Below, one piece after another: positions 1 through 64,000 of a DNA stretch of 64,000 nucleotides. The translations under genes were made by a program, and so were the position numbers. The notes beneath the pieces were generated by a model. It was not told the DNA's origin. It was given only the letters and a program-made list of their open reading frames with translations, and did no database searches. The stretch comes from Gambelia wislizenii. Lineage: Eukaryota > Chordata > Lepidosauria > Squamata > Crotaphytidae. The first letter of the stretch is position 1; each line of letters opens with the position of its first letter. Location: positions 163,653,001 to 163,717,000 of the forward strand of contig JAUMIR010000001.1 in the NCBI GenBank assembly GCA_030847615.1, in the 5' to 3' direction.

Positions 1-259
1 TCTTTAAAATGTTAACCCTTACAGCAAGCCAGCGACAGACAGGCATTTTGAAAGACACAGAGAGGGGGAATTAAAGGGTGTTCATTCGCTCAGAGGCTGG
101 AATATTTTACTGTGCCCGTTCAGACTCAGGGAGGTGATCAAGGCAGGGGATGAATGGGCGACCCTCTGCCCACCACGATCTCTTTGTAACATGCAGTTGA
201 GGAAGAGGTTAAAGCTGAAGGGTTTGCAGTGTAGAAATCCATTTAAAAAGGTGATTGAG

Positions 260-288
260 TACACACACACACACGCACACACACATAC
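260..288. repeat. (AC)n microsatellite
   Basis: Short AC dinucleotide run with a few interruptions. The rest of the first 460 bases shows no recognisable gene or repeat. Confidence 0.9.
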
Positions 289-469
289 ATCAACCTTCAT
301 GCAGCTGGAAGGGATGGCTTTGTTTTCGGCTGGTGAGGCTGGATCTGTTGAACGGGTGACTGACCCCTCCATTTCTGGTCACTGATCTCTAAGCCTGCCC
401 CCCAGTCACCATTTCCGGTCATCCCCTAGTACCGATTTATTTTGTCCCAGGCTGTTTACATTTCCGATT

Positions 470-645
470 TTCCGAATCCTCCAGTGACTTTTTAAAAAAC
501 CGGCACAAACCGCGGGACTGGAAGTCCCGCAGGTTGAGGGATAAAAGGTGGCCCCCCTTCTGAAAATCACGTACCCGACCCGATGTACGTGTAAACTGCC
601 AGGGATTGACACGAATTCTTCCCGGGACATTTTCATCATGTAAAC
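470..645 (-). mobile_element. Fragment of foldback element arm
   Basis: Read on the minus strand this begins GTTTACATGATGAAAA and continues with GAAGAATTCGTGT, matching the left arms of the foldback elements at 24514 and 47348. Only one arm is present, so this is a truncated copy. It abuts a hairpin-MITE fragment. Confidence 0.6.
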
Positions 646-649
646 GGCA

Positions 650-712
650 CCCAGCATTCCACAGGAGGCAGACATCACAGTTAAAGTGGAATAATAACGC
701 TATAACAGTGTT
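650..712. repeat. Fragment of ~220-bp hairpin MITE
   Basis: Carries the 3' arm seen in the full copies at 29535 and 43117 (ACAGTTAAAGTGGAATAATA followed by CTATAACAGTG). The other arm is missing. Confidence 0.65.
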
Positions 713-1052
713 GTGCGAGTTGGCTGTTGATGCTAGCTGGGGGAATTCTGGGAGCAGTAGATATTTCTAACTCTCACTATGGAAATGAAAGACATGAGCC
801 CAAACCTGAATAGAAAGAACAGCCTGGAAGGATATATTCCCTCTCTCTCTTGCAAGGAAAGTCAAGAAATAACTGCTAGCTGCTCTTTGACACACCAGCT
901 CATTTGGAGGTATCCATAGAATGCTGTAATAAATTGTATTTATTCTGAAACGTTATGCAGACCACAAGGTCATATAATGTTTCTGAATGTGGTTTTGCAA
1001 ACTGGACCAAACTTGTTATCATTCATTCATTCATAACGACAAGAAAAGAAAT
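713..1052. other. No recognisable feature
   Basis: AT-rich, non-coding in all frames beyond chance length; no terminal repeats or simple repeats noticed apart from an ATTCATTCATTC run near 1021. Confidence 0.5.
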
Positions 1053-1262
1053 TCCCCGTAAGCATTAGGAAGAACTTCCTGATGGCAAGAGCTGTTTGGC
1101 CATGGAATGTACTACGTGTTGTAGAGTCTCCTTCTTTGGAGGTTTTTAAACAGGAGGTTTTAAAACAGGCTGGATGGCTATCTGTTGTGTATACTGCAAG
1201 GCAGGGGATTGGACTAGAAGGCCCTCATGTTCTCTTCCAACGTTATGATTCTATAGCCTATC
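1053..1262 (+). mobile_element. CR1 LINE 3' end (5'-truncated)
   Basis: The sequence runs CATTAGGAAGAACTTCCTGA, then GAGTCTCCTTCTTTGGAGGT, then a TGGATGGC..CATCTGT-like stretch, then CTCTTCCAACGTTATGATTC. This is the conserved end of CR1 elements, which terminates in TGATTCTA-type octamers. No reverse transcriptase is left here; as is usual for CR1, only the last ~200 bp inserted. The short open frame over it is not a gene. Confidence 0.85.
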
Positions 1263-1264
1263 TT

Positions 1265-1578
1265 TTCCCCAAAACTGGAGCTCAAAGCACTCTAAAGAAA
1301 AGCAGTAGTGGAGCAGGAAGGTTCCATCTGCCATGCTGCCTTACCACATGACACTGTCGTTCTTCCGGTGTTCTTTCATTCTGGTCCTGTGGGAGACCAA
1401 AGTAAAACCATGTCTTTTTGCTAATGTTTTTTTCCCCCAGTTAGCAAAAAGATATGGTTTTACCTTGGTCTTTCACAGGACCAGAATGAAAGAATGCTGA
1501 TGTCATGCAGTAAGGCATTCCGGAAGACGGAACCTTTCTGCTACACTGGAGTTTAATTCAGAGTGCAGTAAGACCCTT
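1265..1578. mobile_element. Palindromic MITE, family D copy 1
   Basis: The two halves are inverted copies: CATTCTGGTCCTGTGGGAGA on the left pairs with TTTCACAGGACCAGAATGAA on the right, and the centre is near 1429. The right end GAGTGCAGTAAGACCCT matches the intact terminus of the copy at 29008. The left terminus is eroded. Confidence 0.8.
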
Positions 1579-1902
1579 AGAGAAATTAAAACAAACACAA
1601 ATAAGCTGTTACTTCTGTTCATTGTATATATTTGATCTACTGCTATTATGGCTAGTATTGTCATGCTGTGACCAGATATTATGTAAGTTCTCTGTTCCTT
1701 CTGTATATGGCACATGGTCAATGGACTAATAAACCTACCACTATATTTCTTCTGTCTGTTTGCCCCCACTTCTGGCTCTCACCCTCAGTCTCTCTCTTGC
1801 TTCTTTTGCTCAATGTTCAGATAGCTGTCATAGCCAGAGCCCTTGCTAAATATGTTCAGGAGAACACTTTGTAAAAGTCCCTGGATAACATTTCCTCCAT
1901 GT
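1579..1902. other. No recognisable feature
   Basis: Unique-looking sequence, with a pyrimidine-rich stretch (1790-1815, 1905-1918) just before the candidate exon. Confidence 0.45.
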
Positions 1903-2097
1903 ATCTTGTTTCTCTTTCAGACAAGGGGAGGGGGGTTGTTTCCTTTGTTTACATTTTTGAGAAGCTTCAGAACATGCTTGAGGACATAAAACTGGCAGTT
2001 AAAAGTACACAGACGGATATACACAGAGAGATGCTCTGCACTCTAGCAAAACTTGGACCATGCAAGTGGACAGAAGCAGAGTCAGAAGATGTCTACA
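1903..2097 (+). other. Candidate isolated coding exon, unidentified
   Basis: An open stretch on the plus strand encodes a hydrophilic, helix-like peptide. After residues such as EKLQNMLEDIKLAVKST it reads on to LGPCKWTEAESEDVYR. A TTTCTCTTTCAG sequence ends at 1920 and could be a splice acceptor. A GT follows CTACAG near 2098 and could be a weak donor. Composition differs from the surrounding repeats and it matches no repeat in the window. I do not recognise the protein. A chance open frame or an old LINE remnant is equally possible. Confidence 0.25.
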
Positions 2098-2391
2098 GGT
2101 TGTTTTCTTTGAATTTGTCACATGGCACATCAGACAAGCTGGATATTAGGTGGCCACTATCATGAAAAAATAAGACCACTATGATTTAAGAACTTACATT
2201 GATGGAGGTGGTGATGTGGGGGCAGCCTCTATCCTATAGGCCTAATCTAGCCTATGGAGATAGGGAATATGGCCTGCCACTCCCTATCACCAAGCCCCAC
2301 CTGCCTTTGGGAGAAATCTCCCCTGAACCACTCTTTTTCCTAATAGGGAAGGAGAGTAGCATATAAAAGCCCTGATCCTGTTGGTTAGTGC
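2098..2391. other. No recognisable feature
   Basis: No long frames, terminal repeats or simple repeats seen. Confidence 0.4.
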
Positions 2392-2505
2392 TGGAAGGAT
2401 AGACTCATTGAATCAATGAGATTTTCCTATGTGTTGACTCAATATTCAACAATTGATTCAATGAATATAGTTTGGACTAACCAATGGGATTCTAGTGAAA
2501 GGCAG
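2392..2505. repeat. Short interspersed repeat, family F copy
   Basis: Shares CCTATGTGTTGACT, CAACAATTGATT and GACTAACCAATGGGATTC with 59871-59985. The two copies are in the same orientation and diverged. Class is unknown. Confidence 0.6.
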
Positions 2506-2739
2506 TAATTATCGGTTGATATTTGTATGCACCAGCTGAGTCTTCATCAATGCTCAGTTTCTGGTGGGCACACAGCTATCTGAAAGCACTTCATTCCTCC
2601 TGGACATTTTCCCACATGGATCACTGTACAATGCTTAGCCCTGACAGAGGGAAATATGTATCATCTTCCTCCTACTTATTTTGTAGCCCAGATAAAAATC
2701 AATAAAACTCTTATAGCTCACATTAGAATGAGAAAAACT

Positions 2740-2890
2740 CCTTTGGGCAAGGGAAAACCTGTGGCCCTCCAGATGTTGCTGGGTTAGAAATCCCTTTAGC
2801 CATAGTCAGCATAGCCAGTGGTGAAGGCTGATGAGAGTTGCAGCCTGGCAATATCTGGAGGACTGCAGGTGACCCACCTGTGCCTTAGGA
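2740..2890. mobile_element. Palindromic hAT-type MITE, family G
   Basis: Left arm TGTGGCCCTCCAGATGTTGC pairs with the right arm (AATATCTGGAGGACTGCAGG), around a GATGAGAGTTGCAGCC core. This is the common squamate 'ccctccagatgttg' hairpin; it has no coding capacity. Confidence 0.7.
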
Positions 2891-3164
2891 GATCCATTCA
2901 GAGCCATAACCCCCCTTTGCCTTGAAGTATTTCAGCTTGCCATCATAACGTGTGCAGCGTACCCTTCACCAGTACTGCTGTGGTCTGCCTATGAAGATGG
3001 GAAAGCAGCATGGGCTCACTCAAAGGGCAGCAAACATATACATGCAGCAAACATGACTTCTAGAGAGGTAGCACTACAAAGACCTAAGCCGCATTTGCTG
3101 TTTATATAGGTACAGGGCACAACCAATGTTTCAGAATCTGTTGGAATTCTGATGAGGAATTAAC
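2891..3164. other. No recognisable feature
   Basis: Unique-looking sequence of under 300 bases between the hairpin MITE and the SINE. Confidence 0.4.
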
Positions 3165-3732
3165 CCAGTGCGGCATAGTGGTTTGAGCACTGGATTATGA
3201 CTCTTGAGAGCAGGGTTTGAATCCCTACTCTGCCATGGAAAAACCCACTGGGTGACCTTGGGCAAGTCACACTCTCCCAGTCTCAGAGGAAGGCAAAGGC
3301 AAAGGCAAAGGCAAAGGCAAACTCCCTTTGAACAAATCTTGCCAAAAAGACTGTGTGATAGGTTCACTTTAAGGTTGCCATAAGTCAGAAACGACGTGAA
3401 GGACTTTTTCAAATGGGGAGGGGGAAGCCCTGAGGAGGTTGGGAGAAGAACATCACTGTTAAGCTTACAGTGCCGCATTTCAGATGACGCCATCCTCCTC
3501 CCGACCTTTCCCCGTGCTGCGGGTGCGAGAAATGTGCTGCTTTTATTGACGGAAAACCCCCCGTCAATAAAAAGTGGCACCTGCAGCATGGAGGAAGCAC
3601 TGGGGAAGGTTGGGAGGAGGATGCAGCTGTCGGAAACGGGGTGCTGTAAGTGGAACAGCGCAGTTCTTCTCCCGATTTCCTTGGGGCTTTTTTCACCCAT
3701 TTGAAAAAGTCCGAAGACGCAAGAAGAACAAG
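3165..3732 (+). mobile_element. tRNA-derived SINE with MIR-like core, interrupted
   Basis: The head carries a tRNA-like region: GGTTTGAGCACTGG resembles an A box and GGTTTGAATCCC a B box. The core GTGACCTTGGGCAAGTCAC is shared with MIR-type CORE-SINEs, and the tail reads CATAAGTCAGAAACGACGTGAAG. A GGCAAA hexamer is expanded four to five times near 3292-3322. The tail is interrupted at 3402 by a 310-bp palindromic MITE and resumes at 3713 (GAAGACGCAAGAAGAACAAG). Confidence 0.85.
3402..3711. mobile_element. Perfectly centred palindromic MITE inside the SINE tail
   Basis: Ends are GACTTTTTCAAATGG and CCATTTGAAAAAGTC. The arms pair along the whole length; the centre, near 3553, is TTGACGGAAAACCCCCCGTC. 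Internal words such as CGTCAATAAAAAG also occur in family C MITEs (for example near 27645), so it may be a derivative of that family. Long frames on both strands here are mirror images of one hairpin and not genes. Confidence 0.85.
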
Positions 3733-5104
3733 AAATTGAGAAGCCTAAGTGTGTGCAGGATTCAAGTCATGCTCTTTTTGTTATGGTATATGTAGAAGGG
3801 GAGAATAATGCCTATTTTGCGGCTGCCAAAAGCTGACTTATAAACATTGGCAAAAATTGCACTGTGCTTTACATAGTTTAAAACAGTTTCCTCGGAAATT
3901 TGATTTTGGGTGCAACTATACATTATTGTGGCACTTTTTATCATCTTAAAATCAACCCTGAGGGCTCCTCCAGTAGGTATGACAGCATATGTATGGGGGA
4001 TTTTAACATCTTCCTTGTGTCAGGGCTGAGCAGGAGCCAGGAATCTGAGAGGCAAGGATGTCTGTGTTACTATCCAACCCCTGTTTCCTTAATGACCACT
4101 GTTATGGTAATGATCATTATCTGTACTTTCTACATTTCACTTCTGTCTGACCTCACCGATGACTATCCCTCACCCAGATAAGCATTTGTATAATAATCTG
4201 CCAGCTGAGGCAATACACCCTGCATCTGATGCAGTAGGCTGCCTGTAGTTCACAAAAGCTGATGCCAAATAAAATTTTGTCCGTTGTTAACTTGCCACAA
4301 GATTTTTTGTTCTTTTTGAAGTACTTAAGTACTTAGTGAAATACAACATGAACCAAATAATGCAGAAAATAAAACACAGTCTTCTCATAATTAGAGGAAA
4401 CATCCTAGGCCACAAACGAAGGAGAAAGTCCAAAACCAACATGTTGCTGAGCAGAGGTTTCCAAGAAATAAAACTTTGTCAGATTGTGCCCCAGAGTGAA
4501 AGAAAGATGAAAACCAGCCTGTAGAGGAAATCCAATTAATTTGCTAAATTTTGCAACATTTTTTAAGTTTGTCCCTGCCACACAGCCAGCTCAGCCATGG
4601 TGTTATTCTAGTTCAAATCTGTGATTCTGCCATGAATACTTTTAGAAGATCCAGAGGTTTACCACACTAGGGTTATTAGAAGTGATTGTCTCACTTTAGA
4701 AGTCAACAGATATATTGCTTGATGGAAGGACAGCATATCACACGCTGCTCAAAATTCCCTTCCTACAACTGTATGAAAATACTGTACTTCATTCCACCTC
4801 CTACACACCACATTAGCTATCTGTGCTCCTCCTCCCCTCCTTCCTCTCCAATTAGTCTCCTCCTCCACAGAGCTTTCCCCTCCTCCCTTTCCCACACGTC
4901 ATTTCCTGCTCTTCAACAGTGCATGCTCCCCTTTTAATTAAGAAACATTATGCTGCACGACTGAGCGGTATTGCAAGAATGCAATTTCGAACGTTTCTGT
5001 AAAACCATTCTCCATTTCGCACCCAGCACGCTGCAGATTCTCCATTTCTGAAGTGGATTGGGGCCTCCCCCCCACAACAGAAAAGTGAGGAGTTTCTCTC
5101 CCTT
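3733..5104. other. No recognisable gene or repeat
   Basis: Unique-looking AT-rich sequence. There is a CT-rich stretch at 4790-4930. Small open frames (4336-4524, 4686-4937) lack any family resemblance. Confidence 0.45.
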
Positions 5105-6266
5105 CCTCAAGAGTAAGCCTCTACTGAACTCAGTGGATATTTACTCCCGAGGTGCAAACACACAGACAAAATATTGAGACAGGAGGGGGTGGTGGTTCAT
5201 TGGTTGATTGACAAATACTAGCAATATTTTTCTTTTTAATTTCAAGAGGACAAAAACCAGCTTAACCCAAACTGCAGGAAAAGCACTGGAGTGCGCCTAG
5301 CCATGCTTACTCGAGAGTAAACTCTGCAGGGCTCAAGGGGGCTTCCTTTCTAGTAAAGCCATGTGGTAAAGGAGAGAAAGAGAGCGACCAGAAGTCTTCC
5401 ACTGGCTAAGACACATTCCTGATTTATTTATTTTTGTAAAAAAACAAACCAACCTCAATTTAAAACATAGCAGAAGGAAGAAAGGTTTTGAGAAATTCTC
5501 CCTCCCAAAACCAAACCTCTTCTCTCTCACTTCTGGCTGCGAAGAGCTCCAGATAATGATTCCTTTGCTCATCAACAATACAGGCAATGAGCATTACATG
5601 AAAATACTCATACCTGCAATGGTGCCAGGCAGACTCACCACTGCCCCCTCCCATGCCAAATCACAACCCCTATGCCCCTGGGGAAAAAAAACATACACAA
5701 CCCTCCCCCATGTTTGTTTTAAATAAAAATATACATTGAAGTCTGCCCTCCAACAGCCGAGGCTTAGTTTTGAATCCAAATAAGCTCTGGGAAACGGGGG
5801 GGGGGGGGTTAGACAAAGGGCACCGGCGAGCTCTTCTGATACGCCAGAAGTCGGATGGGATAAAGAAGTATAGGTAAATCCAAGCAAAAACTGGAGGATA
5901 GCCCAATACATGCCCACACTGTCATGTGTTCTTCTCCAATGGTGCAATGATATTACTACACAAGAAAGTATGGTGGTTTCACAGCGCTACTGATTTCATT
6001 CATGGGGATTTGCTGTGAATGAAAAGGAGTGCTACAAAGATACCCCACAGCCAAACCAGCAACAGAAGGGAGATTGTGTTGTGCGACCAGGAAGAACTCA
6101 TTTGCGCAATCATGCGTAATCATGACTAATGGATAGTGCAATAAAACCCCGTGTAGTAAACCTCCCAGTCACACAGCCCCCCCTATAATATTGTATAGTA
6201 GTTGCTCTCTTTCTGTGCAGGTTAATCTGAAATCCCATTGGGTCTGCTGCCTGCATTCTGGGACTC
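5105..6266. other. Mostly unannotated; small repeat words and a G-run
   Basis: Around 5108-5160 and 5305-5335 are words of the AGTAAGCC..TTACTC type that recur in squamate dispersed repeats. A run of G occurs near 5796-5809. No coding region is supported. Confidence 0.4.
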
Positions 6267-6447
6267 TTTCACATTATACAATTAATAGTGCTATGATTTC
6301 ACTTTGATTGCCTTGATTCCATTCTGTGGAAGCCTGGTATTTCCACTTGGGGAAGGTATTTAGAATTCTCATCCAAAGAGCTCTAGGGCCTCATGAAATT
6401 ACAAACCCCTGGATTCCAAAGGATGCAGCCATGGTAGTTAAGGTGCA
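6267..6447. mobile_element. Hairpin MITE, family H (diverged)
   Basis: Recognisable by AGAGCTCTAGGGCCTCATGA and ATGCAGCCATGGTAGTTAAG, the right arm of the ~220-bp hairpin family seen complete at 28502, 29535, 41801, 42027, 43117 and 54258. The left arm is degraded. Confidence 0.6.
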
Positions 6448-6735
6448 TACCCTCCAACTATCCCAATTTGGCCAGGACAGCCCCAAATAATTCTGTCATC
6501 CCACTATTTCAGCTGCTTTTAAACTATTCCAGTTTCTCTTCTCCTCCCACTCTCTCCCCCTTTGTCCTCAGCTCACTTCAATTGCTTCAAACTGAATTCA
6601 AAGTACAAAAATAGTTTGCATTCAGTTAACTCAGCAGGAGGGAAAGAACAGGACAGGACAGAACAGAATCAAATATTGCCTTTCCCAGTAGGCTCAGGCA
6701 AAAACAAAATGCCTTAACCTCTCCTGGCTCATGTG
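6448..6735 (+). repeat. Dispersed repeat, family E copy 1
   Basis: Begins CCCTCCAACTATCCCAATTT and includes CCCCCTTTGTCCTCAGCT and TTAACTCAGCAGGAGGGAAA. Copies lie at 62863-63110 in the same orientation and 29980-30330 inverted. Probably a non-autonomous DNA transposon; class not certain. Confidence 0.65.
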
Positions 6736-6852
6736 TTCTTCCTCATTCATAACTTCTTCCATCTTGACGACACTCTGATGTTGATTGGCCACATGTTGAA
6801 GGGTGTGGAAGTGGACTCATAATGTGGTGTGTCAAAGGGCCCTAGTTTTGTC

Positions 6853-7050
6853 CTCTATATAGTGGTTTAGTCATTTTATTCCACTGCATTTTAGGATTTC
6901 CTGTATTTTACTATCTGATATCTGGCTTTTAGCATGGTGCTTTTAGGGATGGGCCTTTAGAATTCTCAGTCAAAAAGCTCTAGATCCTCACAGACTAAAA
7001 AATCCAGGATTCCATAGGATGCAGCCAAGGCAGGTAAAGTGATATATCTG
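6853..7050. mobile_element. Hairpin MITE, family H (diverged)
   Basis: Contains AGAATTCTCAGTCAAAAAGC and CCAGGATTCCATAGGATGCA, the family H right arm. The left arm is poorly preserved. Confidence 0.55.
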
Positions 7051-7052
7051 TA

Positions 7053-7381
7053 TGTAGGCTGAGTATCCCTTATTCCAAAATCTGAAATACTCCAAAGTCC
7101 AAAATTGTCCTCATGGGTGGCTGAGATAGTGCCACCTTTGCTTTCTGAGGTACACAAACTTTGTTTCATGCACAAAATTATTAAAATATGATGCATAAAG
7201 TTACCTTCAGGCTATGTGTATAAAGTGTATATGAAACATACGTGAATTTCATGTTTAAACCTGGAACCCATTTCCAAGCAATCTCATTATGAACATGCAA
7301 ATATTCTACAAAAAAAACCCAAAAAAACAAATCCAAAATACTTCTGGTCTCAAGCATTTTAGATAAGGGATATTCAACCTG
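7053..7381. mobile_element. Tigger/pogo-like non-autonomous DNA transposon
   Basis: Termini TAGGCTGAGTATCCCTTAT and ATAAGGGATATTCAACCTG are inverted repeats, and TA follows the right end. The interior (CAAAATTATTAAAATATGAT, CATGTTTAAACCTGGAACCC, ACTTCTGGTCTCAAGCATTT) resembles a known vertebrate Tigger-derived repeat. There is no transposase. Confidence 0.8.
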
Positions 7382-8346
7382 TATTGTGAAAGGGCCCCTG
7401 AAAGCAATTTTTGCAGCTTGGCTTTAGCATAATTTGGCTTTTTTCTTTCTAATGAGTGGCAAGGGCAACCTCTCCAAAACAGTACATAACTTCCCAGTGC
7501 CAGAGCAGTAGCCATCTCAGCCAGACTACAGCAAAACCAAAAAGAAAAGTCGTGGGACACATGAAAGACTAATACATTGTATTAAGGCAAAACTTTTTGT
7601 GGTCTATGGTTCACTTCGTAGCATTTACTGACTTAATCTGGCCCATTGCCACTAGGCACTTATTTTTCAAATTAACATGAAATCATGGCACAATATTTAC
7701 GGATGATATAGATCAAGCTCTGTTTACATGGTTTTACAAATTGTCAGGAAATAGCTATCTGCAATGTATCAAATCAGCAGTGGGGGGAATAGAAAGGTTG
7801 TCCCAGTGGACATTACTTTTATTTTCAGATATATGACTGATTGCTAAACTTTCTCTCTCTCTCTCCGTGTGTGTGTGTGTGTGTGTGTGTGTTCAAAAGA
7901 GAAGAATAAGCTTTCTAGCATGAAAATACACAGTGGTGAGACAGTGGGGGTAGGGTGAACAGATTACGTACAGTGAAATAATCTGGACCGTGAAAGTTTT
8001 CCCTTAAATGGTCAGCATCACAGAGAGGTTGACATAAACGAGGGAGTGTGAGTGTCAGAGAGTTTGGTATGTAGGAATTGTATGTGTTTCTTTTCTACAT
8101 TTATAGATTTGTTACAGGGCCAGTGTCATCCAGGAGTCAGCATTGGGCATGAAGCATCTATAGTTACTTTATTTTGAAATGTGTTTTGTATAAACATAAA
8201 AGACTGAGTCAGCAAAACAGATACCAAGGAAAACAAATAAATGATTTCCTTCATTGTTATCCACTGAAATTCTGGAGCCTGTTTCAAAGACACCTTTGAC
8301 AAGGTTGTCAGCGCAAGGCACCAGTTAGTCAAACCATAACTGTTAA
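7382..8346. other. No gene; (CT)n(GT)n microsatellite at 7851-7892
   Basis: A CT run passes directly into a GT run. The rest is unique-looking sequence with no open frame worth calling. Confidence 0.6.
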
Positions 8347-8886
8347 TGTGAAGTCGAAGGCTTTCATGGCTGGCATCCATGGATTTTCCGTGGTTTTTTT
8401 CCGGGCCGTGAGGCCATGTTCTGGAATAGTTTCTTTCTGACGTTGTGCCTGCATCTGTGGCTGGCATCTTCAGAGAATGGTTGGGTAGGTGTGTGTGTGG
8501 AGTTTATATTCTGTGACACCCTGTTGGAGAGTATATGTAAATTTGTGTAATTGAATGGTTCATTTCTGGGTATAGAAATGCAAGGCTCGTTAGTTTGGCT
8601 AATGGTTGGTTGATGACCCATTATCTGCTGGGAATCTCCCTGTCTCTGTGTGGAATTCTTTTGTAAGTGTTGAAGTTTTGATTCTATTGTATTTCAAAAC
8701 TGGGAGCCAGATTTTGTTTACTTTTAAGGTTTCTTCTTTCCTGTTGAAGTTGTCCAGGTGTTTGTGGATTTCAATAGCTCCTCTGTGCATTTTGACATGA
8801 TAGTTGTTGGCCTGGTCTAGAATTCCTGTGTTTTCGAATAGCACTTTGTGTCCAGGTTGGTTTATAACATGTTCTGCTACTGCTAG
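8347..8886 (-). pseudogene. Penelope-like element 3' end, copy 1
   Basis: The minus strand at 8844-8599 encodes the C-terminal end of a polyprotein with the motif HRGAIEIHKH. This resembles the REAIEI..K region at the end of the GIY-YIG endonuclease of Penelope-like retroelements. A ~250-bp 3' tail follows to the left, ending AAGCCTTCGACTTCAC. The reverse transcriptase is absent, so it is a 5'-truncated copy. It lies in inverted orientation to the copy at 9839/15489, and a tail-only copy lies at 51042. The family assignment rests on one motif and the tail arrangement. Confidence 0.65.
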
Positions 8887-9838
8887 TTAAAAAGGGGGCT
8901 TTCGGTGACATACAACTGGCTTGCCCACCCCTGAATTCCCCCCCATGCCACCGGCTCCACCCCCCCTCAGAAAAGCCCCATTTTAAACCCATTCAGCTGG
9001 CCACCACAGGGAGAGAAGGAGGGAAAGAGGTCTCTGCAGCCGAAGGAAAAAAAATCCAAACACCAAGGGAATGGGGGGTGGTCAGAATGGGTTAAAAAGT
9101 GGGGCTTTCAGTGAGGATACTGGTTTGCCCACCCCTGGATTCCCCCCCCCTGGCCACTGGCTCCACCCCCCTCAGAAAAGCCCCGTTTTAAACCCATTCT
9201 GGCCACCGCAGGGAGAAGGAGGGAAAGAGGTGAAGACTCTGGAGCCAAAGGAAAAAATCCAAACACCAAGGGAAGGAGGGGGTTGGCCAGAATGAGTTAA
9301 AAAGGGGGCTTTCAGTGACATACAACTGGCTTGCCCATCCCTGGATTCCCTGTGGTGGCCAGCTGAATGGGTTTAAAACGGGGCTTTTCTGAGAGGGGTG
9401 GAGCCAGTGGCATGGGGGGGAATCCAGTGATGGGCAAGCCAGTTGTATGTCACTGAAAGCCCCCCTTTTAACCCATTCTGACCACACACCCCCTCATTCC
9501 CTTGGTGTTTGGATTTTTTTCCCTTCGGCTGCAGAGACCTCTTTCCCTCCTTCTCTCCCTGCGGTGGCCAGCCGAATGGGTTTAAAACGGGGCTTTTCTG
9601 AGGGGGGTGGAGCCGGTGGCATGGGGGGGGGAATCTGGGGGTGGGCAAGCCACTTGCATCGTCACCCCTTTGGTAGTAGAGCAGCAGCGTGAGTGGACCT
9701 CCTCTCCTCCTCCTTCCCTCCCTCCCTCCTCCCTCCCTGCCAGAATCTGTTTGAAAGGGGCTTTTGTGTTATTTGCGTTTTTTTCACATTCGCGGGTGGC
9801 TTGGGAACCTAACCCCAGCGAATGTGGAGGGACGACTG
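8887..9838. mobile_element. TA-flanked element made of inverted ~205-bp units
   Basis: Two direct units start at 8887 and 9091, each running AGGGGGCTTTC..CAACTGGCTTGCCCACCCC..AAAGCCCC..AACACCAAGGGAA. A partial third starts at 9296. The arrangement then inverts near 9350 and similar units run the other way to about 9680. The right terminus TTCGCGGGTGGC..GGAGGGACGACTG is followed by TA and then by Penelope-like sequence, implying insertion at a TA. Related termini bound 30627-31439. The left terminus was not found. Open frames here are repeat artefacts. Confidence 0.65.
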
Positions 9839-9917
9839 TAGAATCAAAACCTCAACACTTACAAAATAATTCCACCCAGAGACAGGGGGATTCCCAGCAG
9901 ATAATGGGCCATCAACC
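9839..9917 (+). pseudogene. Penelope-like element copy 2, left part
   Basis: The plus strand matches the reverse complement of 8600-8685 and encodes the equivalent C-terminal residues (RIKTSTLTK, then a stop, then FHPETGGFPADNGPST). It is cut at 9917 by the copia element and resumes at 15489. Confidence 0.7.
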
Positions 9918-10595
9918 TGTCAGGGATGATGGGAGTTGTAGCTCTTCACCTCTGGCTCAAACTCACCACCTTGTTATGCAGCAGAGCCAACCAGCTTAGA
10001 TCAGTGGTTAATGCTTTCCTCCAAAGCAGCAGAGTTTCAGAGAATAGGCTGAAGATCCTGACAAACTCTCCAAGCCTTCTCACTCTTCTCCAGGTGTCTC
10101 CAAAATGTCTCCAGGATTCACTCAGGCAACTCAGTAGTTTTATATAAAACCTACTTTATTCTTCTATATAAATATACTATATGGTAAACAAACCACAATC
10201 TCTACACATTACTCCACAATATCTCCAAACTACTGCACCTCTACTCAACCACACAAATACATTGGCAAACATTGCAATTTTATAGCCATTGTTTAACACC
10301 ACCCACTAGTTAGTTTCCACCCAGTGGGTGTGTACTTCCATTCTGATTGGTCCACATAGTTCCACCCATACTTAAGACCAACCCATGTATTTCAACATTT
10401 CACCTTGTACACTTAATGATTCTCAGGTGTTTCCAATCTGCATTCAGTACCTCTGTCCTTGGCTCTCAGGCCTTCTAGATTACATTAGCAGTTTCACCTG
10501 TGTAGCCCCATAATTGCTCTTGCTTAGTCATTGTGACTTTCACATACATATTTTATTTCTTTCACTGTATGTCCCATGTTGCATTTTCCTTAACA
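9918..10595 (-). repeat. 3' LTR of the copia element
   Basis: On the minus strand it runs TGTTAAGGAAAATGC to CATCATCCCTGACA, so it has TG..CA ends. TATA-like sequence (TATATTTATATAGAAG) and an AATAAA (plus-strand 10155-10160) lie close together toward its 3' part. Against the 5' LTR it differs at 10040 (G versus T at 14933) and 10347 (T versus C at 15240). Confidence 0.95.
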
Positions 10596-10604
10596 ATCCC
10601 CTCC
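10596..10604 (-). promoter_or_regulatory. Polypurine tract for plus-strand priming
   Basis: Minus-strand GGAGGGGAT lies directly against the 3' LTR, where LTR retrotransposons place the RNase H-resistant primer. Confidence 0.85.
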
Positions 10605-10626
10605 GAAATAAAATATTGTATGTGTC

Positions 10627-13600
10627 TTACAATGTCATTCCAACCATTTGTGTCAGCCTTTCATGTTTTTCTGCTGTCAATGCTTTTGTGAACAAATCTG
10701 CTATGTTGTGTTGTGTTTCTATATATCTCAGTTCTATTTCACCCTTCTGAACCATGTCTCGCACATTTTGATATCTTACACCAACATATTTTGTTCTGTT
10801 CTTCAAACTTTCAGTTTCAGCCATCGCTATGCATGACTGTGAATCTTCCAGAATTTCCACTGGTATCTTGTAACTTTCATTTAAATCATTTAGCAATTGC
10901 TTAATCCACTGTACCTCATTTACTATCTCATTCAAAGCAGCGAATTCTGCTTCCGTTGTGCTTATCGCTACATTAGTTTGTTTTCTACTTCTCCAAACTA
11001 TTGGACTTTCATTATATTTAATTATCATTCCTGTAACTGACTTCTTGTCTCCTAATTCTGATGCAAATGAACTGTCTACATAACAATCTAGATCTGAACT
11101 ATTGTTTCTTATTATCAATTTCCTATCTAAGGTTCCTTTTAAATATCTCAATAAATGTTTTACCGCTGTCCAGTCTTCAATTTTTGGATCATTAACCCTT
11201 CTAGACAATACATTTACAGCATAAGAAATGTCTGGTCTGGTGTGGCAAGATATGAATTGTAAAGATCCTATTATACTTCTGAAAAAAGTCTTGTCCTCAA
11301 ACGCTCTAGTTGTTTTCTCAGACACAAAACCAGTTGTCATTGGAGCTCTTACTATTTTTGCATTCTGTAATCCACACTTTTCAATCAGTCTTTCAATTTT
11401 ATTTCTCTGACTTAATAAACAATGTCCTTCTTCTGTCCATTCAACGCAAATACCTAAATAAGACTTCAATACACCTAAGTCCTTCAAAACAAACTTCTTA
11501 GACAATTCTCTTTTTACTGACTCAATTTCCTGTTTTGACTTTGCTGCTACGCACAAATCATCTACATAAATCACTAATACTATGTCTCCTTTTGTATAAA
11601 CACAAGCATCTGCAATGCTCCTCTTGTAACCTAGCTTAACTAGCTCATCATTGATGCACAGATTCCACGCTCTGGCACTTTGTTTTAAACCATACAACGC
11701 TTTCTTTAATTTATATACTCTCTGACTAGCATTTTCTTCGAAACCTTGTGGCTGTTCCATAAATATTTCTTCATCCAAAACCGCATTCAAGTAAGCTGTC
11801 TCAAAATCAAAATGTTCTACAATTAAATTCCTTTTTACTGCTACAGCTAGAACCATTCTCAGACTTTCTGGCTTTGCAGTTGGAGAATATGTCTTATCAT
11901 AGTTCTCATACTGCTGTTGTGCAAAACCCTTAGCCACTAACCTAGCTTTATATTTGATACTTCCATCTGGCATTTCTTTCCTTTTGTATACCCATTTACA
12001 ACCAATTACTTTCTTGTCTTTGGGTCTGTCAACAATTTCAAAAACATCTTTATTTACCAGGCAACCAAACTCATTATCCATTGCATCAAACCATCTTTCC
12101 TGTTCTTCACTAGAATAACTTTCCAATTCTTCAAAACTTTCAGGCTCTTCTATTGCTAAACAAGCTCTTGCCTTTGTCACAACAAACCTATCTGGAGGCT
12201 TTCTAACTCTATGACTACGCCTGGGAATAAAATCTGCTGTTCTGTCTCTTTCATCCTCACTTTCTCTACTAGGAGTTGTAGTTCTATGACTAAATCTCTT
12301 GTCTTCAGTCATTCGAGTAGTAGTAGGCCTAGATGCTATCTCATCATCAGAAGAACTACCACTGCTGCTAGGTGATGCTTCCTGCTTAACTGAAACCCCT
12401 CCGTTTCCTGAGGTTGGTTCAGTTTGTGCTTCTGGCTCATTTGAACTCCCTAATCTCAAAAACACTTCTTTATTGGCATGCAGTTTGTCCCAACCAGCAT
12501 GTCTCTCAAAATTTGCAGACCTAGAATACTGCACTTGTTTTCCTCCCAAATGAAACTTGTAGCTATTTCCAGAATACCCCAAAAACCTAAGCCTTTTGCT
12601 TTTGGGTTCTCCTTTCCTCCTGAAACAAGCAGGTGTATAAACATGAGCATATTGTCCAAAAACCCTTAAGTACTTGTAATTTGGCATTCTCCCATACAAT
12701 ACCCTGTAGGGAATGTCTTCAATTTCTGAATGATACAATCTGTTACTGATATGTATTGCAGTCAAAGTTGCTTCTGCCCAAAAACTATCTTTCACCCCTG
12801 CATCTGCCATCATACAAGCAGTAATTCTTTTTATATCTTGTATTTTCTTCTCTGCTAACCCATCCTCACTAGGACAAGCAGGGTTTGTAGTTTCATGCCT
12901 TATTCCCACCTTTTGAAACCAGTTAAACAATTGATTATTTAAAAATTCTCCTCCTCTATCAGTAATGATGGTGCCTACTCTGCTATCAAATTGTCTTTCC
13001 ACCATTCTTACCCATGCTTTCAAACTTTGCCCAGCGTCAGATTTGTTTTTCATTATTCTCACAAATGCAAACCTTGTATACCTATCAACAATTACTAGGA
13101 AATACTTGCTTCCCCCTAAGGACAAGCAATTAGCTTGGGCGACATCTGCATGTACATACTGAAATGGTCTTTGAGCAATTCTTTTTGTTTTCTTAGCTAC
13201 TGGAAAAGCTCTGACCTTTACCTGTTGACATACCGTACAATCTAAGTGGTTTTTGCATTCAGTAACTTTTAAATCTGGACACATACTGATTAAATTCTTT
13301 AAACATTTGAAGCTCGCATGGCCGAATTTTCTGTGAAGCTCGTGTATGCAGTCTTTGTGGATTGGAATATTTTCTATGTTATTAGCTTCTTCAACCCTGT
13401 AGCTATCAATATTGTCCTCCAAATAATAAAGTTTGTCCTTTTTCAAACCTATGCCACGCAATTCCCCATTCAGTTTTATCTTACACATGTTCTTTTCAAA
13501 GATGACTGTGTAGTCTCTTTCTGTTAATCTGCTTACTGATAACAAATTATTTTCTAACTCCTTTACATGTAAGACATCATTAAAATTCTCTTTTAGCCCT

Positions 13601-14592
13601 GGAATGTATACAGTACCCATTTGATTTACAGTACTTAGCTCTTTCCCGTCAGCCAAAACTACAGCATTTACATTAGCTGATTTTCTATTACTTATTAAAT
13701 TTATATCATTACACATCAAAGATGTGGATCCTGAATCAATTAGCCATTTAGAATTTGCATTTTGTTTTTCCTTAATCATGGTTGCAACCCCCTTTTTATT
13801 ACCACTGTCCCTCAAAAATGGAGGTCTGGACTGTTTTTGATACTGCTGCGGCTGCCATCTGCTCTCTGCTTGCTTGCGTCTCTCAGCTGCAAAATGTTTA
13901 CAATGTCTCTGCAGATGACCAATCTTCTTACAATAAAAGCACCTCCGTTGCTCCCTTGTAGAGGCTGCTTCCTCCTGCGTTCGCCAGTCAGGAGGTGTTT
14001 GTTGTTTTGGCACAGTCTTTAAGCTTGCTGAGTCACCCTGCTCAGACATTCTTCTCTGGTTCTCTTCCAGTATTCTGGCCACAACTAAGTCTCTATTAAG
14101 CTCAGCTTCTGGCAGGTTTTGCAGGCTGTTCGTTATATTGTCCCACGAAGAGTCTAGCGATTCTATTAAAATGTAGCATTGCTGCTCTTTGCTAATTTGC
14201 ACTCCCCTCAGTTCAGCTTGCACAAACAAATCTTGCATTATTTTTAAATGTTCTATCACACACTGCCCTTTAGCCATCTTTTGCCTGTATATTCTTTTAG
14301 ACCATAGCATTTTTGCAAAAGCAGTTGAAGGAGTGTGTAATCTCTGCAAGGTATCCCACACATCCTTGGCGGACGTTTTATCTCTGACGTCATTAATTAA
14401 GTCTTCTTCAAGCATGAGATAAAGACAGGCTTTTGCTTTACTATCTCTCTCTTGAGTGGCTTCATCAGCATCAGCTGCCAGCCCTGTTTCAACTGTTGAC
14501 CACAGACCTTCCTTTACTAGTAGAGATTGGGCATAAATCTTCCAGGTAGAGTAGTTGTTTCTATTTAATTTACTAAACTTTAGAATTTCCAT
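10627..14592 (-). CDS. Copia-type Gag-Pol polyprotein, 1321 aa, intact
   Basis: A single frame encodes all proteins, with no frameshift between gag and pol as in copia. In order: a UBN2-like Gag (about 1-180); a CCHC zinc knuckle CFYCKKIGHLQRHC (about 218-231); an aspartic protease with LIDSGST (about 284-290; the usual motif is DSGAT); a GAG-pre-integrase HHCC region (about 420-455). The integrase core has aspartates in VHADVAQ (about 483) and ITDRGGEF (about 545), and a glutamate in PSEDGLAEKK near 576-581. A serine/acid-rich linker (about 720-790) leads to reverse transcriptase with KARLVAKGF and YVDD (about 1009-1012). RNase H has Asp near 1173, STTEAEF (about 1212-1218) and EDSQS (about 1249), and the protein closes with NIADLFTKAL. 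The start is the first ATG, 202 bases past the primer site. The stop lies about 22 bases before the polypurine tract. No catalytic residue looks lost. Expression would come from the 5' LTR. Confidence 0.97.
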   Translation of the reverse strand: MEILKFSKLNRNNYSTWKIYAQSLLVKEGLWSTVETGLAADADEATQERDSKAKACLYLMLEEDLINDVRDKTSAKDVWDTLQRLHTPSTAFAKMLWSKRIYRQKMAKGQCVIEHLKIMQDLFVQAELRGVQISKEQQCYILIESLDSSWDNITNSLQNLPEAELNRDLVVARILEENQRRMSEQGDSASLKTVPKQQTPPDWRTQEEAASTREQRRCFYCKKIGHLQRHCKHFAAERRKQAESRWQPQQYQKQSRPPFLRDSGNKKGVATMIKEKQNANSKWLIDSGSTSLMCNDINLISNRKSANVNAVVLADGKELSTVNQMGTVYIPGLKENFNDVLHVKELENNLLSVSRLTERDYTVIFEKNMCKIKLNGELRGIGLKKDKLYYLEDNIDSYRVEEANNIENIPIHKDCIHELHRKFGHASFKCLKNLISMCPDLKVTECKNHLDCTVCQQVKVRAFPVAKKTKRIAQRPFQYVHADVAQANCLSLGGSKYFLVIVDRYTRFAFVRIMKNKSDAGQSLKAWVRMVERQFDSRVGTIITDRGGEFLNNQLFNWFQKVGIRHETTNPACPSEDGLAEKKIQDIKRITACMMADAGVKDSFWAEATLTAIHISNRLYHSEIEDIPYRVLYGRMPNYKYLRVFGQYAHVYTPACFRRKGEPKSKRLRFLGYSGNSYKFHLGGKQVQYSRSANFERHAGWDKLHANKEVFLRLGSSNEPEAQTEPTSGNGGVSVKQEASPSSSGSSSDDEIASRPTTTRMTEDKRFSHRTTTPSRESEDERDRTADFIPRRSHRVRKPPDRFVVTKARACLAIEEPESFEELESYSSEEQERWFDAMDNEFGCLVNKDVFEIVDRPKDKKVIGCKWVYKRKEMPDGSIKYKARLVAKGFAQQQYENYDKTYSPTAKPESLRMVLAVAVKRNLIVEHFDFETAYLNAVLDEEIFMEQPQGFEENASQRVYKLKKALYGLKQSARAWNLCINDELVKLGYKRSIADACVYTKGDIVLVIYVDDLCVAAKSKQEIESVKRELSKKFVLKDLGVLKSYLGICVEWTEEGHCLLSQRNKIERLIEKCGLQNAKIVRAPMTTGFVSEKTTRAFEDKTFFRSIIGSLQFISCHTRPDISYAVNVLSRRVNDPKIEDWTAVKHLLRYLKGTLDRKLIIRNNSSDLDCYVDSSFASELGDKKSVTGMIIKYNESPIVWRSRKQTNVAISTTEAEFAALNEIVNEVQWIKQLLNDLNESYKIPVEILEDSQSCIAMAETESLKNRTKYVGVRYQNVRDMVQKGEIELRYIETQHNIADLFTKALTAEKHERLTQMVGMTL

Positions 14593-14794
14593 CTTGATTT
14601 GTGCAGTGACTCAATTTGACACAGTCCTTCTGAGTATGCACAGCCGACCCGTCTGGGCTCAAGCAAAATACAAAATGATTTACTCACGAGGCTTATCAGT
14701 GCAGCACAAACAGCTTGCTCTGATCTATCGTCCACAAAGCTTTCTTCCACTCTCTGGAACTTTCAGCTTCTGTGGATGCTGGGTGCTCTAGTAA

Positions 14795-14809
14795 CTGGGC
14801 CCATAACCC
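14795..14809 (-). promoter_or_regulatory. Primer-binding site, anticodon arm of initiator tRNA-Met
   Basis: The plus strand reads CTGGGCCCATAACCC, identical to the anticodon stem-loop of eukaryotic initiator tRNA-Met, so the element RNA carries its complement one base after the 5' LTR. Drosophila copia is known to prime from a 5' half of this tRNA cut in the anticodon arm; the position here suggests the same. It does not match a tRNA 3' CCA end. Confidence 0.88.
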
Positions 14810-14810
14810 T

Positions 14811-15488
14811 TGTCAGGGATGATGGGAGTTGTAGCTCTTCACCTCTGGCTCAAACTCACCACCTTGTTATGCAGCAGAGCCAACCAGCTTAGATCAGTGG
14901 TTAATGCTTTCCTCCAAAGCAGCAGAGTTTCATAGAATAGGCTGAAGATCCTGACAAACTCTCCAAGCCTTCTCACTCTTCTCCAGGTGTCTCCAAAATG
15001 TCTCCAGGATTCACTCAGGCAACTCAGTAGTTTTATATAAAACCTACTTTATTCTTCTATATAAATATACTATATGGTAAACAAACCACAATCTCTACAC
15101 ATTACTCCACAATATCTCCAAACTACTGCACCTCTACTCAACCACACAAATACATTGGCAAACATTGCAATTTTATAGCCATTGTTTAACACCACCCACT
15201 AGTTAGTTTCCACCCAGTGGGTGTGTACTTCCATTCTGACTGGTCCACATAGTTCCACCCATACTTAAGACCAACCCATGTATTTCAACATTTCACCTTG
15301 TACACTTAATGATTCTCAGGTGTTTCCAATCTGCATTCAGTACCTCTGTCCTTGGCTCTCAGGCCTTCTAGATTACATTAGCAGTTTCACCTGTGTAGCC
15401 CCATAATTGCTCTTGCTTAGTCATTGTGACTTTCACATACATATTTTATTTCTTTCACTGTATGTCCCATGTTGCATTTTCCTTAACA
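14811..15488 (-). repeat. 5' LTR of the copia element
   Basis: 678 bp, same length as the 3' LTR. It should hold the promoter for the Gag-Pol frame; TATA-like sequence lies around plus-strand 15040-15075. Confidence 0.95.
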
Positions 15489-15725
15489 CAACCAACCATT
15501 AGCCAAACAGACACTAATGAGCCTTGCATTTCTATACCCAGAAAATAACCATTCAATTACACAAATTGACATAGTCTTCCCAACAGGGGTTCACAGAATA
15601 TAAACTCCACACACACTCCTACCCAACCATTTTCTGAAGATGCCACCCACAGATGCAGGCACAACGTCAGAAACTATTCCAGAACATGGCCTCACAGCCC
15701 GGAAAAAAACCAAGGAAAATCATAA
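15489..15725 (+). pseudogene. Penelope-like element copy 2, right part
   Basis: Continues 9839-9917 after the copia insertion: ACAACGTCAGAAACTATTCC, then AGAACATGGCCTCACAGCCC, then the tail ending near AAGGAAAATCA. Several in-frame stops; no coding function. Confidence 0.7.
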
Positions 15726-15987
15726 TGGGTAATGTTTTACATTTGTAAGATCTCAGACTTTAACCACTACTGTGAACCCAGAGCTTGGAAAGTTCCTTTG
15801 TAATTCATTTCTGCTGCTTGTTGTTTTATTTAAAAGTAATTAATTGTCATTACACATTTGTGTAATTGACAACTAATTTGTTGCATTGCTCAAAACTTTT
15901 AAATACTTTTTTTAGTGGGGAGACTTCAGAATAAATAAGAAATTGGTAAAAAACTTAAAAGTTTCTGTCAAAATGCCCTTTAAAAGT

Positions 15988-16060
15988 AATATGGGCTTGT
16001 CTATACAATGAAAATACTCCCTCATAGAATTTGAGGAAAATACGATTTGTCTAAAGGGAT
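15988..16060 (+). mobile_element. MITE family A copy 1, left part
   Basis: GGGCTTGTCTATACAATGAA and CTCATAGAATTTGAGGAAAA match the left ends of family A copies at 40369, 49295, 53685 and 55085. The copy is cut at 16060 by an LTR element and resumes near 21991. Confidence 0.7.
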
Positions 16061-16474
16061 TGTGACGGACAGCCAGGGAGCCAATGAGGACATGGTACTC
16101 CAGGAGCCAATCCTCTGTGAGGAGGAGGGGCTTCTGGAGGAGATAAAGGGGGAGTGAGTGAGGAAGGTAGTGAGCTTTCAGTTTCAAAGAGTTCAGATGA
16201 GGCATTGAGTGATTCAAGACAGTTTAAATTCCTTGTATGTTAAAGGCTTAGCGAGAGAGAGAATATCTCTGCAGGCCCAATAACTTGGTTATACAGTGTA
16301 ACATGGTTTATTTGTTTAACAATAAACATTCTTCTGTTAATAAAGAAAAATCCAGCCTGGCATGAGTGATTCTCAGGCAAGGAGACACAGCCAGGAATAT
16401 ACAGCCACACTTGAGTGCTTGTGTTATACCACTGGGAGATGTAGTTTCACTGTGACGTGGAGGCCGTGCATCAC
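16061..16474 (+). repeat. Probable 5' LTR of a decayed LTR element with SCAN-like gag
   Basis: Begins TGTGACGGACAGCC inside a MITE, includes AATAAA at 16321, and ends near GTGCATCACA just before a tRNA-Leu-type primer site. No matching right LTR was found, so the element is incomplete. Confidence 0.6.
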
Positions 16475-16479
16475 AAAAG

Positions 16480-16565
16480 TGGTGGCAGTGGTGGGATAGG
16501 AAAGCCCCTGATGCCACTAGGAGGATGCCATGCATCACGAAGTGGTGGCAGCGGTGGGATTCGAA
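16480..16565 (+). promoter_or_regulatory. Duplicated tRNA-Leu primer-binding site
   Basis: TGGTGGCAGTGGTGGGAT at 16480 is followed 63 bases later by TGGTGGCAGCGGTGGGAT at 16543, which continues TCGAA. The second is complementary to the 3' end of vertebrate tRNA-Leu(AAG) including CCA. Preceding words GTGCATCACAAAAG and ATGCATCACGAAG are duplicated too, so the LTR-end/primer unit is tandemly repeated. Confidence 0.7.
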
Positions 16566-17586
16566 AGATCCATTGAAGGGTTGAGAATCCAGTGAAGGGA
16601 TTCAAAAGATCCAGTTAGGGATCGAGAATCCAGGATTGACTCCTTGGTGACTCTGGCAGAGGGGATCTAAGAAAGCCAGTACGGAAGGGTCTAGGAGAGT
16701 TCTAGTTCTGGGGGAGAAAGATCCAGTGGCCAGAGAAGGATTTCCGTTAATATATTTGGTTAGGAAGAACCAAATATATAAGTTGTGTGTGTGTGGATAG
16801 CACAGGTGTGTGGTGAAAGGAAAAGCACAAGTAATTCCTGAGGTAATTGTTCTGTGGTAAAGTAAGGAATTCTTGTGACTGGAAAAAGTACAGTATACCC
16901 CTGAGGTAGCAAGATTTGGGTAATGTAAGGGGATACTGGAGTGAGTGGTAACAGCAAACCCTGAGGTAATGGTCCAAGGTAAATGTAAGGGCTGCTGAAA
17001 GTCAAGCCTTAAAATAAAGTGCTGACAGGAAAAGTGCTGCCAGTTTAAACTAGGTACAGTATACCCCTGAGGTAAAAGATCGGGTAAAGTAAGGAGATAC
17101 TGGAGTGTGTGGACACAGCAATCCCTGAGGTATCAGTATAGGATTCGCTGAGAGAAAAACCACTAAGTAAAGTGACATTAGGCACAGACCTGCACATTAA
17201 AAAGAATTACCTGTATCCCTGAGGTAAAAAGACTTGAGTATAAAGTAAGGGATATAAGACAAAAGAAAAAAAAGTGACTCAAGCCTTGAGAGCCATTTCA
17301 AAGGAAAAGGGAAAGACAGCCAGCAAACAAAGAGCTGGGCTGTCTGACATTTGACACAAAGGTGATTTCTGAGGTAACAGTCTCAGGGTAAAGTAAGAAA
17401 TCACCTAGATCATTAAAATATTAGTGGTTTATTCAGCAAAACAAGGGTTGGGCAGTTTGAAATTGGAAATACAAGTGATTTCTGAGGTAAGATTTGTCGG
17501 GTAACATAAGAAATCACCTGTACCAGCAAAGTATTCGTGTTTCCTGAAGTAAAAGTCTATAGATATTTTTAAAAAAGAACTTCAAA
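16566..17586 (+). other. Leader of the LTR element with recurrent CCTGAGGTA motif
   Basis: A motif like TACCCCTGAGGTA..GGGTAAAGTAAGG recurs loosely every 70-170 bases between 16835 and 17520. No open frame. It may be a long structured leader; the function is unknown. Confidence 0.5.
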
Positions 17587-18081
17587 ATGCCCAAAAAGAT
17601 TAAACAAGCAGCTAAAATTGATGTGGCTGAAGGAGAAGGGTAAAGCGAGGAAGTTATGTCCAGAGCTGAAAGTGTAGAATCTATTACCTCTGCAAATGCA
17701 GATAATTTGGAGGTATGGAGAATAAGAGAATGAGAGAAAGAGAATTACAGACTGAAAAGGAATTTAGGGAAAAGGATATGGAAACAGAAAAGGAATTGGC
17801 TAGAATTAGAGAAAGAGAAAAGGAAAAGGAGAGAGATAGAAATGTACAGGCTTAGAGTAAGAGAAATGGAATTAGCAAACCAAGCAAACATAAATAATAG
17901 TAACAACAACAACAATGCTAATGGCCCTTCTATAGATGTAAAAAGACTGCCTCGATACTATTAGGGGGATAACATTGATACCTTCTTTATTACTTTTGAA
18001 AGAGCATGTGTTGACATGATAATTAAAGATGAGGAAAGAATGGCATATTTAAGATCACAATTATGTAGTGGACTAGCTGAG
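17587..18081 (+). pseudogene. SCAN-like gag remnant, 5' part
   Basis: An ATG at 17587 starts MPKKIKQAAK, followed by a stop after 16 codons. A charged coiled-coil stretch rich in EKE/REKE follows. Then comes a domain with NIDTFFITFERACVDM and DEERMAYLRSQLCSGLAE. Spacing and residues resemble the first half of the SCAN-like capsid domain in Gmr1-type Gypsy elements, from which vertebrate SCAN domains derive. The frame has several stops and is split at 18087 by a LINE; the rest is at 21281-21560. Confidence 0.6.
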
Positions 18082-18644
18082 ATTTATTATTATTATTACA
18101 TTTATTTATATAGTGCCATAGGCTTTACATAGCGCTTTACAAAAGAGAAAAACAACAATCCAAAATAAACACAAAACCCTGCCTACGGTGCACAATCTAA
18201 AACCACAAACAAGATTATAAAATTAATAAAATATTACTATAACAGAATTAAAACAATAATATAAAAGCGTAAAATAATATATATAATATGGCCATAAAAT
18301 CAAGATGAAAGTTGGAAGGCTTCTCTGAATAGAATAGTCTTTAATGTAGACTTAAAGTAGCCTAGAGAGGTGGTCCGCAAATTCATGGAAAGGAGATTCC
18401 ACAAATAGGTGGCAGCGTGGGAGAAGGGGCGTATCGAGTAGGGGCAGAGGAAAACCTTGGTTGAATCAGCAGCCCTGAATCACTAGAGTGCAGGGCACAA
18501 ACAGGAAAATAGGGGGAAACAAGTGCTGACAAATAGGTGGGGGGCCAAACCATGAAGAGCTTTGAAAGTTAATAATAACAGCTTATAACGAATTCTAAAT
18601 GGGATCGGGAGCCAGTGAAGGGACAACAACAACGGAGTGACATG

Positions 18645-18904
18645 ATTATTTATTTATTTATTTATTTATACCCCGCTCTTCAGCCACAAGGCTATCAGAG
18701 TGGCTTACAAATTGTTTTAAGCAATAGCAATTTACACATCTACACTGCATTAAGCAGTTTCCAATGTGTGTTAGCTAATTGCCCCCACAAGCTGGGTACT
18801 CATTTTACTGACCTACGAAAGGCTGAAAGGCTGAGTGAACCTTGGAGCCCTCTGGAACTGAACATGCAACGTGGTGATTTGCAGTACTGACACTGCACCA
18901 CCAG
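18645..18904 (-). mobile_element. LINE-tail repeat nested in the L2-like 3' region
   Basis: Starts with a TTTA array (18648-18670), then CCCCGCTCTTCAGCCACAAG, and ends near TTTGCAGTACTGACACTGCACCACCAGG. This resembles a dispersed squamate LINE-tail repeat. ATGA at both borders and continuity of the host sequence suggest a separate insertion. Confidence 0.5.
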
Positions 18905-18924
18905 GTATGATCATAACAGCGGGC

Positions 18925-21260
18925 AGAAAAAATTATCCTAGTGGCAGAGTATTGTACCGAAATCAAGAGGGCAAGATAGGAAAGAGGAAGCCCAGTTAGG
19001 AAAGAATTACAGGAATCGCGAGAAATTACCAGTGCATGAACCAAAGTCTTAGCAGTAAAAACTGAAAGAAAAGGCCTAATTCTCACTAGATTATAAAGAA
19101 AGAAATGACACGACTTTGCTGTAGTCTGAATTTGAGGAACAAATGAAAGGGAAGAATTGAAAATGAAACCAAGACTATGCACTTCCTTCACAGGGTGACT
19201 ATTAGTGCCATTAACTGTGATTGAAAATAAATAATGCAGAGTTGGCTTCAGTGGGAAAACAATTAGCTCAGTCTTGTGCATATTGAGCTTAAGGGGCCGA
19301 CGGAGCATCCAAGCAGAAATAGCAGATAGACATGATGACAGTCGCTGTTCAACATTCAGAGAGCGTTCCGGAGTGGAAAAATACAGTTGGGTGTCATCAG
19401 CGTATAAGTGATACTGAAAACCATAGGCGCCAATAAGGTTACCTAAGGACAAAGTATATAGAGAAAATAACAATGGGCCCAAAATGGAGCCCTGTGGAAC
19501 TCCAATGGACAGCGACATAGGAGCAGAGATTTGACCACCAGCAATCACTGCAAATGACCTATCATAAAGGTAGGATCTGAACTAGTTAAGGACGGAATGA
19601 GAAAATCCAAGATCCTGAAGCAGATCCACCATAAGACCATGATCAACAGTATCAAAGGCAGTGGAAAACTCAAGAAGAATCAATACTGTGTAAAGACTTT
19701 TTGATTTGGCCAAGAAAAGATCATCAGTAATTTTGGCAAGAGCTGTCTCAGTCAAGTGTAATGGATGAAAGCCAGACAGAAAAGGATCCATTAGAGAGTT
19801 AGTGGAGAGAAATTCTAGACGAGAATAAACAGTACATTCCAGAATCTTAGAAAAGAAAGGCAAGCATGAGATTGGCTGATAACTAGAGAGAGAGAGCGGG
19901 TCAAGTGAGGGCTTCTTGAGAATGGGAGAAACCAAAACATGTTTGAAATCAGAGGGAAAGTGACCAGGAGGGAGAGAGAGAGAGAGAAATAATAGAAAGA
20001 GAAGAAGGGAGAATAGAAGGAGCAACCGAGCTTAATAAGCGAGAGGGAATGTGATCAAGAGAACAAGTAGATGAGTTAGATGATTTCACCAGTTTAGCTA
20101 GTTCAGCTAGAGAGACCTGGGGGAAGGTGGAAAATTTTACCAATATGGGTGGCTGAGGTACTGGAACAAGAGACGAGTCACGGACTTCCATAGAAGAACA
20201 TATTAGATCGATCTTAGCAGTGAAGTGAGAAGCAAAATTGTTAGGAGAAAATGAAGAAGGAACTGATGGAGATGAGGGTTTTAACAGAGAATTAAAAGTT
20301 GAGAAAAGATGCTGAGGCCATTGCTCATTAGCACTAATCAGGGATGCATAATAATTCTGTTTTGCCAGGGAGACAGCACACAAATAAGAAAAAAGAATAA
20401 ATTTATAATTAATAAAGCCAGCCAATTCCCTGGACCTTTTCCATAGACCAGGCTGCTCAAGAGCAAGATCGGAGATACGGATCAACTGAAGTAAGCCAGG
20501 ACTGTGGCTTAATTGAAGAAGTTGCACAAGTCAATAAAGGGGCAAAACAGTCAAGAGTATGGGATAAGGTTGAATTAAATAAAGAGATAGCTGAATCCAC
20601 AGAGCTGCGAAGACTTAAAGAAGATAGAAAAGAATCCAATGCCTGGCCGAATGCCTCAGAATTCACAGAGTGAAAAGAATGCTGAATAATCCGGCGAGGG
20701 GGAGGGCAATAAGTGAGGGAAAAGGAAATAAGGTAATGGTCTCATAACAGAAATTCAGTAGCTGAATATTCAGAAGGTACACATTTTTTAGTCAAAAATA
20801 AATCAAGGCAATGTCCAAGAGAGTAGGTGACCTAGAGAAGAGTTCAAAACCAAAAGAAGATAGCAGAGCACTAAAATGACTGGCTGTAAGATTATTAAGA
20901 TCGTCCATATGAATATTGAAGTCTCCCATGATAAGGATTGGGACCTTTTCCGTCAAGAAATATGTCAGCCAAGAATCAAAGTCAGAAAGGAACTTGGCTG
21001 ATGGCCCAGGTGACTACAACACACAATTGAAGAGGCAAGAAAAGTTTAATAGCAAGAAACTCAAATGAAGAGAAGCAGTAAGTTTGAGGAAATGATAAAA
21101 CTTGAAACTGGCATTGACTAGATAACAAAATGCCAACTCCCCCACCTCTACCCTCTCGGTGACTAGAATGGGTAAAAGAAAGGTTGCCAAACAAGAGGGC
21201 AGCCGAGGTAACAGTGTCCTGGGGGAAATCCAGGTTTCTGTAAGAGCCAGGAGAATAAGG
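18925..21260 (-). pseudogene. L2-like ORF2 remnant (endonuclease + reverse transcriptase)
   Basis: Read from right to left. The endonuclease shows LTETWI near 21220 and, after a frameshift, GRGGGVGILL near 21150. A further segment has ILIMGDFNIHMDD near 20920. A linker region follows at 20666-20050. Reverse transcriptase begins about 19970 with VSPILKKPSLDP and includes FSTAFDTVDH near 19650. A stop separates this from GVPQGSILGPLLFSLY and YADDTQLY (about 19510-19380), then LKLNMHKTELIVF near 19270. The C-terminal part decays by 18925. The order and motifs fit the L2/CR1 superclade. Stops and frameshifts make it inactive. Confidence 0.8.
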
Positions 21261-21280
21261 GACCTAGAAATAAATAATAA

Positions 21281-21560
21281 ATTTATGGCGAGATGAAATT
21301 AGAGGAAGTGCAGGATTATGAACTTTATAAGGAAAGAGTTAAGCAAAGGTTTGGGTTGATGCCAGAACATCACAGACGACAGTTCAGGTCCATTAAAAAG
21401 AAGCCAGAGGAAACTTATACATAATTAGGGTGTCACCTAGACAAAATGCTGGAAAATTGGCTGAAGGGATATAAAGCTGAAACCCAGAACCTGGAATCCT
21501 GAAGATAGAGGAGCATGACCAAGACTGGGAAGGAAAGAGTCTGGCGAGTCCAGTACCCTT
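21281..21560 (+). pseudogene. SCAN-like gag remnant, 3' part
   Basis: Resumes after the LINE with YGEMKLEEVQDYELYKERV, then QRFGLMPEHHRRQFRS and KKPEETYT, then a stop. It reads on through LDKMLENWLKGYKAETQNLE. FG..PE..R..FR and the W..G helix fit the second half of SCAN-like Gag. No nucleocapsid knuckle or pol follows. Confidence 0.65.
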
Positions 21561-21990
21561 TATAAATCTGCTGAAAGTCAAGATGGACATTGAAAAGACC
21601 GTTGTGGCAGGTGTAGAGGCAAGGGAACCGTCAGAGCTGGCAGAGGGCCATCAAAACCCTGCAGAGATCAAGGCAAAGCTGGGCCCTGGAAATAAAACTG
21701 CTAGTATATTTTACAAACGAGGGAAAGTTTGAATGGAAAATGAACAGGAAATGAATGCTTATGTTTATGTAAATGTACAGAATTTACAAAATGTTTAAAT
21801 AATTTTTGGGGGGGGGTAAGATGATTAGATAATACAATGTTTGAATTGTATGAAGTGTCAGCTACGATAGCCCTGGGATGAATGGGTAAGTTTATGTGTA
21901 AATATGCACAATTGCCAAAGCGCTTATGTAAATAATGCAATATTTCACTGTTTTAATGAAATAATTGTATAATGTATACAAGAATGTGTG
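21561..21990 (+). other. Residual internal or 3' sequence of the LTR element
   Basis: AT-rich sequence with a G-run at 21810-21818. No right LTR resembling 16061-16474 was found. The element seems to have lost pol and the 3' end by deletion. Confidence 0.4.
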
Positions 21991-22505
21991 AGAGAAGGGG
22001 TGGGCAAAAATGCCAAATATTCCATGGTAAACAACTTCATGGCTTTTACCATTTTCCTGTGAAGGAAAAGCACATTCCCGCTCCTTAGGACAACCAATTA
22101 GCTTTGATGCACATTCCCGATAAAAGCAGAAGTGGAAAGCTGATTGGTCAGATGTGTGTAGGGATCAGAGCTTGCTGGTAAGGCAAAGGCCTCAAACCAC
22201 CATGTTGGATTTTCACTATAGTGATTGTGCACTAAGGTGACAAAACAGCCTTTCCCTTCCTTTTTTCCTGTTTATTTAAGTGGAAGATCACACTTCTGCA
22301 CCTTGGATTTACTTTAAAAAAAAACTGGAGGCAGCAACTGGTGCCCAAAAAATCGTGAGTAATTCACTCACACCTGCCATCTTGATTCACAGTCATGCCT
22401 GTTTGAACAGCCTGTGATCTTGCCAAAAAATCATGGAGACAAATATAAGCTGCTGCAAATTGGCGTTAATGCGCATCAGTCCACATTTAATGTTTCTAGC
22501 TATGG
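21991..22505 (+). mobile_element. MITE family A copy 1, right part
   Basis: GAAAAGCACATTCCCGCTCC, AAGCTGATTGGTCAGATGTG, CACCATGTTGGATTTTC and GTGAGTAATTCACTCACACC match family A copies at 55085 and 40369. It continues 15988-16060, with about 30 bases missing at the junction. Confidence 0.75.
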
Positions 22506-22510
22506 GTTCA

Positions 22511-22706
22511 TGGTGCCACCGTGGTGTAGTGGTTTGAGTATTGGGCTACAATTCTGGAGACCAGGGTTCAAATCTTCGCTCAGCCATGAAAACGTACTGG
22601 GTGACCTTGGGTGAGTCACACACACTCAACCTCAGAAAACCCTGTGATAGGTTCACTTTAGGGTCACCATATGTCGGAAATGACTTGAAGGCACACAACA
22701 ACAAAG
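22511..22706 (+). mobile_element. tRNA-derived SINE with MIR-like core
   Basis: GTGGTGTAGTGGTTTGAGTA, GGTTCAAATCTTCGC, GGTGACCTTGGGTGAGTCAC and GGCACACAACAACAA appear in order. The core-to-tail middle is shortened relative to other copies. Confidence 0.9.
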
Positions 22707-23040
22707 CTGTATGTTTCCTCCTCCTCCTCCTATGTTAAGCAGGTACAGGATATGTTGCTATTTAGCTGGCATGCCGGAAAGGTATCTCTCCCCTTCAGCA
22801 TAGCTGGAATATGGGCTTGCTCTGTCCATTGCTTCTCATAAGAATTCACTGTGTAGATGGGGCAAATCAGATTTCACAATCTGTAACATGGGAGCATGAA
22901 TCAGAATAGGAATCTTAATGGATGTGAGAAGAAGATGTGTAAACTCATGTTTATAATTCTAGATTTATTGCAGAAATAATCTTTCTACTGTAAAAGTCCT
23001 GTAGAAATAAGTGGTAGCATAATTCAAATAATTAGAAAAA
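22707..23040. other. No recognisable feature
   Basis: Unique-looking AT-rich sequence. Confidence 0.4.
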
Positions 23041-23149
23041 GGCTGCTGAAATGAATGGTACATCACCAGAGTCCCAGAAGAGAAGGCTGTCTAAACGAAT
23101 TTCTGATTCACAGACTGAAAGCCCAAGCCTTGAATACTGTAAGTTCAGT
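23041..23149 (+). other. Candidate exon with consensus-like splice donor, unidentified
   Basis: An open plus-strand stretch encodes AAEMNGTSPESQKRR followed by LSKRISDSQTESPSLEY. A GTAAGT donor-like sequence lies right after TGAATACT at 23149. The basic-serine composition looks protein-like, and it lies in non-repetitive sequence. The upstream acceptor is weak (AATTAGAAAAAG). I do not recognise a gene; chance is possible. Confidence 0.3.
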
Positions 23150-24513
23150 GCACATTACAGCTGGCCATGTGGCAAAATGGTAATTGGATTTCTCCAGTGT
23201 GGAGCCAGTTGGATTGGACAGGAATAATTTTTCACCTCTACTTCCACACTGACTGAAAATTGACTCAGCCATGTCATGTGATCCACAATTAGAGAGAGGT
23301 CTGATGGGAAAACACTGAACTTGCCATGCCAGATATTGTGGGTGGTAGTGTGAAGAATGCTATGTAAGATGGGAATCCATTACTTCTGATTGCTTTTAAA
23401 TGTGAAAGTGGAAGAGAAGCCTTTTTAATGAACTAATTATGCTACCTAATGTACATTTTGCTTCCAAGTGACTGCAGAGCCAGGAAAGCAAAAAAAGAAA
23501 AAAAAGAAAAAAAAAGAAAAAGAGAGAGAGCACTGTTTGTGAAGATAACCTGTACACAGTCTTGAACAGGACTGGAAATGTCAGCAAGGCTGAAGAACCA
23601 CTGGAAAAGGCTAATCAATTGTTTTTCCTTTTGGGGTCAACTCTCCTAGCATGTAGAACATTGCTGCTCTTCTAAAGATTTGTTCTAGAGCGACAGATCA
23701 TATTATTATATTCAGTCAAGTCTTTTTTTAAAAAAAAAAAGCTAAATGAATTCTTGAAAGGTCTTGGGAATTACTGGTAAATGTTTCAGGGTTTATTAGC
23801 CCAACTCTGCTGTGAGAAAGAAATTTGTGTTGCAAGTAGAATAGTTTTGTTAAGAACCTAAACCTTTAAAGACATACAAGAGTAGCAATGCTGGTAAATC
23901 CTAGTGAAGGCATTGTCTACTGTGGTATTTTGTGTAGTCTTGTTGCCTCCGGGTGTTGTCATGGCCTTGCTTTTACAGTAGTTGCAATTATAGCTTATCA
24001 GACATATTAGGGTGGATATGTTTTCCCTCCTCAAGAAAAGGGAAACATGTAAAACAAACAACTATGTGATAGAAAGCAGTAGACAACTGACATCACCCTT
24101 ATAAATGGCTGCCAAGTTGCCTTGTTTATAGATGAGATCTTTGTGAAAATAAGGTCATTCCCACACATAAATGAATCAGAAGAGAAGCAAAGGGACTAAA
24201 GCTTCTCCCCCCACTTTCCATTCACATTTTCTCCTGCTGCTTTTCTTCTAATGGACTTAGACTTTGTAACATCCTGAATTCTAGTAACCGAGTGAGATAC
24301 CAGGCTGACACTAGGAACTGAGCATGATGCTGTTTCAGGGCAGCAACTTGAGTGTTTGAGGACACAGTAACATATTTATTGGGAGATTTGAAGTTAATGG
24401 GACAACAAACTTATAACCCTCTCAAGATTCCTTCCTCTGTTCAAAGTTTTTTTAGTCCTGCAGGCAAGGGCCTCTCTTAAGCCCTTTTACATACCTGGCA
24501 ATATTGCTCACGT
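23150..24513. other. No recognisable gene; A-rich simple repeat at 23489-23531
   Basis: Unique-looking sequence with an AAAAAG repeat and no long frames. Confidence 0.45.
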
Positions 24514-25744
24514 GGGGCCTGTTTACATGACAAAAAAACCCTGAGAAGAATTCGTGTAGAACCCTATTGGTTCACACAGTCATCAGGGCAGACATGAGCT
24601 ATTTAGGAGGGGTAGCAAAAAACCCAGTAAACCCGTGACTTTCCATCCCTCTATTTTCCACAGAGTTTTTAGGAAAGTCCCAGCCAGCCCGTGCTATTGG
24701 TTGTCTGAACAATCAGGAACCATCCCTGGAAATGGGATGATTTTTGATTGGTTGGACTTTGGAGGGGGTGGGCTATCAAGGGAAGCCTTGCAATTCTTGA
24801 CCCGCCATTTTTGTATGGCCCTCCGTAGGGTCCTCTGCTGGCTCCAAAGCCTGGCTGGCAGAAGCTGCAGCCAGCTGAAAGCCAGGCGAGGTCTCTTCCC
24901 TCACCTAGTTGGCCCTTTCTCCCTGCTCACCGCCAGTTGCAGAGACTTCTTCCATGGGGAACATTCCCTCAGTGACAGAAACCGTCATAGTCAGCAGTGA
25001 GGCAGGCGAGGGCCAAGCGGGCCAGACGTCCCCCCCAGCCTGTTTTGCCCAGTGATGCCACTGCTCCCGCAGAGAAAGCCCCCCCAGCTGAGGCAGCTTG
25101 TTCCGCCCAGCGCCACTGCTGCTGGGAGGGCTTTCTCTGTGACTGGGTGAACAGAGAAGGGGGAAGCTCAAAGAGGCTGCACCAGGTGGAACAAGCTGCC
25201 TCGGCAGGGGGGGGGGGGCTTTCTCTGCGGGAGCAGCGGGAGCGGCGGGCAAAATGGGCTAGGGGAGGGGGCATCTGTCCTGCTCGGCCCTCGCTCAACT
25301 CATTGCTGACTAGGATGGCTTCTGTCACCAAGGGAACGGTCTCTCGGTGGAAGAAGTCTCCGCAGCCGGCAGTGAGCTGGGAGAAAGGGCTGGCTAGGGG
25401 AGGAGAAGGAGGTCTGGGCTGCTCAGCCCTCACCTGGCTCTCAGCTGGCTGCAGCTTCTGCCAGCCGGGCTTTGGAGCCAGCGGAGGTCCCTGTGCAGGG
25501 ACATACAAAAATAGCAGATCAAGAATTGCCAGGCTTCCCTTGCAAGCCCGCCCCTCCAAAGTCCTACCAATCAAAATTCAACTCTGCTGTGTGCCCCATT
25601 CCTGGGATGGAAGTATGTGTAAACAACAAATCCAAAAACCCAAGACTTTTGCTACCTGTGACAAATCGTGGGAACAGTGAAGGACAAATTCGAGATCACA
25701 ATTTTTTGAATCTCCCCGGAATAAAACCTGCCGTAAATGAGTCC
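24514..25744. mobile_element. Foldback element FB1 (whole-length palindrome)
   Basis: Left arm words GATTGGTTGGACTTTGGAGG, GGGAAGCCTTGCAATTCTTG and GCTCCAAAGCCTGGCTGGCA pair with right arm words near 25430-25580, through to the centre near 25140. Termini GTTTACATGACAAAAAA and the inverse of CCGTAAATGAGTCC are imperfect inverted repeats. The inner half is GC-rich. The 201- and 227-codon frames on opposite strands are mirror images, not genes. Confidence 0.8.
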
Positions 25745-25800
25745 ATGGTGTTCTCAGTTACCTCCTTTTAACTGTTGATTGAAACTGTTGTTTATGCATT

Positions 25801-26690
25801 AGGGGGCCAGCTACATGGCAAAAATTACCCGGGAAGAAATCGGGATGAACCCTATTGGTCCTCACACTCATCGGGCCAGACACATGCTATTGGGATGGAG
25901 GGGAGGCAACCCCCCCAAGTCCGTGATTTTCCATCCTGCTATTTGTCACGGGATTTGTTAAAAAGTGCGGGAAAACCAATAATATTGGTTGTCTGATCAA
26001 TCAGCAACCATCTCAGATAAAGGGCACACAGTAGAGTTGGATTATGATTGGCCGGGTCTCGAATGGGATGGGCTTCCAAGGGATGCCTTTCAGTTGAGGA
26101 TCTGCCATTGTTGAATGGCTGCAGCGGCTTCTACAACGACTACCTGTACCTTGCACTTGCAGCCTCTGCTTCCCTTCCAGCCTCCGTTCCTTCCCTAGCC
26201 TCCGTGCAACCAGCCTTCCCAGCCTCCGCTTTTGTCCCAGCCCCCGCATAACAAGCCTTCACAGCCTCCGTTCCTTCCCCAGCCAGCCAGCCAGCCAGCC
26301 AGCCAGCTGAGCAGCCGAATGGGGACCATCTGCATTCCTCCTCCATAGCTGGCATCTTGGCCTTCTCCTCTCGTCCGTGCAACTGACTTGTCCTCCTTCC
26401 CCCGAAGCCGTTGCTCCCTGCTCTGCTGCTCAGCTGGCTGGCTGGGGAAGGAACGGAGGCTGGGAAGGCTTGTTACGTGGGGGCTGGGGCAGAAGCGGAG
26501 GCTGGGAAGGCTGGTTGCAAGGAGGCTGGGAGGGAAGCAGAGATTGGAGGCAGGGAGCTGCGAGGTACATGTAAACAACAAATCCAGGACTTTACTACCT
26601 GTGACATATCACGGTACAGTGGGTGACAGAATTGAGTTCTCTGTTTCTCACATCTTCTTGGAATAAAAACTGCTGTGTAGCTGAGCTCTT
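25801..26690. mobile_element. Foldback element FB2
   Basis: Same outer arms as FB1 (CAGCTACATGGCAAAAA left, TTTTACTACCTGTGACATAT and AACTGCTGTGTAGCTG right). The interior differs: CAGCCTCCGTTCCTTCCC repeats on the left pair with GGGAAGGAACGGAGGCTGGG on the right. A CCAG tandem lies at 26279-26305. It starts 56 bases after FB1. Confidence 0.78.
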
Positions 26691-27284
26691 GGAGTCCTAG
26701 CCCTAGCAACAAAATGTTTAGATGTTTCCATTTCAAGCTGGCAGTTCTAGAATCTTCTGGGTTTCAGGCAATTGAGGGAAAATGGCTTGTGTTTGGTTTT
26801 GTATTGTTTTTTAAAGTCAAGACCCCAGAGCAACTTTTACTAATCTTGGTTCCCCAGATGTTGTTAGACTACAGCTTCCATCAGCCAGTGGCTAGGGGAA
26901 TCCAGCAACATCCAGTGGCGGAAATGTTGCCCCAGTGACCTTGGGTGTGGAGAAAATGTTGAAACTGGAGAGAGGAAGTGTTTATTGAAAGGATTTGTTA
27001 AAATGACAAAGCTCCAAATCAACGGGAGATGATTTGGCCACTGTACTGCACTGTGGTTTCTCCAAATCCATCTGTGCCCTCACTATAAGCATCTCTCCAT
27101 TACCTCCCCTTTGCAATTCCTGCAAAAGTCAACTTCTGGCACCAGAGCACAAACTCTGCTTGATACAGGAGATTTTCAAACAGGAACCCCCCCCCCAAAA
27201 AATGTTTACGTCTCGCAATCTCCTCTCCCTCCCTTCTTCCATCCCTGTAATGCCAGAAAATAAAAAGTTTTAAAACGTATCTTA
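26691..27284. other. Hairpin-MITE fragment at 26850-26900; otherwise empty
   Basis: CCCCAGATGTTGTTAGACTA is a degraded family G word. No gene seen in the rest. Confidence 0.4.
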
Positions 27285-27790
27285 AGCGTGGCTCATTGCT
27301 TCGGCAGGGCAGCCTAGGAGTGAAAGGAGCTCAAACAGAGCTCATTTCACTTCCTGGATTGAAATCCTGACTGCTCTCGCGCAAAGACGAGCATGTGGGA
27401 AATTCAAAAAGTAAAAGCAAAATAAAAGACAAAAGTACACTAAGCACCTAAACATACTTAAACTTTACAAGTAACCCGGGGAGGGTACAAAAAAATGTGT
27501 CACTTACCTCGATGTTCCGATCTCACCCAGAAGTGTTCTGGCACAGACCTCCCACTGACGCCGGCATTGCGCCAAATAACAGGACACCTTTTCACTTGCA
27601 GGACATTCCGTTACAGAAACAGAACAGAGGAACAGATGGTTTAGCCCGTCAATAAAAAGCAGTGCTGGTGAAATGGCAGCAGAACGGGAGCATGACGACA
27701 CGGGGACAACGTTGTCTGAAAGGGAAGCCCTTTAGCAATCTCCTGGCATCGTTATCAAGCCATATTTAGCACATCTGATAATCTCCACAA
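27285..27790 (-). mobile_element. MITE family C copy 1 (truncated)
   Basis: Contains GTGTCACTTACCTCGATG, CTCACCCAGAAGTGTTCTGG, CCCGTCAATAAAAAGCAGTG and the terminus CATCTGATAATCTCC. The GGAGATTATCAGA end at the left is missing. Confidence 0.7.
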
Positions 27791-28011
27791 AGATTGAGCA
27801 GAATTCCACCAGCACAAGTGTGGCTTTCCTAGTTCTCTCTGCCCCTCTCCATTACAGCCCTTGCACCCCCCCTCCTCAAAGTTCTCCTTTGTAGGTTGAA
27901 GAAGGGTTCTCTGGCATGGTGTGGTTTGAGGTGCGGGGTCGGGGAGGCTTTAGCAAGAAGGAGCAATAGAATAATTCTGGTGGTGCTTTGCAGAGTAGAA
28001 ACGCTTTCTCA

Positions 28012-28340
28012 TAGAATCATAGAATTGTAGAGTTGGAAGAGACCACAAGGGCCATCCAGTCCAGTCCCCTGCCATGTAGGAATCACGATCAAAGCATCCC
28101 TGACAGATGGCCATCCAGCCTCTGTTTAAAGACCTCCAAGGAAGGAGACCCAACCACACTTCGAGGGAATGTGTTCCATTGCTGGATAGCTCTAACTGTC
28201 AGAAAATTCCTCCTAATGTTGAGGTGGAATCTCTGTTCCTGAAGCTTGCATCCATTGCTCCGTGTTCTCGTCTCTGGAGCAGCAGAAAACAAGCTTGCTC
28301 CATCCTCATGCAAGACATCTCTAGATCCATGTCAGATCTT
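28012..28340 (-). mobile_element. CR1 LINE 3' end
   Basis: On the minus strand the order is a TTGCATGAGGATGGAGCAAG-type region, AGGAGGAATTTTCTGACAG, TTTAAACAGAGGCTGGATGG, GGGACTGGACTGGATGGCCC and AACTCTACAATTCTATGATT. It is 5'-truncated with no reverse transcriptase. Confidence 0.88.
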
Positions 28341-28501
28341 TTTGAAAAAGGGTGGGGAACCTCTTTCAGTTCATGGGCCAAATCCCTTGTCAGAGAAGTT
28401 AATGGGGGCCACATTCCAGTGGTGGGTGAGCCCAAAGGCAAAAGGGGTGTGACCAAAAGCACCAGCATATTTCAGCATAAAGCTCTTACTGCTGGTAATA
28501 A

Positions 28502-28719
28502 GGACCTGTCTACACTGCAGAAATACAGCAGTTTGACACCACTTGATCCACCATATTTCTATCCTATGGAATCCTGGTATTTGTACTTTGGTGAGGTATT
28601 TAGTCTTTTTCTATCAGAGAACTCTAGTGTCTCACCAAACTACAAATACCAGGATTCCATGGGATAGTACTATGGTGGATAAAGTGGTGTCAATCTTCTG
28701 TAATGTAGACAAGTCCCTG
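28502..28719. mobile_element. Hairpin MITE, family H, complete
   Basis: GACCTGTCTACACTGCAG at the left pairs with TGTAGACAAGTCCCT at the right. Inner arms TATGGAATCCTGGTATTTGT and CAAATACCAGGATTCCATGG pair too. Confidence 0.85.
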
Positions 28720-28944
28720 CATCTTAGGAGAGAATGGAAATAAACCCAGGAACTACCAAAGGATGCTATCATGGGGAAGAAGGTGTGATTCTCTGTGGAG
28801 AGCCAGATTGGGGGCTTAGGAAATTTAGAATCAGTGCTACAGACTGAGGCCCTGACCTCCCAAACTGAGAGTATCTGCAGAATTGTACAGAGATTTTTGC
28901 AATTTGGTACCAGATTTCGAGTGTTTTTACAGTATTGCCATTGT

Positions 28945-29004
28945 TGTTATTAAACTTTATTGATGCCCCACATTTCTCCCAAAACTGGCGGTGAAGGTGG
29001 CTTA
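28945..29004 (-). repeat. LINE-tail fragment
   Basis: TTTATTGATGCCCCACATTT and AAGGTGGCTTACAAATTAA resemble the LINE-tail repeat at 18645. Weak. Confidence 0.4.
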
Positions 29005-29007
29005 CAA

Positions 29008-29279
29008 ATTAAGGGCCTTACTGCACTCCAAAGAAAAGTGGCAGGGGAGCAGGAATGTCAGTGTTCTTTCGTTTTGGTCCTGTGAAGTATTGAGGTAAAA
29101 CTGTGTCTTTTTGCTAACCAGAAAAACCCTTTAGGAAAAAGACGTGGTTTACCTCAGTCCCCCACAGGATCAGAAAGAAATAACGTCAGAAGAAGGACAA
29201 CATCATATGGCAAGGCAGCAGGGAAGACAGAATGTTCCTGCTGTGTTGCCGCTTTTCTTTGGAGTGCAGTAAGGCCCTA
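29008..29279. mobile_element. Palindromic MITE, family D copy 2, complete
   Basis: Ends GGGCCTTACTGCACTCCAAA and TTTGGAGTGCAGTAAGGCCC are perfect inverted repeats. Inner words match the copy at 1265. Confidence 0.88.
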
Positions 29280-29334
29280 AAACAAGTACAATATAGTTAA
29301 AACATAAAAAAGCAACATTAAAATGGATGTAAAC

Positions 29335-29810
29335 TGCTGTTGTTGTTGCTGCTGCTGTATTCCTTCAAATCATTTTTTACTTACGGCGACCCTAAGGCAA
29401 GCCTATCATGGAGTTTTATTGGCAAGATTTTTTCAGAGGGGGTTTGCCTTTGCCTTCTTCTGAGGCGGAGAGTTTGTGACTTGCCCAAGGTCACCCATTG
29501 GTTTTCCATAGCAAAACAGGGATTTGACCCCTGGATGATTTTCAGACAACACTGTTATAGTGTTACTATTCCACTATATTTGCTATGGCTGCCTCCTGTT
29601 GAATCCTGGGATTTGCAGTTTAGGGAGGGGCATTTGCAACTCTCAGCCAGAGAGCTCTTAGGCCTCACTAAACTACAAACCCCAGAATTCCACAGCAGGA
29701 AGCCAGAGCAGTTAAACTGGAATAGTAACACTATAACAGTGTAGTCTGAAAATCTCCCTGGTCTCCAGAACTATAGTCCAACGCTTAAACCACTTCACTG
29801 TGCTGGCTCT
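29335..29810 (-). mobile_element. tRNA-derived SINE, split by a hairpin MITE
   Basis: Left part carries TTGTTGTTGCTGC tail, GGCAAGATTTTTTCAGAGGG and GACTTGCCCAAGGTCACC. It stops at 29534 and continues at 29762 with GTCTCCAGAACTATAGTCC and the tRNA-like head ending TGTGCTGGCTCT. Confidence 0.85.
29535..29755. mobile_element. Hairpin MITE, family H, inside the SINE
   Basis: Ends GATTTTCAGAC and GTCTGAAAATC are inverted repeats. CCCTGG flanks both sides (29529-29534 and 29756-29761), a likely 6-bp target duplication. Confidence 0.85.
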
Positions 29811-29979
29811 CAAGTAAACTATTGACAACACTAAAAACAGTTTGAAACATACCATTAAAAAGTTTAACAACAGTTTACAGAACAATACAATTAAAACAGT
29901 AGAACATACTCTTAAAAGGCCTATCTTTAATAACCTTCAGTTCTCAAAAAAATCTATCACACACACCCAAGAAAGGTCC

Positions 29980-30330
29980 ATACCCCCCAACATCCAGGAC
30001 ACATGTGGCCAAGTAACATCTGAATGTAGTCAAAATGGCAAAAATTATAAATGAGAAAGAACACACAAAGTAGGAGAGGCTGCAGTACTTTGCTTTTACC
30101 TGACCATACTGGGAAGGGCAAGAGCCTACCCTGCCCTTTCCCTCCTGCTAACTGAGTGCAAGCTACAGTACTTTTGTACTTTGAACTCAATTTGCAGCAA
30201 TTGAAGCTTGCTGAGGACAAAGGGGGAAGTTGGTAGGAGGAGAGATAAACTGGGACATCTTAAAAGCTGAAAAAGTAGAACAATGGCTTATTAATCCAAA
30301 CTGTTTCTGCCAAATCAGGACAGTTGGAGG
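29980..30330 (-). repeat. Dispersed repeat, family E copy 2
   Basis: On the minus strand CCTCCAACTGTCCTGATTTG, CCCCCTTTGTCCTCAGCAAG and CAGTTAGCAGGAGGGAAAG match 6448-6735. Confidence 0.65.
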
Positions 30331-30518
30331 ATATGAAAGTCTTTGCCTGCAAAGGACAGACAGCAAGGAGAGGGCCTTCCTAGCCACCCTAGGAAGGGAG
30401 TTCTAAAGCCTCAGGACAGCTTCTGAGAAGGTTGTAATTCCTGTACCCGCTAATAGTGCCTGTGGAGGTTGGTGGGATTGAAAGAAGGGCTTCTCCTGAA
30501 GCTCTCTGGGCCTGGGCA

Positions 30519-30597
30519 GGGATTCTCTCTCTGGCTTTTCTTCGCAAGCGAAGATTCAAGAAGGACTCATCCCGCGCTTTCTGCAAGCGCGCTGATT
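30519..30597 (-). mobile_element. LINE 3' tail fragment
   Basis: TCTGGCTTTTCTTCGCAAGC, then GAAGGACTCATCCCGCGCTT, is nearly identical to 32473-32540, the 3' end of the LINE remnant there. Confidence 0.7.
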
Positions 30598-30626
30598 ACT
30601 TCCAACTAAACATATCTAGCATTGGA

Positions 30627-31439
30627 TTACAGTTGTCCCTTCGCATTTGCGGCTTTGACTTTCGCGGTTTTGTGTATTTGTGTAAAGCCGCTGAGGATTT
30701 GCTCAGCCTTCGGCTCCCCCCCCCCCCACAGGGAATGCGTGGCTTTCCTTGGCCTTCATTTTCTGTGGGGGGGGGAGCCAAGGCCGAGGAAAGCCGCATG
30801 TTTGCCACAAAGCCTTTGAACATGTGGTTTCCCTTGAGCTTTGTTTTTTTTGGGGGGGGGGGAGCCAAGCCTGAGGAAAGCCGCACATTTGGTGCAAAGC
30901 TGCCAAACGCATGGCTTTCCTCGGGTTTGGCTCCCCCCCCCCCATGGAACAAAGCCCGAGGAAAGCCGTATGGCCGGCAGCTTTGTGGCAAATCTGCAGC
31001 TAGCCTTGGCTCTCCCCCACCACAAGGTATTCACCACAAAGCCACAAAGCCTCCAAGTACTTGGTGGCGGTGGTGGTGGAGGCCCTGGGGGTATGATGGT
31101 GGCGGAGGCCCTGGGGGTATGGTGGTGGCAGCAGCAACAGCTTGGTTGACTCAGCAGCGGAGGTCCCGGAGTTATGGTGTCACTGGCGGCGGCATGGCAG
31201 ATGCAGCGGCAAAGGCCTTGGAGGTGTGGTGGTGGTGGCATGGTGGGGGGGTGGCGGCAACAGTGGCAGCATGGTGGAGATGATAGGGCACATGGCAGCA
31301 GGACATCATGGCAGTGACGGGGCAAGCAACGGTGGGGGTGGCAGCAGCGGAGGCCTGGGAGGCCAATTTTTATTCATGTTTTTTCACTTTCGTGGGGGTC
31401 TTGTGGCTCTAACCCCCATGAAAGTGAAGGGATGACTGA
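30627..31439. mobile_element. TIR element with G-runs and repeated AGCCAAG..GAGGAAAGCC units
   Basis: CAGTTGTCCCTTCGCATTTG at the left and AAAGTGAAGGGATGACTG at the right are inverted repeats; TA precedes the left one. Inside, units with GGAAAGCCGCA next to GGGGGGGAGCCAAG occur both ways, followed by GGTGGTGGAGGCC-type repeats. The 275-codon frame across it is low complexity and not a gene. Confidence 0.65.
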
Positions 31440-31910
31440 ACATTTCTAACTACAACTTGTCAATTGACATTAGTCAGGTTGTCACTTTATACTCCAGGTT
31501 AGTATGTGTTTTAAGAATCAATGTGATTTGTGTCACTCTGTTTGACATGAAGGCAGCAGTGATATTAAATAAACGGGCCTGAGAGGGGTTCATTAGAAGT
31601 AAACATTTCTGACTCTCCAATCTATTTTGGACCTAGGTTTGTTCCGTTCCCCTACAGGTGGTATGAAGCAGCTGCTGACAGCTACAGCTGACAGATCCAT
31701 TTCAGCAAATCACAATGCAGGTGCTCCCTTCAACTCTTTGCCTTGATTATATAAGTTTGATTCCATACCTAATATTCCTACATACTGCATGTGATTCACT
31801 TCCCTCACTGAAGGAATGGAACTCTCTTTACCTGATGTCTGGCACTTAGAAAAAAGGAGGTTCCCCCAAAGATATTTTCATAGCTCTTGACACCTCCAGA
31901 ATCCCTTTGT
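31440..31910. other. No recognisable feature
   Basis: Unique-looking AT-rich sequence. Confidence 0.45.
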
Positions 31911-32135
31911 TGTTGTCATATGCCTTCAAGTCATTTCTAATTTAAGGCAAACCTATCATGGGGTTTTATTGGCAAGATTTGTTCAGAGGGGATTTGCCTT
32001 TGCCTTCCTCTGAGGCTGAGAGAGTGTGACATGCCCAGAGTCACCTAGTAGGTTTCCATGGTCGAGCAAGGATTCAACCCCTGGTCTCCTGAGTCACAGT
32101 CCAATGCTCAAACCACTACACTACACTGGCTCCTA
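31911..32135 (-). mobile_element. tRNA-derived SINE with MIR-like core
   Basis: TTGTTGTTGTCATATGCC tail, GGGGTTTTATTGGCAAGATT, then ACCCCTGGTCTCCTGAGTCA and a head ending CTACACTGGCTCCT. Full length. Confidence 0.9.
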
Positions 32136-32299
32136 GTATATCAATATATGTGGAATTAGTTAGGAAGCATAAGACAGCAGGCAGGAAGAGAAAGCTAGTG
32201 ACACAGAGGGAAGACACAGGGTAAGGGAACAACTAACAGCAAGTGATTTGGTGTGCACACGCACTCGCATGCACACACATACCAGTAGAGAGACTGAGT

Positions 32300-32365
32300 G
32301 ATTATTATTATTATTATCATTTATTTAAATAGCGCCATCACTGTACATGGTGCTTTACAAGTAAA
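32300..32365 (-). repeat. L2-like 3' end fragment
   Basis: TTATTATTATTATCATTTAT, then AATAGCGCCATCACTG, then GGTGCTTTACAA resemble the 3' end of the LINE at 18088. Confidence 0.55.
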
Positions 32366-32464
32366 AGGGAAGGAAGCTGTTGGGAGTTGACTGCTAACTT
32401 GTTTAAATAAAGTTCGTTGCTTTTTGTTATATAACTCCTACTTGAGTCTTACTAATAATTAGAA

Positions 32465-33432
32465 CTATCCCTCTGGCTTTTCTTTGCAAACGAAGATTCA
32501 GGAAGGACTCATCCCGCGCTTACTGCAAGCACGCTGATGACTAAAAAGGCCAATCCGAGATAAACAAGTCCAGTTGCAGAAAGCATAGCAGAAGGTCTCC
32601 TTGGGTGATGTTTCTGGGTTGTGATTCTTTCTGCATTGTCGTTTCTCTTCAAGACTTGTTCGGCGTGAGTTCTCAAATAAGGCTGCAGCATTGTGAATAG
32701 TGCGTCTCCATGCCTTCCGATGTGAGGCCAGGGCGGACCATCAATTTGGCCGAGCCTGAGATGTTGTTTCAGGGAGTCCTTGTATCGCTTTTTTGGAGCA
32801 CCCCTCTTACGCTGACCCGCGGCGAGTTCACCATAGAGTACTATTTTGGGGAGGCGATGGTCCTCCATCCTAGAAATGTGCCCTGCCCAGCGCAGCTGTG
32901 TTCTCAATATCATGGCCTCAATGCTGGTGATCCCTGCTTGCTCAAGGACAGCAACATTCGTCACATAGTCAGTCCAGTGTATATTTAGGATTGTGCACAA
33001 ACAGCACTGATGAAAGTGTTCAAGGAGTCGTAAGTGGTGGTGATAGGTGACCCATGTTTCAGACCCATAAAGGAGAATAGACAGTACAATGGCTCTATAC
33101 ACACTGATTTTTGTGCTTTGCCTCAGCTGTTTATTACTCCAGACTCTTTTGTAAAGTCTTCCAAATGCGCTATATGCCTTTGCTAATCTGTGATCAATCT
33201 CTTTGTCAATCTTGGCATCTGAGGAGATGATGCTTCCCAGGTAGGTGAACTGCTGAACGGATTTAAGCACAGAGTTGCCGGTGGCAATGTGGGGATGGTG
33301 GTGTTCGTCCTGTGGTGCAGGCTGGTAAAGAACTTCTGTTTTCTTCAGGTTGACTTCCAGCCCAAACAGCTCTGCAGCTGTTGAGAAGCTAGGCGCTGCA
33401 GAGCTGCTTCTGTGTGGGCAACAAGGGCAGCA
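32465..33432 (-). pseudogene. Non-LTR retrotransposon C-terminal remnant
   Basis: The minus strand has a 253-codon open frame (33270-32509). It starts LKSVQQFTYLGSIISSDAKI, then AFGRLYKRVWSNKQL, LLYGSETWVTYHHHL, LRWAGHISRMEDHRLPK and KRGAPKKRYKDSLKQHL. These are the thumb and post-RT regions of a LINE polyprotein. Upstream, DAAALVAHTEAALQRL (near 33430) matches the region following the catalytic YADD; the frame then breaks. The clade is uncertain (RTE-like features but not Bov-B). The 3' tail is shared with 30519-30597. The endonuclease and most of RT are missing. Confidence 0.8.
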
Positions 33433-34992
33433 GCATCAGGACACCTAGAATTACCCTTTTGTGTCAAAAAAGGCGAACTGCTGTTCTTGGAAGTCTCAAA
33501 GTGCAGCAGTTAACTTTTAAAATATGTTCCAAGTCCTCTCTGTACTGCTTAACATACAGTACTTGTTTTTGACAAACAGAAGTGGACTTCTAGCCACATA
33601 GAATTTTTAAATCCATAGGCCACATGGCTTATTTTTGGGGTGGTCCATGTGGCCTTTGGAGGGTCCCAGAACATAAAAATGGCTCCAGAACCTGCTGCAG
33701 TTGACCAGAACTGAACTAAAGAAAAAGCACTGGGCAATGTTACTTTTTTTTTTTTTTTTTTTTTTTTTTGGTATTACAGCCCCCAGAACCTCCCAGAGAT
33801 CATGTTCCCTGGGGGATTCTGGAAGGTATAGTCTTTCAAAAAGTAATAGGGTCAAACTCTGGTTCTAAACACACTGTGAGCAGTTTGGGAACAAGGAAGC
33901 AGGTGTGTATTAATCTTGGTCAGTGGTCTGAGCAACACTCCAAGGCCATTTTGGTAGATCTGCCAATTTACGAAAAGCAGTGTCCAAGGTACAACCAAAC
34001 TTTGCTGCATTTTGCCTTCTCAAACAACAACTGGATGTTCAAGAGAATCAAAAGGAGAATAGGCTCTTTAGCAGTTTTAAAAATATGTATCTAGGAGGTA
34101 GCCCGTTAACTCCAGTTTTGGAGACATCTGCTGAGTGGACAATGCGCCCCTAGAGTTGGGGTATTGGGTGAGAGCAAGGTGCCAGAGTCTGGAAAAGTTT
34201 TTTTTTTAATATTACACCTCCCAGAATCTCACAGCTAGCACAGCTGCTGGCTGTATCAATAACTAGGCCACTAAGCACAATGTCTGAGGTTTTTTGGGAG
34301 TTCTTGTTTAAAAAGTAACTTCTTCAAGCTCTAAACCTTCTGTAGTGCTTTAAATTAAAACAATTTTTCTATATACAAGTACTGTACAAAAGTATCTTTT
34401 CTTGTATATGGCTCTAAGGAATAAACTTCCAAAAGATATCGAAATTAACTGTAGCCAAGTGTCAAATAAGCACATATTTTAAAATGCTGTAATAAAAAAT
34501 TACAGGAAGGAAAACAAACCCTAACTGTTATATTGTTTTCATACATTTTCAGTATGCTGCCAAAATGAATTCTTTTGGAGAGTAACAAAAGGACCAAACT
34601 CAGTCTATGTCTACTTAGGTTTTCCCTTAAGCAGAAATGTGAGATGTTAGCTTGAACAATTATAAATGCATGAAGAGAAGGTGATGCAGTGCCTCACAGA
34701 AGACAATAGATTGTATCAGTAGATTATCATCACAGACAGTAAAACTATGTGACTAGTGGCTCTGCAAGCCACACAGTCACCTTTCTTTCATTTTATGCAC
34801 AGAGAGCTTGAGGGCTTGTACTGGAAGATGTTTTCACATATTAGTTATGGCATGTGGCTGATGTGAATTCCAAATGACATCCTTTATTGCATACTTGCTT
34901 GTTTTAAATAATCAGCCTTGATGTTTAATGATAGGAACTGGCAAAGAAAAAAGGCCACTTATTTCTTCACTGTTCTTTTGTCACTTTTGAAG
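33433..34992. other. No gene; poly-T tract at 33744-33769
   Basis: Near 33774-33850 and 34204-34240 are hairpin-MITE-like words (ATTACAGCCCCCAGAACC, ATTACACCTCCCAGAATC). The rest is unique-looking AT-rich DNA. Confidence 0.5.
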
Positions 34993-35602
34993 CTGGAGAT
35001 TATCAGACAGGAATGAAAAAAAACACGTTCCTGTCTCACAGTCTCCACTCCCATCCCTGTCCTGTTCCAGACCCGCCACAATCACCCTCCCCACCGCACT
35101 TACCTCCTCTCCGGTCAACAGGGTAGCCCAGGAGTGAAAGGAGCTCTAACGGAGCTCCGCTCACATGTTGGATCAAAATGGCATGGATTCTCACAAGGAG
35201 ACGCAAGCAGGGGAAATTCAAAAATAAAAATAAACCAAAAAAAGTAGCATCAAGCAGAAAAACACACTTTAAAATGTACAAGTAATCCAGGGAGGGTCAT
35301 AAAAAGTGTGTCACTTACCTGGATGTCCCAATCTCACCCAGAAGTGTTTTGGCAGGGATCTCCCTTTAACACTGGGATCTTGCCAGCATAACGGGGCACC
35401 TGTTGCACACAGGCAAATCTAGAACACAAATGGAATGGGGGATCTACTGATGGCTTCTTTCATCAATAAAAAGCAGTGCTAGCGGAACGGCAGCATAACA
35501 GGTGCATAATGAGGGGAGAACAACGTCGTCTGATAAGGGAGCCCATTTACGATCTGGCATTGCTGTAACACCACTTTTGATGAGTTTGATAATCTCCATT
35601 CT
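34993..35602 (-). mobile_element. MITE family C copy 2, complete
   Basis: Left end GGAGATTATCAGACAG, right end TTTGATAATCTCC. Contains GTGTGTCACTTACCTGGATG and CATCAATAAAAAGCAGTGCT. Confidence 0.82.
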
Positions 35603-35887
35603 CATTATTGAAGGAAATAAGTGCTTTTTCATTTGTTATGCATAGTATCTCTTCATCAAAATGGGTGTATGGGTTGTGAAGGTTAAGAGTGTTGGACTAG
35701 GACCAAAGAGACTCATGTTAAAAATTCCCACTGATTAAACGTCAAATGCCTTGCTTTGATACTTCAGGACCATCTGCTGCTTGAGATACTTACATCATCT
35801 TATAAATTCTTTAAAGGTTTATGGCCCGTGTCACAATTTGCATCTTTCTGCATCCCTTTACACTCTCATCCCACTCCACAACTATAT
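35603..35887. other. No recognisable feature
   Basis: Short unique-looking stretch. Confidence 0.4.
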
Positions 35888-36221
35888 TTTTGTTGTTTTT
35901 GTTTGCCTTCAAGATGTTTCCAACTTGTGGCAACCCTAAGGCAGTGGCAGCCCTAGGGGGGTGCAGAGAAGCCAAACCACGCCAAGGGTTGGAAGAAGGG
36001 GTGACACTGGCCTTAGTAATGTCACAGCCTGAAGGCGAACCTGTCACAGGATTTTCTTGGCAAGATTTCTTCAGAGGGGGTTTGCCTTTGCCTCCCTCTG
36101 AGGCTGAGAGAGTGTGGCTTGCCCAAGGTCACCCAGTGGGTGTCCATGGCCAAGTGAGGATTCGAACCCTGGTCTCCAAAGTAGTACTCCAATACTCAAA
36201 ATCTATACCATGCTGATCACG
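35888..36221 (-). mobile_element. tRNA-derived SINE with ~90-bp internal insertion
   Basis: Tail TTGTTTGCCTTCAAGATG, core CTTGCCCAAGGTCACCCAGT, head TTCGAACCCTGGTCTCC. About 90 extra bases from roughly 35943 to 36030 (CAGTGGCAGCCCTAGG..GAAGGCG) are absent from other copies. Confidence 0.82.
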
Positions 36222-36589
36222 GTTATACTATGTAACTGTGTTTAAATACACGTGCCTGGAAAATTGTGTTCCATCGGTACATCTGAAGAAATGGAATAAA
36301 ATCACACAAAGCTATATTAAGATAAATAAATCTTTAAAATACCACTAGATTCCCTCCCTTCCCACCTTTGCTTTGTAAAGTAGAGGAGACAACGCCTAAA
36401 AGGTACATGATATGTCTGTGATTTTGCCACAGTCTTGTATAAGAACTGAGTCACTAGCATAGGTGACAACTGCCTTGTCTATACAAGGTAAAAAGAAGTG
36501 GATTGATCTGCAGTAAAGGCAACTCACAATTTCTGCAATTTGTCTTAATGCTTTTTTGTTTTGTTTTTAGGTAGATTGCAGGCATGCAA
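36222..36589. other. No recognisable feature
   Basis: Unique-looking AT-rich sequence. Confidence 0.4.
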
Positions 36590-37135
36590 AGCTATCCATA
36601 TTTGCTATGCAAACAGGCATGCCTGAGAATAAGATGGTGGCCGCAAGTGAATTACTTGAGTTTTTACTTACCAATTTGCCACCACCGAACAGTATTTAAA
36701 AAAAAAAAAAAAAAACTATTCCCAAGGTGTTATAGATTGATATTTCACATAAACAGAAAAGCAAAAAAACCCACCCAAACCCCCATTTTATCACGTTAGT
36801 GCTTGATTGTTAAGGTGAAAAAAATGGCAGTTCCAGGTGCTTGCCTTGTAAGCAAGCCCTGCCCCTGCACTCATCTGGCCATCAGCTTTCAGCTTCTGCT
36901 CACATGGGAAAGCAAATCAATTAGTGTGGCTTATCCCAGTGAGCAGGAGTGTGCATTCCCCCTGCTGTTTTTTAAAAACTCCAGGAAAAGCTGTGAAGTC
37001 TTTTCCTATGGACTATATGGCATATTTAGCTCCCCTCCTTCTGAATACGGCAATGCCACTAAGACAGCTCGTATTCTCCTCGCATTCCGTGAGGAGTATT
37101 TTTGCCGTTTAGACAACAAAACATTATTGATTGAA
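36590..37135 (-). mobile_element. MITE family A copy 2
   Basis: The right end on the plus strand (GAGGAGTATTTTTGCCGTTT, then AGACAAC) is the inverse of the family left end. TCCTTCTGAATACGG and GATGGTGGCCGCAAGTGAAT also match. A poly-A tract lies at 36697-36715. Confidence 0.78.
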
Positions 37136-37284
37136 CACTGATTAAACATGGATATGTTTAAGGCAAAGAATCAAGAACAATTTGACCAGCCATTTTTTCT
37201 TTCACAATTTTTTTCTACACTTTCACTCTTGTAGAATGCCATTATTGCTAACACTTTCTAGCTGTAGGTTATATTTCAGAGGAA

Positions 37285-37372
37285 GGAACTGACAAAACCA
37301 CCTTAGAATATTCCTTACCTAAGAAAATCCCACAAAATTAATGGGATCACCATAAGTCGACTTGAAGGCACA
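37285..37372 (+). repeat. SINE tail fragment
   Basis: ATTCCTTACCTAAGAAAATC and CATAAGTCGACTTGAAGGCA form a SINE tail type close to the one at 38125, on the other side of the MITE copy. Confidence 0.6.
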
Positions 37373-37456
37373 GAGAAAGAAAGAGAGAGAGGGCACTGTA
37401 TGAAACACTTAAATATCCTCAAACTTAAAAGGAAGAGACCTTGTCAGAACAACACA

Positions 37457-38072
37457 GCCCACAGAGATTATCAGACGAGCATCTAAAAACGTTTTTGTCC
37501 CACTACATTTAAAAAGTGTAGGTGTCCCAGCATAATAACCCTTTTTTATCACAGGTTGCTGTAAAAACAAGAAAGAGCAGCTCCAGCATTACCAGAGCAT
37601 GACTTTTATCGCTGTTTACTTCCATGTTTGTCAGGTCAGGTGAGCTCGGTGGTTCTCACAAGAAGACACGAGTTTGGTTAACAGTCTAAAAAACACAAAA
37701 TTAACAAAGAAAATGAATGCACAAGCACTGAAACACACTTTAAAAATTGCCAACAAAACAGGAGGTTCATACAAAGAGCATCCCTTACCTAGTTTTCATG
37801 TTCTCACCCAAAGTGTTCTGGCAGGGACCACCCATTGACACTGTATTCACAAGAGCATGATAGGGCATGGTTTCAAACGCTGGCAATACTGTGAAAAAAA
37901 CATCATCAGTAATTAATTTACAGCTTGGTCCGTTAATAAAAAAAGAATGCCTTTTTCACAGGAGCGGAACACCTGAAGAATGCGAGAGGATAACATTGTG
38001 CGATAGGGAAGCCCTTTCGCGGTATCGTGTTGTCGTTATCACACCATATTTGCCGCGTCTGATAATCTCCCA
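37457..38072 (-). mobile_element. MITE family C copy 3, complete
   Basis: Ends GAGATTATCAGACGAG and CGTCTGATAATCTCCC. Diverged interior keeps CTCACCCAAAGTGTTCTGGC and GATAGGGAAGCCCTTTCGC. Confidence 0.82.
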
Positions 38073-38124
38073 CATATAGGGAGCTTAAAGGAACAAGTGA
38101 AGTGAAGTATACTTAAGTTATTGC

Positions 38125-38222
38125 AGAACTGGCAAAACTACCTCGCAGTATTCCTTGCCTAAGAAAACCCTATGAAATTCATCGGGTTGCTGTAAGAGGT
38201 GGCTTGAAGGCACATACAAACA
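38125..38222 (+). repeat. SINE tail fragment
   Basis: ATTCCTTGCCTAAGAAAACC and GGCTTGAAGGCACATAC match 37285-37372 in the same orientation. Confidence 0.6.
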
Positions 38223-38891
38223 CACACACACCAATCAGATTAAAGCTTCTGACACACCCTTGTTTGGCCAGCTGGAGGCATCCTAAGACAAGTGTGCTGA
38301 GTAGCCTTCCTTTCAATGCAACTTTAGGAAAGAAAATGGGAGGGGGAGTGTATTGCAATTCCTTTTTTCAAAGTCAAGTCAGTCAAGAAAATATGGAACT
38401 CAATAAAACTTTGTTAAACATCCCTAGGATACCTGGGGTAGCTTTACAACTGTGCAGTCTTGCACATGTGGGGAATTTCATGGGGAATTTCCTTTCAGGG
38501 CAATACAGACAAATGTTCAGATATAAAAAGGAATTTATTTGGGAATAGGGAGGAAAAGGAAGGGGAAAGGGCAGTGGAAGGTAACAACTACACACAGAGG
38601 ATTCCTGGTACAATTCAATAAAGTCACTCTAACTTTGCTAAAATATTTTGACCGTTTGAGGAGCTTCTTGGAGTTCATGGCAAATTAGACAGCCTGAGAG
38701 ATGTACTCTTTGGACTCCTGATTATGTATGAGCAAGAAGATGTACTGGAGATGAATTTTCACATATTTATGGGAATCTGAGGCTAGTCCACGTGACCCGT
38801 CAATGCAGACCCTTTAATGTTTTGTGAAGTTACGCGATAAACTCAATTTCTAAGGTCCATGGTCCACCTAGGCATTCAGAAAATTATACAG
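38223..38891. other. No recognisable feature
   Basis: Unique-looking; small frame at 38204-38548 has no family signature. Confidence 0.4.
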
Positions 38892-39513
38892 AGGAGATTA
38901 TCAGACGCACTAAATATGGTGTATAATGACGCCAGGAGATGGCCAAAGGCCTTGATTTTCAGACTATGTCGTCATCATGGGTCATCATGCTTCCGTGCTG
39001 GTCCTGTTCCGTCATCATTCTATTTTATTCACAGGATAAACAATGAATAGTTTGCCTGTTCTGTTTCTGTAATGGAATGACAGGCGTCTGAAACTGTGCC
39101 CCGTTATGCTGGCATGATGCCAGTTTTTCTGGGAGGTCCATGTCAAACACTTCCAGGTACGATTGGAAGAGCCAGGTAAGTGACACACTTTTTTGTACCC
39201 TTCCCAGGGTACTTGGCTTTTTAAAAGTATGTTTAGGTGCTTGGTTTGAGTTTTTAAAGTGTATTTTCCTTTAAGGTTTGAATTTCCCATGCGCTTGTCC
39301 TCTTGTGAAACAGCCCAGGATTTCAAACCACGGGAAGTGAATGCAGCTCTGTGAGAGCTGCATTCACTCCTGGGCTGCCAAGGGGAGGGGAGGATCATGC
39401 TACAAGGTAAGTGTGAATGTTTTCGTTTGTGTGCCCAGACGGGGATGAAAGGGGGTCGAGAAAGGAGATAGCGAGACGGGGATGCTATTTTTGTCCCCAT
39501 CTGATAATCTCCA
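38892..39513 (+). mobile_element. MITE family C copy 4, complete
   Basis: GGAGATTATCAGACGCAC and CCATCTGATAATCTCC bound it. Internal AGGTAAGTGACACACTTTTT and CATTCACTCCTGGGCTGCC are shared with copy 6. Confidence 0.85.
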
Positions 39514-39629
39514 GAGGCTGCTCCTAATGTTAAACATCTCTGCACTCACGCTTCATAAGAATCATCTTGTTCTTGCTAGTCTCATTGTTGTGAAAAAGAG
39601 CTTAATTTCTTGGTGTTTATTCACAACTT

Positions 39630-40105
39630 TATCAGACCACCCTCCAGAAACGTTCTTTTGCCGGCATATTTTGAAACGTTTTTATGCCAGCAAAAGAACC
39701 CCACTATTAGACGTACCTTAACCAGCATCAGAAAGGCATCCTAAATCGCTAAATCTCGCCAATTCTCACGAGAAGATGCTGGCATGGCAAATTCAAAAAT
39801 AAAAGTAAAATCAAGACATAAAGCATAGACACAAGCACATAAACACACTTTAAAAGTCCCAAGTACATGGGGGGGTGTTTCATAAAAGAGTGCCCCCTAT
39901 CTGGCTGTCATGATCTCTCCCAGAAGTGTTGTGGCATTGATGCAGCATTCACATGAGCACAATGTCGTGAAGTTTCAAACACCGGCAATGCTGGCAACAA
40001 AGCACCACAGCCAATCTATTGATGACTTGGGCCATCAATAAAAAGAACAGGTTTTGGACTTTACATGACCGTGAAAGGATGACGTTGTCTGGTATGTGCA
40101 CTCTT
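39630..40105 (-). mobile_element. MITE family C copy 5 (ends eroded)
   Basis: ATTCTCACGAGAAGATGCTG, CTCCCAGAAGTGTTGTGGCA and GCCATCAATAAAAAGAACAG place it in family C. A hairpin ACGTTCTTTTGCCGGCAT..ATGCCAGCAAAAGAACC lies at 39651-39699. Confidence 0.65.
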
Positions 40106-40308
40106 TCGCAATCATTAGGTGTTGTTATGGTGTGTGTGCACAACAATGCACCATTGCACTGGATTTGGCCTGGTGTCTGAGTCCCTAAATGGGACTCCAT
40201 TCATTATTAATGATCATCAAGATCTGGATACCAATGTCCTGGATCCAGATACCTCACCAAACACCCAGAAAGTTTTGACTGAATAAATACAAAATGTAGG
40301 ATTATGTT

Positions 40309-40309
<1 letters not shown>

Positions 40310-40343
<34 letters not shown>
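40310..40343. repeat. (AC)n microsatellite
   Basis: Uninterrupted AC run of about 17 units. Confidence 0.95.
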
Positions 40344-40345
<2 letters not shown>

Positions 40346-40368
40346 CCCTAGACATTATTTCTTAGGTG

Positions 40369-40975
40369 CTGTCTATACGGTGAAAATACTTCTCACAGAA
40401 ATCATTTGGAAAATTAGCTGTCTTAATGGGATCCCACATTGTCTCACCGTATTGTGAAGGAGGGGGCCCAGAAAGAGCAAAAAGTATGCGAGAAAAGCAT
40501 TCACTGCTTTCCCCAAATTAAAAAAAAAGCCCCTTGTGATGTGTGCAATCTCACTCATTAAGACAAGTGATTTGACATGTATCACTTCCCCATACAAGAG
40601 GTAGTGCAAACTGATTGGCTAGATGAGTACAGGGGGTGAGGCTGGGTTACAGGGCAAGTGCCTGCTGCTATCATGTTGGATATTCACCTTAGCGAGTGAT
40701 CGCTAAGGCGATAAAATGGGGAATTTGTGTTATCTTTTTCTCTTTTTTTGGGGAAAGGTGAAATATTGCTTGTGTGCACCATAGGAATAGGGGTTGTTGT
40801 TTTTTAAGACAGATTTTAAATGCGAGTAATCTATTTGGGGGCCAACTCGGCTGCAGGCATGCAAAGTTTATGGGGGCTGTAAAACCATTAAGATAGGTCG
40901 CAGCAACTATGACTTGCTATTAAAATGGAGCAACCCATCCCCCTCCCTTTGTGTAGACAAGCCCTAAACTAGAGG
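40369..40975 (+). mobile_element. MITE family A copy 3, complete
   Basis: Left GGTGCTGTCTATACGGTGAA, right GTGTAGACAAGCCCTAAACT. Includes CACCTTAGCGAGTGATCGCT, a small internal palindrome found in copy 5 as well. Confidence 0.82.
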
Positions 40976-41800
40976 GTGCCCTTAGCTAGAGGGGTGGGTG
41001 GGTGGGTAAGACACTCCAAAGACAACTGACTTAGGAGTGCCAGCGAGCTGCATATGTATATCCCCCAACAAACCAGAGTGAAACCTACATCTGGGTCACT
41101 CTGGCCTAGCCCACTAGCCAGTGAATTAAAACCCCTGGCTGGTGATTCCTGCTCTCCCCATGGGTTTCTGGGAAGAAGAAGAAACTCATTGTCATTACCA
41201 TGGGACTACAAAGGCCACAAATGTACTGTACAGTAAGTTGGAAGCACTCTTCCTCCCAATACCTTTTCATGAATTTTTGTGATATAAAGAATTTTAGTAG
41301 TCATTGATTGGGTAATTTGAATTAACATGGGTGTTGATGTAGCTACTGGTACTTATGTTGCAACAGTACTCAAATTGCACTTTACTATTCTGTCTTTTTA
41401 CTTTTTTTCTGATTCACCCTGGTCAGGCTCACAGGTAGACTGTAGATCATGGAGATAGAGGAACTATCGCTTGGAGATATAATTTCTTAGCCTAAAAAAC
41501 ATAAGAACATGTCAGCATAAACCCAGACACAAACTTCACAGTTTCTGGTCTAATAAAATAGATGTTTTGTGACAGTAAGCCAAGATCAAGGCTTTAACGA
41601 AAGCATAATTTGATCCAAGTTCCCTCTTTAATCTTGGAACTGAAAATATATTTGTTTAGTATTGCATTTTATTGTATAAAAGAAGATACAACTTCACCAT
41701 GGTAATACTCAGCTAGGTCACAGAAATAAACATCCATGGAATGTAATACACTGTTCAGAATGCTATGGATCAGTAGCAACAGTTTTAAATCCTACTCTCT
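40976..41800. other. No recognisable feature
   Basis: Unique-looking sequence with a GGGTGGGTGGGTGGG run near 41000. Confidence 0.45.
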
Positions 41801-42023
41801 GGCTGCTGCCACACTGTATAAATAGTATAGTTTGACATTGCTTTAACTGCCATGGATCAATGCTATTAAATTCTGGGATTCATAGTTTTATGAGCTATTT
41901 AGCCTTCTCTGTCACAGAGCTCTGGTGCCACAACAAAACTATAAATCCCAGGATTCCTTAGGATGGAGCCATGATAGTTAAAGCGGTATCAAACTGCATT
42001 ATTTCTACATTATGGCAGCAGCC
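41801..42023. mobile_element. Hairpin MITE, family H, complete
   Basis: GGCTGCTGCCACACTGTA pairs with TACATTATGGCAGCAGCC. Inner arms TTTGACATTGCTTTAACTGC and the inverse near 41975 pair. Confidence 0.85.
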
Positions 42024-42026
42024 TGT

Positions 42027-42234
42027 GGGCCTGTCTACACTGCAGAAATACAGCAGTTTGACACCACTTTATCCACCACAGTTTTAGCCTATGGAATCCT
42101 GGGATTTGTAGTTTTGTGAGGTATTTAGCATTTTCTGTCAGAGAAGTCTGGTGCCTTACTAAATTACAAATACTACGATTCCATAGGATAGAACTGTGGA
42201 TAAAATGGTGTCAAACTGAAGTGTAGACAGACCC
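42027..42234. mobile_element. Hairpin MITE, family H, second adjacent copy
   Basis: GGGCCTGTCTACACTGCAG pairs with GTGTAGACAGACCC. It starts four bases after the previous hairpin and belongs to the same subtype as 28502. Confidence 0.85.
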
Positions 42235-43076
42235 ACGCTCTCTCTATCCTGTGTGTATGTGTGTTAGGGATATACGCATATCAGACTGTATCAAAGGCCA
42301 AAGACTGGACTGAATTGGGTCTTTCCAGATTGGGTCAGATACTTCACAAGGTAAAGCAGATGTCCTGCCAATGCTCACGACCAGAACTGAAGCTGGAACC
42401 TTCATACAAAACAAATACAGACAGACATTTCATTTCAGAAAACACATGGTTAATTTCAACTAACCTGGGGAATAGAAATGAAAAATCCTTGGTAATGCTG
42501 GCAGCTCCCAGGAAATATTTCAGGATTAAGATGATCTGATGTGGATCTCCTAAATAAAATTTGTTTGTACTAGAAGAAAACCTGGGACTTTTGGAGACTT
42601 TTTTCTCATCTGTAGGGGCATTTATAGACTTTTTCCTGCGTTGAAACATCTTTCTTTTATTCATGATGATGCCCATAGCTTTGCTGTTGCTTTACTTTCT
42701 TGGTCAGTGCATTTGTTTATATTGTGTAGAATTTAGGCAGTCAATCTATCCTCTCTTGCCCTAGTTAGGAAAAGTAATTATTTCTGTTAATTCAGTTTCA
42801 GTTATACTTCTGTGCTTTTAACGTTTTTCATTAATCATCATATTATATTGGTATTATTGTTATGAGAGCCAGTGTGGCACAGACATTCTGTAATATTATG
42901 AACAAACTGCTTTACAATTCATGGCTTGTCAAACCCCAGAACTGCGAAGCAAACCATTTAATGCAGGAATACCAGTGTACTTCCTCATTTTAAAATTACT
43001 TCCTTGGGGACCTAAAACTGTCTGGAATTTTGCCACTGGGGCATGTGGGGACATTTTTAGTAGAAATTCCAATAAT
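42235..43076. other. SINE-head fragment near 42865; otherwise empty
   Basis: GAGAGCCAGTGTGGCACAG resembles the first bases of the SINE head. No gene seen. Confidence 0.4.
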
Positions 43077-43111
<35 letters not shown>

Positions 43112-43113
43112 GT
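43077..43113. repeat. (TG)n(AG)n microsatellite
   Basis: A TG run passes directly into an AG run. Confidence 0.92.
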
Positions 43114-43116
43114 CCT

Positions 43117-43336
43117 TTACTGTATTACATTACCCTGTTATAGTGTGATTATTCCACTTTATCTGCTGTGGCTGCCTCCTGTGGAATTCTGGGATTTGTA
43201 GTTTAGTGAGGCCTAAGAGTTCTCTGGCTGAGGGTTCTAAATGCCCCTCCCTAAACTGTAAATCCCAGGATTCCACAGGAGGCAGCCAGAGCAGTTAAAG
43301 TGGAACAATAATGCTCTAACAGTGAAGTGTGATAAG
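43117..43336. mobile_element. Hairpin MITE, family H, complete
   Basis: GCTGCCTCCTGTGGAATTCT pairs with GGATTCCACAGGAGGCAGCC. Outer arms TGTTATAGTGTGATTATTCC and GGAACAATAATGCTCTAACA pair. Confidence 0.85.
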
Positions 43337-43670
43337 ACTGAGAGAGACTCAGGGGCCTTGGCAGCCCATAAAAGTGAGTTGGTACATATGACCCATGGAC
43401 CATACTTCCCCCACCTTTGATTTAACAGCATGAGTACATGCTAAATGCCTTGAAAAGACTGGGTTTACCTCCACACTAGAAAGAAATATGTGTAATGGAA
43501 TCCCAATGGACTTTTATTTCCAGAAGGGGGAAAATTTTGTGAGGAGTCACTTTGGGGCAAAGCACTGGCATATGCTTCATTCTTTCTCCGCTGAATACAT
43601 GCTAGTGTATTCTTGTGGGAGGAGACAGCAGCTTCGTAGCGTCAGCTGTAAAAAAGGTGGGGAAAGTATT
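43337..43670. other. No recognisable feature
   Basis: Unique-looking sequence. Confidence 0.4.
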
Positions 43671-44258
43671 AAGGAGATTTTCAGACGACTTAAATATGGT
43701 GTTACACGAATGCCAGGAGATTGAGAAAGGGCTTGAATATCAGATGACGACATCCCCGTCCCATTATGCTCCCGTGCTGCTTCCATTCCTGCAGCATTCC
43801 TATTTATTCACAGCCTTAGTCGTTAATAGATCGCCCATTCCATTTCTATGACGGAATGACGGGCAAGTGAAAAGGTGTCCCCATTATGCTGGCGTGATGC
43901 CGAACACCTCCAGGCACCGGGTGTGATCGGGAGATTGAGGTAAGTGACACACTTTTTTGTACCCACCCACCCCGGTTTACTTGTATTTTTTAAAGTGTGT
44001 CTTTGTGCTTAGCTTAACTTTTTAACCTTTCTTTTTCTTTTTTTTTTTGAATTTCCTACATGATCATCCTCTTGTGAGAATGGCCGGGATTTCCATTCCA
44101 GGAAGTGAATGCAGCTCTGTTCGAGCTACATTCACTCCTGGGCTGCCGAGGGGGAGGAGGAAAATTTTTCTTTTTATATCGTTACGGGGATGGGAGGAGG
44201 GCGGGAGAGAATGTAGCGAGATGGGGATACTTTTTTCATTCCCATCTGATAATCCCCT
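43671..44258 (+). mobile_element. MITE family C copy 6, complete
   Basis: GGAGATTTTCAGACGAC and CCCATCTGATAATCCCC bound it. AGGTAAGTGACACACTTTTT and GAAGTGAATGCAGCTCTGTT are shared with copy 4. Confidence 0.83.
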
Positions 44259-45105
44259 AAAATGTTTTCCCTTCAACCATGTTTCCTGTTTAGATTGCCC
44301 CATTCCTGTGCTTTTCCTATGGGGGAAAAAGATGCAATCAAGACAGAGATAAACAGAGTTATGACAAACATTCCTTCTGTTTAGGCACTAAAGCCACGCT
44401 TTTAAATATTGTTAATTAATTTTTTGTTAAGTCTTAAAAAAACCTCAATACATTTCAAAGGAAGATTTTTTTAAAAAAAATAGACACCATAAGGCAACAA
44501 CAAAAACACAGCTGACAATGACAATAACAAATCAAATAGAGAAGTTAGCCAGGCTTATAAGTCATGTATAGTCTGTCCTTTGTAAAGAACATTGAACCCC
44601 AGACAAATAAAGCTGATCATCAGATCATGTAAAGCCCCTAACATCAAATATGTACTGTCATTGTCAGCCTATGATATCTTTACATGGAGATTTATGATGA
44701 GCAGGAGAAAGAGATAGATAGACAGATCTCCGTTTCATTTATAAATGTAGCAAAAGGCTGCCGTGTTTTATAGGTACCATGACTCTAGGCATTTTTCATC
44801 ACCTTAACATGTTGTGTCACTCCACAAGCCTGTTTCTCCATTATTCAGTTGACGTTTCTTTCTGGGGATTTGTTCATGCTCTGGCAGACAGCACAACAGA
44901 ACTCCCTTTACTGTTTTTGTGTTTCTTCTGTGTGTCAGGATTTGTGTGGGGCAAATAATGGACATAGTAAGTGCTTGGCTTTGGGCATTGGCTTCTTTGT
45001 GTTTGCCCTGTAAGTGGGTAGCAATGCAGGCATAGTTCCTGACTGAGTGAGAATTTTCCAGGGTCACTGGGGGTGTTCCATGTTGTGCGTCTTCCCCTCT
45101 TTTCT
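44259..45105. other. No recognisable feature
   Basis: Unique-looking AT-rich sequence. Confidence 0.4.
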
Positions 45106-45360
45106 CTGTTGCTGTTGTTATTGCTGTGTGCCTTCAAGTTGTTTCTGAGTTATGGCAACCCTAAGATGAATCTATCACAGGGTTTTCTTGGCCAGATTTG
45201 TTCAGAAGGCCAGATTTGTTCAGAAGCCATTGCCTTCCTCTGTGGCTGAGAGAGTATAACTTGCCCAAGGTCACCCAGTGGGTTTCCATGGCTGAGCAGA
45301 GATTCAAACACTGATCTCCACAGTTGTAGCCCAATGCTCATACACCACACTGGCTCCATT
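45106..45360 (-). mobile_element. tRNA-derived SINE with short internal duplication
   Basis: TGCTGTTGTTATTGCTG tail, CTTGCCCAAGGTCACCCAGT core, CACCACACTGGCTCC head. GGCCAGATTTGTTCAGAA is repeated in tandem at about 45190-45226. Confidence 0.9.
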
Positions 45361-47070
45361 TGGGGTTGTGCACATATTAGATATGTTAGTTATTCCATTG
45401 ATGGAACAGAAGCATATCTTTGATTCTGGCATAATGTGAATGTTGGATGGTTCTGTTAGATAGCTAACAGGTGATGGAAGAGGCAAGCAGGTAGAGAACT
45501 GGAGACTGACTCAGACAGAACCCCAGCTGAATACAAAAAATGGCAGGAGGAAGAAGGCCTGAAGTGGTTCCTTTCTGTTTCCTATTGCTGCTGGCTTTAA
45601 AAAGCCCAATCAATTTGGACTGTGATGTGTGTGCTGCTGCCGTCAGTTTATGCCCAGAGACATGTCCATGTTATAAGTCTGGCAGAAACCAAGCAGCTGC
45701 TGTTTCATGTGGCAGAACAGTTCCAAGACCCTCTGTCCTACAGTGGTGTCAAGAGTCCCTTTGAGGCCTGTGGTTTTTCTGAGCTTCTAAACTTCATGAC
45801 CATCTTTCCCGTTTTTTAACCCTGCTGTCAGGGACACTGACAAAAACACAGCAACAACCTGAGTGGCTCTTGTTCCTATTACTCTAGCCTTCTGGAGACT
45901 CTTTTTTGACTCTGCAGGGGTGTGCAGATTGAGCATCCCAAATTGGATGTCCAGACATGTGATAATGGATATTGTTTGGATTGCTCTCCAAACAATGTTG
46001 TTTGGATTGCTCTCTCCTCATTCTCATTCTCTCACGTTTGGTGTCTGTGGTTGACGTCATAAAGCGAGGCTGGTACTTCATATTGGAGTGAGGCAGAGAT
46101 AGGGGAGGAGAGCTCATAGAAACAGAGGCCCTGCAGAGACAAATAGCAGCAATGTGGTTTAAATTCCCATGCTCATATGCATACACAGACATGTGATTTG
46201 CTAAACAAAATGTTGGGGAAACTTATGAATTGTGTAATAAAAATTATTAATAGGAACTATGGGACGGGGTGGGGGGCTCCTGCCTATTTGGAGGCGAGGG
46301 CCACCCTCAACTTTGTCTATGAGACATCATAAAATTATGGGACTGTTTTGTGGATCTCATAGCTCATTGAAGAGTTTGTTGGCAATTTAGCTTCATCAAG
46401 AGCTGTAAATATATGAGTCATACCCATTCATGCAAATCAATAGAACAAGTATTCAATAATATAATAATAGCCGACAACTTTGCATTGGCTGAATGTGAAG
46501 TTTGTCTAGCCACAAAGGGTAAGAAAGGGGGAAAGGAAAGGAAATTTGCATGAAATTACTTTTGCAGAATAAAAATCATCATCAGGTGAATTTCTGATTA
46601 TGGATTATGTGTGCCTCAGAGTGTATGCGGGATTCTGCCATGGAGAATATTTAGTCAGTAGGAAGTTCGTCATCTAGATGTCTTCTTCCTTGGGCAGACA
46701 ATTGGCTTTGCCTCACAAACTACTATTTTATGTTTGTCTTTATGAGCCACTATTCTGGACTTGTTTTTTGTCACTGGACCTTAGTTAACTAATTTTCTAA
46801 AAAATAAAATAAAATGTGAAGATGGTTTTCATATTTATTCCAGAATAGCATAAATGGATTTGATATTTATGTCTGCAATAAGATTGCCCAGGATTTTTTT
46901 AAAAGTGTATTTCTGTGCTTTTAAATGAAAGTTATTAATTTTATGCTTTAGAGTAAAAAGGCCAGTAATATATGTACTCATTGTGATAAGTTTTCACAGG
47001 AACGGCATGTGTGTTATGAGTGGGGGTGGGGGAAGAGATAGACATAATGGAGGAGAAATTCATTTTAACA
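45361..47070. other. Mostly empty; family A MITE fragment near 45915-45975
   Basis: ATTGGATGTCCAGACATGTG is the inverse of a word at 49480 in family A copy 4. The frame at 45540-45764 begins with a hydrophobic leader but has no recognisable domain. Confidence 0.4.
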
Positions 47071-47146
47071 CAAACCATTTGAATTGTTGTGTGGCTTAAG
47101 GACTAGCAAAACCATTTGAATTGTTGTGTGGCTTAAGGACTAGCAA
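47071..47146. repeat. Perfect 37-bp tandem duplication
   Basis: AACCATTTGAATTGTTGTGT plus GGCTTAAGGACTAGCAA occurs twice in a row without mismatch. Confidence 0.92.
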
Positions 47147-47707
47147 ATCAGGACTATACTGATTTGCATGGGTAGGAATAACCCCTAGTTTAATATACCA
47201 AATCCTGAAGGGTCTATTGAGCTGTCAAAATTAGGAATATTGCATCAGTACTATTTTAGTGAAACTGTGACTCTTGGCACCCCTAGACATATTCTGTATC
47301 ACAGTGCACTCCTACAGCCCACTGAGGGAATGGTTTACCCACTCCATGAACTTGTTTTCATGACAAAAAAAGCCCGAGAAGAATTCGTGTCGATCCCTAG
47401 TAGTTCACACACATCACGGGCTATTCAGAAGGAGGGGGTAGCAAAAAGCCCAGTTAATCTGTGACTTTCCACCCCTCTATTTTTCAGGACACTTTTAGAA
47501 AAGTCTGAGACAACCCATGCTATTGGTTGTCTGAACAATCAGCAACCATCCCGGGACATGGGCTGAATATTGATTGGTCGGACTGTGGAGGGGGCAGGCT
47601 TGCAAGGGAAGCCTTGCAATTCTTGATGCCAGGCTGGCAGAAGCTGCAGCCAGCTGAGAGCCACCGTTCCCTCCCTCCCTTCTCCTCTGGGCTGTGGTTC
47701 AGCCTTG

Positions 47708-48210
47708 CTTAAAGCATTGCTTTCTATTGGAAGGAAAAGAAGTGTGGGTGAAGAGTGGGGTGTGACAGAAAGCACTTAAAACATTGCTTTCTATTGAAAG
47801 GAAAAGAAGTAGGGGGAGGATTAGGGGGACAGACAGAACTTAAAGCATTTATACTTTCTATTGGAACGAAAAGAATGGGGTGGGACAGAAAGCACTTAAA
47901 GCATTGCTTTCTATTGGAAGGAAAAGAAGTGAGGGGGAAGAGTGGGGGGACATACAGAACTTAAAGCATTGCTTACTATTGGAAGGAAAAGAAGTGGGGG
48001 AAGAGTGATGTGGGACAGAAAGCACTTAAAGCATTGCTTTCTATTGGAAGGAAAAGAAGTAGGGGGAGGAGTGGGGGGACAGACAGAACTTAAAATATTG
48101 CTTTCTTTTGGAAGGAAAAGAAGTGGGGAGGAGTGGGGGACAGACAGAACTTAAAGCATTGCTTTCTGTTGGAAGGAAAAGTGGTGGGGACAGGGGATGG
48201 ACGTTCTCTT
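47708..48210. repeat. ~64-bp minisatellite, eight units
   Basis: CTTAAAGCATTGCTTTCTAT-type unit starts fall at 47708, 47775, 47839, 47895, 47960, 48025, 48089 and 48150. Units tend to alternate between GACAGAAAGCA and GACAGACAGAA endings, hinting at a ~129-bp dimer. Open frames are repetitive by-products. Confidence 0.88.
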
Positions 48211-48429
48211 TAGAGGTGAGGGTAGCTGTGGCCGGCAGGGGTGGGGGTGGTTCTCCGAGACTGACCATTCAAAAAATGGCAGATCCAGAATTGCCAGGCT
48301 TCCCTTGCAAGCCCGTCCCCTCCAAAGTCCAACCAATCAAAATACTGCTCTGCTATGTGCCACTATCCTGGGATGGAGGTACTCAGAACAACAAATCCAA
48401 AAAAATGAGACTTATGCTACCTGTGACAG

Positions 48430-49121
48430 TGTAGTATGTGGGGAAATAATCATTGTAATGTAAAAGCAATCTTGTGTACCTCATTAACATCCTAAGATAA
48501 GTCTAGGTCTTTTCCCTGCATGCTTCTGTTCTCCCAAATTCCCTTTCTCTTATTTCACTGGGCACTTCCAGCCAACTGGAGTGCTGGGTCATTCAACACA
48601 TGACCTAATTTAAATTTTATTGCTCTGTGTAAGTTCTCTTTTAAGTTAGAGTCCCCATGAGGCTGTAGCCATCTTAAGCCTTATTATCTTTGTTTAGCCA
48701 TCTTTCCTGAAACCATGCCATGATGTTCACCATGCAGCCTCTTACCGCTATAGGCTGGGTGAGTCTTTCTACCCTAAATCCTCTTAGTTAGTTAGGAACC
48801 TCTTTTTAAAGTTTATTTTAGTATGTAGATTGAGATTGATATACCTTCAGTAAACTTTGATTTGCATTTTAAACTGACTCTTTTGTTTTTGTAATGAGTC
48901 TAATTTAACTGGGTGATCTCAGAGACCACAGACCTCTGAATATACTTTTAAATGTTAATTGAGCTTTGTCAGTCTGCATTCCTAAGTTGCACTCTGCATG
49001 AATTTGAAAGTAAATGAATTTTTAAACTCTTTTTTAGAGAAGATAATTTTGTTGCTTTTTAAAAGGACTAGATCCTGGAATTTTTAATGCAATTTTATTT
49101 TTAGACTCATTACCTCCTACA
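48430..49121. mobile_element. Solo LTR with 5-bp target duplication
   Basis: 692 bp starting TGTAGTATGTGGGG and ending TTACCTCCTACA. GACAG flanks both sides (48425-48429 and 49122-49126). Removing it restores the foldback arm (compare CTACCTGTGACAAATCGTG in FB1). Strand is not determined. An endogenous-retrovirus or Gypsy origin is possible; no internal region remains. Confidence 0.75.
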
Positions 49122-49294
49122 GACAGATCATGTAAACAATAAGAGACAAACTTGGGATGAAGATATCTCGCTTTTCCCCAGGATAAAAACTGCCATGTAA
49201 AAGAGCCCCATGTTTGTGAGGAGAGGTCTGATGCATAGCAGGAGAACAGTGTCAGGCTTAAAATTATATTCCTTTTATACTCCCTCCTAGATTC

Positions 49295-49935
49295 AGGGGT
49301 TGTCTAGATGATGAAAATACTCCTCATAGAATTCAACTAGAATTTCTTTTGTCCCAACATGCTGCAAATGAGATTCACAGTATTCAGAAGGAGGGGGGCC
49401 AAAACCTCCATCTACTGCAGGGGGAAAGCCTTCATGGATTTCCCAGAGGTTTTTTGAATAAGGTGCGGGCTTGCACATTATCACATGTCTGGACATCCAA
49501 TTTGAGACACTGTGCATTCTTGGCAAGGGAAGAAGCGGAGAGCAGATTGGTCAGCCATGCAGGCAATGACCAGGCTTGCCAGCAAGGAAGTGGCCTGGAA
49601 GCACCATGTTCATATTTTGTGTTATTGAGTGTGCACTTTTTTGCTGCACTGAGGTGACTGAAGAGCTTTTTCTAAGCGGAAGGTTGCATTTGCGCACCTT
49701 TGGTTTACAAGTAAAAAACAACAACTGTGCAGCAGTTACAACACGTGTGGAGAATAATAACATTTTGTACTCTCAGCCAGCATCTTGATTCGCAGGCATG
49801 GCTGTATGTGCACTACAAACATGGATAGTTTCACATACAATAGATTTTACCAAAAGACCGTGTAGACAAATGAGCGCTGCTGTGAATTTGTGATACCGTA
49901 ATACACACCAATCTGCTTTATATCTTCTCATCTAG
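49295..49935 (+). mobile_element. MITE family A copy 4, complete
   Basis: Left GGTTGTCTAGATGATGAAAA, right CTTCTCATCTAGACAACC form clear inverted repeats of about 20 bp. Confidence 0.85.
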
Positions 49936-51041
49936 ACAACCACTCAGACTGTATCAACTGTTGGTTAAGGCATCATCTGCCACCTAGTGACTGAAGATGG
50001 TACTGCAGTCTTCAAATTCATAGACACATTTAAATTCATCAATACAGTTTAAAAGCCAAATAACCTAGACATGTATACCTCTGCAGTCATCTTGATCAAC
50101 TTTTTATAAGGGTTATTGTTTTCACTCCTCTACAGTGAAGGGAGAGAAAAAGATGGAGACATCTTTGTGTGAAAATCTTCTTCCTAGATTGGAAACCAGT
50201 AATAGACTGAGTAGACTAGACATGTGGATGCATTGCAAAGCACATCGGATAGCATTTTATTGTTTACAAAGAAACTGGGGAAAAATCAGGACATGCATAA
50301 GGTCACTGCTGCATGAGACTGTACTTGGAGAAGGTCAGTTGCTCTTGTTAATGTGCATGTTATTGCCTTTATTAATAATGGAAGAAGCAGTGGAAAAACA
50401 CACCATACTTTAAAAGAAAATGCATATGTCTCACAGATACATTCCAAAAGTTCTGTTGTACACCATCATGTAAGCACTCTAGAGAATTCACAGCAGATTC
50501 TTTGGTTGAACAACAATGGCTGTAATGCAAGACCTGTTCTCAGAGCAATTTCAACTTGGCATAATACTCAACACTTTACAACTTCTTGGGATTTGGGAAT
50601 ACATGCTTTTTTGTTAGAACTATTTGTTATTACCTTGTCCAAGGAGCAATTCTATGGAACCATGGTTTTAAAAAAATATTTTCCATCTCACACTATTCCC
50701 ATATTGGCAAGAATACTTCAGATATCTCTGAGGTCATACAATGGCTTTTATAATCTTGCCATATGTTTTTATTAAAATGTTAATAAAATGTAAATCCAAA
50801 ATTCTGCTGATCAAAATCAGATGGTGATGATGTCACTAACAAGAGAAGAATAACCACAAGTCTAGTACATAGCAGGGGAATTTGTGGCCCTTGAGAGGTT
50901 GTGGGTCTCCCTTCAACCCCTGCAAGCATGGTCTGTGGGCAGGCAGGAATGATGGAACAGCCTCTGGATGTCCATGGGCAATGGTGTCAGTGGGACCCTG
51001 AATCCACTCTGGGTTTAGTCTGAATTTTAAAACACTGATGA
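49936..51041. other. No recognisable feature
   Basis: Unique-looking sequence; the frames at 50135-50413 and 50353-50775 show no known domain. Confidence 0.4.
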
Positions 51042-51166
51042 GTTAAATGTGAAGTCGAAGGCTTTCACGGCCGGCATCCATAGATTTTCCTTGGTTTTTT
51101 TCTGGAATAGAAACTATTCCAGAACATGGCCTCACAGCCCGGAAAAAACCCCCAAGGAAAATCTAC
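51042..51166. mobile_element. Penelope-like tails in inverted (hairpin) arrangement
   Basis: GTGAAGTCGAAGGCTTTCAC..GGATTTTCC-type tail as at 8347 is joined near 51110 to its inverse (AACTATTCCAGAACATGGCC, then CACAGCCCGGAAAAAA, then AAGGAAAATCT). No coding part is left. Confidence 0.7.
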
Positions 51167-51531
51167 TGATGAGTTACCTGTCATTCATTACTTATAATTA
51201 GTCTCTCTTTACACTAACTAAGGCATAACTAAATTACATTTCAACTTTAAAGTAATAAGAGATACCTAACCTCTTTTGTGGTATAACTGTAACTGTTTTA
51301 GCTTCCTTTATAGCTATAGGTTATACATACCACAGGCCTGTGTTTTGTAGCATTCTGATGTTTAACTAAACTAACTATTTTAGTTACTTTTAGGGAAAAA
51401 TAAGTAACAAAATAGTTTGAAATTATAGCTGTAACATCAACTACTTCTAGTACCTTGTATATGTAACTGTACTCGTTACTTTTGAAACGAATGTTCCAAG
51501 CTCTGGATACAGAACTGCAGAATAAGAGATA
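51167..51531. other. No recognisable feature
   Basis: AT-rich unique-looking sequence. Confidence 0.4.
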
Positions 51532-51756
51532 CAGCGGGTTTGCAGTATCTGCTAGGGTTTGGTTCCAAGACCCCCCATGGATACCAAAATCCATGGATGC
51601 TCAAGTCCCATTATATACAATGGTGTAGTAAAATAGTGTCCCTTATATAAAATGGCAAACAGCAAGACTTGCTTTCAAGATATTTTAAAAAATATTGTTG
51701 AGCTGTGGTTGCTTGAATCCATGTGTGCTTAATCTGTGGATGCAAAGGGCTGACTG
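51532..51756. mobile_element. Tigger/MER2-like element
   Basis: TA on both sides. GGTTCCAAGACCCCCCATGG, then ATACCAAAATCCATGGATGC, then CTGTGGATGCAAAGGGCTGA fit the pogo/Tigger family. Non-autonomous. Confidence 0.8.
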
Positions 51757-53028
51757 TATAACCCCAGCCATGGGGTGTGTCCTTGGGTAAACACCCCAAT
51801 GCATCAATAGGAAACACATCCAGGACTCAAACATCCATGATCCATTACTACTGTTAGCCAGTAAGAGGTGACTCCCAATTGTTTTCCTATTGACAGTAAA
51901 TGTCCTTTCCAAGATAAAAAGGACAAAATATCTAGAGTGTGCCTTAAAGCAGTTGGTGGCCAGTGAATCCACTCTGAATTTTAGTCCAGACTTTAAAGGA
52001 ACTATCCAAAGTGCTGAACCCTATTGCCAAAAACAGTATTGGCATTTTGGATAACTCCTTTAAAGTTTAGAAGAAAAGATGGAGTGGATTCACTATTCAG
52101 CTAACATGGGAGCTACCAGCTGCTACTGGCAGGGAGCAGAGTGTAGAGACAAATTAGTAGTAGTTACAAATAGTAGTGACTTGCAGTTAATTCCTTTCCC
52201 CCAGAAGACTGCTATAACTACACCACATTACAATTGTACCTAAACAAAGGATAATGTCCCTGTTTTTGTGATAGAACTGTACCTTTTATTTTCTTTTATG
52301 GCTATGGGTGTTGTTTCATGGCAGGGTGGGGCAGACGGTTACATGGCTCAAGTGTTGGCTTGTGATGCACATCATGTTGCTGCCTTCAGTATTTGGTTGC
52401 TCTGTGTCAAGATAACAATGAAGTGAATAGGAGAAACTTGGGTTTTGTACCATGTAGCACAGAGCTGACTTATAAGAGTAACCAAAAGCAGCTAATTTAA
52501 TTATATTTCAGAAATAGGACAATAAATAATTACTTTAAAAATCGTAATTAGGCTGGTAGCTAACCCCCCCCCTTTTGTGGAATTTGAAACTATAACTGTG
52601 AATATTGACTTTTGAAAATAAATTTCTAAGCTGTGGGAATAAGTGAACAGTTTTCAGAGTGAGTGGGGGGGGGGATAAGCAAATATTATTCTTCCAAGGA
52701 ATTATATTTGAAGTGATTATGCATTCAGTCTGGACTTAAGCACAAGCAGGAAGGTAGCCACGTTTGCTTATTATGAAGATGAAATCTTCATAAAACACTA
52801 AGCTTTTTATGAAGATGAAATCCAAAAGCAAGCAATGAAAAACTCCAGAAAGAACTCTTTAAATGATGGTTGCTTGATCATTCCTATATGAGTTGAACTG
52901 ATCCACACCTCCTGGACTGATGAGTAGGTGGAAGTTTAGTTCTCCAGCAACTCATACATATTATGAATATTCCCATTCAGTTCTTGGCCCACAAAGGTAT
53001 TTTTAAGGTGCTGTTGTGAGCAGAGGGC
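51757..53028. other. No recognisable feature
   Basis: Unique-looking AT-rich sequence. Confidence 0.4.
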
Positions 53029-53075
53029 TTGTCTAGATGACCTCCAAGGTCACCTTCTAACTTTATGAATGAGCT
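53029..53075 (+). repeat. CR1 3' terminal fragment
   Basis: TCTAGATGACCTCCAAGGTC and CTTCTAACTTTATGAAT match the last bases of CR1. Confidence 0.6.
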
Positions 53076-53684
53076 GTGGTCAACAGAAAGTTAACAGAAC
53101 CAGAGAGACTCCACAGTGTTATCCTAATAGCCCTGGCAAGTTATCTCCTTTGTTTGGGGAACTGCAGATGATATGTTGCCATGGGAACTAAATACTTGGT
53201 GCCTTGTTCTCAGAAGCTGGCCTTTTACAGTATATAGTTAAGGATGATATAAGGAGGCATTCAGAGTATGACCAAACAGTAGACTTGTGGTATGAGTCAG
53301 ACAGACACAGACAGAGAGCTTACATTCAACAGTGCAGTTCCATGGTCTTCTTCTGCCCTAGAAGCTGCCAAGCTCCGGGAAGAGCTGCTGTTGATGCTAC
53401 TGCTGTTTACCAGTGGAGAGGAGAGGAAGGGGGCAGCAAGGGAGAAATTAGGATGCGCTCCCAGATGGAGTCCACCCTTCTTTTCCTTCCTCTCCGAGAC
53501 CAGGCCAGCCATGTTGTCATTGTCTGAATGGCTTCCTCTCCCTGCCCTTCTCACCGTGGCTTAATAGCTGTGGGAGGTTATTTTGAACAGGGCACAAAGG
53601 ACTAGAGTCCTGCACCCTGTCCAAAAAGACATGTACATGTATGTCACTAATAGGGTACTGTCCACTGTCAGAGAGCTGAGTCTT
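53076..53684. other. No recognisable gene
   Basis: Overlapping frames on both strands at 53204-53564 are GC-richer but show no domain, splice pattern or family resemblance. Confidence 0.4.
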
Positions 53685-54256
53685 AGGGCTGTCTAAATGG
53701 TGAAAATGTCCTTCATGGAATTTGCTGGGAATACGACCTGTCAGGATCCCGCATCACTCCACTGTATTCGGAAGGAGGGGGGCCCCAAATGGCAAAAACA
53801 ATGCAGGAAAAGCTGCATCGTTTTTTTAAGAACAGTGAGGGGTTGCACATTCCTGCTCCTTAGGACAAGCGATTTGCTTTGAATCACTTTCCCATAGGAG
53901 AGGAAGTGCAAAGCTGACTGGTCGGGTGACTATGGGGGTGGGGCTTGCTAACAGGGCAAGTGCCCACTGCTGCCATGTTGAATTTTTGCCTTAGCGAGCC
54001 ATCGCTAAGCGATAAGATGGGGTGACTATTTTTTGCTGTCCTGTTTAATCAAAAAATCACTCTAGCGCTTGGACATCATTTTTTTTAAAGTTCAGTGGTG
54101 GCAAAGTACAAACGTGAGTAAATCACTCGCGGCCACCATCTAGCACATGAAGCTTATGGGGGGAAAACACAACTTTTTAAGACAAGTTGCTGCTTCTGCG
54201 AAATGCCATTACTGTGGGGCATTCCAGTTCTGGGGAGTATCATCTAGATAAGCCCC
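53685..54256 (+). mobile_element. MITE family A copy 5, complete
   Basis: Left GGGCTGTCTAAATGGTGAAA; right AGTATCATCTAGATAAGCCC. Includes GCCTTAGCGAGCCATCGCTA. Confidence 0.83.
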
Positions 54257-54257
54257 T

Positions 54258-54480
54258 AGACTGCTGACACACTCTAGAATTAATGCAGTTTGACACTGCT
54301 TTAACTATCATAGCTCCATCCTATGGAATCCTGGGATTTGCAGTTTGTTCTGGAACCGGAGCTCTGACAGAGAAGGCTAAATATCTCACAAAACTACAAA
54401 TCCCAGAATTCCATAGCATTGAGCCATGGCAGTTAAAGTGGTGAAAACTGCATTATTTCTGCAGTGTGTCAGCAGCCCTT
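54258..54480. mobile_element. Hairpin MITE, family H, complete
   Basis: CTGCTGACACACTCTAGAA pairs with TTCTGCAGTGTGTCAGCAG. Starts directly at the end of the family A copy. Confidence 0.85.
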
Positions 54481-55084
54481 GCTCTGAAAAGCTACCAGCA
54501 TCATAGAGTTCTGACTGTTTCTTGAAAATCCAATGTGTGAGAGGTGGATGTTGGAAAGTTTGTTGGAGTGTTTAAACTGTGTGCACCTAATTATGCTCAA
54601 TATACCTTCCAGTAATCTCTCTCAAGCTCACAGAAGTGGTGACAGTCAATATATCTTTGGGCAAGACTGGAGAACATGTGGCCCTCCAGATGTTGTTGAA
54701 TGGCAGCTTCCTTCATCCCTCACCGTTGGCTCTCCTGGCCAAGGCCCATGGGTTTTGCAATACCTGGAGAGTCACATGATTCTTATATTTGGGTTAGTGT
54801 CAGCTGCCACTGGAAACAACTAGATTCAAATCTCCATGAAGCTCCAGTCAGCCTATTCTTCCTTATAGGGGTTTTATGAGAAGAAAAATGTGGGATGCAG
54901 GGTGACGTGGAGGGAGAACCATGGTCTAAATGCAATTGCTACTTCCGACTTGAATAGACTCATGAAATCAATAACATTTACAAAAGTGTTGGCTTACCAT
55001 TCAGCAATTATTTATTTATTCATTCATTCATTTATTTGTAGTCCACCAACCTCTGGAGGACCACACTTCTTTAGGGGTACTTCT
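54481..55084. other. Family G hairpin fragment at 54655-54765
   Basis: ATGTGGCCCTCCAGATGTTG, then a degraded remainder. No gene seen elsewhere. Confidence 0.45.
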
Positions 55085-55690
55085 TTAGGGGTTGTCTAAA
55101 TGGCAAAACTACTCCTTATAGAATTTGAGGAGAATACAATTTGTCTAAATCCCATCCTGCATCAATCTGCAGTATTCAGAAGGAAGGAGGCCAAATCCAC
55201 CAAAAACTCAGAAGGAAAAGCTCTTCAGGAATGCACATTCCCACTCATTGGGACAATCTGATTCGCTTTTATTTGCATTCCCAATAAGAGCAGAAGTGGA
55301 AAGCTGATTGGTCAGATGTGGGCAGGGGGCGGAGTTTGCTAACAAGGCAAGTGCCCCGAACTGCCATGTTGGATTTTCGCTTTAGTGGTTGTGTGCTGAG
55401 GCGACAAAACAGCCTCCCCCCTTTTAAATTTATGTAAGCAGAATATCGCACTTTCGCACCTTAGATATGCTTTAAAAAATACTGTTCAGCAGCAGCAGCA
55501 ACTGGTGAAAATAAAAACGCGAGTAATTCACTTGTGCCCACCATCTTGATTTGTAGGCATGCCCATTGGGACAACAAAAGTGATTTGCTTCGCATGCCTG
55601 CAATTTTGCCAAAAAAGAAAAGAAAAGAAAAGAAAAAAGACAAATTGAAGCTGTGTCGAATTGACATTAGTATGCATCAGTCCACATTCC
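55085..55690 (+). mobile_element. MITE family A copy 6
   Basis: GGTTGTCTAAATGGCAAAAC, AAGCTGATTGGTCAGATGTG, GCGAGTAATTCACTTGTGCC. The right terminus is missing; an AAAAG run lies at 55611-55637. Confidence 0.8.
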
Positions 55691-55756
55691 TCCCCCCACA
55701 CATAAAGATAACACCTTTGACATGGTCTGAAAAGTATCCAGTAACTCCTTGATAGG

Positions 55757-55985
55757 GGAGCCACCATGCTGTAGTGGTTTGAGCGTTGGTCTAGGACTCT
55801 GGAAGACCAAGGTTTGAATCTCTGCTCGGCCGTAGAAACCACTGGATACTCTTGTGCATGTTACACTCTCCCACCTTCAGAGGAAGGCCATGGTAAACCA
55901 TCCACTGAACAAATCTTGCCAAGAAAACCCTGTGATAGGGCCAGCATTAAGTCAGAAATGACTTGAAGATACACAACAACAACAA
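55757..55985 (+). mobile_element. tRNA-derived SINE with MIR-like core
   Basis: GGGGAGCCACCATGCTGTAG, GGTTTGAATCTCTGC, AACAAATCTTGCCAAGAAAA and ACTTGAAGATACACAACAAC appear in order. Confidence 0.9.
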
Positions 55986-57127
55986 CACTCCAACAAACTC
56001 CTTGGTCTATGTCTGTCCCTTGTACACAAGGGCAGCTAGAGGTACCTGTGCACAGGCTCCACCACTGACTGGCACACCTGGGTAAAGAAGCAGCCTCCCA
56101 CCACCAACCCCCACCAAGTGTTAAGACATGACTCACTAGAAAAGACAATCATGAGGAAAACTGCATCATAGGAGGGTAGACTCAATCAAGGAAACTACAA
56201 CCCTGAGTTTGGGCTGGTGATGATAGGGTGGCTTGTAGGTCTCTCATTCAGTATGCCAGCAAGCTGTTAGGATCTATCAAAATCTTGGGGGAATAGTTAA
56301 GCCCAAATTGCTTGATCAAAAATTTCATTTTCCTGTTCAAACATTCCAAGTAGAAAACGTTTAGGTCATTAACTGTGAAATACAGTCTTTTCATCTTTTC
56401 GTCATCATCTTTTCATTCCTGTTGCAGGGTGTCAAACACTCAGGTTTCAAAAGAACCCAAATTTGGCTCTGATTTTACCGGTACTGTTTCCCCTCTTTTT
56501 CAATTACCCATTAAGTCAGTCTTTTTTTTAAAAAAAATCCACGTTCTTAGATTACACTGTTGACTGTGTTGAATGTAAATGTCAAGTTGTTTTCCAGACC
56601 TTTCTCAGTAATATACATCTTTCCCTGCCCCCTTCTTGCAAAGATGTACAAACAATTCATTTAGTAAAGGACATGGGGAAATGTGTCTTGGGTGGTTCTA
56701 ATTGCTACTGTACTGGCTGGCTATCAGTTATCCACAGAGCTATTACTTAAATGGTGATTTCATTTGATATGACCCTGGCCCTGTGAAGCAAAACAACATT
56801 CTGTAGAGGTGAACAAGCATGGCAGGTCTTGTTAGTCAAAGTAGAGACAGCTGGCACCAAATTGTGATTTGAGTCAATGGCCTTGACTTGCTCTGCTTCC
56901 AGGCAGAATGTCTGGAGCCAGGCACTTTCCTAGAAACTTAATTTTAAAGGCTTGTACAGACGTTTGCTTTTAATTATATCATATTTTATTGTTGGGACAA
57001 TGGCAACAGCTTCTCATATATTGCTGCTGTGAGAACAAGCCCAGTAGTCTGCCAGTTTTAGTGTGACAGTTGTTCAAACAAAACAGAGTGGGCGAGAAAG
57101 CTGCCAAGCTTCTTGTTCAGCCCTTTG
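55986..57127. other. No recognisable feature
   Basis: Unique-looking sequence. Confidence 0.4.
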
Positions 57128-57245
57128 AAGCAGCTGTCCACAACCTGGTATCCCCCAAATGAGACAGACTACAATTCCCATTGTTCCTGTCCCTCCTTGA
57201 TGGGAGTTGTCATCCAGCACATCCGGAGAGTACCAGGTTGGCAAA
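57128..57245. mobile_element. Palindromic hAT-type MITE, family G
   Basis: CAACCTGGTATCCCCCAAAT and GAGAGTACCAGGTTGGC pair, around GACTACAATTCCCATTG and TGATGGGAGTTGTCATCC. Confidence 0.65.
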
Positions 57246-58091
57246 GCCTTTATTAAACAAATTAGAAGTTTGTTCAACTGGTGGAGTGCACTAAATGCAC
57301 CATAGCAAAGGCTGTGTTTTCAGCCTATTAATACTCAGAACTTCTAGAGTTACAGAAGTGTTCTGTAACATTCTAATGTGTCCAGTATTTTGTATATTAC
57401 AGTACTATATACAATGACATTTGCTCAGTTTACGTGTCTTGCTACACATGGATTAGTTTGATTTCTTGTTTATTTCCTTCCTTCCTGCCTGCCGGTTTTG
57501 CTTATTTCTGTCAGGATGTCCTCTTCAGAAATCTGCCATGCAAGTCACAGGTTGGGAGCAAAATTGCATTCAGCCCAAAGTATGCATAACATTCATGTGT
57601 GGATTGGGCTCTGGTGGAGAAATGTTCAGCTATCTATAAACTGGCCCCACAGTTGCTCTGAGAGGATGCCAGATGAGTCACATTCCAAGGAACAGCAAAT
57701 ATGCCCCAGGGAGTCTGGCTCACTCTCCTTTGTCATTTCAGAGGGAAAACCACTTCCTACTAGAATCCAACTGACAAATATCTTGCTAATTTGCAATGAT
57801 TAAAAAACATTCCTGTCTGGGCAGACAGTTATTCCTTCCTTTACCATTGTACTTGCCTGCTAATAATTAACAACATATAGAAAGGGGGTAGTTGCCAGCT
57901 AATTTCTTCACTTGCTGATTCCTAATGCTGTTGTATTGCAGTCCCTCAAATTTCAACATCTCATAAGCATATTATGCAAATTACTCTAATTTGCTCTCTA
58001 ATTATACAAAGTTAACACAGTAATTGTTGCAATAATCATTGTATTTTTTTCATGCATCAGCCTCCATGCTATTTTTTAATAGGAACCACTG
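57246..58091. other. No recognisable feature
   Basis: Unique-looking AT-rich sequence. Confidence 0.4.
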
Positions 58092-58201
58092 ACCTGAGAG
58101 AACCTGTGTAGTATAATGTTTCAAGTGCTGGACTTGGAATAGGGAGATCCAAGTTAGAATCCCAACTTGGTCATGGAATTTAGTATGTGACTTTGGGTCA
58201 C
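58092..58201 (+). mobile_element. SINE head fragment
   Basis: GTGTAGTATAATGTTTCAAG, AATCCCAACTTGGTCATGG and GTGACTTTGGGTCA resemble the SINE head and core; it ends against a Bov-B fragment. Confidence 0.6.
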
Positions 58202-58204
58202 TGA

Positions 58205-58850
58205 TGTTGTTGTTAACTGCCATCAAGTCCACTTCAACTTATAGTGACCCTATAAATGAGAGACCTCCTAGTCACCCTATCATCAACAGCCCTGCTCAGC
58301 CCTTGTAGACTTAGGGCTGTTGTTCCTTGATTGAGTCCATCCATCTAGAATGTGATCTTCTTCTTCCTTCTACCTTACCAAGCAGTAATGTCTTTTCTAG
58401 TGAGTCATGCCTTCTCATAATATGGCCAAAGCACCACAGTCCCAGTTTAGTCAACTTGGCTTCTAGGGAGAGTTCAGGCTTGATTTGCTCTAGGACCCAT
58501 TTATTGGTCTTTTTAGTAGTCCACAGTATCCGTAGAACTCTTCTCCAGCACCACATGTCAAATTAGTTGATTCTCTTTCTATCTGATTTCTTCATTGTCC
58601 AGCTTTCACAATCATATATAGAAATGAGAAATACCATGGTATGGACAATCCTAACTTTAGTATTCAATGATATATCTTTACACTTCAGGATCTTGTCTAG
58701 TTCCTTCATAGCTGCCCTCCAAGTCTTAGTCTTCTTCTTATTTCTTGACTGCAGTCTCCATTTTGATTAATGACTGAGCCAAGGTATGGAAGATCTTGAA
58801 CTATTTCAATGTCTTTATTATCTACTTTAAAGTTATGTAAATCATCTGTG
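58205..58850 (-). pseudogene. Bov-B (RTE) LINE 3' end
   Basis: The plus strand starts TGTTGTTAACTGCCATCAAG, the inverse of the Bov-B 3' end. The minus strand encodes MWCWRRVLRILWTTKKTN, then LSLEAKLTKLGLWCFGHIMR and HDSLEKTLLLGKVEGRRR, the end of the RTE/Bov-B polyprotein. Upstream nucleotide sequence (58560-58850, including CATTGTCCAGCTTTCACA) continues the same family with frameshifts. The catalytic RT and endonuclease are not present. Confidence 0.82.
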
Positions 58851-59331
58851 TGATACTTTTATTGGCCAACCAAAGGGCAGAAAATGCATCATACAAGCTT
58901 TTGAAGCTTCACAGGCTTCTTCATCAGGCAAAGATGTTAAAAATCATACAGGAGAAAAAAACGTGGAGATGTTAGAGACACGGGCCTACATTCTGTCTCA
59001 GATGTTGTTCAGGGTTTGTCTGCATTTGTGGGAATACCCCAGGGATAGCAACGGAGAGATGTTCGCTGGTTGCATCTTTCAAGGCAAGGAACAAGGCACC
59101 CTTCTGTGGTCACAATAAATCTGCTGTGTAAACCAGCCCTGGGAGTCCTTATTGCACAGATTTTTTACAATTAATAGGTGTTGCTTAGAGACCAAGTCCG
59201 TTCACTGAAATTCTGTTCACTCCATATGTCATCTCTCTTTCTGTCTCTCTTTCTTGCTTTCTCTTCCATTTTTCAAGGCAAAAGACTTAACAAAGTGTCT
59301 TACAATTTAACATAAATCATGTAACATAAAT
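58851..59331. other. Repeat-tail-like word at 58850-58935; rest empty
   Basis: TTTATTGGCCAACCAAAGG and CAAGCTTTTGAAGCTTCACA, GGCTTCTTCATCAGGC recall a dispersed reptile repeat tail; family uncertain. Confidence 0.4.
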
Positions 59332-59724
59332 CAGCGGTTCTTAATCTGTGGTCTGGGGACCCCCAAGGAGCCACAATGTCCTCACAAGGGGAGTTTGTGA
59401 AGGCTTGAAAACTGCTAGGCCCACCTTCTGCCTGTGGTAGAGTGGCCACATGACAGGAGCCAAGGCAAAGGCTGGCTGGTTTGCTTGGCCTGCACAATGC
59501 CATTCAATCTGCTCCAGCCACAAACTTGCAGGAAGAAGCAGGAGAAATGTCTTCCCTCCCCCTCCAGTGCCTCTGAGGGAAGGTTTAATGAATGGTGTAA
59601 TTGTATTATTACTATTATCAGGTATTGTTGTTATGGTTTTAAATCTTGAGTTAACTCTTGGGGGTCCACGGCAACAAAGATATTTAAACGGGGTCCCTGG
59701 TAAACAAAAGGTTAAGAGCCATTA
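59332..59724. mobile_element. hAT-type non-autonomous transposon
   Basis: CAGCGGTTCTTAATCTGTGG at the left and AAAGGTTAAGAGCC at the right are inverted repeats. ACATAAAT (59324-59331) and ATATAAAT (59725-59732) form an 8-bp duplication with one mismatch, as expected for hAT. Confidence 0.75.
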
Positions 59725-59763
59725 ATATAAATCATCTAGAAACAATCAGTTCAATCAAATCAG

Positions 59764-59799
59764 CAGACAGACAGACAGACAGACACACACACACACACA
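59764..59799. repeat. (AGAC)n(AC)n microsatellite
   Basis: AGAC repeats run into AC repeats. Confidence 0.92.
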
Positions 59800-59870
59800 A
59801 ACTTAATACAATCATAGTTTGCATTATGCACCCATGAAATATCTGCAAAGCGTTATTGAACTAAAACTTC

Positions 59871-59985
59871 TTGTTACTCCTAATTAGAGAAGACCCACTG
59901 AATCAGTGGGATTTACCTATGTGTTGACTTACCAGTCAACAATTGATTGAATGGGACTAACCAATGGGATTCCAGTTATTATTTG
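59871..59985. repeat. Short interspersed repeat, family F copy
   Basis: CCTATGTGTTGACTTACCAG, CAACAATTGATTGAATGG and ACTAACCAATGGGATTCCAG match 2392-2505. Confidence 0.6.
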
Positions 59986-60610
59986 CAGACAACCCTGAAC
60001 TGTGGCTTAGGTATTGAGATGCAATGCTCAACCATGGTTAAGGAAATCAAACTATGATTAAGCCTTATGTCTGTGTAAAGAAAGGACTGACAACCCAAAC
60101 ATTTCAGGTTGGAGATAATTCAGGGAAATAAAAGTGGTGAAAATGAGGATAAACATTAATGAAATGGAATATGCTGTATTTTATCAAACTCAGCTGAAAA
60201 GAAGACAAAACCGTATGAATGTAAATAAAGCTTGACAAGTTTAGTTTGTTGAATATAAGGTATTCTTATTTAAACTCTTACAAAAAGCAAGAATAAATCC
60301 AGGTCTTTTTTCATGTCTAGTTTTTATCGTTCTGAAATATACTTTTTAAAAAACTGGCTTTTACACTAAATATTTATTGGTCCCATATTTTAAACCAAAT
60401 TTATCTGAGAGGAGAAACCAGTATATCAAACTAAGCTCAGGAAAGGAATAATTAGTTGAGCAGGCAAGATATGATGGAATTGTAATAAAATATATTTGGC
60501 TGGAACAATAGGTGGATAATACAAGGGGAAATGGACAGCCAAATGCAGTGTTTGGCTGCCTGGAACATAGTTGTATATACTTTGATAATTATAGTACTTT
60601 GATAATTATG
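59986..60610. other. No recognisable feature
   Basis: AT-rich unique-looking sequence with a short duplication of ACTTTGATAATTAT at about 60578-60609. Confidence 0.4.
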
Positions 60611-60872
60611 CAGATCGCCCCCCTGTATCTGTGGAACCAATATCCAGTTTCAGTTATCTGTGACTGAAAAAATAGGTACACATACTATTGAGTTGTGCTG
60701 GAAAATGCCTAGAGCGGTGTCCTCTCTAGGAATCATTACATCCTCCAACGTAACTCTATGGTATGTTTGTAATAGAACTCCTTTATTTTAATAGGGTTTG
60801 CTATTATCTGCACTCTCATTTATAAATGGTAAGTATGGGAACGTATCCCCTGCAGATATGGGAGGCAACCTG
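60611..60872. mobile_element. Tigger-like element (diverged)
   Basis: GATCGCCCCCCTGTATCTGT at the left; AGATATGGGAGGCAACCTG then TA at the right. Interior GGAAAATGCCTAGAG is shared with 61240-61502. Confidence 0.7.
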
Positions 60873-61239
60873 TATTACAATTTCTTAAATAAATTACATT
60901 TTGCTATGCTGAACTATAGGAGTGAAACAACTATATTTCTCTCTCACAAAACACACATGTGCACACGCGCACACACACACACAATATTTATAGCCTATTT
61001 GTAAAATAATATTAATGCCTATGAGCTATATCCCCAAAGAACTGTCAACATTCTAGTTACGAGCAACGTTCTAGTTATTATATTTTAATATGACTCTTGG
61101 CTACACATTTTAAACCTGAAAGCATAAACACTGATCACTGGATGATGATGATGATGAACGTGCTTTCTCAGTAGGAAAACCCATGCATATATACTGTCCA
61201 AATGTGACATTCACATCCCTTTGCATTTTGTTGCATATA
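60873..61239. other. (CA)n microsatellite at 60956-60982
   Basis: AT-rich sequence otherwise; ATG trinucleotide run near 61140. Confidence 0.6.
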
Positions 61240-61502
61240 CAATTGGACCCCTGTATCCATGGGATTTCAATTCCAGGACTTACCGTGGATACTGGAAACC
61301 ATGGATAGCTGGGAATCCTATTAAAATAAAGGACTTCTGATAAAAACATTCCATAGAGTTGTATTGGAAAACGTAGAAGATGCCTAGAGAGGATGCCTAT
61401 CTAGGCATTTTCCAGTGCACACTATGGTATGTGTCCCTATTTTGTGTCCTGAAGATAATTGAAGCTGTAGATATTGATTCTGTGGATGCGGGGGTCTGAC
61501 TG
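61240..61502. mobile_element. Tigger/MER2-like element
   Basis: CAATTGGACCCCTGTATCCA and GTGGATGCGGGGGTCTGACT bound it, with TA on both sides. Non-autonomous. Confidence 0.82.
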
Positions 61503-62514
61503 TACAGCATTGAAAAACTGGGCTGTGAGTCTGGAATCCTCTGGTCCCTATCTCACCTCTGCTGTGATCTTCATAGATTGTGTTAGGCAAGCAAGTCCCT
61601 GCCTCCATACTGTGCACCCCAGATCTACAGTGTGGGTTTAATACAGATGTACCTTACGTATATTGTACTGTTGTTGTCAGCAGTGTGTGTGATACTCTCT
61701 GAATTCTCCAAAGTGCTATTAAAATGATAAGAAGTACAATTATTGGAAATCTGGCTCTCATTTAGACATCCCAGCAAAAGTTGTGTGCTATTGAGAATTT
61801 GGCTCCCAAAGTGCTATTCCCATTTCCTGCTTTCCATCTGTCACTTATACAGAATGCTGATGCATTTGTGGTTTGCTTGTGAGTACTGTTAAAACATTTT
61901 ATCCATATGGTTTTGTAACAGCTCCATCCCCTTTGAAGCAGGTTCTACTAATGCTTTTCAAACGTTATGATTATAATTAGTTCTGATTACACTTAAGATT
62001 TTTTTTACCATAAACATATGCTAGGGAATGAAGAAAAAACAACAACCCACCCTTGTCCACTCCATAAAAAGACATCCTAACATATGTACAAGACATGTTG
62101 CTGTTCATACAGAGTATTCTTTCCTATTGCATCTTGCTAGAAACATGACATTCCTTTTTAAGAGTTGCAGCCATATTGGTCCAATTTTATTAGTCCAATT
62201 TTCATCGGCATCTGTTGCCTGTTTCTTTCTGAAGGCTTGTTCTCTCCTTCAGCTTCTTGAATCTTCTGAAGCCAATGTATGGGATGGACTACCCTGTCCT
62301 CCTCCAGGGCCACCTGAGAGGGTTGGGGGCCCTGCAACAATGTCAGAAATGGAGTGCCATCTGTGTATTTTTGTGTGCATGTGTGTGCATGCACACGTGT
62401 TACTGTAGGATTTCTGGCGTGGAAATAAAGGAAATAAATGACCAAAAATTAAATAGCATAAAAATACTAAAGCACAAAAGACAGGAACAGAAAAAAGGAA
62501 GGAGTAAGTAGGAG
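61503..62514. other. No recognisable feature
   Basis: Unique-looking sequence; a TG/CA-rich stretch lies at 62370-62400. Confidence 0.4.
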
Positions 62515-62790
62515 AGGAGAGTCAGTGTGGTGTTGAGGGTTGAACTAGGAGAGTCAGTGTGGTTTGAGGGTTGAACTAGGACTCCGGGAGACTGGGGTTT
62601 GAATCCCTCCCTGCTCAGCCATGGAAGCCAACTGGATGACCTTGGGCAAGTCATACACTCTCAGGCTCAGAGGAAGACAAAGGCAAACCCCCTCTAAACA
62701 AATCTTGCTGAGATTTGTCTCCATGTCAACATTAGGGTCACCGTGAGTTGGAAACAACTTGAAGGCATGGTGCAACAACAACAAAGTAGG
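62515..62790 (+). mobile_element. tRNA-derived SINE with duplicated head
   Basis: GAGAGTCAGTGTGGT and GAGGGTTGAACTAGGA occur twice in tandem at the start. Then GGTTTGAATCCCTCCC, TGACCTTGGGCAAGTCATAC and GGTGCAACAACAACAAA. Confidence 0.9.
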
Positions 62791-62862
62791 AGAGGAATGT
62801 GTTGTCAAAGCTGTGACTGCAATGTCCAGTTGAGTGGGAGTGGAAAGTTGAGGCAAGCCCAC

Positions 62863-63110
62863 ACTCCCCAGCTGTCCCAATTTGGCAGGGTCTGTCTCAA
62901 TTAGTCCTCTGTCACCACCACCCCTTTTCAGTGGCTTTTATAATGTCCCCTTTCTCTCTCCTTCTCACACATTCTCCCTTTGCCCTCAGCTTGCTTCAAC
63001 TGGTACAGATGGAGTTCAAAAGGCAGAAGCAGTTTGTATTAAATTAACTCAGTGAGGGAAGAGGAGAGGGAGAGACGGCTCAGGCTAAAGAAAAATGCTG
63101 CAGCCTTTCC
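62863..63110 (+). repeat. Dispersed repeat, family E copy 3
   Basis: CAGCTGTCCCAATTTGGCAG, CCCTTTGCCCTCAGCTTGCT and TTAAATTAACTCAGTGAGGG match 6448-6735. Confidence 0.65.
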
Positions 63111-63321
63111 TTGCTTGGGATGGAATGTGCTAATTCTCCTGGATGCACCTGGTAGTGAGTCATACACTAATACACTTGAGTGACCGGAACACCCAATACT
63201 TTGCAAATGGTTTTCCTTCACACCTCTTCCATCCACAAAATGAAGGCTGCCTGAAATCCATCAGTCTTAATGTTCCAACCATTAACAGCAATCAATGAAG
63301 TCAAAGATTCCATTATCTTAC

Positions 63322-63828
63322 TGTGGGAAACTCACTCAATTATTATTTTCCACTCAAAACACCCCTTAAGGATAAGTACTGAGTAAAAATTTTACCCCAA
63401 AACATAGCCAAAGTGTGCTCAGTCTTCCAGACGCCATTACTCTGCTGGTTTGCTGGATCACCCAGTGTGCATAGCCATACTTCTTTGCTGCACGAATCTC
63501 TGCTTGTCGGACAGGTATAGTATCACCTACCATCCCAAACTCTATTCCTCTATCCCAATACTTTCTACTTTTTTCGATAGCCTTGTGTGATTGCTTGAAG
63601 CTTGAGTGTACATGTGAGTGGTTCAGTGATTACATCTCAAATAAAACCATTTTATTTTATTTCCTGGCTTGGAGTCTTGTCAGTGAGTACTGGGGTACAT
63701 AGTCTAAAGGTCCCGTAGTTACCCAGCCTCTTGCAGCTTAATTTGAGCTAATTAAAATTCCCCAATAAAATATTAGTGTTTGAATGACATGACTGGGTTG
63801 CCACGAACCCCATGCAATTCAGGTAACA
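63322..63828 (+). repeat. Probable 5' LTR of an element leaving the window
   Basis: Ends GCAATTCAGGTAACA one base before a tRNA-Leu-type primer site. AATAAAA near 63640 could be its polyadenylation signal. The start at a TG (63322) is a guess. Confidence 0.5.
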
Positions 63829-63829
63829 A

Positions 63830-63847
63830 TGGTGGCAGCGGGGGGAT
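63830..63847 (+). promoter_or_regulatory. Primer-binding site, tRNA-Leu type
   Basis: TGGTGGCAGCGGGGGGAT differs by one base from the primer site at 16543. The rest of the element lies beyond 64000. Confidence 0.6.
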
Positions 63848-64000
63848 ATTCTGGAGTTATAGTCCCAAACAGTAATTTTTTCCAGCACTGCCAAAACCAC
63901 CAATCCCGTGCTTTAGATCTGCATCGCTTTGGCAATTAAGACGCGTAAAAGAAAGTAAGCCAGGTTTGGTTGATCCTAATAAAGGTATTGCTTGTTTGCA

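What the first reader, a model, noticed from the sequence alone, without database searches (positions are those of the whole stretch)
9918..15488. Intact, very young Ty1/copia element in an amniote-like genome
The sequence shows one unbroken 1321-codon Gag-Pol frame, LTRs with two differences in 678 bp, a polypurine tract and a clean CAACC duplication. Copia elements are known to be rare in amniotes compared with Gypsy and LINEs. A low LTR divergence means a recent insertion and makes a still-active lineage, or a recent horizontal transfer, plausible.
Basis: partly seen in the sequence, partly recalled or inferred. Interest (0 to 1): 0.78.

Follow-up and report, generated by a model that had tools for sequence, protein, structure and literature searches.

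The report
Young copia retrotransposon, many intact kin
This is a complete, recently inserted copy of a virus-like jumping gene of the copia group in what looks like a lizard genome that holds many more intact copies, so it is an ordinary member of a large and probably still active population.

Summary
In detail: a full-length Ty1/copia LTR retrotransposon lies on the minus strand at 9918-15488, with 678-bp LTRs (2 differences), a CAACC duplication, a PBS, a short PPT and an open 1321-codon Gag-Pol frame. An uninterrupted paralogue of the target repeat (8382-8686) shows the empty site with one CAACC.

The copy is not special. In its own 2.47-Gb assembly, 150 RT matches were scored (of 6313 candidates); these 150 are 99-100% identical without a stop, and by hand count 121 of 150 lie in the window's 1327-codon open frame. 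Of 19 LTR pairs compared (18 fetched plus the window's), 14 have no substitution, so the window copy is among the older ones. Copies differ by about 1.1-1.5%, with dN/dS 0.10-0.19 and signs of recombination.

The genome holds further copia families; the one placed in a tree groups with the window's. Papers report copia in Anolis, Urosaurus, Uta, snakes and tuatara. Best reading: an ordinary, probably still active copia family of a squamate. Horizontal transfer has no positive support but is not excluded, since no second species could be searched.

The parts
15489..15493 (.). target-site duplication CAACC, side of the 5' LTR
   Evidence: sequence; empty-site paralogue
14811..15488 (-). 5' LTR, 678 bp, TG...CA
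15172..15177 (-). TATAAA in the 5' LTR (LTR position 312), candidate promoter
   Evidence: motif scan, which also found TATA-like matches at LTR positions 426, 450 and 452; choice and function inferred
15048..15053 (-). AATAAA in the 5' LTR (LTR position 436), candidate polyadenylation signal
   Evidence: motif scan, which also found one at LTR position 39; choice and function inferred
14789..14810 (-). primer binding site region, sense AGGGTTATGGGCCCAGTTACTA
   Evidence: the same 22 bases in 8 of 10 full-length copies, one base changed in each of the other 2; complementarity to the initiator tRNA-Met anticodon arm recalled, not tested
10627..14592 (-). Gag-Pol frame, 1321 codons
13900..13941 (-). 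CCHC zinc knuckle of Gag (residues 218-231)
   Evidence: motif; Retrotran_gag_2 E 2.5e-28 on the same piece
13726..13737 (-). DSGS, aspartic protease active-site motif (residues 286-289)
   Evidence: motif; no protease model matched
12877..13173 (-). integrase core (rve), residues 474-572
   Evidence: Pfam E 1.3e-14
11335..12048 (-). reverse transcriptase (RVT_2), residues 849-1086, YVDD at residue 1009
   Evidence: Pfam E 3.7e-49 and 6.3e-15 on two pieces; motif
10678..11085 (-). RNase H region (motifs at residues 1170, 1213, 1299)
   Evidence: motifs; no Pfam match of its own
10596..10604 (-). polypurine tract GGAGGGGAT
   Evidence: sequence; same last 14 internal bases in 10 of 10 copies
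9918..10595 (-). 3' LTR, 678 bp
9913..9917 (.). target-site duplication CAACC, side of the 3' LTR
   Evidence: sequence
8382..8686 (-). inverted paralogue of the target repeat, uninterrupted: empty-site control

Best explanation
An autonomous Ty1/copia LTR retrotransposon of a squamate (most likely iguanian) genome, one recent insertion of a large family that is probably still moving. Mechanism: transcription from the LTR (TATA near position 312, AATAAA near 436), translation of one Gag-Pol polyprotein, self-assembly of intracellular particles, reverse transcription primed by a fragment of initiator tRNA-Met, integration with a 5-bp duplication. Shown here: anatomy, duplication, empty-site paralogue, identical LTR pairs, many open frames, purifying selection, a recombination signal, other copia families in the same genome. 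Inferred: transcription, particle formation, half-tRNA priming, present-day movement, the host clade.
For: Anatomy and domains; empty site. Own genome: the LTR query gave 1811 candidates, and the 40 scored are 98-100% identical; the RT query gave 6313 candidates, and the 150 scored are 99-100% identical without stop, 121 of 150 in the 1327-codon frame by hand count. Ten full-length copies (nine fetched plus the window's) have a 4215-bp interior and the 1321-codon frame open in 10 of 10, with matching 5-bp flanks in 8 of 10. 14 of 19 LTR pairs have no substitution, and 19 of 19 pairs are sisters in a tree of 58 LTR rows. dN/dS 0.19 across 10 copies chosen by LTR, 0.10 across 27 copies chosen by RT and 0.15 across those 27 outside the RT query. 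Of 20 single LTRs fetched, 11 are solo LTRs, 8 of the 11 with identical 5-bp flanks. In a tree of 66 rows the window family, a second family of the same genome (L088) and P0121 form one clade, SH-aLRT 100.
Against: No transcript, particle or new insertion was observed. The copies were ranked by similarity to the window copy, so they favour young intact copies; even so 29 of the 150 RT matches lie in frames of other lengths, 516 to 1342 codons, and 3 of 30 loci looked at in detail were broken or out of register. Total copy number is not known: only the best candidates are scored and the pattern counts did not complete. Recombination among copies could be gene conversion rather than template switching.
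Confidence: 0.9

Rival explanations
1. The family entered the host lineage recently by horizontal transfer, for example from an invertebrate or a parasite, and then burst. (This concerns origin and overlaps with the best explanation, which concerns what it is and how it works.)
For: Young insertions. No close relative in the protein collection: best RT identities about 44-48%, and among the rows that bear a name (120 rows listed by each, most nameless) none names a vertebrate.
Against: The same genome holds other copia families: L088-L091 at 45-46% identity to the window over 475 residues, and 88 rows scoring 459-464 bits against P0121 where 27 window-family copies score 415-423. L088 groups with the window family. 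Synonymous divergence among copies, about 4%, far exceeds the LTR divergence, so several lineages co-existed before the present insertions. Vertebrate gene sets usually leave transposons out (recalled), and the searches limit candidates by length and shared words, so absence there is weak evidence.
Confidence: 0.08
2. An old, fixed, vertically inherited family whose LTR pairs only look young because of gene conversion.
For: Linkage between sites decays with distance (mean r2 0.11 to 0.04) and incompatible site pairs are common, so sequence exchange among copies does occur.
Against: LTR pairs are identical within elements yet the nine further elements are 94-98% identical to the window LTR; 19 of 19 pairs are sisters; the full frame is open in 121 of 150 scored matches; matching 5-bp flanks remain in 8 of 10 and 7 of 9 elements.
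Confidence: 0.04
3. The window copy is a lone intact survivor, a contaminant or an assembly artefact.
For: None found beyond the single copy in the window itself.
Against: It lies in a 502-Mb contig beside an empty-site paralogue, and the other 149 scored RT matches, at 99%, lie on eleven contigs.
Confidence: 0.01

Closest known systems
Pseudoviridae / Ty1-copia superfamily (ICTV profile PMC8515867, whole text read)
   Same: LTR-PBS-gag-PR-IN-RT-RH-PPT-LTR, single gag-pol frame, size within the stated 4 to >9 kb
   Different: nothing seen outside the described range
[quoted passage not shown] PMC8515867)
   Same: PBS sense GGGTTATGGGCCCAG matches, by recalled tRNA sequence, the complement of the initiator tRNA-Met anticodon arm and not the tRNA 3' end
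   Different: host tRNA not compared: no search for it was sent
Copia elements of squamates: corn-snake OCA2 insertion, 5,832 bp, Repbase hit Copia-6 of Anolis carolinensis (PMC4657000, passages); Anolis polymorphic copia (PMC7561263, passages); Urosaurus 0.67% (PMC10699878, passage); Uta 0.27% (PMC12154890, passages)
   Same: recently mobile or resident copia in squamates
   Different: their sequences were not held, so family identity with this element was not tested
Mtanga-like Ty1/Copia of tuatara (PMC7116210, passages) and copia types of frogs (PMC4131045, passages)
   Same: abundant copia in a lepidosaur; several copia types in a tetrapod
   Different: the window element was not tested against an Mtanga sequence
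P0121, unnamed protein from a public contig
   Same: best-scoring protein, 44% over RT-RNase H; same clade in the tree
   Different: source organism unknown

Membership tests
Ty1/copia (Pseudoviridae) | integrase before reverse transcriptase in Pol | tested here: met
   rve at residues 474-572, RVT_2 at residues 849-1086
Ty1/copia (Pseudoviridae) | copia-type Gag with zinc knuckle | tested here: met
   Retrotran_gag_2 E 2.5e-28; CX2CX4HX4C at residue 218
Ty1/copia (Pseudoviridae) | near-identical LTRs with TG...CA ends, PBS and PPT next to them, short target duplication | tested here: met
   PBS as a primer site inferred
Ty1/copia (Pseudoviridae) | forms intracellular virus-like particles | not testable with these tools
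   no expression data
Hemivirus | primer is a short segment of a tRNA, not its 3' end | tested here: inconclusive
   PBS sequence, same 22 bases in 8 of 10 copies; tRNA sequence recalled, host tRNA not searched
Mtanga-like clade | groups with Mtanga in an RT tree | not tested
   no Mtanga sequence was held; the tree has no row named so
Anolis Copia-6 / corn-snake OCA2 element | nucleotide or protein identity to that family | not tested
   sequence not held

The most novel reading that the evidence does not exclude
An ongoing outbreak of at least two copia families in one amniote genome, kept up by many recombining source copies rather than a single master, and begun for the window family by a fairly recent horizontal transfer.
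Probability: 0.08. Interest if true: 0.65.

Novelty: new member of a known kind. Interest (0 to 1): 0.35.

Why it matters
Recently moving copia populations in amniotes are documented. A genome with more than a hundred scored matches in full-length open frames, identical LTR pairs and several copia families is a good place to ask how copia lineages co-exist, recombine and are silenced in a vertebrate germ line. As a single element it is ordinary.

Tried and rejected
Viral contigs: an RT search and a PBS pattern search found nothing (records near the window's genome may be left out there). PDB sequence search with RT: no match. No tRNA by ARAGORN and no Rfam match at gathering threshold in the window. 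Host naming through a LINE-like fragment: among the 120 rows listed, those with a name are birds, fish, a ray, a turtle, shrimp, molluscs, corals and other invertebrates, none a squamate (most rows nameless). The first script on 30 loci failed because loci were not oriented; one search corrected it, and there 3 of 30 loci (L043, L057, L059) were dropped before the 27-copy counts. One of ten LTR pairs fetched (L076/L077) was not comparable and was left out of the LTR counts. For the trees 24 of 235 proteins with under 85% coverage were dropped, and of the remaining 211 only the 45 best-scoring plus the named ones were used; the long-branch Closterium row was dropped. The partner LTR of the 9 one-sided single LTRs was not looked for. 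A lone-survivor reading and an LTR-homogenisation reading were considered and rejected (see rivals).

Wanted and not obtained: counts of LTR-PBS junctions (total copy number, solo-LTR ratio) and sequence of the 88-row family; the tools stayed busy. A search for the host's initiator tRNA was planned but never sent.
Full report
Observation. The window holds a complete LTR retrotransposon on the minus strand between 9918 and 15488. Its two LTRs are 678 bp and differ at two positions, one transition and one transversion (K2P 0.0030; the 95% Poisson range for two differences is 0.24 to 7.2). CAACC flanks both ends. Between the LTRs lie a presumed primer binding site directly after the 5' LTR, a 1321-codon frame at 10627-14592 and a short polypurine tract before the 3' LTR. 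With substitution rates between 0.5e-9 and 2.2e-9 per site and year (assumed) the two differences give about 0.7 to 3 million years, with limits from 0.08 to 10.7.

Empty site. The insertion broke a repeat whose inverted paralogue lies nearby, at 8382-8686. With the element left out, the two flanks align to that paralogue through the insertion point with a single CAACC, 281 of 302 ungapped positions identical plus a few gaps elsewhere. This confirms the boundaries and the 5-bp duplication independently of the LTRs.

Protein. Four pieces of the frame match, in order, Retrotran_gag_2 (2.5e-28; DUF4219 also, below its cut-off), Pol_BBD, gag_pre-integrs, rve (1.3e-14), SH3_retrovirus and RVT_2 (3.7e-49 and 6.3e-15). 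A CCHC knuckle, a DSG motif, YVDD and RNase H motifs are in their usual places (motif names recalled); no protease or RNase H model matched. Integrase before reverse transcriptase is the copia order. The sense PBS, AGGGTTATGGGCCCAGTTACT, looks like the complement of the initiator tRNA-Met anticodon arm and not of its 3' end; use of a short tRNA segment marks Hemivirus (PMC8515867, whole text). The tRNA sequence is recalled and was not compared with the host's, so this point is inconclusive.

Own genome. The window lies at C1:163653001-163717000 of a 2,466,384,532-base assembly in 68 contigs. Of the contigs seen in the fetches six are large (502, 449, 380, 338, 270 and 163 Mb) and three are near 40 Mb, which resembles the six macrochromosomes plus microchromosomes described for Uta (PMC12154890, passages). 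With the squamate-like repeats of the window (recalled) this suggests an iguanian lizard. The species was not identified.

Copies. The LTR query gave 1811 candidates; the 40 that were scored are 98-100% identical. The 252-residue RT query gave 6313 candidates; the 150 that were scored are 99-100% identical over the full query without a stop, and by hand count 121 of 150 lie in an open frame of exactly the window's 1327 codons from stop to stop, 29 in frames of 516 to 1342 codons. These lists hold only the best candidates, so they do not give the copy number and they favour intact copies. Two matches 4891 bp apart on C1 suggest a tandem arrangement.

Age of copies. Nine further full-length copies were fetched. 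Ten of ten, the window included, have a 4215-bp interior and the 1321-codon frame open; the LTR pair differs by 2 substitutions in the window copy, by 1 in each of two copies, by a 2-bp end difference in one, and not at all in six; 5-bp flanks match in eight of ten. For ten more elements only the LTR ends were taken: nine were comparable, seven pairs identical and two with 2 substitutions (one of these, L080/L081, also with 4 gapped positions at the end), flanks matching in seven of nine. Together 14 of 19 pairs have no substitution, there are 8 substitutions in all, and 19 of 19 pairs are sisters in a tree of 58 LTR rows. The window copy, with 2, is thus among the older of those looked at. 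Twenty single LTRs were also fetched: 11 are solo LTRs, 8 of the 11 with identical 5-bp flanks, and 9 have the interior on one side; the partners of these 9 were not sought.

Population structure. Among the ten full-length copies the frames differ by 47 to 70 of 3963 bases; mean dN 0.0079, dS 0.042, ratio 0.19; variable sites at codon positions 1, 2, 3: 58, 37, 114. Among 27 of 30 RT-ranked loci, 2916 bases each, the mean difference is 32.6; the ratio is 0.10 overall and 0.15 outside the RT query that ranked them. Linkage falls with distance (mean r2 0.11 under 50 bp, 0.04 over 1000 bp) and incompatible site pairs rise from 38.4% under 100 bp to 45.7% over 1000 bp; 20 of 2000 site permutations reached that rise. 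LTR lengths range from 654 to 678 bp. So several lineages, under purifying selection and exchanging sequence, were replicating before the present insertions. Template switching between co-packaged RNAs or gene conversion could explain the exchange; the data do not separate them. Because reverse transcription adds errors, dS among copies is not a clock.

Other copia in the same genome. Searching with P0121, the best-scoring protein, gave 92 scored matches of 8018 candidates: four at 48-49% identity (L088 without a stop, L089-L091 with TGA stops) and 88 at 46% without a stop inside, 58 of the 88 by hand count in a 1324-codon frame. L088-L091 are 45-46% identical to the window over 475 residues. 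Against P0121 27 window-family copies score 415-423 bits and L088 480, while the 88 rows score 459-464. From these scores I infer that the 88 rows are a third family; their sequences and their distance to the window family were not obtained. In a tree of 66 rows the window family, L088 and P0121 form a clade with SH-aLRT 100, inside a 21-row clade with 96 (short search, no bootstrap). Two families about 46% identical in one genome point to an old resident clade.

Relatives elsewhere. Two protein searches with parts of the frame listed 120 rows each; the best RT identities are about 44-48%, and of the rows that bear a name none names a vertebrate (most rows are nameless, and one search scored only the 7981 candidates sharing most words). 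Vertebrate gene sets usually leave transposons out (recalled), so this does not show absence. No other species' genome could be searched: says that the window's genome has no relatives in the collection.

Published context. The tuatara paper reports an especially abundant Mtanga-like Ty1/Copia element (PMC7116210, passages). A 5,832-bp copia insertion in OCA2 is the likely cause of corn-snake amelanism, with a Repbase hit to Anolis Copia-6 (PMC4657000, passages). An Anolis study lists 1962 copia in its table of polymorphic insertions (PMC7561263, passages). Copia makes 0.47-1.65% across the six columns of a snake table whose header was partly cut in the passage, and copia subfamilies are expressed in four hydrophiine snakes (PMC8872380, passages); copia expanded recently in Hydrophis ornatus (PMC10709897, passages) and makes 0.67% of the Urosaurus and 0.27% of the Uta genome (PMC10699878 and PMC12154890, passages). 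Copia in squamates is therefore established.

Verdict. The finding is real and the element is young, but it is one of many. It is a new member of a known kind: an autonomous copia retrotransposon in a genome with several copia families, two of them with many intact copies among the matches scored, probably still moving. Horizontal transfer is possible but has no positive support here.

Noticed in passing
window 9927-9941 and 14820-14834 (LTR ends): Both LTRs end in sense CTACAACTCCCATCATCCCTGACA, which resembles the ZNF143-type promoter motif ACTACAACTCCCAGCATGC (recalled); possibly a regulatory site in U5. With up to 2 mismatches the 15-mer occurs 5 times in the window, 0.12 expected.
   Followed up: partly
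window 32512-33435 (-): Open stretch with a LINE-like reverse-transcriptase tail, about 54-78% identical to named proteins of suboscine birds, fish, a ray, a turtle, shrimp, sea slugs and corals; its own Pfam match is only a sub-threshold DUF6451.
   Followed up: partly
window 18805-20530 (-): Broken LINE reverse transcriptase (RVT_1 on two of three open stretches), L2-like by recall.
   Followed up: no
window 47708-48189: Tandem array of a 65-bp unit, 7.6 copies.
   Followed up: no
window 8885-9666: Nested direct and inverted repeats beside the insertion.
   Followed up: no
G000:C1:270469082 and 270473973: Two RT matches of the family 4891 bp apart in the same orientation, as if two elements share a middle LTR.
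   Followed up: no
L016: A full-length copy whose 3' LTR lacks its usual last two bases and whose flanks do not match, so it may be rearranged.
   Followed up: no
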